DNA of 64,000 nucleotides from contig NZ_CP061538.1 in NCBI RefSeq assembly GCF_014705945.2, positions 1,302,001-1,366,000 on the forward strand, given 5' to 3'. Made by a program: the position numbers and the translations under genes. This DNA comes from Rothia amarae. Lineage in GTDB: Bacteria; Actinomycetota; Actinomycetes; Actinomycetales; Micrococcaceae. Position 1 is the first letter of the stretch. Each line of letters opens with the position of its first letter. Under the pieces are notes generated by a model. The model did no database searches. It saw only the letters and a program-made list of their open reading frames with translations, and had not been told where the DNA came from. Of the stretch, positions 1-64,000 are shown in pieces.

Positions 1-1863
1 GAGCCCAGTTGGTTCCAGGACTTCGACACTTCCTTGAGATTTCAGCACCAAATCCCAAATCCAAGCAGCTTCACCGTAGGCAATTTTGATGGTCTGAGAA
101 TCTTCATGAGCTACCTCTACAGTCGATTGATCAATCAGCGTCTTTAACTCAGGAGTCAATTCCTCCGCTATCTTGCACGTTGCAATGTTGCCCTGCTGTT
201 TCAAAGTTTCAATCCACTACTGGGGGTTAGGTTGAAGAGGCGTTGAATCTGCTGGGGGCGATGGACAGCTCACCCTGTGAATATCGCTGAGGCGATCTAC
301 TCTGAAAACACGCGGGGCCTGACGTTGAAAACAAAACCCCGAAAGATACGTAAATTCATGTTGTTGGAAGAGTTCATAAGGCTGAATTGTTCTCTTCTCT
401 ATCCGATTCCCCGCCCGATAGGTAGCCTCGATACACTGCCTCTCGCACAGGGCACGCTTCACCTCGGAGATATTGCCTTCTGGCGGGAAATAACTCAATG
501 AAGTATCCATCTGGGCTGCGCTATCGGTGATATCCCTCCAAAACTCACGGGTTGATTGAAACACCGATGCTTCAGACGAAGTAGATTCTAAGAATTTGAG
601 GACCAGTAGAACCAGAGCTTCTTCTTCCGGGGAAAAATTTATCTGATGTAATGCTTCCCCTACGCCCCTCACATACACACGATTCTTCTCAACCTCAATA
701 TCAAAAAGTGATCCGTCCAAATTGACCCAGAGAGTAGAGAGTCTTTTCTTGACCGTAGCAGGACTCACTCCTGTTCTGCGACTGAGCTCAGCGCACGTAA
801 TCCCCGGATTCTCCATGGCTAAATGAATAAGAGATATTAATTCCGCAACCAAAATATCGGTACTGGCGCGCAAACGGGCCTTAGGAGGTTCTCTAAAAGT
901 CAAACTTCCTACAGGGGGTTCCACGTCATAAGTACTCACCAGTCGTTTCAGAATAGATTTCTGTTCATCGTGTGCTACTTTTTGCTGGCGTGGGGAAAGC
1001 CTAAACTCATTAGACTCAACTTTGTCGATACCAGACAAAAATATGAGTTTCTGTTTGAAAGAGAGATAAAGAGCATCGTCTAAAGAATAGGCGGGAACCA
1101 CCCGAAGTTCGAACGTCTCAGATAAAGACCTCGCCACTAAACCAAGTGGTGCAACATCAGAAATCTTTTCTAAGGCTTCATCCATTGAAAAAGAATCCTG
1201 AGAAATATCTAATCCATCAACCCGCTCAAGATCTGACATCCGATCTAAACGGAATATCCGCGACTTTCCATCGATGCTCTGAGCACCAGCAACATACCAA
1301 CGACCAAAACGATTGCCTATCCCTTGCACATACATTTCACGCAGTGACTCGTCACCGTTCGGCCCCTGATAGAGAAACTGTAAACTCTGCTTTCGCGCCA
1401 AAGCACTCAACACTATTAACAAAGAATCCGGTGCTGAAAGCAACGAAGGCTGGGAACCAAAATAGGCCTCCGCACTCTTACGTGACCACCCCAATTTTGA
1501 CAGGACAGAATCTCCCAGCTTGTGAAAAGACCCGTTCCGCGCCACCAGCATCGCCCAAGCAATCATCAACACCGCTGAATCATTTGCCCGCATACGAGTG
1601 AGCCGATCTCTCACTTCGCTGGCATCCCGCTGTTTCAGCACGTAACGAAAGCTCACGCCGTCGTCATTGACAGAAGAATCAAGCAACCCAAGCCCGCGCA
1701 AAGTAGCTTTGTCTCGTTCAAACATCCGTTCAAAGGCTAAAACACTGGGAGCCTCCCGATATTCCTTCAAACTCCAACGGATATCATCGCGGCTCAGCCC
1801 CTTCGAACTCTTTGCCAACACATCAAAGAGTTGAAGTACCCGCTCCACTGCCTGTTTACTCAT
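1..1863 (-). pseudogene. pafBC: PafBC, fused WYL-domain DNA-damage regulator, split by an in-frame stop; runs off the window
   Basis: Fused PafB-PafC regulator. In actinobacteria PafBC activates the RecA/LexA-independent DNA damage response, and in Arthrobacter the two proteins are likewise one chain. Visible in order: winged HTH (residues 1-60), first WYL domain (about 145-220, GRWYVAG), first WCX region (about 245-310), second HTH (about 335-395) and second WYL domain (about 465-530, HEFTYLSGF). A TAG at 217-219 ends the frame after 548 residues. The same frame then stays open from 216 to the window edge and encodes a recognisable second WCX segment (TVEVAHEDSQTIKIAYGE, then AAWIWDLVL). The gene is therefore interrupted, not naturally ended. 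The ATG at 1861-1863 lies about 8 bases from the end of an IS element, so the native upstream region is displaced. Sequencing error, readthrough and genuine decay cannot be told apart here. Confidence 0.85.
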
Positions 1864-1871
1864 AAATACAA

Positions 1872-1914
1872 AGTAGCCCCCGAGGATCTGAACTGGCCCC
1901 CGAAAGTTGGACTG
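1872..1914. repeat. IS3 left terminal inverted repeat
   Basis: Starts AGTAGCCCCCGAGGAT and ends AGTTGGACTG. It matches the reverse complement of 3300-3341 over about 42 bases with one gap and a few mismatches in the centre. Confidence 0.85.
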
Positions 1915-1922
1915 GTTTTATT

Positions 1923-2675
1923 CTAGGCGGTTAGAGGCTTTAGGGTCTGGTTCCGGTATTGCATCGGAGTCAGGCCCTTGAGTCGTTTTTGGATGCGTTC
2001 ATGGTTGTACCAACGGATGTAGTCATCAATTGCGTGGTAGAACGTCTCCAGACTGGTGAATGATTCCCCGTGGTACATCTCTGATTTGAGGTGTCCGAAG
2101 AAGTTTTCCATTACCGCATTGTCGTAACAGTTTCCTTTCCTTGACATCGATTGTGTGCCACCGATAGCTGTGATGAGTGTGCGCCAGCTGGAATGTTGAT
2201 ATTGGAATCCTTGGTCGGTATGTACAAGCAAACCTTTATCTGGTGATTCTTGCGCGATGGCATCGCGTAAAGATTGCGACGTAAACGCCGTATTCGGTGA
2301 GGTTGAAATGCTGTACGACACGATCGACCGATCGCATAAGTCCATGATCGGCGACAGGTAGACCTTGGTGCCAGCAACGCGAAACTCCGTGACGTCACTT
2401 GCCCACACCGTATTTGGCTCATCAGGTGTGAAACATCGATTCAACACATTGCTTGCGATGTGACTTACCGTGCCTTTGTACGAGTTGTACTTCTTTTTCG
2501 CCCTGATCTTGGATTTAAGCCCTAGTTGATCCATGAGCTTGTAGACCAGCTTATGGTTGACCACCCATCCTTCCCGGCGTAGCTGAGCATGCACCCGCCG
2601 GTAACCATAACGACGGTTCATACGCTCAAAGACATCGACGATTGCCTGCTTGAGCTGGGCATGTTTATCAGCCAT
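1923..2675 (-). CDS. IS3-family transposase OrfB (DDE integrase core)
   Basis: Catalytic half of an IS3-family transposase. An HTH_21-like N-terminus (RRYGYRRVHAQL) is followed by an rve integrase core. The DDE triad is seen as WASDVTEF, VHTDQGFQYQ and, 35 residues later, ENFFGHLKSE. The C-terminus carries the usual YNHERIQKRLKGLTPMQYR. The ATG used here is internal to the functional product. The OrfB frame is open upstream to about 2820, and a -1 shift on the A7 run at 2816-2822 would join it to OrfA as OrfAB. Full length, with no internal stop. Confidence 0.9.
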   Translation of the reverse strand: MADKHAQLKQAIVDVFERMNRRYGYRRVHAQLRREGWVVNHKLVYKLMDQLGLKSKIRAKKKYNSYKGTVSHIASNVLNRCFTPDEPNTVWASDVTEFRVAGTKVYLSPIMDLCDRSIVSYSISTSPNTAFTSQSLRDAIAQESPDKGLLVHTDQGFQYQHSSWRTLITAIGGTQSMSRKGNCYDNAVMENFFGHLKSEMYHGESFTSLETFYHAIDDYIRWYNHERIQKRLKGLTPMQYRNQTLKPLTA

Positions 2676-2782
2676 GGTGAGGCGTTGTTGGTGATAGAAA
2701 AATGTTGACCGGGCAAGACCTGCCGCAACCAGTAGGTCCTCCAGGCGGTGGGCTGACTTGAGGATGACGATAGCTTCTACTT

Positions 2783-3280
2783 TCAGCCTCGTCGCTGGTT
2801 CCTCAAGTCCCGCAATTTTTTTAAGTACGCATTTTCTGCCCGTAGTTTCTCCACCTCTCGGCGGAGCCGATCTTCCTCGGTCAACGGTGTCGAGCGGGCG
2901 CTGCCTTTCGGTCGTCCCTTCGGTTTCGGCTGCAACGCTTCATCGCCACCCGCACGCCAAGCCCTCACCCAATTAGCGACAAGTTGATCCGATGACAAAC
3001 CAAACTCCCGAGCCAGTTCCATCTTGGACTGGCCGGCAATGAACCGATCGACGACTTCCTTCTTCACCTCGAAGGAAAAGTGCTGCTTAGTTGGTCTCTC
3101 CACAAGACATAGTCTGCCATGCAGCTTGAAACGACGCTCAAATCTCTTTACAGAATAGAGGCCAACTCCTAACCGATGAGCCGCTGCCGCATAGCCCAGC
3201 CCTTGCTCAAACAAATCAACGAGCTGCTCGCGCTGAGATTCACTCAAAGAACTTCGTGCTCTCAAAAAAATACTCCCCAC
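2783..3280 (-). CDS. IS3-family transposase OrfA (helix-turn-helix protein)
   Basis: DNA-binding part of the transposase, 165 residues, GTG start. Two helix-turn-helix repeats are visible: LVDLFEQGLGYAAAAHRLGV and ELAREFGLSSDQLVANWVRA. A leucine-zipper-like end follows (LRREVEKLRAENAYLKKL), as in IS3/IS150 OrfA proteins. The frame ends at 2783, 37 bases after the A7 run at 2816-2822, where ribosomes are expected to slip by -1 to make OrfAB. Confidence 0.88.
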   Translation of the reverse strand: MGSIFLRARSSLSESQREQLVDLFEQGLGYAAAAHRLGVGLYSVKRFERRFKLHGRLCLVERPTKQHFSFEVKKEVVDRFIAGQSKMELAREFGLSSDQLVANWVRAWRAGGDEALQPKPKGRPKGSARSTPLTEEDRLRREVEKLRAENAYLKKLRDLRNQRRG

Positions 3281-3299
3281 TAGTTAGAAACTGATTTCT

Positions 3300-3341
3300 C
3301 AGTCCAACTAATGGGGAGCAGTTCAATCCTCGGGGGCTACT
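3300..3341. repeat. IS3 right terminal inverted repeat
   Basis: Reads CAGTCCAACT at its inner end and ATCCTCGGGGGCTACT at its outer end. It is the partner of the repeat at 1872-1914. The outer 16 bases are perfect except for a one-base gap further in. Confidence 0.85.
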
Positions 3342-3360
3342 ATTCATCGCGCTAGGCGAA

Positions 3361-3759
3361 TTACTTTTTTACATCTAGAAGGTCGACAACGAAGATAAGA
3401 GCTTCATTAGGCGCAATTGCTGCACCGGCGCCGCGCTCGCCATAGGCCATCTCAGAAGGGATTTCCAGACGACGGCGGCCGCCTACTTTCATTCCCAACA
3501 GACCCTGATCCCAGCCCTGGATAACCTGACCGATACCTACGCGGAATGCCAAGGGCTCTCCGCGGTTCCAGGAGGAATCAAATTCTTCACCGGTGGAAAA
3601 TGCCACGCCCACGTAGTGGCAAGAAATCTGATCGCCAGCAGCTACGGCTTCGCCAGATCCTTCGATTTCATCAATAATCTTGAGGTCTTCAGGTACTCCA
3701 CCCTCAGGGAAATCAATTTCAGGCTTTGTACGATCTAACTTACGCTGACCAAAGGACAT
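3361..3759 (-). CDS. FKBP-type peptidyl-prolyl cis-trans isomerase, cytosolic
   Basis: Single-domain FKBP prolyl isomerase of 132 residues. No signal peptide, so it should act in the cytosol. The core runs from about residue 35 to the end. FKBP signature residues are visible: HYVGVAFSTGEEFDSSW, VIQGWDQGLLGMKVGGRR, IPSEMAYGERGAG and LIFVVDLLDV. It lies 33 bases downstream of a second, exported FKBP gene on the same strand and is the last intact gene before the IS element. Related genera also place FKBP genes between pafA and pafBC. The substrates are unknown. Confidence 0.92.
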   Translation of the reverse strand: MSFGQRKLDRTKPEIDFPEGGVPEDLKIIDEIEGSGEAVAAGDQISCHYVGVAFSTGEEFDSSWNRGEPLAFRVGIGQVIQGWDQGLLGMKVGGRRRLEIPSEMAYGERGAGAAIAPNEALIFVVDLLDVKK

Positions 3760-3792
3760 AGTTTTCTTCTTTCTGTTTAGAGGTGGGAAGTA

Positions 3793-4881
3793 TTATTTAC
3801 CGGACTCGGTTGAAGTAGGCTGAGCCGAAGTGGTGGGCTCTGCCGATTCAGCAGCTGGTGAGGCGCTAGGGCTGGCAGACGCCGAACCGGAAGCACTGGC
3901 AGAGGGAGACTGCATGCTTGCGGCAGCCTGAGGATTATCGCTAGCCCCCAAAATATCAACAACGAAGACAAGTGGACCGCTGGGAGCGTTCTCGCCGGCG
4001 TCCTTACCGTAGGCCAAATCTTCAGGAATGATGAGTAGAACGCGTGAACCAACCGTCTTGCCCTCTAGACCCTGAGTCCAACCCTTGATGACGCCCTGCA
4101 GATTGAGCTCGGCGGGGGTTCCATCAAAGTTACCGTCGAACGCTTTGCCGTCTTCCCAGCGCACGCCCTGGTACTTGACGTACAAGGTATCGGAAGCTTT
4201 AACTTTCTCACCCTTGCCCTTAATCATGTCCTGGGAAACAAGTTCCTTTGGAGCATCTCCGCGATCAGCCTTCAGCTTCAACTCTGCCTTGCCGTCGTCG
4301 CCTACCTTGAAAGATTCTAGAGCCGAATTGAGATCCTTTTGAGGAGTTTCATCACCGGTTGCATTTTCTAGCAGCTTGCTCTTGATGGTATAGACCTCAA
4401 CGTTTGCAGGGGTGTCTTCAGCTGCCTCAGAAGCGCTGGGGCTACCGCTGGCATCCGCACTGGGAACCATGTTGGAGGTATAAGAGAAGCTGGTACCCAC
4501 CTTCGATGAAGTCAAAACATCGTACAGCTCGGGAGCAGTTTTTTTCAGATCCTCACCCACAGGAATCAAGATGGGTGACTGAGCGTAGGTACTACCTACC
4601 TTTGAGCCGTCGTCACCCTTGAATACAGTTGCCTCGATGAGAAGGTTGTCGCCATCCTTAATCTCTTCGCCATCGCCCTCTTCAATCACGTGGGTTGACG
4701 TTTCATCTGTAGTGAAGGGGGTCTGGAATGAAACCGAGGGCTCAGCGGTCGCATCATTGAGAGAATATTGGACATCGTCCAATGACGAGCTGGATCCGGA
4801 GCATGCAGCTAGCGCTAGCGTAAGTACAGCTCCGGTTGCTACTACAAAAATTTTCTTCTGCAAATCGAACTTCTTTCTCAT
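3793..4881 (-). CDS. FKBP-type prolyl isomerase lipoprotein
   Basis: Exported lipoprotein of 362 residues. It has a basic N-terminus and hydrophobic stretch followed by the lipobox LAAC (ALTLALAACSGS). I chose the ATG at 4879-4881 because it places this signal peptide at the N-terminus; an upstream in-frame start would overlap the end of pafA. A complete FKBP domain occupies about residues 225-320 (GVIKGWTQGLEGKTVGSR, IPEDLAYGKDAG, LVFVVDILG). The first half (about 65-190) looks like a second, degenerate FKBP domain: it retains DGDNLLIEATVFKGDDG but has a poor active site. The last 40 residues are a Ser/Ala/Pro/Thr-rich tail. Likely role: folding of exported proteins at the outer face of the membrane. 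Confidence 0.88.
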   Translation of the reverse strand: MRKKFDLQKKIFVVATGAVLTLALAACSGSSSSLDDVQYSLNDATAEPSVSFQTPFTTDETSTHVIEEGDGEEIKDGDNLLIEATVFKGDDGSKVGSTYAQSPILIPVGEDLKKTAPELYDVLTSSKVGTSFSYTSNMVPSADASGSPSASEAAEDTPANVEVYTIKSKLLENATGDETPQKDLNSALESFKVGDDGKAELKLKADRGDAPKELVSQDMIKGKGEKVKASDTLYVKYQGVRWEDGKAFDGNFDGTPAELNLQGVIKGWTQGLEGKTVGSRVLLIIPEDLAYGKDAGENAPSGPLVFVVDILGASDNPQAAASMQSPSASASGSASASPSASPAAESAEPTTSAQPTSTESGK

Positions 4882-4942
4882 GATTACGGTTCTGAATCTA
4901 ATGTGCAATGGTAACGCAAGATGCGGAGGAAAACCCTCAACT

Positions 4943-6382
4943 TTAGATGAAAGGCGGCATCCATTCCTGCGTTTTTTGAGCTCCCAGCAGATCAATTAAC
5001 TGCTTGACCGTCGAGTCCTCGGTAGCGAACGGATCCTTACATACTGCGTTCAATTGAGGTTTGTTGTTGAGCCTTAAATGTACCCAGTCAACGGTGGTGG
5101 GTTCTCCTGCCCTATGTGCGGCCTGAATAAAACTACCTCGAATTTTCGCTCTAGTTTCAGGTGGTTGCAACGTAGCTTTTTCAACAGCACCGGGGTCAAT
5201 CACACGACGGGCACGCCCTGCTTTTTGTAGCACGTTAAAGACGCCGCGGTCAGGGTCGATGCTGTGATAAGCCAAATCTAGTTGCTGGATTCGAGAATCC
5301 GCATAATCTTTAGCACCACGCGCTATATAAGAATCTAAAAGTTTTTTCTTGATAGCCCAGTCAATTTCGGTATCGATACCCGAAATGTCCTGTGTTTCCA
5401 CCGCAATCAAAGCTCTGTTCCATAAATCCAAAATATAAGGAACATCTGCATGGTGTGCACCTGCATCAGCTATATACTTCTGAGCTGCTCGCAAATAGTT
5501 GCGTTGCAACTCCAGAGCATTCTTGTAGGAGCCATCTGCCAACTCAAATCGTGTAGTGCCTGTGAGATCGTGCGACACCGTGCGCAGGGCATTCGCTGTG
5601 TCCTTTATTTCGAAGTTTTCCAGTGGAAAATGATCTTCCAGCATGCGAAGGATAATGTCTGTTGCGCCAATTTTTAGGAGGGTGGTTGTCTCAGACATAT
5701 TGGAATCACCGTTGATGACGTGCATCCGGCGATATTGGTTGGGGTCGGCGTGTGGCTCATCGCGGGTATTGATAAGTGGACGAGATCGAGTAGTTGCAGT
5801 AGAGGCGTCCTCCCAGATGTAATCCGCCCTTTGGGAAAATGAGAAACTTGGCGTACCGTGTTTTTTATCCTGCCCGGTGAGAGGTCTCCATGCTTCGGGG
5901 CCGTGCGGATGCGTTTTACCTGCTCCCACCATGATCTGGCGAGTCATCAAAAAAGGGATGAGGGAACGGACGAGCTTTGAAAATTCCACTCGCCGTTCAA
6001 GCATGTAATTCTCGTGGGATCCGAATGAGTTCCCCGCTGAATCAACATTATTTTTAAACAGGTAGAAAGTTCCCTCTTTGCCCTCCGCTTCGATGCTGTC
6101 TTGGGCTTGGTTCAGTAAATCCGCAAAAAGTAGCTCCCCCGCCTTATCTTGGGCAATGAGATCACGTAATGTTGCCGATTCAGCGGTGGCGTATTCGGGA
6201 TGAGACCCGACATCCAGGTACAGGCGGGAACCGTTGGGGAGAAAAACGTTTGTTGAACGCCATGACTCCACCACGGGCTTGAATAAGATACGAGCTGCTT
6301 CTTCAGGACCAATCGGACCTAATGAAGAGGGTACGTAGGTAATACCAAATTCAGTTTCAATACCAAAAATTCTCTTTTTCAC
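4943..6382 (-). CDS. pafA: Pup-protein ligase PafA
   Basis: Joins the C-terminal glutamate of Pup to substrate lysines using ATP. A carboxylate-amine ligase-fold protein of 479 residues, slightly longer than the usual 450. Visible motifs: GIETEFG at the N-terminus with the metal/ATP glutamate, the catalytic aspartate in YLDVGSHPEYATAES, FKNNVDSAGNSFGSHENY, RSRPLINTRDEPHAD and NMSETTTLLKIG. The start is GTG at 6380-6382. The gene begins 42 bases after the pup stop codon. In relatives with a proteasome, prcB and prcA lie between these genes; here nothing does. No catalytic residue appears to be missing. Confidence 0.96.
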   Translation of the reverse strand: MKKRIFGIETEFGITYVPSSLGPIGPEEAARILFKPVVESWRSTNVFLPNGSRLYLDVGSHPEYATAESATLRDLIAQDKAGELLFADLLNQAQDSIEAEGKEGTFYLFKNNVDSAGNSFGSHENYMLERRVEFSKLVRSLIPFLMTRQIMVGAGKTHPHGPEAWRPLTGQDKKHGTPSFSFSQRADYIWEDASTATTRSRPLINTRDEPHADPNQYRRMHVINGDSNMSETTTLLKIGATDIILRMLEDHFPLENFEIKDTANALRTVSHDLTGTTRFELADGSYKNALELQRNYLRAAQKYIADAGAHHADVPYILDLWNRALIAVETQDISGIDTEIDWAIKKKLLDSYIARGAKDYADSRIQQLDLAYHSIDPDRGVFNVLQKAGRARRVIDPGAVEKATLQPPETRAKIRGSFIQAAHRAGEPTTVDWVHLRLNNKPQLNAVCKDPFATEDSTVKQLIDLLGAQKTQEWMPPFI

Positions 6383-6424
6383 AGCTCATAATCTCTTTCG
6401 GTTGCCTGGGAACTAGGGAGCAGT

Positions 6425-6625
6425 TTATTGACCGCCTTTTTGCACAAAACCCTTCACGAAATCTTCTGCATTCTCTTCAAGCAAGCCATCGATTTCTGCG
6501 AGTAAATCATCTGTTTCACCCAATAGTTCTTGATTGACCTCAGAATTTTGTTGAGCAATCGAAATCTCGTCCTGGTCCGTAGCGTTTTGCTGCTGGTGCT
6601 GTTGCTGAATTTGTTCGCGCTTCAT
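6425..6625 (-). CDS. pup: Prokaryotic ubiquitin-like protein Pup
   Basis: Small protein modifier of 66 residues. The N-terminus is Gln-rich and presumably disordered (MKREQIQQQHQQQ). The central part is predicted to be helical and contacts ARC, PafA and Dop (ELLGETDDLLAEIDGLLEEN). The C-terminus is FVKGFVQKGGQ. Ending in Gln means it must be deamidated by Dop before PafA can use it, consistent with dop being directly upstream: the dop stop is 2 bases from the pup start. Normal length for the family (60-70 residues). Confidence 0.96.
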   Translation of the reverse strand: MKREQIQQQHQQQNATDQDEISIAQQNSEVNQELLGETDDLLAEIDGLLEENAEDFVKGFVQKGGQ

Positions 6626-6627
6626 AA

Positions 6628-8217
6628 TTATTTCTCCTTCTGTACGTTGTTAAGGGACTCAATGACCTCAACCGCCGTGGGACTGTTGAGGACTTGCTGC
6701 GTCTGCTCGGCAGTAAACGCCGACGGATTATCCATGGTGAGACGGTGAACTTCCGTCTGCAATTGGTTACGCGCTACAACGGTATCCCAATTCACGCTGA
6801 TTAGCTCCTCGGGCCAGCGCTTGATGAACTCACCGCGCAAATAGGCGCGAGTATTCTCCGGTGCATGACGCGCGGCGTCGGCTATTTCTTCAGGGGAGAA
6901 GAGAATCTGCATCCTGCCTAGTTCAACCAGTTTAAAGTACAGGCCTTTTTGAGGTCTGATGTCTGAATATTGGATGTCCAAAGCCGCAAGCTTAGGGTTG
7001 TCCCATCCGATGCCCTGGGCCACGTACTGACGCATCAAAGAATATTTAGCCACCCAGTCCAGACGATTGGCGAGGGAGAAGAGGTTGGTTTCCAAGGCAT
7101 CGAGGACTTCATTCCACAGCGAGATAACCTGATCGGTTTCTTCATCGACACCCGAGAAATATTCTTCTGCCGCCTCCAAGTACTCTCTCTGAATCTGAAG
7201 AGCGGTTACCTCTCCCCCGCTGCTGAGAGCTATTTTTTCGGACAGAGTTAAATCGTGGCTCACCGTATGCATGGCATGAACAGGATCAGCCAACACAATA
7301 TGAGGTGCCACCCCCTTCTCGATGAGGGCAAGAACCAAAGACGTAGTACCGAATTTGAGAAGATTCGAAACATGGGAAAGGTTGGCATCCCCGGTAATCA
7401 CGTGTAGACGGCGGAATCGCTCAGAATCTGCATGGGGCTCATCTCGGGTATTGATAAGAGGACGACGGATGGTAGTCTCCAGCCCCACTTCGCGCTCAAA
7501 GAAGTCGGCGCGCTGAGAAATTTGGAACCCAGCAGTTTCGCCCTTCGTGCCGATACCTACGCGGCCTGCTCCGGTCATAATGATGCGAGTGGCAAAAAAG
7601 GGAAGAAGTCCCTGGATGACGTCGTCGAAATCAGTGTCCCTGCTCATTTGGTAGTTCTCGTGGCTACCGTACGACTGCCCCTTGGAGTCCGTGTTGTTTT
7701 TGTAAAGGTTGATAGTCTCTAGCACCGGCGAGTCTGCCGAACGTTGGACTACCTGAGCAGCAATCCAATCACCGGCGGCGTCCCATTTAACGGCGTCCAT
7801 CGGTGAGGCGACCTCAGGTGAAGAATACTCGGGGTGAGCGTGGTCTACGTAGAGTCGAGCTCCGTTGGGCAGGATGGAGTTCATAGTGACCGCATCCCAA
7901 TTCAACCGTTCCGCATACAACCCTGAATCCTGCAGTGCCTCAGCAGCGATTTGCTCACTGGTGAGAACATTAGCCTGGTGGGTGAGCTGAGTCACATGAG
8001 CATCTTTTTCAGGGATCTCAGTGCCTCGTGAATCGCTCAGCGGAGACTCCGAGGAATATCCCCATTCAGCGGTTGAATGTGCCTGCAATTCTGCGTGAAA
8101 CAGCGAATCATAGGTGCTCACTACCTGAGCTGAAAGTACAGTAGGATTCGCCGAAAGGTTGCCGGGCGCTAGTACGCCAAACTCAGTCTCTGCTCCCATA
8201 ATGCGACGAACGCTCAT
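6628..8217 (-). CDS. dop: Pup deamidase/depupylase Dop
   Basis: Converts the C-terminal Gln of Pup to Glu and removes Pup from tagged proteins. Homologous to PafA, 529 residues. Seen: MGAETEFGV at the N-terminus, the nucleophilic-aspartate motif LYVDHAHPEYSSPE, KNNTDSKGQSYGSHENYQ, QRADFFEREVG and RRPLINTRDEPHAD. The stretch at residues 36-85 corresponds to the Dop-specific loop absent from PafA, which distinguishes the two paralogues. The ATG overlaps the arc stop codon by one base (TAATG), so translation is probably coupled. Pup follows after 2 bases. Confidence 0.95.
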   Translation of the reverse strand: MSVRRIMGAETEFGVLAPGNLSANPTVLSAQVVSTYDSLFHAELQAHSTAEWGYSSESPLSDSRGTEIPEKDAHVTQLTHQANVLTSEQIAAEALQDSGLYAERLNWDAVTMNSILPNGARLYVDHAHPEYSSPEVASPMDAVKWDAAGDWIAAQVVQRSADSPVLETINLYKNNTDSKGQSYGSHENYQMSRDTDFDDVIQGLLPFFATRIIMTGAGRVGIGTKGETAGFQISQRADFFEREVGLETTIRRPLINTRDEPHADSERFRRLHVITGDANLSHVSNLLKFGTTSLVLALIEKGVAPHIVLADPVHAMHTVSHDLTLSEKIALSSGGEVTALQIQREYLEAAEEYFSGVDEETDQVISLWNEVLDALETNLFSLANRLDWVAKYSLMRQYVAQGIGWDNPKLAALDIQYSDIRPQKGLYFKLVELGRMQILFSPEEIADAARHAPENTRAYLRGEFIKRWPEELISVNWDTVVARNQLQTEVHRLTMDNPSAFTAEQTQQVLNSPTAVEVIESLNNVQKEK

Positions 8218-9914
8218 TATGCACGTCCCCTTTCACCGGAGAATTTGTTGGAAACCGGCAAAATATTGGCTATGGGCTGACGGATATTTTTGCTTGCCAG
8301 GACGTCCTCCACTTCAGCCATCTGAGGTACCTCAACTTGGTCTTCAAACTCGGCTCGGACTGCTTCCTGCAAGTGCTCAAAACGGATACCTGGTTCCCCG
8401 ATATCCAGCTGATCTTTGATGGCAAATTTTTTGGCGGCATCCACGATATTACGAATCACCGCACCAGAGAGAAAATCTCCCCGATAAAGCAACTGGAAAG
8501 TGCCGTGGGAGAATTCCACCTGCACATAGCGGTTTTCGTCAGTGGTAGCAAAGAGTGCCTCAGTGATTTCATGATTCATTGCTGCAACAGCTGCCTGAGA
8601 CGAGCCAAAGCGGTCAATCACGGACGAATGTAGAGGCAAAGACTCGTTGAGATACAAGCCAAATATCTCTTCGGTCCCCAGCCGATCTGGTCGATTGACC
8701 CGAATCTTGATGTCCAAACGTCCCGGTCTTAAGACAGCGGGATCAATCATATCTTCCCGGTTCGTTGCACCAATGACGATGACATTATCAAGTGCTTCCA
8801 CACCATCGATTTCTGATAGCAACTGCGGCACGATGGTGGTCTCCACGTCGGAGCTTCGTCCGCTACCGCGCGTGCGGAAAAGAGATTCCATCTCATCGAA
8901 GAAAACCACCACGGGGTTTCCTTCTTCAGCCTTTTGACGCGCAGCGGTAAAGATATCGCGGATCTGCCGTTCCGTCTCCCCCACGTACTTGTCCAATAGC
9001 TCGGGACCCTTAATATTCAAAAAGTATCCCGTGCGCTTCTGCCCCGGATGCAAGGCCTCTATACGAGCCGCCAGTGAGTTCGCCACAGCTTTAGCAATGA
9101 GAGTCTTACCGTTGCCGGGAGGGCCGTACAACAAAATACCCTTGGGCGGGGTGAGATTGTAGACGCGAAAAATCTCAGGGTGCAAAAATGGCAGCTCAAC
9201 GGCGTCTTGAATCTGGCCAATTTGAGTACTCAGTCCACCGATATTGGCATAACTGATGTCGGGAACTTTTTCCAGTACCAGCTCTTGGGCATCGTTCGTT
9301 GGTACAAGACCGGTAATCATCCCAATCCTTGAATCATAGGTAACGGTGTCACCCAGGGTAAGCGATGAAGCGTTCAGATTCTCTGAAATACGCACCACGC
9401 TTTTTACCTGATTAGGCATATCAACCACAGCGCGGGAATCATCCAAAATTTCTCGGATAGTCACAACCTCACCCAAGGATTCAAAGCCTAAGCTCAAAAC
9501 GGCTTGAGTCTGATCATTCAGCAGAACGGTCATACCCGGTTTCACCTGCCCAATTTTCAACAGCGGTGAGCAGGTAATGCGCACGCGCCGACCGGAGAGC
9601 ATAACATCGAGGTATTCTTCCAACTCGGCAGGAGTCTTTCCCTCCGCCAAGTCGTCATAGGTCATACCCCCGGTATGTACGTCAAGGACTGTCGCAGTGT
9701 TGAGCGGAGGAGTAACTTCCTGGGAAAGAGCTAGTCTGAGATTCTCAATTTCAGCTTTAGTCTTTTCTAACGCAGTCACCAGTTTCTGATTGCGCTCGCT
9801 AGCTACACGCAATTGACGGTCAAGATTTCTCCGACCCTCATTTGCGACATTCAGCTGGCGCAAAATACGTTCAAAATCCTGCGCAGAAACATTCTTCTCA
9901 GCTTGCTCTGACAT
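8217..9914 (-). CDS. arc: AAA ATPase ARC/Mpa, Pup-recognising unfoldase
   Basis: Hexameric AAA ATPase that binds Pup through its N-terminal coiled coil and unfolds tagged proteins. 565 residues from the ATG at 9912-9914, chosen because AGGAGG lies just upstream; an in-frame ATG at 9935 precedes that SD. Order: coiled coil (about 10-65), tandem OB-like domains (about 75-230), and AAA module with Walker A GPPGNGKT near residue 265 and Walker B VVVFFDEMESLF. The C-terminus (ILPVSNKFSGERGRA) lacks the GQYL-type tail that Mpa uses to dock on and open the 20S proteasome. That fits the absence of prcBA. The protein may act as a free-standing unfoldase or with another protease. Confidence 0.95.
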   Translation of the reverse strand: MSEQAEKNVSAQDFERILRQLNVANEGRRNLDRQLRVASERNQKLVTALEKTKAEIENLRLALSQEVTPPLNTATVLDVHTGGMTYDDLAEGKTPAELEEYLDVMLSGRRVRITCSPLLKIGQVKPGMTVLLNDQTQAVLSLGFESLGEVVTIREILDDSRAVVDMPNQVKSVVRISENLNASSLTLGDTVTYDSRIGMITGLVPTNDAQELVLEKVPDISYANIGGLSTQIGQIQDAVELPFLHPEIFRVYNLTPPKGILLYGPPGNGKTLIAKAVANSLAARIEALHPGQKRTGYFLNIKGPELLDKYVGETERQIRDIFTAARQKAEEGNPVVVFFDEMESLFRTRGSGRSSDVETTIVPQLLSEIDGVEALDNVIVIGATNREDMIDPAVLRPGRLDIKIRVNRPDRLGTEEIFGLYLNESLPLHSSVIDRFGSSQAAVAAMNHEITEALFATTDENRYVQVEFSHGTFQLLYRGDFLSGAVIRNIVDAAKKFAIKDQLDIGEPGIRFEHLQEAVRAEFEDQVEVPQMAEVEDVLASKNIRQPIANILPVSNKFSGERGRA

Positions 9915-9953
9915 GCTCTCCTCCTCGTTCTTCATGTTCTTCGCGGGTAGAGC

Positions 9954-10973
9954 CTATTCGCTCTCGTGGGCTGCCTCTGTTGAAATAGCTGATTTCTCCG
10001 CAAGGTTTAGCGCATCTTTGGCTGCTCGGCGTAGTTTGCGATCAGACACATTGCGCTCGCCCAGAGCCGCGGGCGACCAGGCATTCATGTCTTCTTGAGA
10101 AAATTCGGTTTTCGACGCGCGGCGCTTGGGAGCCAGGCGGACGGCACCGTCAGCCAGTCTTCGAGCAGTAATCAGAAATCCAGTGTGGGCAACCATGCGG
10201 TGGTCTGGGCGTACAGCAAGACCTTCCACATGCCATCCACGAACCATCGTTTCGTGGGATTCTGGCTCGGTAAAACGTCCGTCAGCGCGTAAAGCTTCAG
10301 CGGTACGGGAAAGCTGGGTCACGGTGGCTACATAACAGATGATCACGCCACCGGGGGCAAGTGCTGTTGCCACGGCGTCGATGCACTCCCAGGGGGCGAG
10401 CATATCTAAGACGGCGCGATCCACAGAGGCAGGTTCTTCGACCTCGCCCAGGGTTTCTGCAAGATCGCCCAAAGTGATTTCCCATGCGGGGTGCGGTCCG
10501 CCAAACATGGTTTCTACATTTCCTCGCGCAATTTCTGCAAACTCTTCACGTCGTTCGAAGGAACGCAGATGCCCGAAATCACCGATAGCTCGCAATAGCG
10601 AAATTGAGAGCGCGCCCGAACCGACGCCGGCCTCGATGACACGCGCGCCTGGGAAAATATCCGCCATGGTTACAATCTGACCGGCGTCTTTGGGATAAAC
10701 AACGGCTGCGCCACGAGGCATCGACAGAACAAAGTCCCGGTAAAGAGGGCGCATTGTCTGAATTTTCAGACCTTCTGAATTCTCGATGACCGTGCCTTCA
10801 GGGGCACCAATCAATTCATCATGTTTGAAGTATCCCCGATGGGAATGGTACTCCCCGCCAGCAGCCAGCGTGATTGTTGAAATTTTGCCACGTTCGTCGG
10901 TGAGCTGCACTCGCTCCCCTATACGGAAAGGTCCCCGACGATTGATGCTGCCGGTGGGTGTGTAATTCTGCAT
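9954..10973 (-). CDS. trmI: tRNA (adenine-58-N1) methyltransferase TrmI
   Basis: Methylates A58 in the T-loop of tRNA using S-adenosylmethionine. 339 residues. An N-terminal beta domain (residues 1-70, RIGERVQLTDERG) is followed by a Rossmann methyltransferase fold. The SAM-binding loop is VIEAGVGSGALSISLLRA, followed by acidic motif II around LRSFERREEF and a motif IV-like VLDMLAPWE. A C-terminal tail of about 50 residues is rich in charged residues. It lies 39 bases upstream of arc on the same strand, its conserved position in actinobacterial pupylation loci. It is probably the first gene of that operon. Confidence 0.93.
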   Translation of the reverse strand: MQNYTPTGSINRRGPFRIGERVQLTDERGKISTITLAAGGEYHSHRGYFKHDELIGAPEGTVIENSEGLKIQTMRPLYRDFVLSMPRGAAVVYPKDAGQIVTMADIFPGARVIEAGVGSGALSISLLRAIGDFGHLRSFERREEFAEIARGNVETMFGGPHPAWEITLGDLAETLGEVEEPASVDRAVLDMLAPWECIDAVATALAPGGVIICYVATVTQLSRTAEALRADGRFTEPESHETMVRGWHVEGLAVRPDHRMVAHTGFLITARRLADGAVRLAPKRRASKTEFSQEDMNAWSPAALGERNVSDRKLRRAAKDALNLAEKSAISTEAAHESE

Positions 10974-11083
10974 CGGTGAAAAGTTCTCCTGAAAAGAGCT
11001 ATAAGTAAGAGTTACTGTCTATTCTTGCAGAAAAGAAGCCTGACACACCGGCTATCTTCTGGAGTGAGCTTGACCTAACACTG

Positions 11084-12235
11084 TTAGTTTCCTGCGGGAT
11101 ATGTACGGCGCAAATATGAAGATTCTTCATAGAGAGCCTGCGCTATGGTGCGGTGAATCAGCAAACCAACAATTCTGTGACGATCTACTACGGGATAGGC
11201 CAGAGGAACTTCCCCGCGGATGTAATAGTCTTGCTGAGCTGAGAAAACAGCTCCATTGAAGTAATCCAGAGTATCTAGCCTTGTCCCGCTGAGGGGAATT
11301 CCTACCCCCAGAGGTACCGCTAGCTGTGCAATAGGTTCGTTGAGCTGCCCCGACGAAATAGCCGACCGTAGGGCCTCGGCAGGAACCCACGATGACGAAT
11401 GTTCGGGAGAACCTACCAGCAGGGAGGAGTGCCCGTCCCACCCAGATGCGACATCCACAATTTGCTCATTTTCTTGAACAAACACTGCCGATTGGCAAAT
11501 ATTTTCTACCCGCAACCGGTCTGACGACGAACTCTGGTTTCCAACCGAGGTAAGGGCAGGAAAACCGGCTGACCAGAGGTAGCTACACACCATCACTAAG
11601 ATGGCTAGATTTACCATGCTTGATGTCAATCCGAAGTAAATGAATGCAGCGATGAAGATAGGGATAATCATCAGCGTGACCCATGCCGTGTACTTCACGC
11701 CCTGAGAACGCAGTCTCGTGAAGTGGGTAATCAACGCTTCCAATGCATGTCCGCCGTCGAGCGGATAGGCAGGAACAAGATTGAAAAGAGAGATAAAGAA
11801 GTTTGCTTGTGCTGCCAGCAGGAAACCCAGTCCCCAGGCGGAAGGCCCTAACAAGCCCGCGATCAGCCACAACAAACCTGCAAAAAGCAGGTTTACCAGC
11901 GGGCCTGCCATAGAAACTAAGAATGAAGAAACTGCTGTTCCAGGTGTCAATTTGGTGACACCGCCCCACAGGGTCAGCGAAATATAGAGAACTTTTTGAC
12001 CCCGAGCAAGCCCCACCACAGCGTGCGCTACCTCGTGAATCAATACTCCTAGCGCCACCAGGATAGCCAGCACGGAGGAGATGATAAAGGGGCGGAGACC
12101 GCTGGAGGAAGAAAGACTCTGCAAGAAGAGCCCGTATCCAAGGCTCACCACCAGCATCAGCACAAACCACGAAGGCTTTAGATAAACAGGTACCCCACGC
12201 ACCTTCATAATTTTTAGACCCAGGCTTTTTTCCAT
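11084..12235 (-). CDS. Site-2 protease family (M50) membrane metalloprotease
   Basis: Intramembrane zinc protease of the M50B/SpoIVFB-like group, 383 residues. About six hydrophobic segments are visible. The zinc ligands are seen in VLIHEVAHAVVG (about residue 68) and the third ligand in NLVPAYPLDGGHALE (about residue 155). The C-terminal 140 residues resemble a degraded pair of CBS motifs ending in RIVGLLIHRTIAQALY. The start ATG at 12235 has AAGGGAG directly upstream. It lies next to the pupylation locus but is separated from trmI by 110 bases. Its substrate is not deducible. Divergent from the PAC2 gene. Confidence 0.88.
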   Translation of the reverse strand: MEKSLGLKIMKVRGVPVYLKPSWFVLMLVVSLGYGLFLQSLSSSSGLRPFIISSVLAILVALGVLIHEVAHAVVGLARGQKVLYISLTLWGGVTKLTPGTAVSSFLVSMAGPLVNLLFAGLLWLIAGLLGPSAWGLGFLLAAQANFFISLFNLVPAYPLDGGHALEALITHFTRLRSQGVKYTAWVTLMIIPIFIAAFIYFGLTSSMVNLAILVMVCSYLWSAGFPALTSVGNQSSSSDRLRVENICQSAVFVQENEQIVDVASGWDGHSSLLVGSPEHSSSWVPAEALRSAISSGQLNEPIAQLAVPLGVGIPLSGTRLDTLDYFNGAVFSAQQDYYIRGEVPLAYPVVDRHRIVGLLIHRTIAQALYEESSYLRRTYPAGN

Positions 12236-12320
12236 ATCTCCCTTTTCTATTTCCTCTCAGATTACAGGTTTTGTTCTCCCCAACATGCTCTGAGGGGCTG
12301 TGGAATTCAAAAATCACCAC

Positions 12321-12326
12321 TAGAAT
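12321..12326 (+). promoter_or_regulatory. Likely -10 box for a leaderless PAC2 transcript
   Basis: TAGAAT lies 6 bases before the GTG at 12333. No Shine-Dalgarno sequence can be placed in that gap, so transcription probably begins at or next to the start codon. Confidence 0.5.
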
Positions 12327-12332
12327 GGTCTG

Positions 12333-13208
12333 GTGTCTTTTGCTAATCATTTTCCAGAAAACCTTTTTTCCCAGTCCTCCTCTGATGATTCGGGGTACAC
12401 CACGGTAATGCTGTGCGCATTTGAAGGTTGGAATGACGCCGGCTCGGCAGCAACAGAAACCCTGACCTACCTGGAAAGAATATATTCTGCACAGGAACTT
12501 TCTGGTTTTGAAAGCGAAGATTTCTATGACTTCACCACTAACCGTCCCCTCCTCATTTCGCAGGACGACGGAACCGGTCAAATCACCTGGCCGTCAATTT
12601 CTATGCATCGTTGGACGGACGAGAGTCGCCGCATACATTTCATCACAGTGACAGGTCCTGAACCACAGCTCAAATGGCATACATTTGTGGCTGCCTTAAT
12701 GGGCGCAGCGCGCGAGTTTGGCGTCGACCACATCGTCTTGCTGGGCGCTTTGCTAGCCGAAGTGCCCCACACTCAAGTATTTCCGGTCAACGTCACTAGC
12801 TATTCCCCGACACTGCGAGAGAACGATAGGGTTCATCAGCAGTCCTACACCGGCCCCACGGGCATCATTGGTGTACTGGCTCATACTGCTCGTCAATATG
12901 GAATCTCAGATCTTTCGCTCTGGGTTTCGATTCCTCACTATGCTGGGCACCCACCGCACCCCAAAGCCACATTGGAACTGCTTCGCGGCATAGAATCACT
13001 CTTTTCACTAGCAATTCCCCTGCGCACCATTGAAGAAGAAACACTTGCGTGGGAACGCGGTGCAGCAGAACTCATGGAAGAAGAACCCGAACTCGCCGCT
13101 TACGTCAAGCAGCTTGAATCCGATCAAGAAAATTCATCTCTGGAAAATATGTCGGGTGAAGATATAGCGGCCGAATTCGAGCGCTTTCTTAAAAGACGAG
13201 ACGGTTAA
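12333..13208 (+). CDS. PAC2 family protein
   Basis: Protein of the PAC2 family (named after eukaryotic proteasome assembly chaperone 2), 291 residues, GTG start. Visible family features: CAFEGWNDAGSAATETLTYL near the N-terminus, IVLLGALLAEVPHT in the middle, and GPTGIIGVLAHTARQYG followed by LWVSIPHYAGHPPHPKATL. The last 50 residues are acidic and helical. In many actinobacteria a PAC2 gene lies close to the proteasome/pupylation genes. Here it remains although the proteasome core genes are absent from the locus. Its biochemical role in bacteria is not established. It converges on mshC across a shared terminator. Confidence 0.88.
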   Translation: MSFANHFPENLFSQSSSDDSGYTTVMLCAFEGWNDAGSAATETLTYLERIYSAQELSGFESEDFYDFTTNRPLLISQDDGTGQITWPSISMHRWTDESRRIHFITVTGPEPQLKWHTFVAALMGAAREFGVDHIVLLGALLAEVPHTQVFPVNVTSYSPTLRENDRVHQQSYTGPTGIIGVLAHTARQYGISDLSLWVSIPHYAGHPPHPKATLELLRGIESLFSLAIPLRTIEEETLAWERGAAELMEEEPELAAYVKQLESDQENSSLENMSGEDIAAEFERFLKRRDG

Positions 13209-13226
13209 TGCTTTAGCCGTAATCGC

Positions 13227-13262
13227 AAAGGAGGGGAACCGATTTTTCGGTCCCCCTCCTTT
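13227..13262. terminator. Bidirectional terminator between PAC2 gene and mshC
   Basis: Strong hairpin with a stem built on AAAGGAGGGGAACCGA and its near-complement, and a T-rich loop. It sits between two convergent genes. Confidence 0.8.
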
Positions 13263-13277
13263 GATAAACAGTTCATG

Positions 13278-14570
13278 CTAAAGGATAACGCCCAAGCGCG
13301 CGTTCAACAGGTCAGTGATGAGTTTCGCACCGCCACCGCGACCATTCTTGAGGGTGGACAGAGCCCAATCATCAAGCGCTGAGAGAGCATCCAGGGTATT
13401 CAAATCATCGGCCAGGAACTTTCGTACGGTTTTGAGCGTAGCTTCCGCAGCTTCATCCGTTTCGGCTGACGCTAAACCGATAGCCTGCCGATATACTTCC
13501 AAGCGAGTCTTGGCTTTTTCTAGAATATCGTCGGTCCAGAACCAGTCATCACGGTAGTGATTCGCCAGAATTGCAAGCCGGATAGCACTGGGGTCAACAC
13601 CCTGCGCACGCAGCTTGGACACCAACACAAGGTTGCCCAAAGACTTACTCATCTTTTCGCCGTCGAGCCCTACCATGCCGGCATGTGCATAATGGCGCGC
13701 CATGGGTTTACCTGTGAGAGCATAGGCGTGTCCCGCTCCCATGTCGTGGTGAGGGAACTGAAGATCCGAACCACCCGCTTGAACTGAAAAGGGCGCCGGC
13801 AAATACTTTTGCGCAATCGTGGTGCACTCAATATGCCAGCCGGGGCGCCCCTTGCCGAGCGAACGCCCGTCCCATGAGGGCTCACCATCGCGCTCAACCC
13901 GCCATAGAAGCGGATCAAAGGGGTCGCGCTTACCTGGACGTTGGGGGTCTCCACCGCGTTCTGCAAAGATGGGGTACATGGCGTCCCGGTCTAGATTACA
14001 AATCTGACCCAAGACCCAGTGCTCAGGATCCTCTGCATTGATTTCAGCCGCGCGGTTGACGTCGAAGTAGACATCACCGGCAGGTTGCTGAACGCCGTCC
14101 TTTTCAAACCCTTCAACACGGTAGGCAATTCCTCGTTCAAGCAGAGTCTCGACAGCTTCTACGACCAAGGGAATAGTCTCCACCGCGCCCATGTAATGAT
14201 CGGGGGCAATAACGTTGAGAGCCTCCATATCAGCACGGAAAAGGTCAGTCTGTTCCTCGGCCAAGTCTCGCCAATCAACACCGGTAGCCTCTGCGCGCTC
14301 CAGCAAAGGGTCGTCAACGTCAGTCACATTCTGCACATAGACGACGTCGCTGCCTGCGTCTTTCCAGGCGCGGTTGAGCATATCGAATGCTACGTAAGTG
14401 GAAGCATGCCCCATATGAGTAGCGTCATAAGGGGTAATTCCGCAAACATAGAGGCTTGCGGTGTCCTCCGCTTCAAGCTCAACAATCTTCTGAGCTGCCG
14501 AATCATATAACTTAGGCTGGGGAGCTTTGCCAGGGAGCTGAGGTACTTCAGCAGACTTCCACGCGCGCAT
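13278..14570 (-). CDS. mshC: Cysteine:GlcN-Ins ligase MshC (mycothiol biosynthesis)
   Basis: ATP-dependent ligation of L-cysteine to GlcN-inositol, the third step of mycothiol synthesis. 430 residues from the ATG at 14568-14570, which has AAAGGA upstream; a TTG one codon earlier is less likely. Class I aminoacyl-tRNA synthetase fold: HIGH-like motif [24 protein letters not shown], the [10 protein letters not shown] region with FPHHD (zinc site), and the KMSKS loop [11 protein letters not shown]. Distinguished from cysteinyl-tRNA synthetase by its shorter C-terminus and N-terminal PxLPGxAPxPKLYD. Its presence indicates that the cell uses mycothiol as its low-molecular-weight thiol. Confidence 0.95.
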
Positions 14571-14606
14571 CAAAATCCTTTCGAAAAACTATTTACAGGT
14601 AAAACA

Positions 14607-14640
14607 ATACTCGCTCCCCTCTAATGAGAAGAGCGAGTAT
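14607..14640 (-). terminator. Terminator downstream of uppP
   Basis: Perfect 10-bp stem ATACTCGCTC/GAGCGAGTAT. On the minus strand it is followed by TGTTTTACC. It lies between the uppP stop and the mshC start. Confidence 0.7.
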
Positions 14641-14648
14641 GGGAAGTT

Positions 14649-15485
14649 TTAGCTATTAGGTGCAAGGATGCCGAAGCCCAACAGCACATAGAGCAAGATG
14701 CCCAATGCAATGCGGTACCAAACAAAGATTGAGTAGCTATTGTTTGATACGAACTTCAGGAACCATCCAATAATGAAGTAACCGACCACGAACGCGACCA
14801 AGGTAGCAACCAGAGTTGAACCAAGACCATAATATCCAGTGAATCCTTCAGACAGGCTATCTGCAAACTTGTAAAGACCAGAAGCGAACACAGCGGGCAA
14901 TGCCAGCAAGAAAGAATAACGAGCAGCTGCTTCACGGGTATAGCCCATCAGCAAGCCCGCGGTAATGGTACCGCCGGAGCGAGATACGCCGGGGATCAGC
15001 GCGAGAGCCTGTGCAAATCCGTAGATAATACCGTGTTTTACGGTCAAATCCTGAAGTTCACGCTGTTCCTTACCAATGCGGTCTGCAATAGCCAGGAAAA
15101 TACCGAAAACAATCAGCATAGTTGCCACAATCCACATAGAGCGGAAAGTAGTATCGATTGCATTTTCCAATAGTAGACCCAAAATACCGATGGGCAAGGA
15201 ACCGATAATAATGAACCAGCCCATCCGTGCGTCGGGGTCTTTTTTATCAACCCGCCCGGTGAGCGAACCAAACCAGTTCTTAAGAATCCGAACGATATCG
15301 CGCCAGAAAAATACCAAAACTGCAGTTTCCGTACCCAGCTGAGTAATCGCAGTAAATGCTGCGCCAGGGTCGGCGGTATCGGGTAAGAACTGACTTACGA
15401 TTCGAATATGTCCTGAGGACGAAATCGGTAAGAACTCGGTGAGGCCTTGCACCAGGCCCAAAATAATTGCTTGTATCCATTCCAC
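14649..15485 (-). CDS. uppP: Undecaprenyl-diphosphatase UppP (BacA)
   Basis: Membrane phosphatase that recycles undecaprenyl diphosphate to the monophosphate carrier used in cell-wall synthesis. 278 residues with about eight hydrophobic segments. The two signature motifs are intact: [17 protein letters not shown] near the N-terminus and [16 protein letters not shown] in the middle. Known to confer bacitracin tolerance when overproduced. It stands between mshC and a small acidic-protein gene on the same strand, with a terminator on its 3' side. Confidence 0.95.
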
Positions 15486-15584
15486 CCACGAAACTTTACC
15501 GGTTAAAGCAACAACACAGTGATTGATTTACACCACTGTGTTGCATCTCTAGGAATTTTAGAGGATAGAATACCTCTCAGCAGC

Positions 15585-15866
15585 TTACTGTTCTAAGTTG
15601 TCGTCTTCCTCAAACTCGATGTCGTCCTCTTCATCGAAGTCATCCTCAAAGTCCTCGTCTTCTTCATCCAAGAAAACTTCAAGCGGGGTTACTTCTTCAT
15701 AATCGTCGAAGAGGGTCTCTTCATATCTCTCGAAGGCGTTAGCGACTGCTACATAAGCATTATCAATAGCGGGATCGTGTTCACCCCGACGGTTGACGAT
15801 AGCGGTAAGATGCTCTTCAAGAGCATTGGTTAATGCTGCTAGCGCAGCTCGAGATTCGTTACTCAT
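15585..15866 (-). CDS. Small protein with highly acidic C-terminal tail, function unknown
   Basis: 93-residue protein I do not recognise by function. The first 55 residues look helical (SRAALAALTNALEEHLTAIV). The last 35 residues are almost all Asp/Glu (roughly residues 60-93), giving a strongly negative tail. The start codon has only a weak, very close AAGG upstream. It is divergent from the DUF5703 gene across 53 bases. The acidic end is not a simple DNA repeat artefact, since both GAA/GAG and GAC/GAT codons are mixed. It could bind a basic protein or metal ions; this is a guess. Confidence 0.65.
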   Translation of the reverse strand: MSNESRAALAALTNALEEHLTAIVNRRGEHDPAIDNAYVAVANAFERYEETLFDDYEEVTPLEVFLDEEDEDFEDDFDEEDDIEFEEDDNLEQ

Positions 15867-15919
15867 ACCTTAGACGTTATCGCGGATTTCGCATCAGCAA
15901 AAGTATTTGGGAGGAAAAT

Positions 15920-16162
15920 TTGCGAGAACAAGAGGTGGGCTTCGCAAATGTTCGTATTGCAGGTAAAGATCAGAGGTTTGAATACCTTACTATCACTGTA
16001 GAACCGCATGAGAGCGTGAAAGAAGCACGTGCTCGTGTGATGGAACATTCAGAGTATGGGCGCTGGGAACTTGCGCGTTCAGTCATTCTTTATGGTGGAC
16101 GACGTCGCTTCTGGTTGCGCCGTCGGGTCATCCGCGTGCACAAGACAGTCTCATTTATTTAG
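15920..16162 (+). CDS. DUF5703 family small basic protein
   Basis: 80-residue protein. I place the start at the TTG at 15920-15922 because GGGAGG lies 5 bases before it. Further in-frame upstream sequence exists but would overlap the divergent gene. Seen: FEYLTITVEPHESVKEARAR, a Trp-Glu-Leu-Ala-Arg-Ser segment, and a very basic C-terminus (GGRRRFWLRRRVIRVHKT). This matches the pattern of the actinobacterial DUF5703 family, for which no function is known. Its neighbour uppP and the acidic-protein gene are on the opposite strand. Confidence 0.75.
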   Translation: MREQEVGFANVRIAGKDQRFEYLTITVEPHESVKEARARVMEHSEYGRWELARSVILYGGRRRFWLRRRVIRVHKTVSFI

Positions 16163-16188
16163 GTGATAGATATCTAATCTCATATGCA

Positions 16189-16222
16189 AAACGGTGGCGA
16201 AGAAATATCTTCACCACCGTTT
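16189..16222. terminator. Bidirectional terminator between DUF5703 gene and ldh
   Basis: Stem AAACGGTGG/CCACCGTTT extended by GAAGA/TCTTC with a tiny loop, followed by ATATTTTC on the plus strand. Lies between convergent genes. Confidence 0.75.
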
Positions 16223-16282
16223 ATATTTTCTTTGCCTCTTGCTTATTGAGCTTGAGTGTAGTTACTCAATCGTGAGTATTGG

Positions 16283-17245
16283 TTAGAAACCAATTTGCTT
16301 CAACGAGTTATTGATAGCTGCAGCTGATTTCTGCAGTTTTTCGATTTCCTCGTCGCCCAGTGGGATCTCAAGAACCTGTTCGACTCCCCCATAAGAAACG
16401 ATGGAGGGCAAGGAAAGAGCTGCATCGCCCTCAATGCCATAGCGACCATTGATTTGAGTTGAGACAGGTAGCACTGCGCGCTGACCTTTAAGAATTGCTT
16501 CTGCAATTCGAGCTGCAGAAATACCAATTGCGTAATTTGTAGATCCCTTGCCCTCAATGATGCGGTAGGCTGCCTGCATAGCTTCGAGTGCAAGTTCTTC
16601 CTTGACCTCAGGGGTGAAAATGATTTCACCGCCCTTGGTCCACTCATCGATGGGGACCATACCAATGTTGGCGGCTGTCCATACGGGGAACTCAGAATCG
16701 CCATGTTCACCGATAATGTTTGCGTGAACTGAACGCATGGAAACATCTGCGCGATCGGCGATGAGCCAGCGTAGGCGGGAAGAGTCAAGAACAGTACCTG
16801 ATGCAAAGCAACGCTCAGTGGGAAGTCCTGTAATTTTTTGGGCTACTACCGCCAGAACATCACAGGGGTTAGTAACAATCATCAAAGTGGCATTGGGAGC
16901 CACTTCCATGATGGGAGGGAGCATTGATTCAAAGATTCGGACGTTCGCTGCGGCCAGCTCAAGACGGGGCTGACCAGGTTGCTGGCGAGCACCTGCGGTA
17001 ACGATAATCAAATCGCAATCGCGCAAAAGCTCTACGTCCGATCCACCAATGACGGTGGCTTCATGGGCGAACATCGAACCGTGTGAAATATCCAGAGCTT
17101 CAGCGATAGCTCGCTCAGTAGCGATATCGTAGATGACGATTTCATCTGCAGTTCCACGAAGCATTGCTGCATACGCAGTTGCAGAACCAACGCCGCCTGC
17201 ACCTAGAATGCCGAGCTTCCTGCCGTTTTTCGGAGCGGTTGTCAT
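16283..17245 (-). CDS. ldh: L-lactate dehydrogenase
   Basis: NAD-dependent interconversion of pyruvate and L-lactate, cytosolic. 320 residues, normal length. Rossmann motif ILGAGGVGSATAYA, the NAD aspartate in EIVIYDI, substrate loop QQPGQPRLEL (Gln-Pro-Gly and Arg), TNPCDVL, and the catalytic histidine in IIGEHGDSEFPVW. Gln at the specificity loop favours lactate over malate dehydrogenase. SD AGGAAGG lies 9 bases before the ATG. Divergent from a lactate permease gene, so the cell can both make and move lactate. Confidence 0.94.
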   Translation of the reverse strand: MTTAPKNGRKLGILGAGGVGSATAYAAMLRGTADEIVIYDIATERAIAEALDISHGSMFAHEATVIGGSDVELLRDCDLIIVTAGARQQPGQPRLELAAANVRIFESMLPPIMEVAPNATLMIVTNPCDVLAVVAQKITGLPTERCFASGTVLDSSRLRWLIADRADVSMRSVHANIIGEHGDSEFPVWTAANIGMVPIDEWTKGGEIIFTPEVKEELALEAMQAAYRIIEGKGSTNYAIGISAARIAEAILKGQRAVLPVSTQINGRYGIEGDAALSLPSIVSYGGVEQVLEIPLGDEEIEKLQKSAAAINNSLKQIGF

Positions 17246-17410
17246 TTCAACGCCTTCCTCGAGGGGTAACTAACGGGTTAAACCCATTAAACACCTTCTA
17301 GAGAAGGAATTTGGGATTTCATGTTGTTATCTGTGCGCTTCGGTGCGGTTGAACAACTATTCACGCAGGTCATTCCGTTGGAAAATCCCGGAAAACCACA
17401 TAAAGCCAAA

Positions 17411-17440
17411 TTGACACTTTGTTTTACATCACATTATAAA
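17411..17440 (+). promoter_or_regulatory. Strong sigma-70-like promoter upstream of lactate permease
   Basis: Perfect -35 TTGACA at 17411-17416 and -10 TATAAA at 17435-17440, spacing 18. Start would be near 17447, giving a 5' leader of about 250 bases before the permease ATG. Confidence 0.6.
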
Positions 17441-17529
17441 TGTTTCTAAATGTTAATTATTCCGCCATATAAAGCTCATCACACTTTTTAAACGGACGGC
17501 AGCTTCATGTCTTTAGCATGAAATAGGTT

Positions 17530-17557
17530 AGCTACATAAATCCGTTGAAATGTAGCT
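17530..17557. repeat. Inverted repeat in the lactate permease leader
   Basis: Perfect 8-bp arms AGCTACAT/ATGTAGCT around a 12-base loop, just after a second hairpin TTCATG/CATGAA at about 17504-17524. It could be an operator or a leader-RNA structure. Confidence 0.5.
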
Positions 17558-17698
17558 TTAGTGTAGATTGACTCTAATTACTTCCGTAGCTGAGTTCATT
17601 ATTTTTCTAGAGAGCAAGGGGGAAATTTCTATCTGTACACTCAGGTTTGACGATATTTTTCCTCTCAGACCAAAACCTCTTGAAAAGGAATCTCACAC

Positions 17699-19324
17699 AT
17701 GTGGCAGCAGGTCTATGATCCTCTGGGCTCTCCCTATCTTTCCGCACTGGTCGCGGCTATTCCGATTATTATTTTCCTCTTGGGGCTGACCGTCCTCAAA
17801 TGGTCCGGCCTCAACGCAGCAATAGTTTCTCTCATAACAACTGTTGTTCTAGCCGTCTTTGTGTTCCACATGCCTCTTGCGGCGTCTCTTTCCGCCTCGG
17901 GGTACGGCGTTCTAAACGGCCTGTGGCCCATCGGCTGGATTGTTTTGATGGCTGTGTGGCTTTACAGAATCACTGTTCGAGCCGGGAATTTTACCGTAAT
18001 TAAGGGATCGATCTCCGCTATCTCCGCAGATCAACGACTTCAGGTTTTGCTCATTGCTTTTTGCTTCGGCGGCTTCCTTGAAGGCGCTGCTGGATTCGGT
18101 ATTCCGATTGCTATCTGTGCCGCACTACTCGTCACCTTGGGTTTCAACCCGATTAAAGCGTCCCTCTACTCTTTGATTGCCAACGTAGCGTCCGGTGCTT
18201 ACGGTGCAATCGGTATCCCTGTAATAGTTGGCGCTAAACAAGGTGGCGTAGACCCTTCAGCTCTTAACGCGGAAATGGTGCCGGTCTTGCAAATTATCAG
18301 CGTCTTTATTCCGCTGCTCATTGTTCTTGTACAAGACGGCTTACGAGGAGTTCGCCAGGTTGGCTGGGTAGCGCTCGTCATAGGTATCGTCGTTTCTGGT
18401 CTGCAAGCTCTTATTCTCACTACAGTCGGTCCTGAACTCGTCGATATTGTTCCTCCGCTGGTTGGGTTAGTAATTCTTGCTCTTATCTGCATGAAATGGC
18501 AACCTTCCTATATCTACCGCGAGGAAAATGCACCTGCTTTGGAACACGAATCAAACACTTCGTTCAAGGCTAGTGAAATCCTCAAGGCATGGAGCCCCTT
18601 CTTAATTCTCTCTGGATTCATTCTTTTGTGGTCCGTTCCTGCAGTGAAAGCTCTATGGGGCGAAAAAGGTCTATTGGCATGGAGCAATATCAAGATTCAG
18701 ATGCCAGCATTGCACCAGAAAATTGAGCAGGTTGCCCCCATTGTTCAGACTCCGAAACCAATGACAGCCGTTTACACCTGGTCCATTATCGGCGCTTCAG
18801 GTACAGCTATTTTGCTTGCTGTTTTACTCACTGTCGTTGTTTCTAACATTTCATGGAAAGAAGCTGGTGAAGAATTCAAGGGCGCTATCTTGCAGCTGTG
18901 GAAGCCTGTAGTCATGATTTGCTTGGTGATGGCAGTTGCTAACGTTATGAACTTTGGCGGCATGAGCTCATCCATTGCGTTGGCGGTGGCAAAGACTGGA
19001 TTCATATTCCCCTTCCTCTCCCCCGTCATCGGCTGGATTGGCGTGTTTGTAACCGGTTCGGTAGTCAATAACAACACCCTCTTCGCTGCTCTACAGGCAA
19101 CGACGGCACAGCAGATTGGTGCAAGCCCGAACCTCCTTGTTGCTGCCAATACCGCTGGTGGTGTCGTGGCGAAGATGGTTTCGCCCCAGTCGATTGCAAT
19201 CGCTGCGGCATCGGTTAACATGGCGGGAGAGGAGGCAAAGATTACAAATGCGGCCATCAAATACAGCTTGGCACTGTTGGCCATCATGTGCATCTGGGTT
19301 TTTGCTCTCTCCTTCATCTTCTAA
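17699..19324 (+). CDS. lctP: L-lactate permease, LctP/LldP family
   Basis: Lactate:proton symporter of the LctP family, 541 residues, about 12-14 membrane segments. Family features seen: LSASGYGVLNGLWPIGWIV near the N-terminus, FLEGAAGFGIPIAICAALLV, ASGAYGAIGIPVIVGA, GGMSSSIALAVAKTG, and the C-terminal NTAGGVVAKMVSPQSIAIA. The ATG has AAAAGGAA about 9 bases upstream. It is transcribed away from ldh and ends at a strong hairpin. Direction of transport (uptake or export) cannot be read from the sequence. Confidence 0.94.
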   Translation: MWQQVYDPLGSPYLSALVAAIPIIIFLLGLTVLKWSGLNAAIVSLITTVVLAVFVFHMPLAASLSASGYGVLNGLWPIGWIVLMAVWLYRITVRAGNFTVIKGSISAISADQRLQVLLIAFCFGGFLEGAAGFGIPIAICAALLVTLGFNPIKASLYSLIANVASGAYGAIGIPVIVGAKQGGVDPSALNAEMVPVLQIISVFIPLLIVLVQDGLRGVRQVGWVALVIGIVVSGLQALILTTVGPELVDIVPPLVGLVILALICMKWQPSYIYREENAPALEHESNTSFKASEILKAWSPFLILSGFILLWSVPAVKALWGEKGLLAWSNIKIQMPALHQKIEQVAPIVQTPKPMTAVYTWSIIGASGTAILLAVLLTVVVSNISWKEAGEEFKGAILQLWKPVVMICLVMAVANVMNFGGMSSSIALAVAKTGFIFPFLSPVIGWIGVFVTGSVVNNNTLFAALQATTAQQIGASPNLLVAANTAGGVVAKMVSPQSIAIAAASVNMAGEEAKITNAAIKYSLALLAIMCIWVFALSFIF

Positions 19325-19350
19325 GAGATATTAAATTCAAAATAAAGTGT

Positions 19351-19378
19351 GAGCCCCGTAATTGAAAGTACGGGGCTC
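19351..19378 (+). terminator. Terminator of the lactate permease gene
   Basis: Perfect stem GAGCCCCGTA/TACGGGGCTC with an 8-base loop, 26 bases after the stop, followed by CTCTTATC. Confidence 0.8.
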
Positions 19379-19402
19379 CTCTTATCACCAGAAGATATCA
19401 AC

Positions 19403-19437
19403 AAAAAAGAGCCCCACATTCTGTGGAGCTCTTTTTT
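19403..19437. terminator. Bidirectional terminator between permease gene and tRNA-Leu
   Basis: Stem AAAAAAGAGC/GCTCTTTTTT extended by CCCACA/TGTGGA, with T-runs on both strands. It serves the tRNA gene read from the minus strand. Confidence 0.85.
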
Positions 19438-19449
19438 ATATATACTTTG

Positions 19450-19536
19450 TGCGCGGAGGGGGACTTGAACCCCCACCCTCGATATATGAGGACTAGCACC
19501 TCAAGCTAGCGCGTCTGCCTATTCCGCCACCCGCGC
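19450..19536 (-). tRNA. tRNA-Leu (GAG)
   Basis: Class II tRNA of 87 bases including the discriminator. Acceptor GCGCGGG pairs with TCCGCGC. Anticodon stem CTAGC/GCTAG encloses the loop TTGAGGT, giving anticodon GAG. A long variable arm and the T-arm GGGGGTTCAAGTCCCCC are present. CCA is not encoded. Confidence 0.95.
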
Positions 19537-19715
19537 AGGTGATGTTTTAGATAAGTTTTTTCAAACCTCTCTTGGCAACAGGTAATAATTTACACGGGTA
19601 TCTGAAGGGACGCAAATCGAGGCGACCTCTTTTGGAGTGTTTCGCACCACAACTTCATGTAAGGTCGCCTTCAGAAAGAAGCCCCACCTATTTATAGTCC
19701 AGATGTATCTGTTGC

Positions 19716-19721
19716 TACATT
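19716..19721 (+). promoter_or_regulatory. Likely -10 box for a leaderless pepN transcript
   Basis: TACATT ends exactly 6 bases before the GTG at 19728, and no SD is present. The spacing equals that seen before several other genes in this window. Confidence 0.45.
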
Positions 19722-19727
19722 ATTTCT

Positions 19728-22373
19728 GTGAACAATGAAAATCTTACTCAGCAAGAAGCCAGTGAGCGAGCAAACCTCCTCACCGTCGATACCTACGATG
19801 TGCACGTCGACCTTACCTACGCGTCCGATACGACGTTCGACTCCTACCCCACGGTTACCACCGTGAAATTCGCGGCCCAGGAAGGTGGGTCAACGTTCAT
19901 CGACTACATCCACCACTCTGTCGATTCAGTAAAACTCAATGGTCGGCATCTCAACGTCAACGACGTCGTTGAAGGCTCACGCATCATCCTCAAGAATTTG
20001 GCTAAAGAAAATATATTAACCATTCACGGCAGATCTTATTTTTCTCGTTCTGGCGAGGGAATGCACCGGTTTATCGACCCCAGCGACCAGCGCACCTATC
20101 TCTATACCCAGTACGAACCAGCCGATGCTCGACGCGTCTTTCCGAACTTTGAACAGCCAGACCTCAAAGCAGTTTTCAATTTCCGCATTACCGCCCCTAA
20201 AAATTGGGTGGTCAGCTCCAACGCCGAGTTAGAACGCACCGTTGAGGATCCTTCTGATAGCTCGATTACAAAACGAGTCTTCAAGTCAACAGAGCGAATC
20301 TCGACGTATATCACCACTATTTTGGCGGGTGAATACTTTGTAGCAACGGACCGATACGAGCCTCAATCCGCAATCAATTCGGGGGCGATGCCACTAGTGG
20401 CGTACTGCCGCCAATCCCTTAAAGAGCACTTTGACTCTGACGACATTTTCAGCGTTACCAAAGCAGGTCTCGACTTCTTCCAGGACCTCTTTGATTATCC
20501 CTACCCTTACCCCAAATACGAGCAAGCATTTGTGCCGGAATATAACTTGGGCGCAATGGAAAACCCCGGCATGGTTACATTTACCGAGAACTATCTGTTT
20601 GAATCCGGGGCGACTGAAGCCCAGCTAGAGGCGCGTGCGAACGTCATTTGCCACGAAATGAGCCATATGTGGTTTGGTGACCTCGTCACGATGAAATGGT
20701 GGAATGATCTTTGGCTGAAAGAGTCGTTTGCCGAGTTCATGGGAACTCTGGGATCAAAACAAGCAGGGCAGTTCGACGAGGCATGGGTAACCTTCGCCAA
20801 CAGTCGTAAGGCATGGGCTTATACTCAAGACCAGATGCCGACCACCCACCCCATCGTGGCTGAAATTCCCCATCTTGAAGCTGCAAAACAGAATTTTGAC
20901 GGTATTACCTACGCCAAGGGTTCATCAGCTCTCAAACAGCTTGTTGCCTACGTAGGTTTTGAAACTTTCATCCAAGCCGCCCGTCTTTATTTCAAACGCT
21001 TTGCCGGTGGCAACACCACTCTGAATGATTTCCTCACCGTGCTCGATGAAGTTTCTGAACGAGACGTCATTACCTGGGCATCAGCCTGGTTGCAGACCAA
21101 AGGTCTATCGAAGCTCTACGCGCATCGACGATACGACAAAGCAGGAAACCTCCTCAAACTTGAGGTGGAGCAGCAACTACCTGCAGCCGTGTCCCCTAGC
21201 ATAGGACGCCCCCACCAGCTCAATATTGGCACCTTCAAGCTCCAGGACTCCAAGCTAGAACTCACTGACACCATACCGCTGGAAATCCCTGCTGGCGACC
21301 ATTCGCTCGTGACTGTACCGCTCTCGGAGAGCCAGAAACTTTCTGTTACTGAAGCCGATGCCATTTTGCTCAACACAGAAGATCTCACCTACGCAAAAGT
21401 AGTTGTCAGCCCAGAGAATGGGCGGGCAACCGCCCTCCAATATGTCTCGACTGTCTCAGATTCTCTGTCCCGTGGGCTCATCTGGGGTAGCCTCTGGAAC
21501 CAGGTGCGCGATGCCGAACTAGAAGTTCACGAGTTCCTCGTCGCCGTCGAGAATAGCTTGGCTCAAGAAAAATCAGCCACCCTGCTGACCAGCATTACCT
21601 CCCAGGCGCAAACAGCAATTGCACACTACGTCCCCGCTGAACAACGTTTACCCCTGTGGGATTCGCTCCTAGCAGCTCTCAAGAAGGCAAGTGCCTCTGC
21701 GGAACCAGGAAGCGACCAGCAGCTCATTCTAATCCGCGCCATTCTTTCGGTAGCAGCCCATACTCCTGAGGGGAAAGAGGTTGCCGAACTATTCGCCCCG
21801 GGTGCAGTTGTTGGCTCCACAGCAGAAACCGATAGATTCCCAGGCATGCATCTGAATCCCACCCTTGGATGGTCTGCACTCAAGGCACTTGCATGCCTTA
21901 ACGAAACCACCGAAGATATCCTGCAGCAAGCTCAAGCCCACACAGCCAGCGCCCTCGGAGACCGAGGATACGCGGAGGCTAGTGCTTCCCTTCCCCAGCG
22001 GGAGAACAAAGTGAATGCGTTTCATCGCGTCCTTACTGACTCAGAGCTGTCTAACGATATTCTCACCGCTACAGCACGTGGTTTCCAACACGGCTCTTCC
22101 ACTTTGAGGGAAGGACTAGACCTGCAATATTTCGATGCCCTACTGAATACCTGGCAGGAAAAATCCATTGGAATGGCATCGCGTGTGATCCTAGGCCTTT
22201 ACCCCCAGGTAAACATTGCCGACGGAAAGGGGGACAATAATCCTGTCGTAAGGCAGACCAAAGAATGGCTCGATAAACATCCTCAAGCACCTTCTGCCCT
22301 CCGCCGTCTGCTGCTCGAACTCCTCGATGACGCACAGCGAGCCCTGCGTGGTCAGCATTTCAACCAGGGGTAG
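19728..22373 (+). CDS. pepN: Aminopeptidase N (M1 family)
   Basis: Zinc aminopeptidase that trims N-terminal residues from peptides in the cytosol. 881 residues. N-terminal beta domain (1-200), catalytic thermolysin-like domain with the exopeptidase motif LGAMENPGMV and zinc site VICHEMSHMWFGD followed by the distal glutamate in WLKESFAEF, and an ERAP1-like helical C-terminal half. GTG start at 19728 without an SD. A terminator hairpin follows 65 bases after the stop. Nothing missing. Confidence 0.95.
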   Translation: MNNENLTQQEASERANLLTVDTYDVHVDLTYASDTTFDSYPTVTTVKFAAQEGGSTFIDYIHHSVDSVKLNGRHLNVNDVVEGSRIILKNLAKENILTIHGRSYFSRSGEGMHRFIDPSDQRTYLYTQYEPADARRVFPNFEQPDLKAVFNFRITAPKNWVVSSNAELERTVEDPSDSSITKRVFKSTERISTYITTILAGEYFVATDRYEPQSAINSGAMPLVAYCRQSLKEHFDSDDIFSVTKAGLDFFQDLFDYPYPYPKYEQAFVPEYNLGAMENPGMVTFTENYLFESGATEAQLEARANVICHEMSHMWFGDLVTMKWWNDLWLKESFAEFMGTLGSKQAGQFDEAWVTFANSRKAWAYTQDQMPTTHPIVAEIPHLEAAKQNFDGITYAKGSSALKQLVAYVGFETFIQAARLYFKRFAGGNTTLNDFLTVLDEVSERDVITWASAWLQTKGLSKLYAHRRYDKAGNLLKLEVEQQLPAAVSPSIGRPHQLNIGTFKLQDSKLELTDTIPLEIPAGDHSLVTVPLSESQKLSVTEADAILLNTEDLTYAKVVVSPENGRATALQYVSTVSDSLSRGLIWGSLWNQVRDAELEVHEFLVAVENSLAQEKSATLLTSITSQAQTAIAHYVPAEQRLPLWDSLLAALKKASASAEPGSDQQLILIRAILSVAAHTPEGKEVAELFAPGAVVGSTAETDRFPGMHLNPTLGWSALKALACLNETTEDILQQAQAHTASALGDRGYAEASASLPQRENKVNAFHRVLTDSELSNDILTATARGFQHGSSTLREGLDLQYFDALLNTWQEKSIGMASRVILGLYPQVNIADGKGDNNPVVRQTKEWLDKHPQAPSALRRLLLELLDDAQRALRGQHFNQG

Positions 22374-22437
22374 AGCATTATTTGATTCATATTCCTTACT
22401 TACTCTGAGAGCTCTCTGAGAAAAAGTAAAGATAAGA

Positions 22438-22476
22438 GCCGGTTTGACATGATAAGCACTGTCAAACCGGCTTTTT
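22438..22476 (+). terminator. Terminator of pepN
   Basis: Perfect 12-bp stem GCCGGTTTGACA/TGTCAAACCGGC followed by TTTTT. Confidence 0.85.
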
Positions 22477-22525
22477 CGTGAGAAGCTATAACTTGAGAAA
22501 ATGCGATAAAAAGAAGGAGCACGCC

Positions 22526-23671
22526 TTGACCGATTACTCACTCGGAGATCGCGGAACCCTCAGGGTTATTACCGATGATTACTACGATGCCGAGATTCTT
22601 CAGGTCTTTGAGGAGCTCCAAATTGATCGAGAAAAGGTGTGGAACGGTGAAGCACGACTTATTCCTGAACCTAATAATCCCTATGAACCCAATAGCATTG
22701 CCGTCTATATAGACGACATCAAAATAGGACGTCTCTCCCCTGCCGATTCTGCCGAGTACTGGAAACCCATTACTCGAGTCGTGGCATCAGGTTACGACGC
22801 TATCGCGCACCTGCAGCTTTCTGCCGTCCTGCGACGACGCGACGGAGAAAGCTTCATTGAGAGCGAGGGGCTACTATCTCTCAGCCCTGCCCATTCCCTC
22901 TTTCCCTTGAATCAGGCACCCACGCAGGCTACTTTGCTCCCGCAAGGTCCATCTATGAAGGTCCTGGATGAGAAGGATTACGCGGAGTACCTTCACAGCA
23001 TTTTGCCGCCCAGCGGCGAAGGCCGGGTTATCCTCTCTCTAGAAGTCAACGCACTTCGTCAGCCTGATGGCAGTTTTATTGACTCTGTCGAAGTCTTCCA
23101 CGATCGCAAGAAAGTGGGCAGGCTAAGCACCCAGATGTCTGAGCAACTTGCCCCTGTCATTCGTTATGCGTTTGAGCGCAACAAGCTCACCAGTGCGTGG
23201 GGAACTATCCGAGGCAATGCCTTTGAACTTTCGCTGACCGTTCAAGCGGTTAGAGCCTCAGAACTTCCTGCCGAATGGTTCGAAGAATTGCCCAACAATG
23301 TTCCTGAGCTTCTGCCTGAAACCGAAAATTTTAAGGTTCCGGAGTCATACGAACCAACAGAGGGTGAACTAAATCGCCAGAATCTATCAAAGAAAAAACG
23401 CGGTTTGGTGGGATCGTTCTCAGTAGGAGGAGGCACAGCCTCTGATAGCCCCGGTTCAGTGGAGGTGAAGAGCGGTGCTGGTGTAGAAAACCCCAATCGT
23501 CGTATTGCCTTGCTCCTGGGCATTGTAGGGGCGCTCATCCTGATCGGCGGTGTGTTCGTGGTCTTCGCAGAACCGATGTTGGGCATCTTGGCAATAGTGC
23601 TAGGAGCTTCCATTGTTTTCCTCGGTCTTTTCATGGGACGACCCCCTATGGAAGCTACCTCTGACCAGTAA
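22526..23671 (+). CDS. Membrane protein with two HIRAN-like domains, function unknown
   Basis: 381 residues from the TTG at 22526-22528, chosen because AAGGAG lies 6 bases before it; the frame is open 16 codons further upstream. Residues about 35-110 carry a HIRAN-like core (NPYEPNSIAVYIDDIKIGRL). A second, weaker copy lies at about 160-235 (DSVEVFHDRKKVGRLSTQM). A Pro/Glu-rich linker and basic KKKRGLVG precede two C-terminal hydrophobic helices (LLLGIVGALILIGGVFVVFA and the next), so the HIRAN parts should face the cytosol from the membrane. HIRAN domains occur in helicase-like DNA repair proteins and as stand-alone domains; a membrane tether is unusual. No partner gene is adjacent. Confidence 0.75.
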   Translation: MTDYSLGDRGTLRVITDDYYDAEILQVFEELQIDREKVWNGEARLIPEPNNPYEPNSIAVYIDDIKIGRLSPADSAEYWKPITRVVASGYDAIAHLQLSAVLRRRDGESFIESEGLLSLSPAHSLFPLNQAPTQATLLPQGPSMKVLDEKDYAEYLHSILPPSGEGRVILSLEVNALRQPDGSFIDSVEVFHDRKKVGRLSTQMSEQLAPVIRYAFERNKLTSAWGTIRGNAFELSLTVQAVRASELPAEWFEELPNNVPELLPETENFKVPESYEPTEGELNRQNLSKKKRGLVGSFSVGGGTASDSPGSVEVKSGAGVENPNRRIALLLGIVGALILIGGVFVVFAEPMLGILAIVLGASIVFLGLFMGRPPMEATSDQ

Positions 23672-23687
23672 CTGTCAGATATCCCAT

Positions 23688-23731
23688 ACAGGAAAGGGGC
23701 TGTTCACCTCAGTGAACAGCCCCTTTCCTGT
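23688..23731. terminator. Bidirectional terminator between HIRAN-like gene and LCP gene
   Basis: Nearly perfect 20-bp stem built on ACAGGAAAGGGGCTGTTCAC with a 4-base loop, between convergent genes. Confidence 0.85.
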
Positions 23732-23764
23732 GTGAGCACTCAGAAATTCTGAGCTACTTCATCG

Positions 23765-24928
23765 TTAGTCTTCCCCGTAACGAGAAATGTAATCGCTCAT
23801 CGTACCGTTGGTAAGAGATTGGCTGAGATCAGAGGTAGCTGCTTGGTCTAGCACCACGATGGACTGACCATCTGCTGACCAGCCTGTGCCAGCGTTGGGA
23901 AGAGTCATCATATGAAGATTTACTCCTCCGCTGCCAATATAGGGAGCCGCAATCTTGGCGATTTCACCGGCCGATAAACCGGAATCGACCGTGACATAGG
24001 GAGAAATAGTTTCAACCATTGACTTGAACTGAGTTGCATTTTCGAAGGCGCCCTTGCTCTTGATGGTATCAAGCAACCCATTCATATAGATTCGCTGGTT
24101 ACGGACGCGCTGGTAATCGCCGTCGCTAAACTGATAGCGCTGACGAACGAATTGAAGAGCCTGATCGCCGTTCAAGTGCATAGGACCCTGGGTAAAGGTG
24201 TAGTCATCGGTTTGGAAGTTCAACGGAACCTGCACGGTCACGCCACCCAGCTCATCTGTGAGACCCTTAAATCCGGCGAAATCAATTTCGGCGATATGAT
24301 CGATTCGAGTACCCAAGAGCTGTTCAATGGTGGCTACCTGAAGGTCAAGACCGCCGTAGTTGAGTCCGGCATTAATCTTTGCAGAACCGTACCCAGGAAT
24401 ATTCACCCAGGTATCGCGCATAATCGAAATGAGATATGCATCTGAGCCGTCTTTGGGTACGTGCAATAGCATGATGGTATCGGCGCGCTGTCCGCTCACA
24501 GTAGCTGCCTCGGCAGAACCGGCACGCGAGTCGCTGCCTAGCAACAGAATATCGGTAGCACCCGTTTCTGCAGGACGCGCGGTCACTTTGCCGTTTTCAA
24601 CGCTGTCCGCAATGCCATTACCGTTTTTGTCGTTCTCGGTAGCGTTGTTTTTTCCGGCGTCGTTTGTAACGGTGGCGTCTTTAGAAAGAGCCTCTTTATC
24701 TGCCTGAACCTTTTTGGTGAATTCATCCACTTTCGCTACATTCCCGTCATCAGCCGGGAACTCGCTACCAGAGAATTTCTCTGTGCCATTGTTCCAAGCA
24801 GCTCCGATGGATGCGATATAGGCGCATCCACCAATACCTAGAAGCAACACAATCGCCAGGATGATGCCAGCTATAAGTTTCCCCCGTTTTTTGCGGGGTG
24901 CGGTTGCCTCTGAACCGGTATGAGACAT
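23765..24928 (-). CDS. LytR-CpsA-Psr family cell-wall glycopolymer transferase
   Basis: Membrane-anchored extracellular enzyme of the LCP family, which attaches teichoic-acid-like or arabinogalactan-like polymers to peptidoglycan. 387 residues. Short basic cytosolic start (PRKKRGK), one membrane helix (about 18-45), a low-complexity linker (about 60-120), then the LCP domain: ILLLGSDSRAGS, QRADTIMLLHVP, ISIMRDTWVNIPGYG, KINAGLNYGG, FVRQRYQFSDGDYQRVRNQ. The Arg and Asp residues that bind the polyprenyl pyrophosphate are present. SD AAGGGAA before the ATG. No other wall-polymer gene is adjacent. Confidence 0.92.
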   Translation of the reverse strand: MSHTGSEATAPRKKRGKLIAGIILAIVLLLGIGGCAYIASIGAAWNNGTEKFSGSEFPADDGNVAKVDEFTKKVQADKEALSKDATVTNDAGKNNATENDKNGNGIADSVENGKVTARPAETGATDILLLGSDSRAGSAEAATVSGQRADTIMLLHVPKDGSDAYLISIMRDTWVNIPGYGSAKINAGLNYGGLDLQVATIEQLLGTRIDHIAEIDFAGFKGLTDELGGVTVQVPLNFQTDDYTFTQGPMHLNGDQALQFVRQRYQFSDGDYQRVRNQRIYMNGLLDTIKSKGAFENATQFKSMVETISPYVTVDSGLSAGEIAKIAAPYIGSGGVNLHMMTLPNAGTGWSADGQSIVVLDQAATSDLSQSLTNGTMSDYISRYGED

Positions 24929-25012
24929 AGTGAATTCCCTTGTACTTTAAGCCAATGAAGCGGACTGGGGCACGACGCCCTTTGTCCCCTATTGTAGTGG
25001 CTCAGATATAAA

Positions 25013-25051
25013 ACACCCCACAACCTGTGATGTTTCACGAGTGTGGGGTGT
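25013..25051 (-). terminator. Terminator of rpmE2
   Basis: Perfect 10-bp stem ACACCCCACA/TGTGGGGTGT, followed on the minus strand by TTTTATATC. Confidence 0.8.
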
Positions 25052-25078
25052 AGCTCTAACCCAAGGTTAGAAAGAAAC

Positions 25079-25336
25079 TTAAGCGGACTTACCGAAGTTC
25101 TTGAAACGAGCGTTGAAGCGCTCCACGCGACCAGCAGAGTCCATGATGCGCTGCTTACCGGTGTAGAACGGGTGTGACTCGGAGGAAATTTCAACCTCAA
25201 CGAGGGGGTACTCGTTGCCGTCTTCCCAAGTCTCAGTCTTATTTGAGGTCATGGTGGACTTGGTGAGGATGGTCTTGCCTGATGCAAGGTCGCGGAATAG
25301 TACCGCGTGGTAATCAGGATGGATTTCTGACTTCAT
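25079..25336 (-). CDS. rpmE2: 50S ribosomal protein L31 type B
   Basis: 85-residue type B L31, the zinc-independent form. It has no CxxC pairs, and carries the typical [19 protein letters not shown] start and [21 protein letters not shown] end. SD AGAAGG 7 bases before the ATG. Type B L31 often replaces the zinc form when zinc is scarce, under Zur control. A palindrome stands 52 bases upstream of the ATG. Located between an LCP gene and an RNA methyltransferase gene on the same strand. Confidence 0.96.
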
Positions 25337-25387
25337 AGTAATACCTTCTTCTATCCCTGGATTTTGCCAGGAACTTTTGAAACGGGT

Positions 25388-25402
25388 TGAGATGTTATCT
25401 CA
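25388..25402. promoter_or_regulatory. Palindrome upstream of rpmE2, possible operator
   Basis: TGAGATGTTATCTCA, perfect 6-bp arms around GTT, 51 bases before the rpmE2 start. It resembles the 15-bp TGA...TCA layout of Zur boxes only at about half the positions, so the regulator is uncertain. Confidence 0.4.
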
Positions 25403-25489
25403 TTGAATGTGCCGGTTAAACTAACCAGCTCTCTACAATAACACCGCTCGTACTCCCCCAGCACGATTTGACCGTGAATATCACCAAAA

Positions 25490-26365
25490 TTATGCTGACT
25501 CAGGCCGAGTCTCCCAGAAAGCTACCGCCGAAGCAGCGGCAACGTTCAGCGAATCAACACCGTTGGACATAGGAATCATGACGGTGTGGGAAGTTTTCTG
25601 CAAAGTACGTGGGTGCAGACCGTGCCCCTCAGTACCCAAGACCAACGCAAGACGCTCGGGGTGCCGTCGGGCTAAGTCCGTCAGAGTTAGCGAATCTTCT
25701 TCCAGAGCTAATGCGGCGGTCGTAAACCCTTGCTCGTGGAGAATATCCAATGCGTCCGGCCACTGCCCCATTCGTGCCCAAGGCACTTGAAAGACAGTAC
25801 CCATCGAAACTCGAATAGAACGACGATACAAAGGATCAGCGCAGCGCGGGGTCACCAAAACTGCATCAACGTTCAATGCTGCTGCCGAGCGAAAAATAGC
25901 CCCCACATTGGTGTGATCCACAATATCTTCCAAGATAGCTACACGCCGCGCGTTCTGCACCAAACCCTTGACCGAGACCGGTTCCGGGCGAATCATCGCT
26001 GCCAGCGCCCCTCGATGAAGGTGAAAACCGGTAACCCGCTCCAATTCATCTTCGGAACCCACATAAGCGGGAGTGTTCGGGTGAGCGTACAAAACATCCG
26101 AAAGGTCATCTGCCCATTTCTCGCTCATGAGAAAGGCATGGGGTGTGTGACCAGTATCTAGCGCCCGTCGAATAACTTTGGAAGATTCGGCGATGTAAAT
26201 ACCCCATTGGGGTTCGCGCAAGGACCGGAGTTTGACGTCGGTAAGCTGCTGAAAATACCGGGCGGTTTCTTCAGGCATCTCATCAAGGGGCATGACAGAA
26301 GGAATGTTCTGAATACGCTGTGAGCGCTCCACAAGATCTTCTGCAGAGAGTTGTTTTTTAGACAC
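25490..26365 (-). CDS. SpoU/TrmH-type RNA 2'-O-methyltransferase
   Basis: SPOUT-class methyltransferase of 291 residues that transfers methyl from SAM to a ribose of tRNA or rRNA. The three SpoU motifs are clear: DHTNVGAIFRSAAAL (motif 1), LALVLGTEGHGL (motif 2) and VMIPMSNGVDSLNVAAASAV (motif 3), which form the trefoil-knot SAM site. An N-terminal substrate-binding domain (about 40-110) starts with VKLRSLREPQWGIYIAESSKV. GTG start. It is 20 bases downstream of an ABC ATPase gene, so probably cotranscribed with it. The exact nucleotide target cannot be deduced. Confidence 0.9.
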   Translation of the reverse strand: MSKKQLSAEDLVERSQRIQNIPSVMPLDEMPEETARYFQQLTDVKLRSLREPQWGIYIAESSKVIRRALDTGHTPHAFLMSEKWADDLSDVLYAHPNTPAYVGSEDELERVTGFHLHRGALAAMIRPEPVSVKGLVQNARRVAILEDIVDHTNVGAIFRSAAALNVDAVLVTPRCADPLYRRSIRVSMGTVFQVPWARMGQWPDALDILHEQGFTTAALALEEDSLTLTDLARRHPERLALVLGTEGHGLHPRTLQKTSHTVMIPMSNGVDSLNVAAASAVAFWETRPESA

Positions 26366-26385
26366 GAGTGCTGATTTTCAGAATC

Positions 26386-27180
26386 TTATTGAGCGTTGCG
26401 GGCGAAGGCCGTGAAGCGACCATGAGGAGTTGAGGAGAGGTCGAAAGCCATACCGTACGTTTTTTCCAAGTTCTCTGCAGTGATGGTTTCTGCGATAGGG
26501 CCGGAAGCCACTACTTCGCCGTTGCGCAATAGCAGCGCGTGGGTGAATCCCGGAGGAATTTCTTCGAGGTGGTGGGAAATAAGGACGGTCGCAGGTGCCG
26601 TGGGATCTTGTGCAAGGTCGGTGAGACGGGTAACCAGGTCTTCGCGACCAGCGATGTCCATACCTGCTGCGGGCTCGTCCAACAAGAGGAGTTCAGGGTC
26701 GGTCATCAGAGCGCGAGCGATGAGAGTGCGCTTTTTCTCGCCGTCGGAGAGGCTACCGAAAGTACGCTGGGCAAGATCTTGGATGCCCCAGGCAACTAGC
26801 AGTTCGTTGGCGCGCTCAGTATCAAAGCCGTCATATTCTTCATTCCAACGACCGGAAATTCCGTAGGCTGCAGTAACAATGACATCCTGAACCTTCTCGT
26901 GCTCAGGGATGGTGTGGGCAATAGCAGCGGAAGTTAGACCGATACGGGGGCGGAGTTCAAAGACGTCTACTGCACCCAGAATTTCGTCCAGGATATCTAC
27001 GGTGCCGCGTGTGGGGTGCAAACGAGCGCCCGCGATGGAGAGGAGGGTTGATTTTCCGGCGCCGTTGGGGCCGAGGATGACCCACCGTTCGCCGTCGTTG
27101 ACGGTCCAATTGATGTTATGGATGAGGTTTTGTGCGCCGCGGGTAACGGTGACTTGGCTAAATTCTAGTACTGAGGTCAT
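26386..27180 (-). CDS. ABC transporter ATP-binding protein (ModF/YlmA-like stand-alone ATPase)
   Basis: 264-residue ATPase. Start taken at the ATG at 27178-27180, since the longer frame upstream is low-complexity and overlaps the divergent serB gene. Walker A LGPNGAGKSTLL, signature LSDGEKKRTLIARAL, Walker B LLLLDEPAAGMD, and the H-loop LISHHLEEI. SDGEK instead of SGGQ resembles ModF/YlmA-type ATPases. No permease lies beside it; the only neighbour in the operon is an RNA methyltransferase gene. The transported substrate, if any, is unknown. Confidence 0.85.
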   Translation of the reverse strand: MTSVLEFSQVTVTRGAQNLIHNINWTVNDGERWVILGPNGAGKSTLLSIAGARLHPTRGTVDILDEILGAVDVFELRPRIGLTSAAIAHTIPEHEKVQDVIVTAAYGISGRWNEEYDGFDTERANELLVAWGIQDLAQRTFGSLSDGEKKRTLIARALMTDPELLLLDEPAAGMDIAGREDLVTRLTDLAQDPTAPATVLISHHLEEIPPGFTHALLLRNGEVVASGPIAETITAENLEKTYGMAFDLSSTPHGRFTAFARNAQ

Positions 27181-27187
27181 GTATCTA

Positions 27188-27193
27188 ACTTTA
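27188..27193 (-). promoter_or_regulatory. Likely -10 box for leaderless ABC ATPase transcript
   Basis: On the minus strand TAAAGT stands 7 bases before the ATG at 27180, with no SD in between. Confidence 0.4.
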
Positions 27194-27249
27194 GCGGTGT
27201 GAAGGTGCGGGTGGAAAATGCGGTGGGTGTGTTGTGAGGTGGTTGTCAG

Positions 27250-27255
27250 TAGACT
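27250..27255 (+). promoter_or_regulatory. Likely -10 box for leaderless serB transcript
   Basis: TAGACT stands 6 bases before the ATG at 27262. No SD exists, and the in-frame GTG at 27256 would overlap the expected start point. Confidence 0.4.
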
Positions 27256-27261
27256 GTGGCT

Positions 27262-28194
27262 ATGACAAAGAAATTTAGCTTGGTTGGCGTTTCCAATGGT
27301 TCGATTCATGCAGTTGTTGATGAAGAGCTTTTGTATGTTGCATTGAGTAGTATTGATGGTCTTGAGGTTGAGGCGGGGATGGAGTTGGTTGTTCCTGAAT
27401 CTGCTGTGGAGGGCGAATTTGAGAGCGCCGGGTATTCGGCGTATGTGGCTTCTGCGTCTTACAGCGGTTCGGTGGAGAGCTTGCGGGATCATTTGCGTTC
27501 TTTGCCGGTGACGGAGACTGCTGGGCTTGATTTTGCTGTTGTTCCTGAAGCGATTACTTCGGGTGAGAAGTTATTGGTGTTGTTAGATGTTGATTCAACG
27601 TTGGTGTCTCAGGAAGTTATTGATCAGTTAGCAGCTGGGGCCGGTCGGGGTGATGCGGTGGCGGCTATTACTGATGCTGCGATGCGTGGTGAGATTGATT
27701 TTGAGAGGTCGTTGCGGGATCGTGTGGCAGTTTTGGAGGGTCAGCCTGAGTCGTTACTTTCTGAAGTGGCTGATTCGTTGACGTTTACTGCTGGTGCTTT
27801 TGCGCTGGTGCGTGCTTTGCATGATCGGGGGCATGTGGTGGGTGCTGTTTCTGGTGGGTTTATTGAGATTTTGCGTCCGTTGGCTGAGCGGATTGATTTG
27901 GATTTTGCGCGGGCGAATCGGTTGGAAATTTCTGATGGTGTGCTGACTGGAAAGTTGGCTGGTGAGGTTATTGATGCCGGTGCTAAACGTGCTGCTTTGA
28001 AGGAGTGGGCGAAGGAGGCCGGTGTTTCAAAGCAGCATGTGGTGGCGGTTGGTGACGGTGCCAACGATGAACTGATGCTGGACGAGGCTGCATTTGGTAT
28101 TGCGTTTAATGCTAAGCCGGCTCTTCGAGAGGTCGCTGATGCGCAGGTTAATGTGTATCGGCTGGACGCGGTTCGTCATTTTTTGGGGCTGTAG
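27262..28194 (+). CDS. serB: Phosphoserine phosphatase SerB
   Basis: Final step of serine synthesis, hydrolysing O-phosphoserine. 310 residues from the ATG at 27262; a GTG two codons earlier is possible. An N-terminal ACT-like part (1-95) precedes the HAD domain: nucleophile motif LLDVDSTLV, motif II AVSGGFIEI, conserved lysine in AGAKRAALKEW, and motif III VVAVGDGANDELML. Codons strongly favour G/T at the third position, unlike genes after 31.8 kb, in line with the local strand bias. Ends at a strong hairpin. Confidence 0.94.
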   Translation: MTKKFSLVGVSNGSIHAVVDEELLYVALSSIDGLEVEAGMELVVPESAVEGEFESAGYSAYVASASYSGSVESLRDHLRSLPVTETAGLDFAVVPEAITSGEKLLVLLDVDSTLVSQEVIDQLAAGAGRGDAVAAITDAAMRGEIDFERSLRDRVAVLEGQPESLLSEVADSLTFTAGAFALVRALHDRGHVVGAVSGGFIEILRPLAERIDLDFARANRLEISDGVLTGKLAGEVIDAGAKRAALKEWAKEAGVSKQHVVAVGDGANDELMLDEAAFGIAFNAKPALREVADAQVNVYRLDAVRHFLGL

Positions 28195-28237
28195 CGTCAG
28201 TAGAGGCTCGCTGGGTTTTCACTCCTGCGTTAAACGC

Positions 28238-28275
28238 AAAGGGGCTGTTCACACGGTGGTGTGGACAGCCCCTTT
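28238..28275. terminator. Bidirectional terminator between serB and an SDR gene
   Basis: Stem AAAGGGGCTGTTCACAC with a near-perfect complement and a short loop. It shares its first 15 bases with the terminator at 23688. Confidence 0.85.
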
Positions 28276-28292
28276 TGTCTGCGGTGATTTGT

Positions 28293-29036
28293 TTATTTGA
28301 TGAAGCCGGTTCCGCCGCCGACGAGTTCGGTGTGGCCGGTTTCGACATCGGCGGTTACCATCTTTGCGACTTCGTGAGCGAATTCGTTGACGGTGTAGAG
28401 TTTGCCCGCTTCTTCGCGGCGTGCTTCAAGAGCGCCGGGGTGGAGGCGGTTGAGGAGCGAGGCGGTAACGGTGCCTTCAATCATGTCTGCTGAGATAACG
28501 ACCAGAGAGATGCCTTTTTCTTGCAGAGCCGGGATTTCTTCGAGGAGCGCATCTTCACCAGCGCGCTTAGAAAGCGCGACGGGGGTGTATTCCTCCATGG
28601 TTTCCACTTCGCGGATGAAGTGTGCTTGATGGCTAGTGACGAAAACGATGCGAGCCCCCTCTGGCATGTGTTCTGCAGTCAGGCGTGCTAAGCGTAACTG
28701 GGAGTCACGGTTGAGAATCATCGCGTAGTCTTCGACCATTCCTTTTTCCATGCCGCCTGAGGCGTTGAGGATGAGGTAGTCGACTCCCCCGAATTCTTGG
28801 ACGGCAGTGTCTACGAGGTTACGGGCGTCGCCTTCATTGGTGATATCTGCACCGACGGCAATTGCTTTGCCGCCCTTTTCTTCGATTGCTGCAACAATTT
28901 TTTCTGCACGGGGTGCTTTGGAACGGTAGTTAATGACGATGTTTGCACCCTGTTCAGCAAGAATCTGTGCGGTGTCTGCGCCTACGCCACGAGATGAGCC
29001 GGTAATGATGATTGTTTTGCCGTGTAGTTCTGACAT
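28293..29036 (-). CDS. SDR-family reductase with FabL-like enoyl-ACP reductase motifs
   Basis: Short-chain dehydrogenase of 247 residues from the ATG at 29034-29036, which has AAAGGAAAG upstream. Cofactor motif TGSSRGVGADTAQ and NYRSK favour NADP(H). The catalytic region reads EEYTPVALSKRAGED. Tyr and Lys are therefore separated by six residues (Y-X6-K), as in FabI/InhA and in the Bacillus FabL enoyl-ACP reductase (YTTVGVSK), not by the Y-X3-K of FabG. TGSSRGVG is also the FabL form. It lies 41 bases downstream of fabG on the same strand. Inference: a fabG-enoyl reductase pair analogous to mabA-inhA. A general SDR role is the alternative. Confidence 0.8.
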   Translation of the reverse strand: MSELHGKTIIITGSSRGVGADTAQILAEQGANIVINYRSKAPRAEKIVAAIEEKGGKAIAVGADITNEGDARNLVDTAVQEFGGVDYLILNASGGMEKGMVEDYAMILNRDSQLRLARLTAEHMPEGARIVFVTSHQAHFIREVETMEEYTPVALSKRAGEDALLEEIPALQEKGISLVVISADMIEGTVTASLLNRLHPGALEARREEAGKLYTVNEFAHEVAKMVTADVETGHTELVGGGTGFIK

Positions 29037-29077
29037 GTCTTTCCTTTGCATTGAGATGGGGATTGTTGGGGGCTGTA

Positions 29078-29794
29078 TTAGTGGCCCATGCCGAGGCCGC
29101 CGTCGACGGGGATGACAGCGCCGGAGATATACGCTGCTTGGTCACTGGCGAGCCATGTGACGACGTTGGCGATTTCTTCGGGTTCTGCGAATCTACCGGC
29201 GGGGATGGATTCTTTGTACTTTGCCTGGGTTTCTTCGGGCAGTACTGCGGTCATTTCGGTGTTGATGAAACCGGGGGCTACCACGTTGGCGGTGATGTTG
29301 CGAGCGCCGAGTTCGCGGGTGATGGAGCGTGCCATGCCGACGAGTGCTGCTTTGGAGGAGGAGTAGTTGACTTGGCCAGGGCCGCCGTAGAGTCCGACGA
29401 CGGAGGAGATGAGGATGATGCGGCCTCGTTTAAGTTTGAGCATTCCTTTGGTGGCGCGTTGGATGACGCGGAAGGCTCCTGTGAGATTGGTGTCGATGAC
29501 GTCGGTGAAGTCTGTTTCTTTCATGCGCATGAGGAGCATGTCTTTGGTGATGCCTGCGTTGGCTACGAGTATTTCGACGGGGCCGAATTTTGCTTCGATT
29601 TCTTTGTAGGCGGCGTCGATGGATGCGGAATCGCGGACGTCTGCTTTGACGGCGAAGAAGTCGGTGGGGGCTTCGCCTGAGCGGTAGGTGATGCAGACGT
29701 TGTGTCCGGCTTCTTTGAAGGCGGTGGCGATGGCGTGTCCGATGCCGCGGTTTCCGCCGGTGACGAGGACGGTTTGGGGTGTGTTTTCTGGCAT
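29078..29794 (-). CDS. fabG: 3-oxoacyl-ACP reductase FabG
   Basis: NADPH-dependent reduction of 3-oxoacyl-ACP in fatty-acid elongation. 238 residues, usual length. Cofactor motif VTGGNRGIGHAIA, NNAG equivalent VANAGITKD, catalytic Ser in LISSVVGLYG, catalytic pair YSSSKAALVG (Y-X3-K), and the C-terminal FabG stretch YISGAVIPVDGGLGMGH. Good SD (GGAAGGAAC region) before the ATG. First gene of a two-gene unit with the FabL-like SDR. Confidence 0.93.
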   Translation of the reverse strand: MPENTPQTVLVTGGNRGIGHAIATAFKEAGHNVCITYRSGEAPTDFFAVKADVRDSASIDAAYKEIEAKFGPVEILVANAGITKDMLLMRMKETDFTDVIDTNLTGAFRVIQRATKGMLKLKRGRIILISSVVGLYGGPGQVNYSSSKAALVGMARSITRELGARNITANVVAPGFINTEMTAVLPEETQAKYKESIPAGRFAEPEEIANVVTWLASDQAAYISGAVIPVDGGLGMGH

Positions 29795-29972
29795 GGGGTT
29801 CCTTCCGGTGTTTTTGGGTTCTTCAGTTATCTTACTGGTGGTGGGGTGGTGGTTTGTTTTCTGTGAGGTGTTTAGTTGTGGATTTGCAGTTTAGTTTTAG
29901 ACTGGTGGGGGTGTTGAGTTACACCGGTGAGTCTGAGGAGCGGCTCGTTTTCGATGGGGTGGAGGTTGCGTG

Positions 29973-30437
29973 GTGTCGAAGATTTGGACTGAGGAGGATT
30001 TGCGCCAGTATGGTTTGGCGTCGGATCCTGAGGTGCATTCGATTACTAGTGCGCAGGGGCGTCATTCTGAGAGTGTGGATGCGCGTTTTCGTTCGTATGC
30101 GTTGAAGATGTTTTTGCGTGTGGTGTGTATTGTTGCTGCGTTGTTTACTGATGGTTGGGTGATGTGGGCGTGTATTGTTGCCGCTGGTGTGTTGCCGTGG
30201 GTGGCTGTTGTTTTTGCTAATGGTGAGGATCGGGCGCGTTCTGAGGATTTTTCGGCGTTTTTGTCGGTGGATCAGCAGCTTGCTTTGGGTCAGGTGAAGG
30301 GGGCTGGGTCTGCTGAGGGTGAGCGGGGTTTCTCGGGGGCGCCTGAGCCGTCTGTCTCCGGTGAGGACGGGGTTGTGGGTGAGCAAGATATTGTTGAGGT
30401 GATTGATGGTGAAGTGGTAGAGGATTCTGGGCGTTGA
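29973..30437 (+). CDS. DUF3099 family membrane protein
   Basis: 154-residue small membrane protein. The N-terminal half matches DUF3099: EVHSITSAQGRHSESVDARF, two close membrane helices (MFLRVVCIVAALFTDGWV and the next) and AVVFANGEDRAR. The C-terminal 60 residues are acidic and low-complexity. Two GTG codons are adjacent; the second (29973) is 7 bases from GGAGG and preferred. Function unknown. It sits in the conserved fabG-DUF3099-SURF1 neighbourhood of Micrococcaceae. Very G/T-rich coding strand. Confidence 0.8.
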   Translation: MSKIWTEEDLRQYGLASDPEVHSITSAQGRHSESVDARFRSYALKMFLRVVCIVAALFTDGWVMWACIVAAGVLPWVAVVFANGEDRARSEDFSAFLSVDQQLALGQVKGAGSAEGERGFSGAPEPSVSGEDGVVGEQDIVEVIDGEVVEDSGR

Positions 30438-30462
30438 TGAGTTGTGTGTGCAGAGAGGGTGT

Positions 30463-30723
30463 GTGGAAGTGGATCTTTTAGGTTCTTTGGGTGCCTCTGG
30501 TATGGGGCGAGAGTCTGGCGATGTCGAAGAGGTGTTGGTGTGCTCTCGTAAGGGATGTACTGAGGTAGCGCAGTGGAAGGTGTTGTGGAATAACCCGAAT
30601 ATTCATACGCCTCTGCGGCGCAAGGTGTGGCTGGCGTGTGATGAGCATCGGGAGTTTTTGGAGTCTTTTCTTTCCTCGCGTGGGTTTTGGAAGGCGACGG
30701 AGGAGATTTCTTCTGCTGAGTAG
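30463..30723 (+). CDS. Conserved small protein with CxxxxC and CxxH metal-site-like motifs
   Basis: 86-residue protein from a GTG at 30463, 4 bases after GAGAGGG; an in-frame TTG at 30442 is an alternative. Core: LVCSRKGCTEVAQWKVLWNN, then HTPLRRKVWLACDEHREFL. The four ligands Cys-x4-Cys...Cys-x2-His look like a zinc ribbon. Widely conserved in actinobacteria, where relatives are sometimes labelled acetone carboxylase without experimental support. Function unknown. Follows the DUF3099 gene by 25 bases on the same strand. Confidence 0.72.
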   Translation: MEVDLLGSLGASGMGRESGDVEEVLVCSRKGCTEVAQWKVLWNNPNIHTPLRRKVWLACDEHREFLESFLSSRGFWKATEEISSAE

Positions 30724-30828
30724 GTTGGTGCGGGCAGGAAGTGTTCAGGCTGCCTGTGTAGGATAACTAATTTGTACAATGGCTAGAGTGTGAGCTAGTT
30801 GATTTTGATCCAGTTTCGAGGCGTGTGA

Positions 30829-31785
30829 GTGTACCGATTTCTTTTGACCGCCAAGTGGATTGCCGGTTTTATCATTTGCGTTTTGGCGTCCTTGCTGTGC
30901 CTTTATTTAGGTACGTGGCAGTGGGACCGTAAAGAGGCGCTCGATCATAAGAATTCGTTGATTACTACGAATTATCATGCTGCGCCTCTTTCGCTGGATC
31001 AGCGTCCTGATTTGTTCTCTGATTTTGATCCGGATACTCAATGGACGCCGGTGGCGATGGAAGGGCATTATCTAAGGGATCATCAGTTGTTGGTGCGTAA
31101 TCGCCCCTATGAGGGTCTCAACGGTTACGACGTCGTTGTCCCTTTTGAATCCAATAATGGGGCAGTGGTTTTGATTGATCGTGGTTGGATTCCCGCCGAT
31201 GAACTTGATGCTTCTCAGCCGGGTGTTGATATTCCTGCGCCACCTGCCGGTGAGGTGAAGGTTGAAGCGCGTATTCACCCGGGTGAGGGATCCAATGGTA
31301 AGGGTGCTCCCGAGGGGCAGGTTGCCTCATTGAATCTTCCTGAAATCAAGGATGAAACCGGAGTTGATATAGGCACCGGTGCTTACGGTCTTTTGGCTGA
31401 GGAAGATCCTGCTCCTGCGGTAGCGCCGGCAAAGGCAGTTGAGCCTGAACTGGATACCGGCCCCAATCTTTCGTACTCGGTGCAGTGGGCTGTTTTTGCG
31501 TTGATGTGCTACTTTGCCTATTTCTGGCTAGCGCGGCAGAAGGTGCGCAACGATGAGTTGGATGCGCAGGTCGTTGCTGAGCTAGAGGCGTATTACGCTC
31601 GTTTCTACGATGAAGAGGGTAACTATATTGGTGAGGAGGACGAGGCGGTTGTGCAGCGCAAGATGGAGATGGTCGACGATATGCCCTCGCATATGAAATC
31701 GATTGTGCGTCCTCGTTATTCAAAGAAGCGCGCTCGTCCTTCCGATGAGGAAGAGGAAGACGCGATTGTAGATCGCATGCCCTAG
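30829..31785 (+). CDS. SURF1 family cytochrome oxidase biogenesis protein
   Basis: Membrane protein of the SURF1/SHY1 family, which helps assemble cytochrome c oxidase. 318 residues, GTG start. An N-terminal membrane helix (about 8-30) ends in LGTWQWDRKEALDHKN. The external domain contains VRNRPYEGLNGYDVVVPF and VLIDRGWIP. The second helix is at about 220-240 (YSVQWAVFALMCYFAYFWL). A highly charged cytosolic tail (240-318) is longer than usual. The heme A/O synthase genes are 13-15 kb away in this window. Confidence 0.9.
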   Translation: MYRFLLTAKWIAGFIICVLASLLCLYLGTWQWDRKEALDHKNSLITTNYHAAPLSLDQRPDLFSDFDPDTQWTPVAMEGHYLRDHQLLVRNRPYEGLNGYDVVVPFESNNGAVVLIDRGWIPADELDASQPGVDIPAPPAGEVKVEARIHPGEGSNGKGAPEGQVASLNLPEIKDETGVDIGTGAYGLLAEEDPAPAVAPAKAVEPELDTGPNLSYSVQWAVFALMCYFAYFWLARQKVRNDELDAQVVAELEAYYARFYDEEGNYIGEEDEAVVQRKMEMVDDMPSHMKSIVRPRYSKKRARPSDEEEEDAIVDRMP

Positions 31786-31794
31786 GAACCTGAT

Positions 31795-31822
31795 TCGAAT
31801 ATATATTCGATATATGTTAAAT
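31795..31822. repeat. AT-rich palindrome with a dif-like XerD half site
   Basis: Perfect 16-bp palindrome TCGAATATATATTCGA (31795-31810) directly followed by ATATGTTAAAT (31812-31822), which matches the right arm of the E. coli dif site at 10 of 11 positions. The left arm does not match. It stands where the plus strand changes from G-rich to C-rich. Confidence 0.3.
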
Positions 31823-31861
31823 TTGGGCTTTACCCCAGTTCCCCAAGGAGCCTAGATTTAC

Positions 31862-32593
31862 ATGATGGGTTATTCCCATTCGGTGAGCGCTGCCGCAGCC
31901 TGGTTGGCACTTGTTGAAACCGATATCATCCCCGTTCAATCACCCCAGATTTTGCTGGTCACTGCGTTGACGTGCGCTGGGGCGGGCATGCTTCCAGATA
32001 TCGACCACAAAAACGGCACTATTGCACATTCCATACCGCCAGTGTCCTCAATTGTCTCAGCGGTGGTAAGTTCTCTCAGCGGTGGGCATCGCAAAGGAAC
32101 CCATTCCCTAGTGGGGCTCATCTTTTTCTGGGCAGTTGCTATTTTGGCTGAGCGCCTCACTTACCAGGGCATCCCCTGGGCTTCTTTGCTCATTACCGCT
32201 TACATGGGCGGGCTAGCTCTGCGCACCTTTGGTGCGCCCGGAGGCTGGCTCGGAGCTATTGGGCTAGGCTTTCTAGCCTGGCACACTGATTCGTTGGCTA
32301 TGACTCCCCTAGCCATCGGCGTCGGCGCTACCGTACACGTCATCGGCGATTTTCTCACGACGCGCGGCGTCAATCCCGCCTGGCCATTGACCTTGAAGGC
32401 ACCCACTTCGAGTAGGTTCTGGAAAAAATCAGGCTACTTTGCCCTGCCGCTCCTTGGTGATGCCGGCTCCAAGCGCGAAATGGTTCTCACTAGCGCGCTC
32501 TCGCTCTACATTCTCTGGTTCGCCCTAGCCTTGGGCGGGATAGTCGACTATCCCGCCGCCAGCTGGGAGCACCTGCTTACGCCAGCGAAATAA
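31862..32593 (+). CDS. Membrane-bound metal-dependent hydrolase, YdjM/DUF457 family
   Basis: 243-residue membrane protein. Family features: MGYSHSVSAAAAWLAL at the start, GAGMLPDIDHKNGTIAHS (Asp-x-Asp-His), GGHRKGTHSLVGLIFF (His pairs), and VIGDFLTTRGVNPAWPL. These His/Asp residues are the presumed metal ligands. About five to six hydrophobic segments. AAGGAG lies 11 bases before the ATG. Related proteins include E. coli YdjM, a LexA-regulated gene product, but the substrate is unknown. The 3' end overlaps the convergent ABC-F gene by 17 bases. Confidence 0.85.
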   Translation: MMGYSHSVSAAAAWLALVETDIIPVQSPQILLVTALTCAGAGMLPDIDHKNGTIAHSIPPVSSIVSAVVSSLSGGHRKGTHSLVGLIFFWAVAILAERLTYQGIPWASLLITAYMGGLALRTFGAPGGWLGAIGLGFLAWHTDSLAMTPLAIGVGATVHVIGDFLTTRGVNPAWPLTLKAPTSSRFWKKSGYFALPLLGDAGSKREMVLTSALSLYILWFALALGGIVDYPAASWEHLLTPAK

Positions 32594-34175
32594 GGTCCTG
32601 ATATTCCTTGGTCCACAAATCTTCAATGGCATCAGGAAGCATGAGGACGCGTTCAGGATCAAGCGCCTCCACCGCGCCTTCATCGTGGGACACCATCACG
32701 ATGGCACCCTCATACTGCTGCAGAGCATTGAGAATTTCTTCACGGGAGGCAGGATCCAAGTTGTTGGTCGGCTCATCCAGAAGCAAGACGTTCGCCTGCG
32801 AAGCCACCAGCGTAGCCAGCGACAACCGGGTCTTCTCGCCGCCAGAGAGTACAGCCGCAGGCTTCTCCACATCATCTCCGGAGAACAGGAACGAACCCAA
32901 AATAGTCCGCACCCGAGTGGCATCCAAATCTGGTGCTGCGGTGCGCATATTTTCAAGCACCGACCGCTCACCGTCGAGAATCTCGTGTTCCTGAGCGAAA
33001 TAACCCACTTTAGCACCATGACCGAAAATAACCTCGCCGGTATCGGGCTGAGTCACCCCGGCAAGCATCCGCAAAAGAGTCGTCTTACCCGCACCGTTCA
33101 GACCCAAAATCACCACGCGCGAACCACGGTCAATCACCAGGTCAACATTGGTGAAAATCTCCAGTGAGCCATACGACTTAGACAGACCCTCAGCAGAAAG
33201 CGGCGTCTTACCGCACGGAGCAGGCTCGGGGAAACGAATAGCCGCCACCTTATCCTTGACCTGTTCAGCTTCAAGCCCGCGCATTAACCGCTCAGCACGC
33301 TTAATCATCTGCTGTGCCGCTACCGCCTTCGTAGCCTTCGCACGCATCTTCTCCGCCTGCGCCATCAAAGCGCCAGCCTTCTTCTCAGCATTAGCGCGCT
33401 CGCGTTTACGGCGGGCGTCGTCCTGCTCACGCTGCATCAGATAGTTCTTCCAGCTCATGTTATAGACATCGATGACGCACCGGTTAGCGTCTAGATAGAG
33501 CACTTTATTGACTACCAGCTCCATCAGCTCAACGTCGTGGCTGATGACCAGCAGACCACCCTGGAAGTTCTTCAAGAATTCGCGCAACCACACCACCGAA
33601 TCATGATCCAAGTGGTTGGTGGGCTCATCCAAGAGCATGGTATCGGCATCGGAAAACAGAATACGAGCCAACTCCACACGACGGCGCTGACCACCAGAGA
33701 GCGTAGAAAGCGGCTGCTCTAACAGACGCTCAGGCAGAGCAAGGTTGTGGGTAATCGTTGCAGCCTCTGACTCCGCCGCATACCCACCGCCGGCAATAAA
33801 TTCAGCTTCCAAGCGGTCATAACGGCGCATAGCTTTAGCCTGAACAGCGCTATCTTCACTGGCCATCTGCTCCTGCGTCTCACGCATCTTCCGCGCCACA
33901 CCATCAAGACCCCGCGCCGAAAAAATGCGGTCCTTCGCCAGCTGGGACATATCGTCCACCTTAGGATCCTGGGGAAGGTAGCCCACCTTACCGTTTCTGG
34001 TGACTTGTCCATCAGCAGGAAGAGTTTGCCCTGCAAGTACCTTGGTCATAGTGGTCTTACCCGCACCATTGCGACCGACCAACCCAATCTTGTCTCCCTT
34101 GTCAATGCGGAAATTGACCTCATCCATGAGCAAACGTGCTCCGGCGCGAAGTTCAAGATTGGTTACAGTAATCAA
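32577..34175 (-). CDS. ABC-F family ATPase (Ettlia/Uup-like ribosome-associated factor)
   Basis: Soluble tandem ATPase of 532 residues without membrane segments. First ABC module: Walker A GLVGRNGAGKTTMTK, signature LSGGQRRRVELARIL, Walker B TMLLDEPTNHLD. The P-site tRNA-interaction linker (about 240-315) is Lys/Arg/Ala-rich. Second module: LGLNGAGKTTLLRML, LSGGEKTRLSLATL, VLLLDEPTNNLD. Start is a TTG with GAAAGG 6 bases upstream. ABC-F proteins act on stalled or initiating ribosomes; some protect against antibiotics. The subtype is not assignable here. Divergent from bioY. Confidence 0.92.
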   Translation of the reverse strand: MITVTNLELRAGARLLMDEVNFRIDKGDKIGLVGRNGAGKTTMTKVLAGQTLPADGQVTRNGKVGYLPQDPKVDDMSQLAKDRIFSARGLDGVARKMRETQEQMASEDSAVQAKAMRRYDRLEAEFIAGGGYAAESEAATITHNLALPERLLEQPLSTLSGGQRRRVELARILFSDADTMLLDEPTNHLDHDSVVWLREFLKNFQGGLLVISHDVELMELVVNKVLYLDANRCVIDVYNMSWKNYLMQREQDDARRKRERANAEKKAGALMAQAEKMRAKATKAVAAQQMIKRAERLMRGLEAEQVKDKVAAIRFPEPAPCGKTPLSAEGLSKSYGSLEIFTNVDLVIDRGSRVVILGLNGAGKTTLLRMLAGVTQPDTGEVIFGHGAKVGYFAQEHEILDGERSVLENMRTAAPDLDATRVRTILGSFLFSGDDVEKPAAVLSGGEKTRLSLATLVASQANVLLLDEPTNNLDPASREEILNALQQYEGAIVMVSHDEGAVEALDPERVLMLPDAIEDLWTKEYQDLISLA

Positions 34176-34308
34176 GGAATGCCTTTCGGTTTCAAAATGC
34201 TAGGGGCGCAAAATCCCAGTCTAATGCCCCAAAGTACGCCCCGGTATCCCAACAGAACAATTCATGTCTAAACTCATAGAGGATTCCACACCTCACCCCT
34301 GTCTAACT

Positions 34309-34329
34309 TTTTTGAACAGTGTTCAAAAA
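34309..34329. promoter_or_regulatory. BioQ-type operator upstream of bioY
   Basis: Perfect 21-bp palindrome: TTTTTGAACA, G, TGTTCAAAAA. The core TGAAC-N3-GTTCA matches the BioQ repressor motif described in corynebacteria and mycobacteria (TGAAC-N3-GTTAC/GTTCA). It overlaps the bioY -35 box, so binding would block transcription. No bioQ gene is in this window. Confidence 0.65.
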
Positions 34330-34340
34330 TCGGTTATATT
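34312..34340 (+). promoter_or_regulatory. bioY promoter, probably leaderless
   Basis: -35 TTGAAC (34312-34317), 17-base spacer, -10 TATATT (34335-34340). Start would fall on or beside the A of the ATG at 34348, and no SD is present. Confidence 0.6.
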
Positions 34341-34347
34341 CAAACTT

Positions 34348-34947
34348 ATGTCGCATTCAACTCATACCTCGTCTACAGCCACCGCACCGCATAACACCGG
34401 TCGCGACGTCGCGCTGATTGCCGTCTTCGCAGCTTTCATTGCCGTCTGCGCGCTCCTTCCAGCCTTCCCCGTTGGCCCCGCCGGTGTTCCCATCACCTTT
34501 CAGACCTTAGGTATCTACCTCACTGCGCTGGTTCTAGGCGGCAAACGAGGGTTTCTAGCTGTACTGCTTTATGTGATCGTTGGCCTACTTGGGCTACCGG
34601 TATTTGCCGGTGGATCCGGCGGTATTGCAGCCTTGGCAGGACCTTCAGCAGGGTATCTCCTCGCCTTTGCTCCCGCCGCCGCACTTACAGGAGCTCTCGC
34701 ATACAGCACGCTGAGCACAAGACCCGGCAAATCCCCTATACTCCGTTTAACCGGAGCCGTACTAGCAGGCTTCGTGCTGATGACGGCGGCAGGTATCGCT
34801 GGCATGGTCATCAACGCAGGTATTTCCTGGCCCGCTGCGTTCACCGCAGCACTTCTTTACGTTCCTGGGGATCTCATCAAATGCGCCGTAGCCATCGCCG
34901 TTGCCTTGCCCGTACACCGAGCATTCCCCACGCTTTCCCGCCGCTAA
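34348..34947 (+). CDS. bioY: Biotin transporter S component BioY
   Basis: Substrate-binding membrane component of the ECF-type biotin transporter, 199 residues, six membrane segments. The ATG at 34348 is used because the frame upstream runs through the operator and promoter. Family features: ALIAVFAAFIAVCALLPAFP, GVPITFQTLGIYLTALVLGG, LLGLPVFAGGSGGIAALAGP, SAGYLLAFAPAAALTG. Followed after 10 bases by the energising components bioM and bioN. Likely repressed by biotin through the BioQ-like operator. Confidence 0.93.
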   Translation: MSHSTHTSSTATAPHNTGRDVALIAVFAAFIAVCALLPAFPVGPAGVPITFQTLGIYLTALVLGGKRGFLAVLLYVIVGLLGLPVFAGGSGGIAALAGPSAGYLLAFAPAAALTGALAYSTLSTRPGKSPILRLTGAVLAGFVLMTAAGIAGMVINAGISWPAAFTAALLYVPGDLIKCAVAIAVALPVHRAFPTLSRR

Positions 34948-34957
34948 ACTCATCGGT

Positions 34958-35758
34958 ATGCCTTTTTTTAATCGCCGCACCTTAAGCACCAACACCACCT
35001 CTAGGCCCGTAGTCTTTTCGCCGGCTGCGGGCCTAGAACTTCAGAACGTCAGCGTTACTGGAGAAACCCCCGAAGGCACATCTACGATTCTGCACGAAAT
35101 CACAGTGAGTCTTCGGCAACCCAAAACCGCTGTACTGGGTCTCAATGGCAGCGGAAAATCAACCTTCCTGAAACTCTTCAACGGACTTACTCATTGCTCA
35201 GCTGGCACGGTGAATGTTCACGGGGTCAACGTCCAAGAGCACACGCCTGATGTGCGTCGAACCGCCGGACTGCTGTTCTCTGACCCCCAGGCACAACTGA
35301 TTATGCCCACCCCCACCGAGGATGTTGAGCTTTCCCTCCAGCGCCTCAACCTAAATTCGGCCCGCCGCAGGCAACGCGCTCTTGAATTGCTCACCCAGAG
35401 GGGATTAGAGCATCGAGCGCACCACAGTATCTATCAGCTCTCTGGCGGAGAGCGCCAACTCGTTGCTCTGACTGCTGTTCTTGCGGTGGAGCCGACGGTG
35501 TTGTTATTGGATGAACCTACGACCTTACTTGATTTACGCAATGCCTTGCGCCTGATGGAGCTTCTTGAACAGCTTCCCCAGCAGATGGTGATTTCTACCC
35601 ATGATTTAGAGTTAGCTGCTCGGTGTGATGAGGCGATTATTATTCATGAGGGGAAGCTGATTGACCAGGGGCCGGCACCCGACATCATAGATATTTATCG
35701 GGATTATTGTGCTCAAGGTTTTCCCGCAGAGGACGAGCGGCGAGGTGGGCATGAATAA
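34958..35758 (+). CDS. bioM: Energy-coupling factor ATPase BioM
   Basis: ATPase of the biotin ECF transporter, 266 residues. The ATG at 34958 is preferred to a start overlapping bioY. Walker A LGLNGSGKSTFLKLFNG, Q-loop region LLFSDPQAQLIMPT typical of ECF ATPases, signature LSGGERQLVALTAVL, Walker B VLLLDEPTTLLD and H-loop VISTHDLELAARC. From about 35460 onward the codon use drifts from C-ending to G/T-ending. The 3' end overlaps bioN by 8 bases, so translation is likely coupled. Confidence 0.9.
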   Translation: MPFFNRRTLSTNTTSRPVVFSPAAGLELQNVSVTGETPEGTSTILHEITVSLRQPKTAVLGLNGSGKSTFLKLFNGLTHCSAGTVNVHGVNVQEHTPDVRRTAGLLFSDPQAQLIMPTPTEDVELSLQRLNLNSARRRQRALELLTQRGLEHRAHHSIYQLSGGERQLVALTAVLAVEPTVLLLDEPTTLLDLRNALRLMELLEQLPQQMVISTHDLELAARCDEAIIIHEGKLIDQGPAPDIIDIYRDYCAQGFPAEDERRGGHE

Positions 35759-36374
35759 TCTTATGGGGGCATACTCTCCAAAATCCTCACCGATTCACCG
35801 GGCGCCTCTGTGGAGTAAGTGGCTAGTTATTTTTGGAATTACCTTGGCCTGCGCCATGACGCACACGTGGTGGGTGCCTGCGCTCGCGTTGATGTTGGTG
35901 CTGGTATTGGCGCTGATGGCTCGGTTGAGCTTGCATGAGCTCGGGGCTGCGCTATGGAGCGTGAAATGGTTGTTACTGGCGATGAGTCTCTACTACCTTT
36001 TTTTTGACAAACTGGCGCTGGGTGCAGATGTACTACTCACCTTACTCACCCTGATTTTTGCGACCAAGGTACTGCTGTTCACTACCCCGATGACTTCGCT
36101 GATCGATGGTTTTGTGCGCGGGTGCAAGCCCTTGCGCGGGCTGGGGGTATCGCCTGAACTCGTGGGTTTAGCCATAGCGTTGATGCTGAGATCTATCCCT
36201 GTGATTATGGATCGCTGGGTAATTCTACAAACAGCTGTGAAGGCGCGGGGAATTAAACTGTCTGCGGCGCATCTTTTCACCCCTCTAGTCATGACGACTG
36301 TTGCTTATGCTCACGAAACAGGTGATGCAATAGTAGCCAGAGGGCTTGATTCGCCCAAAAATAAGCAGGTTTAG
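35751..36374 (+). CDS. bioN: Energy-coupling factor transmembrane protein BioN
   Basis: T component of the biotin ECF transporter, 207 residues. ATG at 35751 with GAGGTGG 4 bases upstream. Five or so membrane helices. The coupling motifs that contact the ATPases are seen as VKARGIKLS and IVARGLDSP near the C-terminus (the Ala-Arg-Gly signatures). It completes bioYMN; no biotin synthesis gene is nearby, so the cell may rely on uptake. Confidence 0.88.
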   Translation: MNNLMGAYSPKSSPIHRAPLWSKWLVIFGITLACAMTHTWWVPALALMLVLVLALMARLSLHELGAALWSVKWLLLAMSLYYLFFDKLALGADVLLTLLTLIFATKVLLFTTPMTSLIDGFVRGCKPLRGLGVSPELVGLAIALMLRSIPVIMDRWVILQTAVKARGIKLSAAHLFTPLVMTTVAYAHETGDAIVARGLDSPKNKQV

Positions 36375-36389
36375 TTGTATGCTTTTGCC

Positions 36390-37310
36390 ATGGCTTTCAA
36401 AGAAAATTCACGGCTGGATACCAGCCGGGTCACCCGCTCAGGTGGGGGTCGCGGTGTTGCAGTCGGAGGCGGCATCGGCGGCGCGCTCCTTCTGCTTGTT
36501 GTAGGTGTCTTCTTCGGTCAAGATGGCGTTAACGTCCTGAACAGCGTTACTGGGGCGGCGAACGGTTTCTCTTACGACAATGTTCAAGGCACTGAGGCAG
36601 ATGAGCAATTTAAGCAGGATTGTCAAACAGGTGCCGATGCTAATAGCAATTCTGATTGCAATATGGTGGCAACGGCTTACAGCTTGGATAATTTCTGGTC
36701 TACTTATTTGCCCGAAAACAAGAATGTTGATTATGTTCAACCGGGTTTGAACCTGTTTTCCCAACAAATCGATACGGGCTGTGGCAAAGCAACCAGTGCT
36801 GTTGGGCCTTTCTACTGCCCTGTAGATCAGGTTGCTTACGTGGACACCACTTTCTTCAATGACATGAAGACGCAACTGGGCGCTGAAGGCGGCCAGTCGG
36901 CTGAGCAGTACGTTCTGGCTCACGAATTCGGTCACCACATCCAGAATCAGCTAGGCGATTTGGAATATTCACAGCGAGACCCTCAAGGTAAGAACTCCGG
37001 TGCGGTGCGGGTGGAATTGCAGGCAGATTGCTACGCAGGCCTGTGGGCTCGTCATGCCTCCGATGACACCACCAGTGACGTACAGGTTAAACCCTTTACT
37101 CAGGACGAAGTCGATCGCATTGTCAATGCCACCGAAGTCATTGGCGATGATCATATTCAGATGACCTCTCGCGGCACTACGGATTCTTCAACCTACACAC
37201 ACGGCACCAGTGCCCAGCGTACTGCGTGGTTTATGTCTGGCTACAATAGCGGTGATATCAATAAGTGCAATACTTTTGAGTCTCGCGACCTCAATAATCC
37301 AGCAGCATAA
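36390..37310 (+). CDS. Neutral zinc metallopeptidase, YpfJ family
   Basis: Membrane-anchored putative zinc peptidase of 306 residues. ATG at 36390 gives MAFKENSRLDTSRV; a TTG 15 bases earlier is possible. A Gly-rich membrane helix (about 25-50, GGGIGGALLLLVVGVFFGQ) is followed by the external domain with the zinc site YVLAHEFGHHIQNQLG, the downstream glutamate in RVELQADCYAGLWA, and DDHIQ. Two cysteine pairs are likely disulfides. Normal family length. Its position after bioN is probably not functional linkage. Confidence 0.9.
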   Translation: MAFKENSRLDTSRVTRSGGGRGVAVGGGIGGALLLLVVGVFFGQDGVNVLNSVTGAANGFSYDNVQGTEADEQFKQDCQTGADANSNSDCNMVATAYSLDNFWSTYLPENKNVDYVQPGLNLFSQQIDTGCGKATSAVGPFYCPVDQVAYVDTTFFNDMKTQLGAEGGQSAEQYVLAHEFGHHIQNQLGDLEYSQRDPQGKNSGAVRVELQADCYAGLWARHASDDTTSDVQVKPFTQDEVDRIVNATEVIGDDHIQMTSRGTTDSSTYTHGTSAQRTAWFMSGYNSGDINKCNTFESRDLNNPAA

Positions 37311-37331
37311 AATAACAGATAACTTATAGAA

Positions 37332-37365
37332 AAGTCCCTCTCCCACCGCAGTGGGAGAGGGACTT
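37332..37365. terminator. Terminator between metallopeptidase gene and sufT
   Basis: Perfect 15-bp stem AAGTCCCTCTCCCAC/GTGGGAGAGGGACTT with a 4-base loop, between convergent genes. Confidence 0.8.
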
Positions 37366-37384
37366 CCAGTATCTTCTGATGACC

Positions 37385-37717
37385 CTAGATGTTGAATCCG
37401 AGGGCGCGCATCATGTCCCGTCCATCGTCGGTAATACGCTCAGGACCCCACGGGGGCATCCACACCCAGTTCACATGCCAATCATCGACCAGTAGCTCAA
37501 GATTTTGCTTGACCTGCTCCTCGATGACGTCCTGCAACGGGCAGGCAGCGGTGGTGAGAGTCATATCGAGGATAAGAGCACCCTCGTCGCTCCAACGCAT
37601 GCCGTACAGCAAACCCAGGTCTACTATGTTCACACCGAGTTCAGGGTCGATGACGTTTTTCAAAACGTCTTCGAGCTCTTCTTTCGATGGGTGCGCAGCA
37701 GTGGTTGCTTCACTCAT
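37385..37717 (-). CDS. sufT: Metal-sulfur cluster assembly factor SufT (MIP18/DUF59 family)
   Basis: 110-residue MIP18/PaaD-type protein that helps mature Fe-S proteins. Seen: VIDPELGVNIVDLGLLYG, MTLTTAACPLQDVIE with the conserved cysteine, and WMPPWGPERITDDGRDMMR near the C-terminus. It follows sufC by 27 bases on the same strand as the last gene of the suf unit. In mycobacteria sufS and sufU lie between sufC and sufT; they are absent here. Confidence 0.9.
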   Translation of the reverse strand: MSEATTAAHPSKEELEDVLKNVIDPELGVNIVDLGLLYGMRWSDEGALILDMTLTTAACPLQDVIEEQVKQNLELLVDDWHVNWVWMPPWGPERITDDGRDMMRALGFNI

Positions 37718-37744
37718 CTGTACTCCTTTGGTAGCGATGAAAGC

Positions 37745-38500
37745 TTACTTTCCGATGTAGGAAACGTAGCCCTCTTCTTCAAGGCGGTCAGCCAGCTCGG
37801 GGCCGCCTTGATCGACCATATGCCCGTCTACGAAAACGTGCACGAATTCAGGCTTGATGTAACGCAAGATACGGGTGTAGTGAGTAATGAGCAGAACACC
37901 CATGTCATTGTTCTGGTGAGCGCGGTTGACGCCTTCGGAAACAATCTTCAAAGCGTCGACGTCAAGACCGGAGTCGGTCTCATCGAGGATACCGAACTTA
38001 GGCTTGAGCAGTTCTAGCTGAAGGATTTCGTGGCGCTTCTTCTCGCCACCGGAGAAACCTTCGTTGACGTTACGAGCAATGAAGTCGGGGTCGATCTTCA
38101 GCTCACCCATAGCTTCTTTGACGTCCTTGGTCCAGGTACGCAACGACGGTGCTTCGCCGTCGATGGCGGTCTTTGCGGAGCGCAGGAAGTTGGACATGGT
38201 GACGCCGGGGATTTCTACGGGGTACTGCATTGCCAGAAACAAGCCGGCACGAGCACGCTCGTCCACAGACATCTCGGTGACGTCTTCGCCATCCAGCAGG
38301 ATTTCACCGGAATCAACGCGGTACTTGGGGTGACCGGCAATGGTAGAAGCCAAAGTGGACTTACCGGAACCGTTAGGGCCCATAATTGCGTGGATTTCAC
38401 CGGAGTTAATGGTGAGGTTTACGCCCTTGAGGATGGGCTTGGAGTTCTCGTCGTCCAAAATGACGGAGACGTGAAGATCCTTGATTTCTAGAGTTGACAT
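37745..38500 (-). CDS. sufC: Fe-S cluster assembly ATPase SufC
   Basis: ABC-type ATPase of the SufBCD scaffold, 251 residues. Walker A IMGPNGSGKSTLASTIAGH, Q-loop LAMQYPVEIPG (typical of SufC), signature FSGGEKKRHEILQ, Walker B FGILDETDSGLDVDALK, H-loop LLITHYTRILRY. It powers cluster assembly on the SufB-SufD dimer. SD AGGAGA before the ATG. Lies 33 bases after sufD and before sufT. Confidence 0.96.
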   Translation of the reverse strand: MSTLEIKDLHVSVILDDENSKPILKGVNLTINSGEIHAIMGPNGSGKSTLASTIAGHPKYRVDSGEILLDGEDVTEMSVDERARAGLFLAMQYPVEIPGVTMSNFLRSAKTAIDGEAPSLRTWTKDVKEAMGELKIDPDFIARNVNEGFSGGEKKRHEILQLELLKPKFGILDETDSGLDVDALKIVSEGVNRAHQNNDMGVLLITHYTRILRYIKPEFVHVFVDGHMVDQGGPELADRLEEEGYVSYIGK

Positions 38501-38533
38501 GTTTCTCCTAAAAATTTGTGGAGCGCGCCTGCG

Positions 38534-39766
38534 CTAGTTATTGCTGAGAGCCAGTTCTTCTTCAAGTGCATCCATGAGCTTTTCTTCGAGCTCAGGAATG
38601 TGAATCTGCTGGATGATTTCATTGAGGAATCCGCGCACTACCAGGCGGCGTGCTTCTGCCTCGGGGATACCGCGTGCCTGCAGGTACCAGAGGTGTTCAT
38701 CATCTAGCTGGCCGGTGGTCGAAGCGTGACCTGCACCGTCAATGAGACCGGTTTCAATCTCAAGGTTAGGTACAGAGTCAGCCCGAGGGCCATCCTCAAG
38801 TATCAAGTTACGGTTGAGCTCGTAGGTGTCAGTGCCTTCGGCATCCTTACCAATCAGAACGTCACCCACCCATACCGAGTGTGCGTTGCGCCCCTGCAGA
38901 GCACCCTTGTAGGTAACGCGGGACTTGCAGTTAGGCACAGAATGATCCACGAACAAACGAGACTCAATATGCTGACCGGCATCCACGAAGTAAAGACCGT
39001 ACATTTCGGTTTCTGCACCGGGAGCGCTGAACTTGGTGGAAGGAGTAACTCGTACCAGATTGCCGCCCAACGAGATGTTGATGTGCTTGAAACGAGCGTC
39101 GCGACCCAACTTGGCGTACTGGGCAGAAGCGTGGATGGCGTCATCGTTCCACTCCTGAACCGAAACCACGGTCAAAGATGATGAATCCCCCACCTTGAAT
39201 TCAACGTTCTGGGAAACCACGGCGGAACCGGCATGACGCAAAGCCACCACTGCCTTAGAGAAGGGCTTGGTTTCCACCACAATATGCTGAGCGGTAGGTT
39301 CCATCGAAGTACCTTGAATCTGCAACGCAATGTGCTGATCCAGCTCATCTTCCTGACCCACCGTAATCACGGTAGCTTCGCTGAAACTTGACCAAGCATT
39401 TGCAGCTACACGGTCTTCGGGAATACCCGCAGAACCAATACGCGAATCATCACGATTGACCGTTTCTACGGAGACCGAATCGGGCGCTGAAACTGAAATA
39501 TCAACGCCCTGACCTGTCAGCGCATCGGTGTGCAAACCACCCAAACGCTTCAGAGGAGTGAAACGCCAGTCCTCTTCACGCCCGGTCAGTTCAGCAAAGT
39601 CCTCCACCTTATAAGAGGTAGGACGACCAGCACGGGAAGTATCTACAGTCTTCTTTTCAACACGAATCGTGTCGTCTTGAACCTGCTCAGTAGCTAGCTT
39701 CTCGCCTTCGTCGGTCATACCTGGAATCGCAGGAGAGTTATGGCTTTTATTTTCAATGTTTGACAT
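38534..39766 (-). CDS. sufD: Fe-S cluster assembly protein SufD
   Basis: Scaffold subunit of SufBC2D, 410 residues. The right-handed beta-helix core spans about 130-350. The C-terminal hallmark EEHLWYLQARGIPEAEARRL appears here as DEHLWYLQARGIPEAEAR, then FLNEIIQQIHIPELEEKL. Early residues contain REEDWRFTPLKRL. The start codon is 2 bases from the sufB stop, so the genes are tightly coupled. Confidence 0.94.
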   Translation of the reverse strand: MSNIENKSHNSPAIPGMTDEGEKLATEQVQDDTIRVEKKTVDTSRAGRPTSYKVEDFAELTGREEDWRFTPLKRLGGLHTDALTGQGVDISVSAPDSVSVETVNRDDSRIGSAGIPEDRVAANAWSSFSEATVITVGQEDELDQHIALQIQGTSMEPTAQHIVVETKPFSKAVVALRHAGSAVVSQNVEFKVGDSSSLTVVSVQEWNDDAIHASAQYAKLGRDARFKHINISLGGNLVRVTPSTKFSAPGAETEMYGLYFVDAGQHIESRLFVDHSVPNCKSRVTYKGALQGRNAHSVWVGDVLIGKDAEGTDTYELNRNLILEDGPRADSVPNLEIETGLIDGAGHASTTGQLDDEHLWYLQARGIPEAEARRLVVRGFLNEIIQQIHIPELEEKLMDALEEELALSNN

Positions 39767-39768
39767 AT

Positions 39769-41226
39769 TTAGCCCACAGATCCTTCCATCTGAAGTTCAA
39801 TCAGACGATTCAATTCAAGTGCGTATTCCATCGGAAGTTCACGCGCAATAGGTTCAACGAAGCCGCGAACAATCATTGCCATCGCTTCTTCTTCAGTCAG
39901 ACCGCGCTGCATGAGGTAGAAGAGCTGCTCTTCAGATACGCGAGAGACGGTTGCCTCGTGCCCCATGGTGACGTCGTCCTCGCGAACATCCACATAGGGG
40001 TAGGTATCCGAGCGGGAAACGGTATCTACCAAGAGAGCGTCACAGACCACCGAAGACTTCGAGTGGTGAGCGCCTTCTCGAACCTGCACGAGCCCGCGGT
40101 ATGCCGCGCGTCCGCCGTTACGAGCAATTGACTTGGAGACAATCGAAGAAGACGTATGAGGTGCAATATGAACCATCTTCGAACCGGTATCCTGATGCTG
40201 GCCTTCACCGGCGAAGGCAATGGAGAGAGTCTCGCCCTTAGCGTGCTCGCCTACCATGTACACAGCAGGGTACTTCTGGGTCACCTTAGAACCGATATTG
40301 CCGTCGACCCATTCCATGGTGCCGCCCTCTTCGCAGAGAGTACGCTTGGTCACCAGGTTGTACACGTTGTTCGACCAGTTCTGAATAGTGGTGTAGCGAA
40401 CGCGGGCGTTCTTCTTCACCACGATTTCAACCACTGCCGAGTGCAGAGAATCGGACTTGTAAATAGGTGCGGTGCAACCTTCGATGTAATGAACGTAGGA
40501 ACCTTCATCAGCAATAATCAAAGTGCGCTCGAACTGACCCATGTTCTCCGTATTGATACGGAAGTAAGCCTGCAAGGGAATATCAACGTGGACGCCCTTG
40601 GGTACATAGATAAATGAGCCACCAGACCATACGGCGGTGTTCAACGCTGCAAACTTGTTATCACCGGTAGGAATAACGGTGCCAAAGTATTCGCGGAAAA
40701 TCTCTTCATGCTCTTTGAGCGCAGTATCGGTATCAACGAAGATTACACCCTGCTGCTCAAGGTCTTCACGAATCTGGTGGTACACGACCTCAGATTCATA
40801 CTGCGCTGCAACGCCAGCAACCAAGCGCTCGCGCTCAGCCTCGGGTATACCCAGTTTTTCGTAGGTATTGCGAATATCTTCGGGAAGATCTTCCCAAGTC
40901 TTTGCCTGGCCCTCGGTGGAGCGCACAAAGTACTTGATGTTATCGAAATCAATTTCCGAAAGATCCGTACCCCAGGTGGGCATGGGCTTTCGATCGAAGA
41001 ACTTCAGAGCCTTCAGACGCATATTCAGCATCCACTCGGGCTCGTTCTTCTTCGAGGAGATATCACGAACAACGTCCTCATTCAAACCGCGTTTTGCGGT
41101 CTGACCTGCAATATCAGAGTCGGCCCAACCGTACTCGTAGGTACCAATGCCCTCGAGCTCGGGGTTAGCCTCCAGAATCTCTGAAATGACGGTGTTGTTG
41201 GCATTGCGCTCAACTTGCTCAGTCAT
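39769..41226 (-). CDS. sufB: Fe-S cluster assembly protein SufB
   Basis: Main scaffold on which new Fe-S clusters are built. 485 residues, usual length for actinobacteria; no intein is present, unlike in several mycobacteria. Seen: [69 protein letters not shown] with the key cysteine, and the C-terminal [20 protein letters not shown]. Lies 51 bases downstream of sufR. Confidence 0.96.
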
Positions 41227-41277
41227 TTTGGCCTTTCTTTGTGGGGTTCTTTAGCGGCATGCGCCGCAAAGTCTTTT

Positions 41278-42024
41278 CTACTGTGGCTCGGTCACATTCA
41301 ACCGCTCCAGTGGAATATGGGTGGTGCACACGTGCGCACCATCTGCCATAGTGGAGAGCCGTCGAACGTCGACACCGAGAAGATCCGCAATTATTTTGGT
41401 TTCTTCGTCACAGAAAATATGAAAATCTTCAGCCAAATCACGCACGGGGCAGTGCCCCTGGCATAGCTGAATACTCGCTAGAAGATGATGGGGTAGTTTT
41501 CGCCCGGCTGGCGGGTCCATTACTTGAGCCGATGCAACAAAACCATCTTGCGACATCGCCAAAGCGAGTGCATTTGCCCGCGCCATGATGTCGTTGCCGG
41601 CCGCTTCAACTAAAGGTCGGTAGCGGTCTTCCATCTCTGCCGAACGCGCTGCAACGAAAGCCTGCAAAGCCTGTTTGCCAACCTTCTCCTCAAGCAGGTG
41701 CAGAGCGTCTTTTGCTATTCCCAGATAATCATTTCCAATCTGTGAATGCCCCTGAGGGGCTATGACGTAACGACGCGCGGGTCGTCCGGCACCTGCTCCG
41801 TGCTGTTTAAGAGGTGCGACAATAATGAGCCCGTCGTGTTCGAGGACATCGAGATGTCGGCGCACCGCGGCGGGGGTGAGGTTGAGTTCTTCACCGAGAC
41901 TGGCCGCAGAAACAGGGCCCTGAGTGAGTACTCCGGTCAGAACACGGTCGCGTGTTCTTTCCTCTGTTTCTGTATTGCGCGCACCAGTAGGCTTCTTTGC
42001 GGAGTCTTGATTCACGGAATACAC
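41278..42024 (-). CDS. sufR: SufR-type Fe-S-sensing transcription repressor
   Basis: 248-residue DeoR/ArsR-like regulator of the suf operon. Winged HTH at about 28-85 (VSAASLGEELNLTPAAVRRH, with GRPARRYVI). A C-terminal set of cysteines CQGHCPV, IFCDEE and HVCTTH provides four potential ligands for the Fe-S cluster through which SufR senses cluster demand. GTG start at 42024; another GTG three codons later is possible. First gene of sufR-sufB-sufD-sufC-sufT. A palindrome over its promoter suggests autorepression. Confidence 0.9.
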   Translation of the reverse strand: MYSVNQDSAKKPTGARNTETEERTRDRVLTGVLTQGPVSAASLGEELNLTPAAVRRHLDVLEHDGLIIVAPLKQHGAGAGRPARRYVIAPQGHSQIGNDYLGIAKDALHLLEEKVGKQALQAFVAARSAEMEDRYRPLVEAAGNDIMARANALALAMSQDGFVASAQVMDPPAGRKLPHHLLASIQLCQGHCPVRDLAEDFHIFCDEETKIIADLLGVDVRRLSTMADGAHVCTTHIPLERLNVTEPQ

Positions 42025-42030
42025 AAATAA

Positions 42031-42055
42031 AGTATGACCTAATTCGTAGGTTCAA
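42031..42055 (-). promoter_or_regulatory. sufR promoter region with palindrome, possible SufR operator
   Basis: Plus-strand ACCTA-ATTCG-TAGGT at 42037-42051, extended roughly to TGA(A)CCTA...TAGGTTCA. On the minus strand it carries TTGAAC (42050-42055) and CATACT (42031-42036), the latter 6 bases before the GTG. The operator would cover the promoter. Confidence 0.4.
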
Positions 42056-42199
42056 ATCTAGTAAGGCAAACCTTTCTTTGCTCTCAGCGCACACTCGATT
42101 CACCTACTACTTCATCCCCTAGCTAAGGTACACCCTGGGATTGCTCTGATAGTTTGACCAAATACACCTGGCGGAGATGAGACTTTATTCGCCACAGCG

Positions 42200-42205
42200 T
42201 AAGCT
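42200..42205 (+). promoter_or_regulatory. Likely -10 box for leaderless ABC exporter transcript
   Basis: TAAGCT stands 6 bases before the GTG at 42212, with no SD between them. Confidence 0.4.
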
Positions 42206-42211
42206 AGAGTA

Positions 42212-43237
42212 GTGCAAAACCTGAACTCCTCACACCCGCATTTTCAGCTGGGCAACACCTCTGCCCTCGCTGCAGTTCAGATAGATTCTCTGGTTAAAGA
42301 ATTTAAGCCAACGCGTGATTTTGCGCAGAAAAATCCAGAGAAAATCAACGAACGCGGCACCGTCAGCGCTATCGATGGACTCTCGCTTACCGCCCACCGC
42401 GGGGAAGTCTGTGTGCTATTGGGGGCAAATGGTGCGGGGAAAACAACCACGCTTGCATGCGCCCAGGGGCTTCAAAAACCCACCTCAGGCACGGTTCAAT
42501 TGCTCGGTGAAAACCCGTGGGGAGCTTCTCCAGAATTACGCGCTCGCGTGGGAATTATGTTGCAAGACGGCGGCTTACCTCAGGCAATGCGACCCATCCC
42601 CTTACTGAAGCACATTTCTTCCATGTACCAGAATCCCCTGAAAGTGGATGAAATTGCAGAGCGGTTGGGTATCCATTCCTTTAACGGGACCACTATCCGC
42701 AGGCTCTCCGGCGGCCAAAAACAACGTGTTGCGCTCGCCGCAGCTCTGATGGGCAGACCCGAAGTACTTTTCCTTGACGAGCCCTCCGCCGGACTTGATC
42801 CCCAATCCCGCAATGTCGTCTTCGAAATTATCCGCGAACAAAAAGAAAAAGGTGTGGGCATTATTCTCACCACCCACCTTCTTGACGATGCCCAGCGGCT
42901 TGCTGATGATGTGTATATCGTCGATGCCGGTACTGTAGTTCGGCATGGAAGCGTCCAGGAACTTCTGGCGGGAGAAGACAGCAACCATAAAAGACTCACT
43001 TTCACTCTGGCGGACAAGCTCAATACTCAACGCCTCACAGACCGTTTGGGCTCTGATGTCACGTTGATTCACCTCTCCGACCACCACTATGCGTTGGAGG
43101 GGCAGCTCTCCCCCGGTGTCATTGCTCAACTCGGCGCTGAACTAGAGCAGCAGAACCTTATGCCGGTTTCGCTCGAACTTTCCCAGCGCACCCTGGAAGA
43201 CGTATTTTTAGAAATCTCAGGACGTGATATTCAATGA
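42212..43237 (+). CDS. ABC-2 type exporter, ATP-binding subunit
   Basis: 341-residue ATPase of a drug/heme-type ABC exporter. Walker A LLGANGAGKTTTLACAQGL, Q-loop MLQDGGLPQ, signature RLSGGQKQRVALAAAL, Walker B VLFLDEPSAGLDPQ, H-loop ILTTHLLDDAQRL. The C-terminal 80 residues form the DUF4162-like extension (ALEGQLSPG, TLEDVFLEISGRDI). GTG start. Ends in an ATGA overlap with the permease gene. Between sufR and ctaA, as in many actinobacteria, suggesting a part in heme or oxidase assembly; this is inference. Confidence 0.9.
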   Translation: MQNLNSSHPHFQLGNTSALAAVQIDSLVKEFKPTRDFAQKNPEKINERGTVSAIDGLSLTAHRGEVCVLLGANGAGKTTTLACAQGLQKPTSGTVQLLGENPWGASPELRARVGIMLQDGGLPQAMRPIPLLKHISSMYQNPLKVDEIAERLGIHSFNGTTIRRLSGGQKQRVALAAALMGRPEVLFLDEPSAGLDPQSRNVVFEIIREQKEKGVGIILTTHLLDDAQRLADDVYIVDAGTVVRHGSVQELLAGEDSNHKRLTFTLADKLNTQRLTDRLGSDVTLIHLSDHHYALEGQLSPGVIAQLGAELEQQNLMPVSLELSQRTLEDVFLEISGRDIQ

Positions 43238-44007
43238 GCCAGCAAGTAGTCTCCTCTGCTGCGAGCTTTCCGCAACGCATCCTGGCGCAGGGAAAATATG
43301 AAACGCTCGCAATGCTCAAAAATGGCGAGCAACTTCTGCTCAACATAGCATTCCCTTTATTTGCGTTGGTGGGTCTACGGTATACCGGGTTTCTCGATTC
43401 TTACGCCCAGCAGTTAGGTGTAACCCGTCTAGATATTGCGGTACCAGGGGTGTTAGCGCTGTGTGTCATTTCCACGGCGCTCTCTGGTCAGGGAATTGCA
43501 ACTGGGTTTGACCGCCGCTATGGTGTTCTCCGTTTTCTATCCACTACCCCTTTGGGCAAAACCGGTTTGATGATGGGTAAAATTTTGGCGGTTCTCACCG
43601 TCATTGTTGTGCAGTATCTCGTTGTGCTGCTGGTGGCGGTTCTCTTAGGCTTCCGCCCGCATCTCATCCCCATTTTGCTCTCTATTCCTACTCTGCTCTG
43701 TGGGGCAGCGGCTTTCACCGCGCTGGGGATGCTCATTGCGGGTACCGTGCGTGCGGAAGCTACCTTGGCAATTGTGAACATGGCGTGGGCAATCCTAGCC
43801 ATTGGAGGCGGAACGCTCATTCCTACCCATCACTTCCCCGGAATTCTCGGGTGGATTGTCAATATCCTTCCATCGGGAGCGCTCGGAGCATCTCTTCGTG
43901 GAGAATATTTGCACCAGGAGTTTCTTTTCCTGCCCCACCTCATCATGCTGGTATGGGCAATACTTTGCGGCTCCTTTGCCGCCAAATTTTTCAAATGGTC
44001 AGCGTAA
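43234..44007 (+). CDS. ABC-2 type exporter, membrane subunit
   Basis: 257 residues with about six hydrophobic segments and the ABC-2 permease pattern, including a short cytosolic coupling region (FDRRYGVLRFLSTTPLGKT). Translation-coupled to the ATPase gene by an ATGA overlap, so the two form one exporter. Located 20 bases before ctaA on the same strand. Substrate unknown. Confidence 0.88.
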   Translation: MSQQVVSSAASFPQRILAQGKYETLAMLKNGEQLLLNIAFPLFALVGLRYTGFLDSYAQQLGVTRLDIAVPGVLALCVISTALSGQGIATGFDRRYGVLRFLSTTPLGKTGLMMGKILAVLTVIVVQYLVVLLVAVLLGFRPHLIPILLSIPTLLCGAAAFTALGMLIAGTVRAEATLAIVNMAWAILAIGGGTLIPTHHFPGILGWIVNILPSGALGASLRGEYLHQEFLFLPHLIMLVWAILCGSFAAKFFKWSA

Positions 44008-44027
44008 ATAGCGTTAGTTAGGTTCTT

Positions 44028-45125
44028 ATGTCTGTCAACACCGCGCCTCAAAAGCGCGATAGGCTCGTTTCCCTTCGCGAGAAACTACTCCCTACCGAAT
44101 ACACCCCCTGGATCAAAACGATGGCGTACGCGGTAGTCCTCGCCAATATCTTCCTGATTGTTTCTGGCGGAATCGTCCGACTCACCGGGTCAGGTTTGGG
44201 CTGTGATACGTGGCCCCGCTGTACTACCGAAGGCTCCTGGACGACGACGCCTGAGATGGGCATCCACGGCATTGTTGAGTTTGGTAACCGCATGCTCACT
44301 TTCGTGTTGATGGCGGTCACCGTTCTTGTTTTTCTCTCTATCGTGCGCATCGTCCTACCTCATGCGCGGGGGTTCAAAGACGTCTTCCCTCTTCTGTTTA
44401 CTGGACTTCGCTCTGCACAGAACCGCTACTCAGATATTTTCAATCTTTCTTTGCTACTGCTCTGGGGCATTCCCTTGCAGGCAATTGTGGGCGGCATCTC
44501 GGTGTGGCTCAAACTGAACCCCTGGATGATTACAGCGCATTTCTACCTCACCGGCATCATGATTGGCATTGCCGCTATCTACCTCAACCGTGTTCTGCGC
44601 TATTTTGAGAAAACTTCTTCTGCCTCTGAACGAGTGTTGGAGGAAACCCTCCCTGCTCAGTCCAAGGAAATGCGGATTTTGGGTTGGATCGGGTTGGCAT
44701 TGGTTGCTTACCTTGTCTTCATGGGCACCGTTGTAACGGGCACCGGTCCTCACGCAGGTGATCCCCAGGCGCACCGTCACGCTTTTAATCCTGTCATCGT
44801 GACACGCATGCACTCACTGGGGGTATGGGCTTACTGCGCCACCGTCATTTTTGTATTGCTTCTTCAACGGAAGAACAACTGGCCTGTCTCCCTCAAGAAG
44901 GGAATCACGCTGGTCTTGCTGGTCTTGGTTTACCAGGCGGTAGTAGGTTATACCCAATACTTCAACGGACTTCCTATCTGGTTAGTAGAACTGCACCTGC
45001 TCGGTTCAGGACTTTTCATCTGGGCTGCAGTATCGCTCATTGAAAAGCAGTTGGTCATCGGCTCTGCATCAGAGCGGCAAAAAACAGCTCGCCGGATTTA
45101 TCAAGCACCCGTCATTTCCCGCTAA
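44028..45125 (+). CDS. ctaA: Heme A synthase CtaA (COX15 family)
   Basis: Oxidises heme O to heme A for cytochrome c oxidase. 365 residues, eight membrane helices. Conserved elements: VSGGIVRLTGSGLGCDTWPRC with a Cys pair, GIHGIVEFGNRMLTF with heme-ligand histidine and the catalytic glutamate, GTVVTGTGPHAGDPQAHRH, RMHSLGVW and the final histidine in LVELHLLGSGLFIWA. Converges on ctaB across a shared terminator, so the two successive steps of heme A synthesis are adjacent. Confidence 0.94.
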   Translation: MSVNTAPQKRDRLVSLREKLLPTEYTPWIKTMAYAVVLANIFLIVSGGIVRLTGSGLGCDTWPRCTTEGSWTTTPEMGIHGIVEFGNRMLTFVLMAVTVLVFLSIVRIVLPHARGFKDVFPLLFTGLRSAQNRYSDIFNLSLLLLWGIPLQAIVGGISVWLKLNPWMITAHFYLTGIMIGIAAIYLNRVLRYFEKTSSASERVLEETLPAQSKEMRILGWIGLALVAYLVFMGTVVTGTGPHAGDPQAHRHAFNPVIVTRMHSLGVWAYCATVIFVLLLQRKNNWPVSLKKGITLVLLVLVYQAVVGYTQYFNGLPIWLVELHLLGSGLFIWAAVSLIEKQLVIGSASERQKTARRIYQAPVISR

Positions 45126-45137
45126 ACACAATGGAAG

Positions 45138-45175
45138 AAGGGCCCGAGAACATAAGTGTTCTCGGGCCCTTTTTT
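45138..45175. terminator. Bidirectional terminator between ctaA and ctaB
   Basis: Perfect 15-bp stem AAGGGCCCGAGAACA/TGTTCTCGGGCCCTT followed by TTTTT. Confidence 0.88.
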
Positions 45176-45231
45176 ATTCTTTCTAGTGCGTGAGTCAATC
45201 CTTTTGGAAATGTCTCGCAAGCAAGTCAGTA

Positions 45232-46206
45232 TTAGAGACTCAGCACTGCATCCCCTACGAAAGGATCGATTGCCAGGGCGATGAACAGCACGGTGAGGTA
45301 GGTGATAGATCCGTGGAAGACGGTCATTGCGGTGCGGCTGGTAGCGCGTTCTTCTAAAGCCAAATGATGCAACTTATGGCAGTGAAAAAGGAACCAAACG
45401 CCTGCGGCGATAGCGGTAATGGTGTAAACCCAACCAGCACCGCCCAAGGGGATAAGAAGCAAAGAGCAAACAATCATTGCCCATGCGTAAAGCACTACCT
45501 GAACGGATACGCTCTTAGCGCTAGCAATCGCACCGAGCATAGGGATTCCAGCGCGCTGATAGTCTTCGGCATACTTCATAGAGAGGGGCCAGTAATGCGG
45601 TGGCGTCCATAAGAAAATTACCAGGAACAGCACAACAGCTGCCCAGGTAATGCGGTTTTCAACTGCAGCCCAGGCGATAAAGACGGGCATACAACCGGCG
45701 AGTCCACCCCAGACGATATTTTGAGTAGTTCTACGCTTGAGTATTAGCGAGTAGAAGACCACGTAGAGCAAAATCGCCACCACGCCTAAGGCACTTGCCA
45801 AAGGATTGACCAGGAAGAAGAGATATACGATGGAGATAACCGCGAGAATCCACGCGAAGACAAGTGCTTCTTTATCTGTCAACTCACCGGTGACCAGAGG
45901 TCGCTTTTCGGTACGTTTCATCTTACGGTCAGCTTCACGGTCGATATAGCAGTTAAAGGCACCGGATGCACCGGCAGCCATAGCCCCACCAATCATGGTG
46001 TTCAGAATGAGCCACAGATTGGGCATACCGCCGGCGGCAAACATCATGGTTGGAGCGGTGGTGACCAACAATAGTTCAATCACCTGAGGCTTGGTCAAGT
46101 GCAGGTACGCCTTTGCTTTACGAACAAAACCGATTTTTTGTTCTCCAGGTGTACCGCTATCTCGTGGAGCAGTAGAAATGCTCGGAGTGCTATCGACCTT
46201 CACCAA
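45232..46206 (-). CDS. ctaB: Protoheme IX farnesyltransferase CtaB (heme O synthase)
   Basis: UbiA-family prenyltransferase that adds farnesyl to heme B. 324 residues with about nine hydrophobic helices. The two aspartate-rich motifs are clear: [20 protein letters not shown] (motif 1) and the second [14 protein letters not shown], preceded by [14 protein letters not shown]. The start is a TTG at 46206 (GGGAG upstream), or the GTG one codon later. Convergent with ctaA, divergent from tkt. Confidence 0.94.
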
Positions 46207-46511
46207 AATTTGGCTCCCTACCCAAGAATGCGTGCAATAATCTGCCCCTTTGCGGCGTCTGCAAGTATTTTGAGCACGGCAAAGTAACAGATAGTCAAAT
46301 ATAAACTATACCTCACCCCGAATGCTCTCAAAAGGTTCCCCTAAAACGCACGGGTGTTCAGCTTTTTGAGCGAGCCTGAATTTATGAAGTGCTTTCTACT
46401 ATTCTGGAAGTAATCGCTCTAGCTCCCCTTGTGGCGGGCTAGATGGGTAGATAAAGATTTACATAGTAGGGAAAATACGGTGGGAATCCTCCACCACAGA
46501 AAGGACTTCCT
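46207..46511. other. 305-base divergent intergenic region, ctaB/tkt
   Basis: No gene visible. On the minus strand TTGAGA (46326-46331) and TATAGT (46305-46310), spacing 15, could be a weak ctaB promoter. On the plus side the tkt SD AAAGGA lies near 46499 and a small GGTGG/CCACC hairpin at about 46480-46496 precedes it. I cannot place a firm tkt promoter. Confidence 0.5.
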
Positions 46512-48626
46512 GTGCCTGATCTCAACAATAAGCTTGTGTGGAATGAAAAAGACCAGCGAGCAGTGGATACCGTACGTGTCCTTGCTGCAGATGCCGTCGA
46601 AAAAGTTGGCTCCGGTCACCCCGGTACCGCAATGAGCTTGGCTCCCGTCGCACACCTGCTATTCCAGAAGGTGATGCGTCACGATCCTAGCGACGACAAG
46701 TGGATGGGACGAGATCGTTTCATCCTCTCCCCCGGTCACACATCGCTCACCCTCTACCTTCAGCTGTTCCTCAATGGCTACGGTCTTGAGATGGATGATT
46801 TGAAGGCGCTCCGCACCTGGGGTTCGTTGACTCCCGGTCACCCCGAATACAAGCACACCAAGGGTGTGGAAATCACCACCGGCCCCCTCGGCCAGGGTCT
46901 AGCTTCTGCCGTAGGTTTTGCATACGCTCAACGCCGCATGCGCGGGCTTTTTGATCCCGAGGCGCCTGCTGGTGAATCACCTTTCGACCACACCATCTTC
47001 ACTATTGCCTCTGAAGGCGATATTCAAGAAGGTGTAACTTCTGAGGCAAGCTCACTCGCTGGTCACCAGGAACTGGGGAACCTCGTCGTCATCTTCGACC
47101 GCAACCACATTTCCATTGAAGACGACACTGACGTCGCTTTCACCGAAGACGTTTTGAAACGCTATGAAGCATATGGCTGGGATACCACCCGTATTGACTG
47201 GACTGAAACCGGCGAATACAAAGAAGACGTTCAGGCTCTCTACGACGCCATCGTGGCTGCCAAGAAGGTTACCGATAAGCCTTCAATCATTGAGTTGCGC
47301 ACCGTCATCGGCTGGCCCTCCCCCAATAAAAAGAACACCGGCGGCGTTCACGGTGCAAAGTTGGGCACAGAAGAAGTCATTGCTACCAAGGAATACCTGG
47401 GCTTCAACCCCGATGAGCATTTCTTCATTGATGATGAAATCCTCAACTACACGCGCGAAGTTAAGGAGCGCAATGCAGCAGAACGTGCTGAGTGGGAGAA
47501 GTCTTTTGAGGCTTGGAAATCTGAGCACCCCCAGGAAGCAAAGCTGTATGCTCGCCTAGAAGCAGGAAAGCTTCCGGAAAACCTGAACGAATCCCTGCCA
47601 GTATTTGAAGCTGGTTCTTCCATCGCTACCCGTGCAGCATCAGGCAAGGTTATCAATGCTCTGGCTCCAGTCATGCCCGAGCTTTGGGGTGGCTCTGCTG
47701 ACTTGGCAAGCTCCAATAACACCACCATCGACACTGATAAATCGTTCAACCCCGAACACCGTAGCACCGCCAGCTGGAGCGCAAGCCCCTACGGGCGAGT
47801 ACTGCACTTCGGTATTCGCGAGCACGCTGCGGCAGCTATTACCAACGGTATTGTTCTAGCGTCTCCCACCCGCCCCTTCAACGGTACCTTCTTCGTCTTT
47901 ACCGACTACCAGCGCGCAGCAGTTCGCCTGGCTGCAGTGATGGGCATTCCCAACATCTTTGTATGGACGCACGACTCGATTGGTTTGGGTGAAGATGGCC
48001 CCACCCACCAGCCGGTAGAGCACCTCACTGCAATGCGTGCAATCCCCGGTCTCGACGTCGTTCGTCCTGCAGATGGTAACGAAACCGCCGTTGCCTGGCG
48101 CAAGATTCTGGAAATCAAGGATCATCCGGCCGGGTTGGTTCTTTCCCGCCAGAACCTCACCAACGTTGCTCGCGAAGATTTGCACCCCGATGCAGAGGGC
48201 GAAAAGTTTGCTTCTGCTGAAGGAGCAGCTCGCGGTGGCTACGTACTAGCAGATACCGAAGGCACCCCCGATGTCATTCTGATTGCTAGCGGTTCCGAAG
48301 TTGAAATTGCTTTGGATGCGCGCCAGAAGCTGGCTGAGAAGAACGTGGCTGCCCGGGTAGTTTCCATGCCATCACGTGAATGGTTCGCTGCTGAATCCGA
48401 AGAATACCGTGCATCGGTTATTCCTACCGAGGTGAAGGCGCGAGTCACCGTTGAAGCCGGTCTTGCCATGAGCTGGTATGACTTGCTCGGCGATGCCGGA
48501 CGCGCAGTTTCTCTGGAACACTTTGGTGCTTCCGCCGCAGGTGAGAAGCTGTACGAAGAATTCGGTATTACCTCTGAAGCAGTTGTAAAGGCTGCCGAAG
48601 AATCCATCGCGGCTACTCAGAAATAG
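46512..48626 (+). CDS. tkt: Transketolase
   Basis: Thiamine-diphosphate enzyme moving two-carbon units between pentose phosphate and glycolytic sugars. 704 residues, GTG start with AAAGGA upstream. Seen: [48 protein letters not shown], thiamine motif [18 protein letters not shown]...[22 protein letters not shown] with the catalytic glutamate, and [13 protein letters not shown]. First gene of the tkt-tal-zwf-opcA-pgl cluster. Confidence 0.96.
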
Positions 48627-48700
48627 TTCACAGAGGGTGCTTTTCTCACCGAGAGAGCACCCTCCATTTTCTTCAAGATTCTGGACGAAAGGTTTTAACA

Positions 48701-49804
48701 ATGACTACTTCAACTCAAAAAATTTCCGACGCCGGAGTTTCCCTCTGGTTCGATGACCTCTCCCGCGAACGCATTACCACTGGTAACTTGCAGGAGCTGA
48801 TTGATACCAAGAACGTTGTGGGAATTACCACTAACCCCACCATCTTTGCCGGCGCGCTCTCTAACGGTGAGTCCTACGCTGAGCAGGTTAAAGAACTGGC
48901 GGCTGCTGATACTTCCCTGGAAGACGCAGTTTTCACCATCATGGCGGACGACGTACAGAAGGCATGCGATGTCTTCGCACCCATCTACAACTCCACCCAG
49001 GGTCGTGATGGTCGGGTGTCCCTAGAAGTTGATCCCGGTTTGGCTCGCGATAGCGATGGCACTGCTGAGATGGCAAAGTCTCTGGCGGAAAAGGTCAACC
49101 GTGAGAACCTGATGATTAAGATTCCCGCCACAGAGCAGGGTCTGGAGCCTATCGCTAAAACGTTGGCTGAGGGTATCTCGGTGAACGTCACCCTTATCTT
49201 CTCTCTCGAGCGCTACCGCGCCGTCATGAATGCATACATGATCGGTCTGGAAAAGGCATTGGAGAACGGTAAGAACCTTTCAAAGATTCATTCGGTAGCT
49301 TCCTTCTTTATCTCCCGCGTTGATTCTGAGATCGATGCTCAGCTCGATGCCATTGGTACCGAAGAAGCGAAAGCTCTCAAGGGTAAAGCAGGTTTGGCGA
49401 ACGCTCGCCTGGCATACCAAGCATTTGAAGAGACCTTCTCTTCCGAGCGCTGGGAACGTCTGGCAGCCGCAGGCGCCAACGTGCAGCGTCCGCTGTGGGC
49501 ATCTACCGGCACCAAGGACCCTGCATATCCTGCAGATCTCTACGTCAGCCAGTTGGTTGCACCCAACACCGTCAACACCGTTCCTGCGAAGACCCTTGAC
49601 TACTTCGCTGAACACGGTGAAGTCGTAGGAGATACCATCTCAGGTACGTACGACGAGTCCAATAAGGTACTCAACGACATCGAAGCTCAGGGTGTTTCCT
49701 ACAACGATGTTGTCAAAAAGCTTGAAGACGAAGGTATCGAAAAGTTTGACGCTTCCTGGGCTGAACTTCTTGAAACCGTCAAGAAAGCTTTGGTCTCTGC
49801 ATAA
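48701..49804 (+). CDS. tal: Transaldolase
   Basis: Transfers a dihydroxyacetone unit from sedoheptulose 7-phosphate to glyceraldehyde 3-phosphate. 367 residues, the long actinobacterial type. Seen: [54 protein letters not shown] with the Schiff-base lysine, [13 protein letters not shown] and [15 protein letters not shown]. 74 bases after tkt on the same strand. Confidence 0.96.
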
Positions 49805-49873
49805 TATGGGTCACCTATTCAAGAGTTAAGCTGAGAAAAATTTACGGTCTTAGCGATTGAGTGAAATAATGAG

Positions 49874-49902
49874 GGCGGTGCCCGCAATGTGCGGGCACCG
49901 CC
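49874..49902 (+). terminator. GC-rich hairpin between tal and zwf, possible attenuator
   Basis: Perfect 13-bp stem GGCGGTGCCCGCA/TGCGGGCACCGCC with a 3-base loop, followed by ACAATATT and no T-run. It could pause or partly end transcription, or protect the tkt-tal mRNA end. Confidence 0.55.
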
Positions 49903-49935
49903 ACAATATTAGGTAAAAGTTAAGGACAGAACTCT

Positions 49936-51468
49936 GTGTCTATGACTCATGTATCAAACCCTCTGAGAGATCCCAGGGATCGCAGGCTCACCCGTGTTGC
50001 TGGGCCCAGTAGCCTGGTATTTTTTGGAGTAACCGGTGATCTCGCGCGGAAGAAACTGCTTCCGGCAGTATATGACATGGTGAACCGTGGACTTTTGCCT
50101 CCTAGCTTTGGACTGGTTGGATTCGGACGACGTGAATGGTCCCACGACCAATTCAAGGATTTTGTGCGTGAATCAGTGGAAGCTCATTCGCGCACCACGT
50201 TCCGTGAAGACGTATGGAATCAGTTCGCCACCGGAATACGTTTTGTTCAAGGTGCCTTTGACGATGATGATTCATTTATCCGGCTGAATGAAACTCTTGA
50301 AGAACTCAAGGAATCCCGGGGCACTCAAGGTAATCACGCGTTTTATCTCTCAATTCCGCCCAAGGATTTTGAGAGCGTTCTGCAGATGCTGGCTAAACAT
50401 GAATTAGCGCAGCAGAAAGACGGCAAGGGCTGGCGTCGTGTCATTATCGAGAAGCCCTTTGGCCACGATCTAGAGTCTGCACGCGACCTCAACAAAATTG
50501 TTGAGGATGTTTTCCCTTCGGATGCTATTTTCCGCATCGACCATTATCTGGGTAAAGAGACTGTTCAAAATATTTTGGCCATGCGTTTTGCCAATCAAAT
50601 CTTTGAGCCTCTATGGAATTCAAACCATATCGATCATGTGCAGATTACGATGGCTGAGCCTTTCGGTATTGGCTCGCGTGCTGGTTATTACGATGGAGTA
50701 GGTGCAGCCCGCGATGTCATCCAGAACCACCTTCTGCAACTCTTAGCACTGACTGCTATGGAAGAACCTATTTCTTTCAAGGCTCATCATTTGAGAACCG
50801 AGAAAGAAAAAGTACTTGAAGCGGTCACGCTCCCTGAGAATCTGTCGAACTCCTTTGCGATTGGGCAGTACACCTCTGGTTACCAGGGTGGTGAAGTGGT
50901 CAATGGTTTCTTTGATGAAAAAGATATTCCTTCTACCTCCCGCACTGAAACGTTTGCCGCGATCAAGGTCAATATCAATACGCGCCGTTGGAACGGCGTT
51001 CCCTTTTACCTGCGCACCGGAAAGCGGTTAGGGCGTCGCGTTACTGAAATCGCACTGGTCTTGAAAAAATCGCCCAATCTGCTATTCAACAATTCTAATG
51101 ACGCCGGTCAGAACGCTATCGTGATTCGAGTTCAGCCAGATGAGGGTCTAAATATTCGTTTCTCATCCAAGGTTCCCGGAACCCAGATGGCGATTCGTGA
51201 TGTGAACATGGACTTCGTCTATGGTCATAGCTTCACCGAAGAGCTCCCTGAAGCATACGAACGGTTGATTTTGGACGTTCTCCTGGGCGAACCGCCGCTT
51301 TTCCCCCGCCAGGAGGAAGTGGAACTTTCCTGGAAAATTCTTGATCCTTTTGAGAAATATTGGGCTCAGCACAATATCAAGCCCGATGAGTATGCCCCGG
51401 GCTCGTGGGGACCTGAATCCGCAAATACCCTATTAGCTCGCGATAATCGCGTTTGGAGACGCCCGTGA
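49936..51468 (+). CDS. zwf: Glucose-6-phosphate 1-dehydrogenase
   Basis: First step of the oxidative pentose phosphate pathway, making NADPH. 510 residues. NADP fold VFFGVTGDLARKKLLPAVYD, active-site RIDHYLGKETVQNILAMRF, substrate residues EKPFGHD, and the C-terminal PYLRTGKRL form seen as FYLRTGKRLGRRVTEI. GTG start at 49936 with AAGGA about 10 bases upstream; the ATG at 49942 is an alternative. The stop overlaps the opcA start (GTGA). Confidence 0.96.
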   Translation: MSMTHVSNPLRDPRDRRLTRVAGPSSLVFFGVTGDLARKKLLPAVYDMVNRGLLPPSFGLVGFGRREWSHDQFKDFVRESVEAHSRTTFREDVWNQFATGIRFVQGAFDDDDSFIRLNETLEELKESRGTQGNHAFYLSIPPKDFESVLQMLAKHELAQQKDGKGWRRVIIEKPFGHDLESARDLNKIVEDVFPSDAIFRIDHYLGKETVQNILAMRFANQIFEPLWNSNHIDHVQITMAEPFGIGSRAGYYDGVGAARDVIQNHLLQLLALTAMEEPISFKAHHLRTEKEKVLEAVTLPENLSNSFAIGQYTSGYQGGEVVNGFFDEKDIPSTSRTETFAAIKVNINTRRWNGVPFYLRTGKRLGRRVTEIALVLKKSPNLLFNNSNDAGQNAIVIRVQPDEGLNIRFSSKVPGTQMAIRDVNMDFVYGHSFTEELPEAYERLILDVLLGEPPLFPRQEEVELSWKILDPFEKYWAQHNIKPDEYAPGSWGPESANTLLARDNRVWRRP

Positions 51469-52448
51469 TCAGCATCCTTGAAAACACAGATACCATCAAA
51501 ATTGAAAAAGAAATTTCTCGGTTGCGGGATGAAACGGGAAATACGATTTCCGGTCGTGTTCTGACGCTGGTTATGCTTGCCGAATCGGGGCATTCTCGGC
51601 TGGCGATGGAAGCTGCGCAGGCGGCATCGCACGAACATCCCTGCCGGATTATTATCCATATTGCAAAAGATCGCGATGCCGAAAACCGGTTGGATGCGCA
51701 GATTGAAGTAGGTGGTGAAGCGGGTGCTTCTGAGCTCATTGTTCTGCGCGGTTGGGGTCGGGCAGCGGAACCTACCGAATCTTTGATTTCTGGTCTGTTG
51801 TTGCCCGATTCGCCCATTGTGGCGTGGTGGCCCCACTCGGTTCCTGAAGCTCCTGCTGAAACTTCCATTGGTCGAATTGCCCAGCGTCGTATTACTGATT
51901 CTGCTCGTGCTTATGATCCAATGACCGTTTTGAGCCAGCTCTCCAAAACCTATCAAGACGGCGATACTGACCTTGCGTGGATTAGGTTGACACTGTGGCG
52001 TATACAATTAGCGGCTATACTCGACCAAATCCCCTACTCTCCCACTCAGAAAGTTACCGTTTCTGGGTCTTCTAAATCTCCATCGGTGGTCTTGCTCGGC
52101 GCGTGGCTTGGTTACAAGCTTGAAGCAGAGGTTCACCTTTCCACGACCAATCTTGAACGCGGTTTGTACAGGGTGGAGCTCGAACGTGAAGACGGCAAGA
52201 TTGTCATCGACCGCCCCGATTGGAATATCGCAAAGCTTTCCTATCCCGGTGCTCCCGACCAGCAGATAGCGCTACCGGTTCGTACTCTTGCCGAATGTTT
52301 GGCAGAGGAACTGCGGCGTCTGGATCCCGATGAAGTCTACGGTGAAGTGCTAACCAAGGCGCTTCACTCTGGGAACATCGTCGTTGATTTGAACAATAAC
52401 GAGGACGTCACTGAAGGCGTCAACTGTACGGAGGTTTTCGATGCCTAA
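51465..52448 (+). CDS. opcA: Glucose-6-phosphate dehydrogenase assembly protein OpcA
   Basis: Partner protein needed for full activity of Zwf in actinobacteria and cyanobacteria. 327 residues. The GTG at 51465 overlaps the zwf stop, so translation is coupled; an in-frame TTG at 51453 is less likely. Seen: TGNTISGRVLTLVMLAES, GEAGASELIVLRGWG, LLLPDSPIVAWWPHSVPE, RRITDSARAYDPM and LAWIRLTLWRIQLAAILDQ. Overlaps pgl by 8 bases. Confidence 0.93.
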   Translation: MISILENTDTIKIEKEISRLRDETGNTISGRVLTLVMLAESGHSRLAMEAAQAASHEHPCRIIIHIAKDRDAENRLDAQIEVGGEAGASELIVLRGWGRAAEPTESLISGLLLPDSPIVAWWPHSVPEAPAETSIGRIAQRRITDSARAYDPMTVLSQLSKTYQDGDTDLAWIRLTLWRIQLAAILDQIPYSPTQKVTVSGSSKSPSVVLLGAWLGYKLEAEVHLSTTNLERGLYRVELEREDGKIVIDRPDWNIAKLSYPGAPDQQIALPVRTLAECLAEELRRLDPDEVYGEVLTKALHSGNIVVDLNNNEDVTEGVNCTEVFDA

Positions 52449-53232
52449 ACCACGCTTTATTTCTTTTCCTGACCAAAAAACTTTGGCAGATGAACTTGCC
52501 GCTCATTTTCTCAGCGCCCTACAGCAGGACCTCTCAGATAATGAGCTAGTACATGTTTCTCTCACCGGGGGAACTATGGGTTCCAAGATCCTGGAAACAG
52601 CGGGTGAATTGCGTGCACTCAAAGATATCGATTGGTCCCGCGTACACTTCTGGTGGTCCGACGAGCGGTTTGTACCCACCGGTCACGAAGACCGAAATTC
52701 CCAGCAGGCTGCTGATGCGCTCCTCGCATCACTGGATATTCCCGCGGAAAATCTGCATGTGATAGGCGCATCTGACCAGTTCGACACTGCAGAAAAAGCT
52801 GCAGAAGCTTACCGGCAGGAACTGAAGAAATTTGCTCCTACGGGCGCAGAATACCCTACGTTTGGTCTTTCTTTGTTGGGTATGGGCCCTGACGGACACA
52901 TCGCATCGCTCTTTCCCCATCGCCCAGAGATTCATGAAGAAAAGGCAATCACCCTAGCGGTTCATGATTCACCCAAACCCCCACCCCATCGAGTAACGCT
53001 GACTCGACCCGTTATCTGCAATTCCCAGCAGATTTGGTTCATGGTATCGGGAGAAGACAAGAACGCCCCATTGACGCGTGTCATGCAAGCTTCATCAGTC
53101 AAGGACGAAGAGCTCTCAGCAGATATCCTCACCGAAACTCCCGCCGCCGGAGCTAGAGGACTTGAGAAAACAATTATTTGGGCGGATGCTGCAGCACAGG
53201 GCAATCTAAAGTTCTCAGCAGAAGCTAGATAA
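52441..53232 (+). CDS. pgl: 6-phosphogluconolactonase
   Basis: Hydrolyses 6-phosphogluconolactone, the product of Zwf. 263 residues, NagB/DevB fold. Seen: LVHVSLTGGTMGSKIL (phosphate loop), VHFWWSDERFVPTGHEDRNS, LLGMGPDGHIASLFPH and the HRVTLTRPVICNSQQI stretch. Its ATG lies inside the opcA 3' end. Last gene of the pentose phosphate operon, ended by a strong hairpin. Confidence 0.95.
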   Translation: MPKPRFISFPDQKTLADELAAHFLSALQQDLSDNELVHVSLTGGTMGSKILETAGELRALKDIDWSRVHFWWSDERFVPTGHEDRNSQQAADALLASLDIPAENLHVIGASDQFDTAEKAAEAYRQELKKFAPTGAEYPTFGLSLLGMGPDGHIASLFPHRPEIHEEKAITLAVHDSPKPPPHRVTLTRPVICNSQQIWFMVSGEDKNAPLTRVMQASSVKDEELSADILTETPAAGARGLEKTIIWADAAAQGNLKFSAEAR

Positions 53233-53250
53233 AGACCTGAGGTTGCAGTC

Positions 53251-53289
53251 AAAAGTGGCTCCCACCGTTTGGTGGGAGCCACTTTTTAT
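53251..53289. terminator. Bidirectional terminator between pgl and secG
   Basis: Stem AAAAGTGGCTCCCACC/GGTGGGAGCCACTTTTT with a 4-base loop, T-runs on both strands. Lies between convergent genes. Confidence 0.9.
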
Positions 53290-53304
53290 TAAAACTAAGA
53301 GATA

Positions 53305-53559
53305 TTAAACCAATGCCGTCTCAAACCGAAGCATAAGACCGTAAGCAATAATCGAAATAACCCAAATCAGGATTACCGTTACCGTCAACCGAACCAGGTT
53401 CTTTGAGGCGGATCCTGAAGAGTTCAAGGAAGTGGTCATGCCGCCACCGAACATATCTGAAAGACCGCCACCCTTACCGCGGTTGAGTAGAACCAAAAGA
53501 ACGGTAATAACGCTCGAAATAGCGATAATCACCATCAGAGTGACTTTGAGAATCTCCAC
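53305..53559 (-). CDS. secG: Preprotein translocase subunit SecG
   Basis: Small accessory subunit of the SecYEG channel, 84 residues. Two membrane helices (about 5-25 and 58-78) flank the conserved cytosolic loop LLNRGKGGGLSDMFGGG. Downstream of tpiA on the same strand, the usual actinobacterial order gap-pgk-tpiA-secG. Confidence 0.94.
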   Translation of the reverse strand: MEILKVTLMVIIAISSVITVLLVLLNRGKGGGLSDMFGGGMTTSLNSSGSASKNLVRLTVTVILIWVISIIAYGLMLRFETALV

Positions 53560-53748
53560 GAGAGCCTTTCACAAGTAGTAAACGATTGCCCGCTCCTACT
53601 CTTAAGTAGTCAGGGCAGATAAAACTATACGCCAGATTGAAAGCAAATGCAGTCGATGGGCACTATTGAAACTCAAACAATACCTGCAGAAGAGGTCGGT
53701 GAACAAGCCAGAGCGTTATTCACCGACCCTTATATTAAGCGACTTTAC

Positions 53749-54525
53749 TTATGCGTCGAAACGCGCAATGTTAGCGAATTCAGAAGCGTCCAAAGAAGCT
53801 CCGCCAACGAGTACGCCGTCGACGTCGTTCTCGCCCATAATTTCAGGAGCGGATGCAGCCTTAACCGAACCACCGTAGAGAATGCGAACCTTTTCGGCTA
53901 CATCAGCTGAGTAAAGCTTTTCAATTTCAGCACGGATAGCTGCAGACATTTCCTGAGCATCTGCTGAAGTTGCTACTTTGCCGGTACCAATCGCCCAAAC
54001 AGGCTCGTAAGCTACCACGAGAGTCTCAGCCTGCTCGGCTGAAAGACCATCCAAAGAACCGCGAAGCTGCTCAAGAGTGAACTCTACGTGCTTGTTCTCT
54101 TCACGGGTTTCCAGACCTTCGCCCACGCACAAAACAGGAACGAGGTCATTGCGGTAAGCTGCCTGTACCTTCGCTGCACATACAGCATCGGACTCACCAT
54201 GAATGGTCCGGCGCTCAGAGTGACCTACCAAAACGTACTTGGCACCCAATTTGTTCAGGAATTCACCGGAGATATCGCCGGTGTAAGCACCGGAGTCCTG
54301 ATCGGAGAGATCCTGTCCGCCGTAAGCAAGTTTGAGCTTATCGCCCTCGACGAGAGTCTGTACCGAGCGAATGTCAGTAAAAGGAGGGAAGACCACAACT
54401 TCTGCCTTGTCAAAGTCAAAGTTGGTGTCGTCCAAAGTCCAAGCCAGTTTCTGTACCAAGGTCACTGCCTGAGCGTGATCAAGGTTCATCTTCCAGTTGC
54501 CAGCAATAAAGGGAGTACGTGACAT
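53749..54525 (-). CDS. tpiA: Triosephosphate isomerase
   Basis: Interconverts dihydroxyacetone phosphate and glyceraldehyde 3-phosphate. 258 residues, complete barrel. Seen: [15 protein letters not shown] with the active-site Asn and Lys, [15 protein letters not shown] with the catalytic His, [16 protein letters not shown] with the catalytic Glu and loop 6, and [11 protein letters not shown], then [12 protein letters not shown]. Between pgk and secG. Confidence 0.96.
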
Positions 54526-54600
54526 GTTGTTTTCCTTATCTCGGCTCTCGCCGTAGTGTTCTTTACTCCATTGTATAAAAACTGCTAAGCCTTCATAGTG

Positions 54601-54636
54601 ATATGGCGGGTCGCCCTCCAGGGCAACCCGCCATAT
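54601..54636 (-). terminator. Hairpin between pgk and tpiA
   Basis: Near-perfect stem ATATGGCGGGTTGCCC-type with its complement ending CCGCCATAT. No strong T-run, so it may only partly stop pgk transcripts. Confidence 0.6.
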
Positions 54637-54645
54637 TCAAGAGCT

Positions 54646-55869
54646 TTAGGCTCCTAATGCGTCCAAACCAGGAAGGGTCTTACCCTCAATGTATTCGAGG
54701 GAAGCACCGCCGCCGGTTGAGATATGACCAAACTGATCGTCGGTGTAACCAAGCTTGCGAACAGCGGCTGCTGAATCGCCTCCACCAATGATGGAGAAAG
54801 CATCTGAATGCACGATAGCTTCAGCGACTGCCTTGGTACCGTGAGCAGTGTTTTCAAACTCCGCTACGCCTACAGGACCATTCCAGAAGATAGTCTTTGC
54901 AGACTTAATTTTCTCTGCAAAGAGCTTACGAGTCTCAGGACCAATATCCAGGCCGTCAGCGTCTGCGCCCAGCTCTCCACCTTCCATATCGTCAATGGGA
55001 CGGGTTTCGAACTTGGCATCATTGGAGAAGTCATCGCCGCAAACAACATCAACTGCAGTCACCAGTTCGGTGCCCTTTGATTGCGCTTCTTCAATGTAAC
55101 GCTTCACAGTAGAAATCTGATCCGATTCAAGAATCGACTTACCTACCTTGTAACCCTGCGCAGCAGCGAAGGTGTAACCCATACCGCCGCCAATCAGGAT
55201 GGTGTCAGCTTTACCAATCAAGTTGTCGATGACCGCAAGCTTATCCGACACCTTAGCGCCACCCATGATTACCACGAACGGACGCTCAGGATTGTTCAGT
55301 GTCTTCGCCAAGACATCAACTTCGGTCTTGACCAGGTCGCCCAGGTAAGACGGCAAACGCTTGGCGACATCGTACACCGATGCGTGTTTGCGGTGCACAG
55401 CACCAAAAGCATCATCAACATAAGCACCGTTTTCACCGGTGAGCTTTACTAACTCATCTGCGAATTCTCCGCGCTCAGCGTCGTCCTTAGAAGTTTCGCG
55501 CGCATCGAAACGAACGTTCTCTAGCACGAGAACTTCGCCGTCCTGCAATGATTCAGCCTTGGACTGAGCGTCCTGACCTACTACATCTTCAGCAATGATG
55601 ACGCTGAAATCAGCAAGTTCTGACAGGCGGGTAGCCGCAGGAGCAATGCTGAACTGAGGATCAACCTTGCCCTTGGGGCGACCGAGGTGAGCCATAACGA
55701 TCACCTTAGCGCCAGCCTGAGCGAGCTTAGTAAGAACCGGAAGTGATGCCTTGACGCGGCCATCATCGGTAACGGTGGTGCCATCCAGAGGCACGTTCAA
55801 GTCCGAGCGGACCAGAACGTGACGACCAGATACACCCTCAGCAAGAAGATCTTCAACAGATTTTGCCAT
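54646..55869 (-). CDS. pgk: Phosphoglycerate kinase
   Basis: Makes ATP from 1,3-bisphosphoglycerate. 407 residues from the ATG at 55867-55869 (MAKSVEDLL, GGAG 9 bases upstream). Seen: VLVRSDLNVPLDGT, VIVMAHLGRPKGKVD, VLVLENVRFDARE, FVVIMGGAKVSDKLAV, TIFWNGPVGVAEF and IIGGGDSAAAVRKLG. Between gap and tpiA. Confidence 0.96.
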   Translation of the reverse strand: MAKSVEDLLAEGVSGRHVLVRSDLNVPLDGTTVTDDGRVKASLPVLTKLAQAGAKVIVMAHLGRPKGKVDPQFSIAPAATRLSELADFSVIIAEDVVGQDAQSKAESLQDGEVLVLENVRFDARETSKDDAERGEFADELVKLTGENGAYVDDAFGAVHRKHASVYDVAKRLPSYLGDLVKTEVDVLAKTLNNPERPFVVIMGGAKVSDKLAVIDNLIGKADTILIGGGMGYTFAAAQGYKVGKSILESDQISTVKRYIEEAQSKGTELVTAVDVVCGDDFSNDAKFETRPIDDMEGGELGADADGLDIGPETRKLFAEKIKSAKTIFWNGPVGVAEFENTAHGTKAVAEAIVHSDAFSIIGGGDSAAAVRKLGYTDDQFGHISTGGGASLEYIEGKTLPGLDALGA

Positions 55870-55925
55870 GGTGTTCAACTCCAATATTGATGAGCTATGA
55901 GTGCTTACAGAACAACTCTAAGAGA

Positions 55926-57183
<1,258 letters not shown>

Positions 57184-57217
57184 AATAAGGGATGAGCTTT
57201 TTTGCTCATCCCTTATT
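57184..57217 (-). terminator. Terminator of the whiA operon
   Basis: Perfect 14-bp stem AATAAGGGATGAGC/GCTCATCCCTTATT with a T6 loop, just after the whiA stop. Confidence 0.8.
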
Positions 57218-57228
57218 TGAAGGCAATC

Positions 57229-58200
57229 TTATAGGTAAAAATCCGACCCGTTAGATGTACCGGGTAAACCGTTTTCTTGCGCTCGTTTGTCCGCCATAGC
57301 CAAAAGTCTGCGAATCCGCCCAGCAATAGCGTCCTTCGTCATCGGCGGATCAGCCAAACGACCCAACTCATCCAGCGAGGCCTGTTTATGTGCAACCCTC
57401 AGTTGTCCAGCATACCGAAGATGCTCAGGTACCCGATCTCCCAAAATTTCAAGTGCTCTTTCGACTCGCGCGCCCGCAGCCACTGCCGCCTGCGCAGACC
57501 GGCGCAGGTTGGCATCATCAAAATTTGCGAGGCGGTTCGCAGTCGCTCTCACTTCTTTACGAGCACGCTTCTCCTGCCAATTATTCAGAGTTTCGGTAGC
57601 GCCCATTCGTTCCAGAAGTGCGCTAATGGTTTCGCCATCTCGTACAACCACTCGGTCTACGCCGCGCACTTCGCGCGCCTTTGCGATGACATCCAGACGT
57701 CGAGCCGCACCCACCAAGGCAAGAGCAGCTTCTGAACCGGGGCACGTAAATTCAAGCGCAGAAGAACGCCCCGGTTCGGTGAGCGAACCGTGCGCTAAGA
57801 ATGCACCGCGCATGACCGCCTCCGAATCAGCTACCGAACCATTGACCACTGCAGGAGGTAGTCCCCGAACCGGGCGACCCCGTCCGTCCAACAGTCCTGT
57901 CTGCCGAGCTAATGCCTCTCCCCCATTATTAACCCGCAAAATATAGCGACCACCGCGGCGCAGACCGCCGCCAGAGACAGAAGTTATCTCGGATTCATGT
58001 CCATACAATTCAGCGATGTTGTATTGCAGGCGTAGAGCGGTGGCTTCTATATCCACCTCAGATTCGATTACAATACGACCCGATACCAAGTGCAGACCAC
58101 TGGTAAAACGCAGAATCGTGGAAACCTCCGCTTTGCGAACCGACGATTTCGTCGTCTCAAAGCGAGCCAATTCTTCTTTAACCGAAGCCGTCAGGGCCAT
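57229..58200 (-). CDS. whiA: DNA-binding protein WhiA
   Basis: Sporulation/cell-division regulator family with a LAGLIDADG-like domain and a C-terminal HTH; widespread in Gram-positives including non-sporing ones. 323 residues. Seen: [66 protein letters not shown] and [20 protein letters not shown] (HTH). SD GGAGG 9 bases upstream of the ATG. Last gene of uvrC-rapZ-yvcK-whiA, 92 bases after yvcK. Confidence 0.95.
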
Positions 58201-58292
58201 ACGGAAGTGCCTCCAATTACCAAGCCGTGCCGAAAGTACACAGCATTTTTGTTGCTATAGCGAGTGTACAGGGAGTTGACTAGGTGCGTTAT

Positions 58293-59321
58293 TTAAATAT
58301 GCCGTCTAAATAGATCTTGGTACGCCGCTCCCAATCTCAGCGCATCATGAACATTCCGATCCTGAGAGCTTCTCACGGAAACCCACGAAACTTCTGCGCC
58401 CATTTGAGCTGCGATTTCTTCAAGCTCGGTGGGCTCGCCCATGCCATCGCTGTCGGCAATGACCGCGTTAAGCCTAAATTCAGGAGCGTAGTTTCGCAAA
58501 ATTTGTAGATGCTCAGCAGCAGAAAGACCCATTGTTTCTTTGTCTTCCAACTCCAGATTCATGACCAAACAGATTTGGGCAGAAGTCTTTAGCAGAGCCT
58601 CCCGGATACCGGGCAACAACAAATGAGGTAAAACCGAGGTATACCACGAGCCTGGTCCCAAAATCACCCAATCGGCATCCAGAATGGACTGAACTGCTTC
58701 CGGGCATGCTTCCGCGTCCGCAGGAGTAAGGGTCACATGAGAAACTTCCGTTGCTTGAGCAACATTCACCTGCCCGACAATATGTTCAAGTGTCTCAACG
58801 CCTTGAGCATTGAGCGTACGACTCTGCGCCTCAATGACCAACGGGGTGCAAGACATGGGGAGCACTCGACCGCGCGCATGCAAAAGAGCCCCCGCCCAAT
58901 CAAGACCAGCCACGGTGTTTCCCAGCAATTGCCACAGAGTCACAATCAAGAGATTCCCCAGGGCATGTTGATTCAGAGCGCCTTCGGCATCTGGGGCATC
59001 TGAAGTAAACCGGTGCTGCATGACATCTCGCCATGTTCTGCCCCAATTAGAATCGTCGCACAAAGCAGAGAGCGCCATGCGCAAATCTCCCGGAGGAACC
59101 ACCCCGAATTCTTGGCGGAGCCGACCAGATGAGCCGCCGTCGTCCGCAACCGTAACCACTGCCGTCAAATCTGTAGTGACGTGTTTCAGAGCGGACAAAG
59201 AACCATACAGCCCATGCCCACCGCCCAAAGCACAGACGCGCGGTGTGAGATGCGCTGGAACTTCAAATTCAGGGGTGCGCACGATGTCACCGGGTTCAGG
59301 ACTTGAAGGAGAAATATTCAT
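58293..59321 (-). CDS. yvcK: YvcK/CofD-like gluconeogenesis factor
   Basis: Protein of the YvcK (GpmK/CuvA) family linked to central carbon use and cell-wall metabolism, 342 residues. Seen: VCALGGGHGLYGSLSALKH (nucleotide-sugar binding Gly motif), VVTVADDGGSSGRLRQEFG, PPGDLRMALSAL, NHALGNLLIV seen as LNQHALGNLLIV, and WVILGPGSWYTSVLPHLL. SD AAGGAAAG before the ATG. Tightly packed between rapZ (9 bases) and whiA. Confidence 0.93.
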   Translation of the reverse strand: MNISPSSPEPGDIVRTPEFEVPAHLTPRVCALGGGHGLYGSLSALKHVTTDLTAVVTVADDGGSSGRLRQEFGVVPPGDLRMALSALCDDSNWGRTWRDVMQHRFTSDAPDAEGALNQHALGNLLIVTLWQLLGNTVAGLDWAGALLHARGRVLPMSCTPLVIEAQSRTLNAQGVETLEHIVGQVNVAQATEVSHVTLTPADAEACPEAVQSILDADWVILGPGSWYTSVLPHLLLPGIREALLKTSAQICLVMNLELEDKETMGLSAAEHLQILRNYAPEFRLNAVIADSDGMGEPTELEEIAAQMGAEVSWVSVRSSQDRNVHDALRLGAAYQDLFRRHI

Positions 59322-59330
59322 ACTCTTTCC

Positions 59331-60230
59331 TTATTCCCTACCGATATCACGGTGCTGAATGTTCACGTGGATCTCGGGATTTTCGCTCAGACGCCGAGCG
59401 AGCTCTTCGGTCACAGCCACCGAACGATGTTTACCACCGGTGCACCCAATAGCAATAGTTGCATAGTGCTTACCCTCATGCCGGTACCCAGTGATAACGG
59501 GCCTGAGAGCCTGCAAATAGTTCTCCACAAACTCCAAAGTACCCGGATTCTGGAAGACGAAATCCCGTACACCGGCATCCTTGCCAGTCAGAGCACGGAG
59601 TTCGGGAACCCAGTGAGGATTAGGGATAAAACGCATATCTACCATCATGTTGGCATCCGAAGGTGCGCCATATTTGAATCCAAAACTCATGAGCGTGAGG
59701 TTGAGGAGCTTGGGGCCCTTTTGCGAGTACATTTCCCGGATAGTTTTGGCCAATTGATGCACGTTCATATCCGAAGTATCAATCACCGAGTCAGCTGCTT
59801 CTTTAAGCTCTGAAAACAGTTTGCGCTCACGCACAATACCATCCAAAACGCGACCCTCGCCCTGCAGAGGATGCGGACGGCGCTGTGCTTCATAACGGGC
59901 GATAATATCTTTATCTTTTGCATCCATGAAAAGCATGGAGAACTCAACATCAGATTTACGCAAAGTATCAATTGCCGCGGGCAAGTCATTGAACAGGGCG
60001 CGGGACCGAATATCAATACCAACAGCCAGCTTGGGCATAGAATCCGGTGCACAAGTAACCAGATCCGCTAAAGCCTCAAGCATCTGAGGTGGAATGTTAT
60101 CGACGACGTACCACCCCTCATCTTCTAAGGTGTTCGCGGCGGTACTACGCCCCGCCCCCGAAATACCGGTAATCACCAATATTTCAGGTCGCTTGCGAAA
60201 ATCGGTCTGCAGGCTTTGCTCCTCAGGCAT
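59331..60230 (-). CDS. rapZ: RapZ-family nucleotide-binding protein
   Basis: P-loop protein of the RapZ/YvcJ family, 299 residues from the ATG at 60228-60230 (GGGAGGGAG upstream; a longer frame is open). Seen: LVITGISGAGRSTAANTLED (Walker A with Arg in place of the usual Lys-flanking Lys), GWYVVDNIPPQML, MLFMDAKDKDIIARYEAQRR, RPHPL, then the C-terminal domain LMSFGFKYGAPSDANMMVDM and IGCTGGKHRSVAVTEELA. In E. coli RapZ controls GlmS mRNA; the actinobacterial role is less clear. Confidence 0.93.
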   Translation of the reverse strand: MPEEQSLQTDFRKRPEILVITGISGAGRSTAANTLEDEGWYVVDNIPPQMLEALADLVTCAPDSMPKLAVGIDIRSRALFNDLPAAIDTLRKSDVEFSMLFMDAKDKDIIARYEAQRRPHPLQGEGRVLDGIVRERKLFSELKEAADSVIDTSDMNVHQLAKTIREMYSQKGPKLLNLTLMSFGFKYGAPSDANMMVDMRFIPNPHWVPELRALTGKDAGVRDFVFQNPGTLEFVENYLQALRPVITGYRHEGKHYATIAIGCTGGKHRSVAVTEELARRLSENPEIHVNIQHRDIGRE

Positions 60231-60332
60231 CGTGAAATACTCCCTCCCCTTTAAAAACTCAACTAATTCTAGGGTAGTCTGCAATAATTTTTTGCGCCAT
60301 TAAAATACCCAGGAAGCGAAAAACGCTGTTAC

Positions 60333-62393
60333 CTACGATTCCAGTAATTCACCGGTGACAGGGTTGAAACCACCTTCGGGTATTTCACTTGTCTCACCCG
60401 TCCCATCCAGCTCAAGCGTTCCAGCAGTAGGATCCGTTTGCGCGTCAAAGTGCTCCAAAATCTTATCTGCCATGGAAGGCCCAACTCCCTTCACTTCTTG
60501 AAGCTGCTCGGAAGTTGCTTGCGCAAGCTGTTTGAGCGAACCAAAGTGTTTAATGAGCGCTTCCCGTTTGGCAGGCCCAAGTCCATCGACGCCGTCTAGC
60601 GCAGACTTAACCATCGCCTTACCACGCTTAGTGCGATGGAAGGTAATTGCAAAGCGGTGCGCCTCATCACGGATTCGCTGAATTAAGAAGAGGGCATCTG
60701 ATGAACGCGGCATAATCACCGGGAAGTCATCATCTGCTAGCCATAATTCTTCCAGCCGCTTAGCAATACCGGCCACATGAACATCATGAATTCCTAAATC
60801 GTCAAGGGCTTGTTGCGCTGCATTCACCTGGGGCTTACCGCCATCAACCACCACCAAATTCGGTGGATATGCGAACTTTTGCGGTTCTTTTTCTACTGCT
60901 TGTTCACCAGAAATCTCCCCCGAATGTGCAGGGTGCCCCGCCCTATTTTTTTGATCTTGTAAGAAGCGTCTGAAACGGCGATGAATAACGTCGTACATGC
61001 TGGCGGTATCGTCCCGAGCTGCTTCACCGGTAATCGAGAACTTTCGATAGTCGCTCTTCTTAGGCAGCCCGTCCTCAAAAACAACCATCGAAGCAACCAC
61101 GTTGGTACCTTGCACATGGGAGATGTCGTAGCACTCAATGCGTAATAACGGCTCTTCTATTTCTAGTGCCTCTTGCAATTCCACCAAAGAGGCAGAGCGC
61201 GTGGTCAAATCCCCCGCGCGCCGGGACTTGTGAAGCGTAAGGGACTGCTTGGCGTTTTCTTCCACAGTCTTCATCAACTCATGCTTTTCTCCGCGCTGGG
61301 ACACCACAATTTCGCATTTCGCCCCGCGGACGCCGGACAGCCATTCTTCCAACTTTTCTTGATTTGAGGGAAGAGTAGGAACGATGATTTGCTTAGGAAT
61401 ATCGTGCTGGTTTTGTTCAATTTCACGGGCGGTACTTCCGGCACTGGCTTGAGCAGCCGTTTCGCCGTAGACCTCCATAATCAACCGTTCTACCATGGCG
61501 GCGTCGTCGGTTCCCTCAGATTTTTCTACAATCCAGCCACGTTGCCCGCGAATTCGCCCCTCACGCACAAAGAAAACCTGAATGGCGATTTCTAAATCGT
61601 CCTCAGCGAACCCAAACAAGTCGGCGTTGACTGCATCCGAGAGAACTACCGCGTTACGCTCAAATGCTTTGGTGAGCGCTGCAATGTCATCCCGTAAAAT
61701 GGCTGCTTTTTCAAAATCAAAGTCTGCGGCAGCTGCCTTCATCTGTTCGTTGAGTTCGGCGATAAATTTTTCTGCGCCACCCCCCATGAACCGACATAAA
61801 TTCTCAGCCAGCTCTCTGTGGTCTTCGGTCGAAATGTTGCCGACGCACGGTGCTGAGCACTTATCGATGTAGCCCAGCAAGCAGGGTCGCCCAGATTTCT
61901 CTGCCCGATTAAAGACCCCTGTCGAGCATGTGCGTACCGGGAAAACGCGCAAAAGGGCATCCAGTGTCTCGCGGATAGCCCATGCCTGTGAGTAGGGGCC
62001 AAAGTAACGGACACCCTTCTTTTTCTCACCACGCATCACCTGGGCACGGGGATAACGGTCCTTGAGGGTGACTGCAAGGTAGGGATATGACTTATCGTCG
62101 CGAAAGGCGATATTGAATCGTGGCTTATATTCCTTGATCCAGGTGTATTCGAGCTGTAAAGATTCCAGCTCGCTGGAGACCACTGTCCATTCCACCGAGG
62201 CGCCGGTGTGCACCATTGCGTAGGTCTTGGGAGAAAGAGCATGGACATTCTGAAAATATGAGTTCAGCCTGTTACGCAGGTTCTTAGCTTTACCCACATA
62301 AATAACCCTGCCAAATTCGTCACGGAATCGGTAGACGCCAGGAACAGTAGGAATTTCCCCCGGGGCAGGACGGTAAGTTTCAGGTTTAGCCAA
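60333..62393 (-). CDS. uvrC: Excinuclease ABC subunit UvrC
   Basis: Nuclease that makes both incisions in nucleotide excision repair. 686 residues. N-terminal GIY-YIG nuclease (GVYRFRDEFGRVIYVGKAKN, with LRNRLNSYF), the Cys-rich part CLLGYIDKCSAPCVG, UVR domain about 205-240 (FIAELNEQMKAAAADFDFEK), the RNase H-like second nuclease (IECYDISHVQGTNVVASMVV, VVVDGGKPQV), and tandem HhH motifs (LDGVDGLGPAKREALIKHFG). uvrA ends at 63843 in the same strand direction, so two excinuclease genes are close. Confidence 0.96.
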   Translation of the reverse strand: MAKPETYRPAPGEIPTVPGVYRFRDEFGRVIYVGKAKNLRNRLNSYFQNVHALSPKTYAMVHTGASVEWTVVSSELESLQLEYTWIKEYKPRFNIAFRDDKSYPYLAVTLKDRYPRAQVMRGEKKKGVRYFGPYSQAWAIRETLDALLRVFPVRTCSTGVFNRAEKSGRPCLLGYIDKCSAPCVGNISTEDHRELAENLCRFMGGGAEKFIAELNEQMKAAAADFDFEKAAILRDDIAALTKAFERNAVVLSDAVNADLFGFAEDDLEIAIQVFFVREGRIRGQRGWIVEKSEGTDDAAMVERLIMEVYGETAAQASAGSTAREIEQNQHDIPKQIIVPTLPSNQEKLEEWLSGVRGAKCEIVVSQRGEKHELMKTVEENAKQSLTLHKSRRAGDLTTRSASLVELQEALEIEEPLLRIECYDISHVQGTNVVASMVVFEDGLPKKSDYRKFSITGEAARDDTASMYDVIHRRFRRFLQDQKNRAGHPAHSGEISGEQAVEKEPQKFAYPPNLVVVDGGKPQVNAAQQALDDLGIHDVHVAGIAKRLEELWLADDDFPVIMPRSSDALFLIQRIRDEAHRFAITFHRTKRGKAMVKSALDGVDGLGPAKREALIKHFGSLKQLAQATSEQLQEVKGVGPSMADKILEHFDAQTDPTAGTLELDGTGETSEIPEGGFNPVTGELLES

Positions 62394-62427
62394 GAAAAGT
62401 GCTCTTTCTTCTCAGATGCTTCAGTTA

Positions 62428-63114
62428 TTATGAATCTCCGCCATCGCGTGCTGCTGATGGTGAGATGTTGTATTCATTTTTTTGTGCTTGACCCGACAGA
62501 TGCGCAATGGCAGTCATAATCTGATCGGTGGTTTCACGGCGCTGTTTGCCGGTCATTTTCGCACCGGTTTTTTCAAAGTACATTGGCTCACCCACCCGCA
62601 CCGTAAAACGATGGGGGTACACCATGTTGGAACCCTGCTTTTGCAGCTTTTCGGTGCCGATGAGACCGATAGGCACGACGGGCGCGCCGGTCATATGAGC
62701 CAACCATGCCACCCCAATCTTGCCCTTGTAGAGGTATCCATCCAACGACCGAGTACCCTCAGGATAAATGCCAAAGACTCTATCTTCGTTGAGCACTTCC
62801 ACTGCCTGGTCTAATGCTTTGACGGACTCTGAGCGATCTGAACGATTCACCGGGATGATGTCGATCGCCTCAAAGATTTTCTTCATGGCTTTGCCTTTAA
62901 AGCCGGGGGAATTAACGTATTCGGCCTTCGCGAAAAAAGCCACGCGGCGAGGCATCAAAGCAGAGATAATGACCGAGTCTAAGAAAGCCAAGTGATTTGA
63001 GGCAACGATGACCGGACCTTCTACCGGAAAGTGTTCAAGTCCAGTTACCCTCGCTCGGCATATCCCTTTGGAGACAGCGGTGATAGCTTGTTGAATCAAC
63101 TTGTAGGTCTGCAC
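62428..63114 (-). CDS. 1-acyl-sn-glycerol-3-phosphate acyltransferase (PlsC family)
   Basis: Membrane-associated acyltransferase for phospholipid synthesis, 228 residues. The four PlsC motifs are visible: VASNHLAFLDSVI (H-x4-D), IDIIPVNRS, GIYPEGTRSLDG and APVVPIGLIG. The C-terminal 30 residues are charged and not conserved. Lies 34 bases before uvrC and 31 bases after the HAD gene on the same strand, probably within one uvrA-HAD-plsC-uvrC transcript. Confidence 0.92.
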   Translation of the reverse strand: MQTYKLIQQAITAVSKGICRARVTGLEHFPVEGPVIVASNHLAFLDSVIISALMPRRVAFFAKAEYVNSPGFKGKAMKKIFEAIDIIPVNRSDRSESVKALDQAVEVLNEDRVFGIYPEGTRSLDGYLYKGKIGVAWLAHMTGAPVVPIGLIGTEKLQKQGSNMVYPHRFTVRVGEPMYFEKTGAKMTGKQRRETTDQIMTAIAHLSGQAQKNEYNISPSAARDGGDS

Positions 63115-63145
63115 GAAGAATTCCTTGGATTGTATTAGTTCTGCG

Positions 63146-63856
63146 CTAGCCGGAAACGCTGGGTGAACAAATGTCCTGGATGAACGTAAGGAGTAAAGTT
63201 CTCAGCTCTTGTACGTCAGCGGCCACAGGACACTTGAACTGCTCTAGTTCACCTTCGCTAGCATAACCCCAATTCACCCCAATAAAAGGAATACTTGCTG
63301 AAACGGCTGCTTCAGCGTCAAACGCTCTATCACCAACCATAACTGACGACGAAACATCTGCCTTTGAAGTCGCCATCGAGAGTGCGCGGCGAAGTATCCC
63401 AGGCTTGTCGCGGGGTAAATGGCTATTGATTTGCCCAAAATCATCGGCAGAACCTGACACGACGTCAAAGAGATGTTCCAGTCCGTAACTTTTCAGTACA
63501 TCAATCACTAAATGCTCAGGTTTCTGGCTCGCTATTCCCTGCAATGCGCCTAGCTCTTGCAACTCGGTGTGCAGCTCCAGCATTCCAGGGTAGAGCTGAG
63601 CATTCTTATAATGCCGTGGATAAGTAACCATCTTAAATTCACCGAGAATTTCGTAATGGTACTCCACCGGAATATCTGTGTACAATGCCAGGGAATCCAA
63701 GATCTGTGGCCCTATGAAACGCCGCAGCACAGGAGCTTCTGGAACTGCAAAACCCCTGTTTTGAAAAGCCTCTTCCAGCGCAGGCAATATCCCTAGACTC
63801 GCATCGAGAATAGTTCCATCTAAATCCCACAAAATAAGAGGTCTATTTTCCAGCAT
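63146..63856 (-). CDS. HAD-family phosphatase, phosphoglycolate phosphatase-like
   Basis: 236-residue HAD hydrolase with nucleophile motif [16 protein letters not shown], a helical cap (about 20-85, [11 protein letters not shown] typical of the Gph/PpaX group), motif II in GIASQKP, conserved lysine in [12 protein letters not shown], and motif [15 protein letters not shown]. Substrate could be phosphoglycolate or pyrophosphate; not decidable. Its ATG overlaps the uvrA stop by 14 bases. Confidence 0.85.
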
Positions 63857-64000
63857 GCGCGTGTTCTGCGAAGATTTCCTTCAAGAAGTAACCGGTGTGG
63901 GATTCTTCGACTTTTGCAAGTTCCTCAGGTGTCCCCTCAGCAATCACCTGACCGCCACCGTCGCCGCCCTCAGGCCCCATGTCGATGAGCCAGTCTGCAC
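63843..64000 (-). CDS. uvrA: Excinuclease ABC subunit UvrA, C-terminal end only
   Basis: Partial gene entering from beyond the window edge. About 51 C-terminal codons are visible: [40 protein letters not shown] and a final HAHAGK before TAG. This is the conserved end of UvrA ([15 protein letters not shown]) after the second ABC module. Overlaps the HAD start. Confidence 0.92.

Follow-up and report, generated by a model that had tools for sequence, protein, structure and literature searches.

What does pupylation do in a cell that has Pup and its enzymes and no 20S proteasome? The question is raised by the window, the whole stretch of 64,000 nucleotides of Rothia amarae DNA analysed here. Its minus strand contains, from 217 to 10973, a standard actinobacterial Pup locus consisting of trmI, arc, dop, pup, pafA, two FKBP genes and a pafBC fusion, as follows.

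9954..10973, minus strand: TrmI-type tRNA methyltransferase, the usual gene upstream of arc (PF14801, PF08704)
8217..9914, minus strand: ARC, Mpa-type AAA ATPase, 565 aa (PF00004, PF16450, PF17758)
6628..8217, minus strand: Dop, Pup deamidase/depupylase (PF03136)
6425..6625, minus strand: Pup, 66 aa, ending in GGQ (PF05639, E 3e-18)
6383..6424, no strand: spacer of 42 bp between pup and pafA, the site of prcB and prcA in relatives
4943..6382, minus strand: PafA, Pup ligase, GTG start (PF03136)
3793..4881, minus strand: FKBP-type prolyl isomerase 1, a usual neighbour of pafA, ATG at 4881 (PF00254; the Pfam query started at 4887, two codons upstream of this ATG)
3361..3759, minus strand: FKBP-type prolyl isomerase 2 (PF00254)
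2783..3280 and 1923..2675: open reading frames of an IS3-type element (within 1872..3341)
217..1863, minus strand: PafBC fusion (HTH_PafC and WYL), the end of the usual locus (PF13280, PF19187)

The preliminary description of this DNA held that Pup, Dop, PafA and ARC are intact and that only 42 bases separate pup from pafA. Both statements are borne out, the latter by the coordinates and the former by four open reading frames, their Pfam matches and alignment to solved structures. The start of dop overlaps the stop of arc by 1 nt, and 2 bp lie between dop and pup. ARC may instead start at an in-frame ATG at 9935, upstream of the start listed.

The IS3-type element cuts pafBC off from the second FKBP gene; its label was assigned by judgement, without a family search. 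It has imperfect 26-nt end repeats (1889-1914 and 3300-3325) and is flanked almost exactly by two perfectly complementary 16-nt arms (1872-1887 and 3326-3341), perhaps the two halves of a hairpin, which may have been a terminator after FKBP2. On the opposite strand near the Pup operon, at 12333-13208, there is a gene of the PAC2 family. This family bears the name of a proteasome assembly chaperone, and the genome has no proteasome match.

PafA aligns over most of its length with the solved PafA 4b0t (E 6e-129), and Dop with the solved Dop structures 5lrt and 4b0r (E 3e-133). Both enzymes of the window contain the aspartate of the shared motif NG[SA]RLY[LV]D, to which we assign a presumed catalytic role. 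PafA keeps the Asp of NGSRLYLDVGSHPEY, where the deposited 4bjr chain has Asn, and in Dop both the Asp of NGARLYVDHAHPEY and the loop region are conserved. Compared with solved Dop, about 26 extra residues follow the Dop-loop region (query 82-110 against chain 77-79). Pup ends in GGQ and must be deamidated by Dop. Two genomes of the window's genus (G002 and G307, loci L020 and L021) have a Pup ending in GGE and not GGQ, and thus Dop would there serve depupylation only. ARC aligns with Mpa 5kwa through the OB and AAA parts (E 3e-145), with no alignment beyond residue 537 of 565.

The closest named matches of the window PafA, among the 120 of 268 listed, come from Rothia (81, 80 and 72% identity), followed by more Rothia and Kocuria. 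For the 15 relatives from the window's genus the best named PafA match is always Rothia, with identities reaching 100% for R. kristinae and 99.8% for R. uropygioeca; for all seven genomes of genus g5 it is Kocuria, with up to 99.4%. Judged by these PafA matches, the genus of the window (g1) is Rothia, and its sister genus g5 is Kocuria.

The absence of prcB and prcA, claimed from the locus, extends to the whole genome (2,483,880 bases, 0.06% contamination). The proteasome family PF00227 has no match there, whereas 10 of 14 control genomes were matched. Since PF00227 failed to detect the divergent PrcA of genome G093, the search was repeated with a PrcA profile derived from seven members of the family. 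The profile found PrcA in all seven prcBA-positive genomes, five of which had contributed rows to it, leaving G015 and G025 as independent controls. It gave no match in any of the 35 genomes of the window's genus, that of the window included (three of the 35 are less than 90% complete, with 87, 72 and 65), and none in seven genomes of Kocuria. A genome-wide search for PrcA and PrcB homologues had been set beforehand as the refuting test, and neither gene was found. That prcBA are present and were missed, in an assembly gap or through divergence, is hardly conceivable. Indeed, the assembly is in 4 contigs and PF00227 did overlook the PrcA of G093, giving one match only where the PrcA profile found the protein. 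However, estimated completeness is 100%, and both searches are empty in this genome and in the genus.

The proteasome activator Bpa (PF10759) had no match in the window genome in a search whose 14 controls were mute; the same profile matched 20 of 67 relatives. CDC48_N, used as a proxy for Cpa, was matched in none of 43 genomes, prcBA-positive ones included.

The family sample comprises 395 genomes, of which 373 are good, meaning a completeness of 90% or more and a contamination of 5% or less. PF00227 is matched in 239 of them (232 of the good ones) and in 19 of 32 genera, including four of the nine genomes of genus g21 and none of the 35 of the window's genus. The Pup ligase is matched in 394 genomes and in every good one, 141 of the latter having no PF00227 match; the single genome without a ligase match (G067) is 82% complete. 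Each of the 35 genomes of the window's genus has at least two matches of the Pup ligase family. At the strict cut-off PafA was not matched in genome G029, and G345 (89% complete), whose locus lacks pup, prcBA and pafA together, was left out of the counts.

The pup locus was read in 78 relatives chosen to represent genera, 27 with prcBA and 51 without; within the window's genus full loci were read in 15 relatives and the window. In 26 of the 27 positive relatives prcBA lie in a gap of 570-1656 bp between pup and pafA; the remaining one (G167) has pup and prcBA on separate contigs. In 50 of the 51 negative relatives the gap is at most 73 bp, several values being negative because the called reading frames start too early, and in the last it is 272 bp and contains a prcBA remnant. 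Nine outgroups were picked for having prcB, which occurs in 73 of 119 genomes of the order sample. ARC was not called in two of the nine outgroup loci and PafA in three, and these loci were left out of the reading of ARC ends and gene order; the six loci that include pafA have prcBA between pup and pafA.

The earlier proposal that prcBA were lost from this locus is supported by the number of genera that retain a proteasome match and by the position of prcBA in those read and in the outgroups. It is also supported by a tree of RpoC and RpoB (rpoBC; 60 family genomes and nine outgroups), on which Rothia and Kocuria form one prcBA-negative clade with one common loss. The family distribution was expected to show how often the loss arose. 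With regain excluded, there were 12 losses on the best rpoBC tree and nine after collapsing branches with ultrafast bootstrap below 95. In a free tree of ARC, Dop and PafA, long branches joined genera g10, g11 and g13 to outgroup G399, in conflict with the rpoBC tree; this is possibly a long-branch effect, and the tree was not used for counting.

The number of losses would be overstated if the loss were older and shared and genera g2 and g21 had since reacquired prcBA by transfer. On the rpoBC tree they are placed among prcBA-negative genera, and their PrcBA proteins form a long branch that is attached with poor support (77.7/37). On the other hand, the PrcBA of g2 and g21 are sisters (100/100), their hosts form a clade together with the prcBA-negative genome G016 (99.7/99), and wherever the locus is readable (G001, G093, G110, G155) the genes are found at their ancestral site, with pup on one side and pafA on the other. 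We thus regard regain as a rather doubtful explanation.

The loss of prcBA is accompanied by changes at the end of ARC. In genera where ARC and the proteasome are coupled, the ARC tail (a stretch of 24 residues not shown here, ...GQYL) is nearly invariant. ARC ends in GQYL in 22 of 27 prcBA-positive relatives read versus one of 51 prcBA-negative ones. Eighty named prcB loci formed a separate set (the best 80 of 197 relatives); 53 of its 54 readable ARC ends are GQYL, the sole exception being Enteractinococcus helveticum. Six of the seven outgroup ends read are also GQYL; the seventh, from G399 (family f6, locus L182), belongs to a genome with prcBA. The window ARC has no GQYL tail and ends in ...SNKFSGERGRA. 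When ten genomes of the genus are compared, that of the window among them, identity is 81% in the AAA core and 23% over the final 25 residues; the tail of the window ARC is eroded beyond recognition, and the ten genomes share no replacement motif. The tails of other proteasome-less genera differ again. Low identity of the tail beside high identity of the core is as expected if only the docking tail of ARC lost its job.

One possibility is that ARC hands pupylated proteins to another peptidase, such as ClpP1P2, and that pupylation is still a degradation signal. ARC does keep its AAA core and OB domains, and the cell must clear unfolded products somehow. However, no motif is shared by the tails within the genus, those outside it are different again, and the consulted parts of the literature on proteasome-less Pup systems report no such partner of ARC, so that we consider it unlikely. 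The preliminary description had left open whether pupylation works here without a protease or with a different one. The former fits better, since no motif is common to the ARC tails; ARC may still dock on another protease via a surface other than the tail.

Bpa follows a similar pattern. It was found in 19 of 22 genomes with both prcBA and a GQYL tail (not in G015, G025 and G053), in none of five genomes with prcBA and no GQYL tail, one of them only 71% complete, and in one of 40 genomes without prcBA.

Several relatives seem to be at half-dismantled stages. In G008 (genus g8; locus L057, 5519-5785) a reading frame of 88 aa lies between pup and pafA. Its start resembles the N-terminus of PrcB, weakly (best E 0.002 among the matches listed), and its end matches the C-terminus of PrcA (E 4e-8 with tblastn, 5e-4 with the profile). 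It is probably a prcB-prcA remnant, as left by one internal deletion. The ARC of this genome still ends in GQYL and a shorter Bpa match remains, and on this evidence the protease is the part lost first.

The opposite situation was observed in G001 (genus g2; locus L196, 4319-9409) and in four genomes of g21 (loci L039, L071, L073 and L075), two of which were matched by sequence to Enteractinococcus records. All five keep prcBA, their ARC has no GQYL tail, and the profile search gave no Bpa match. Their PrcB proteins keep the stretches TTI, GDRR and EKVF, which we take to have active-site roles. For pairs of g21 genomes prcB and prcA give dN/dS values of about 0.04-0.11, synonymous sites being in part close to saturation; these values exceed that of pafA in the same pairs where it is computable (about 0.03). 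Purifying selection on prcBA is shown for Enteractinococcus (g21) only, g2 being without such a measure. The PrcBA proteins of g2 and g21 share a long stem. In these two genera the coupling between ARC and the 20S proteasome is, as read from the genes, the part lost first. Finally, G077 of genus g26 has neither prcBA nor GQYL nor Bpa, and five examined congeners keep all three.

The locus can be compared with known systems. In the order trmI-arc-dop-pup-...-pafA-FKBP-FKBP-pafBC it is the same as that of prcBA-positive genomes of the family, and so resembles the canonical Pup-20S systems of Mycobacterium, Streptomyces and the Arthrobacter type, but it differs from them in having no prcB, prcA, ARC GQYL tail or Bpa. 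Kocuria belongs to the same family, is prcBA-negative and shares one loss with the window, PafA of g5 being up to 99% identical to that of named Kocuria; in contrast to the eroded tail of the window, g5 retains a recognisable tail block of ARC (for example NTTNPEDWARISGRR). The loss in Corynebacterium is a separate one, in another suborder. Kocuria rhizophila and Micrococcus luteus are presumably shown without prcBA where they have been compared. Legends in PMC4254994 and PMC6017811 name both species among the compared genomes, and a legend in PMC8223512 names M. luteus.

The closest likeness outside the family is to Corynebacterium. The claim that corynebacteria show the same state is in print: in the part of PMC3511204 used here, they are described as keeping the pupylation and ATPase genes, with prcBA missing, pup directly before pafA and the ATPase without the C-terminal docking motif, and proteasome-less members as showing greater variation. 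The window likewise has intact pup, dop, pafA and arc, no prcA or prcB match genome-wide, pup directly preceding pafA and an ARC without the C-terminal proteasome-interaction motif. Bpa, too, was not found in its genome, as would be expected of a proteasome-less system. A difference is that Pup ends in GGQ in the window and in Glu in C. glutamicum (PMC3511204). As far as that excerpt goes, a proteasome-less Pup locus, the adjacency of pup and pafA and the missing ARC motif were already described by 2012. Excerpts of PMC12288473 give ARC, Pup, PafA and Dop as present in C. glutamicum and the core subunits as absent, and in this species ARC takes pupylated ferritin apart in a non-degradative manner, without a proteasome (PMC8223512, PMC12288473). 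Bpa is said in PMC8223512 to co-occur strictly with the proteasome, and exceptions in Propionibacterium acnes and Leptospirillum ferrooxidans were already given in PMC4254994, again as far as the portions consulted go. Judged by our profile searches, strict co-occurrence does not hold in the present family. In the literature sources available to us, a genome survey was the only item found on Rothia and pupylation, and an unrelated gut study the only one on Enteractinococcus and the proteasome.

prcB and prcA were probably deleted in the common ancestor of Rothia and Kocuria, leaving pupylation as a reversible tag and ARC as a free-standing unfoldase; the role of ARC is proposed as published for C. 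glutamicum. Dop would turn Pup-Gln into Pup-Glu and PafA would attach Pup-Glu to lysines. ARC would then hold on to the Pup helix and dismantle tagged proteins or complexes, none of which would pass to a 20S particle. Dop would subsequently remove Pup, and the freed subunits would refold, be reused or go to general proteases. A plausible target, as in C. glutamicum, would be ferritin-type iron stores. The window genome has two ferritin-family genes. This family is represented by at least one gene in all 16 genomes tested in the genus, but also in all 14 controls, and thus its presence supports little.

The Pup system could also be decaying and no longer functional. It has lost its usual protease, and the ratio of root-to-tip distances of the Pup enzymes to those of rpoBC is high in the window, 4.52 versus 2.06-4.38 in prcBA-positive genomes. 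However, the ratios of prcBA-negative genomes (2.82-5.68) overlap those of positive ones and the values are not independent, and for this reason faster evolution of the Pup enzymes after the loss was considered and is not claimed. Moreover, the Pup ligase is kept in all good family genomes, the compared motifs of PafA, Dop and ARC are preserved, the AAA core of ARC is conserved within the genus, and the system was retained through 9-12 losses of prcBA. Decay is thus a very improbable explanation, and a reversible tag read by a free-standing ARC remains the preferred one.

A tentative order of events, possible rather than probable, may be proposed for the family. In the clade with g2 and g21, the GQYL tail and Bpa would have been lost first, making ARC a free unfoldase; the 20S proteasome would have been retained without a known docking activator, and prcBA then deleted several times. 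In other lines, such as that of G008, prcBA would have gone first. Tagging would thus part from degradation before the proteasome is lost, and the window would represent the final stage of a repeated freeing of Pup from degradation. The finding bears on the role of Pup when it is not a death tag, for which C. glutamicum is the worked example in the portions of the literature consulted. Because this family contains sister species in both states as well as intermediate stages, the question becomes accessible to comparative tests: which proteins stay targets of pupylation without degradation, and what an apparently undocked 20S proteasome, under purifying selection where this is measurable (g21), still does.
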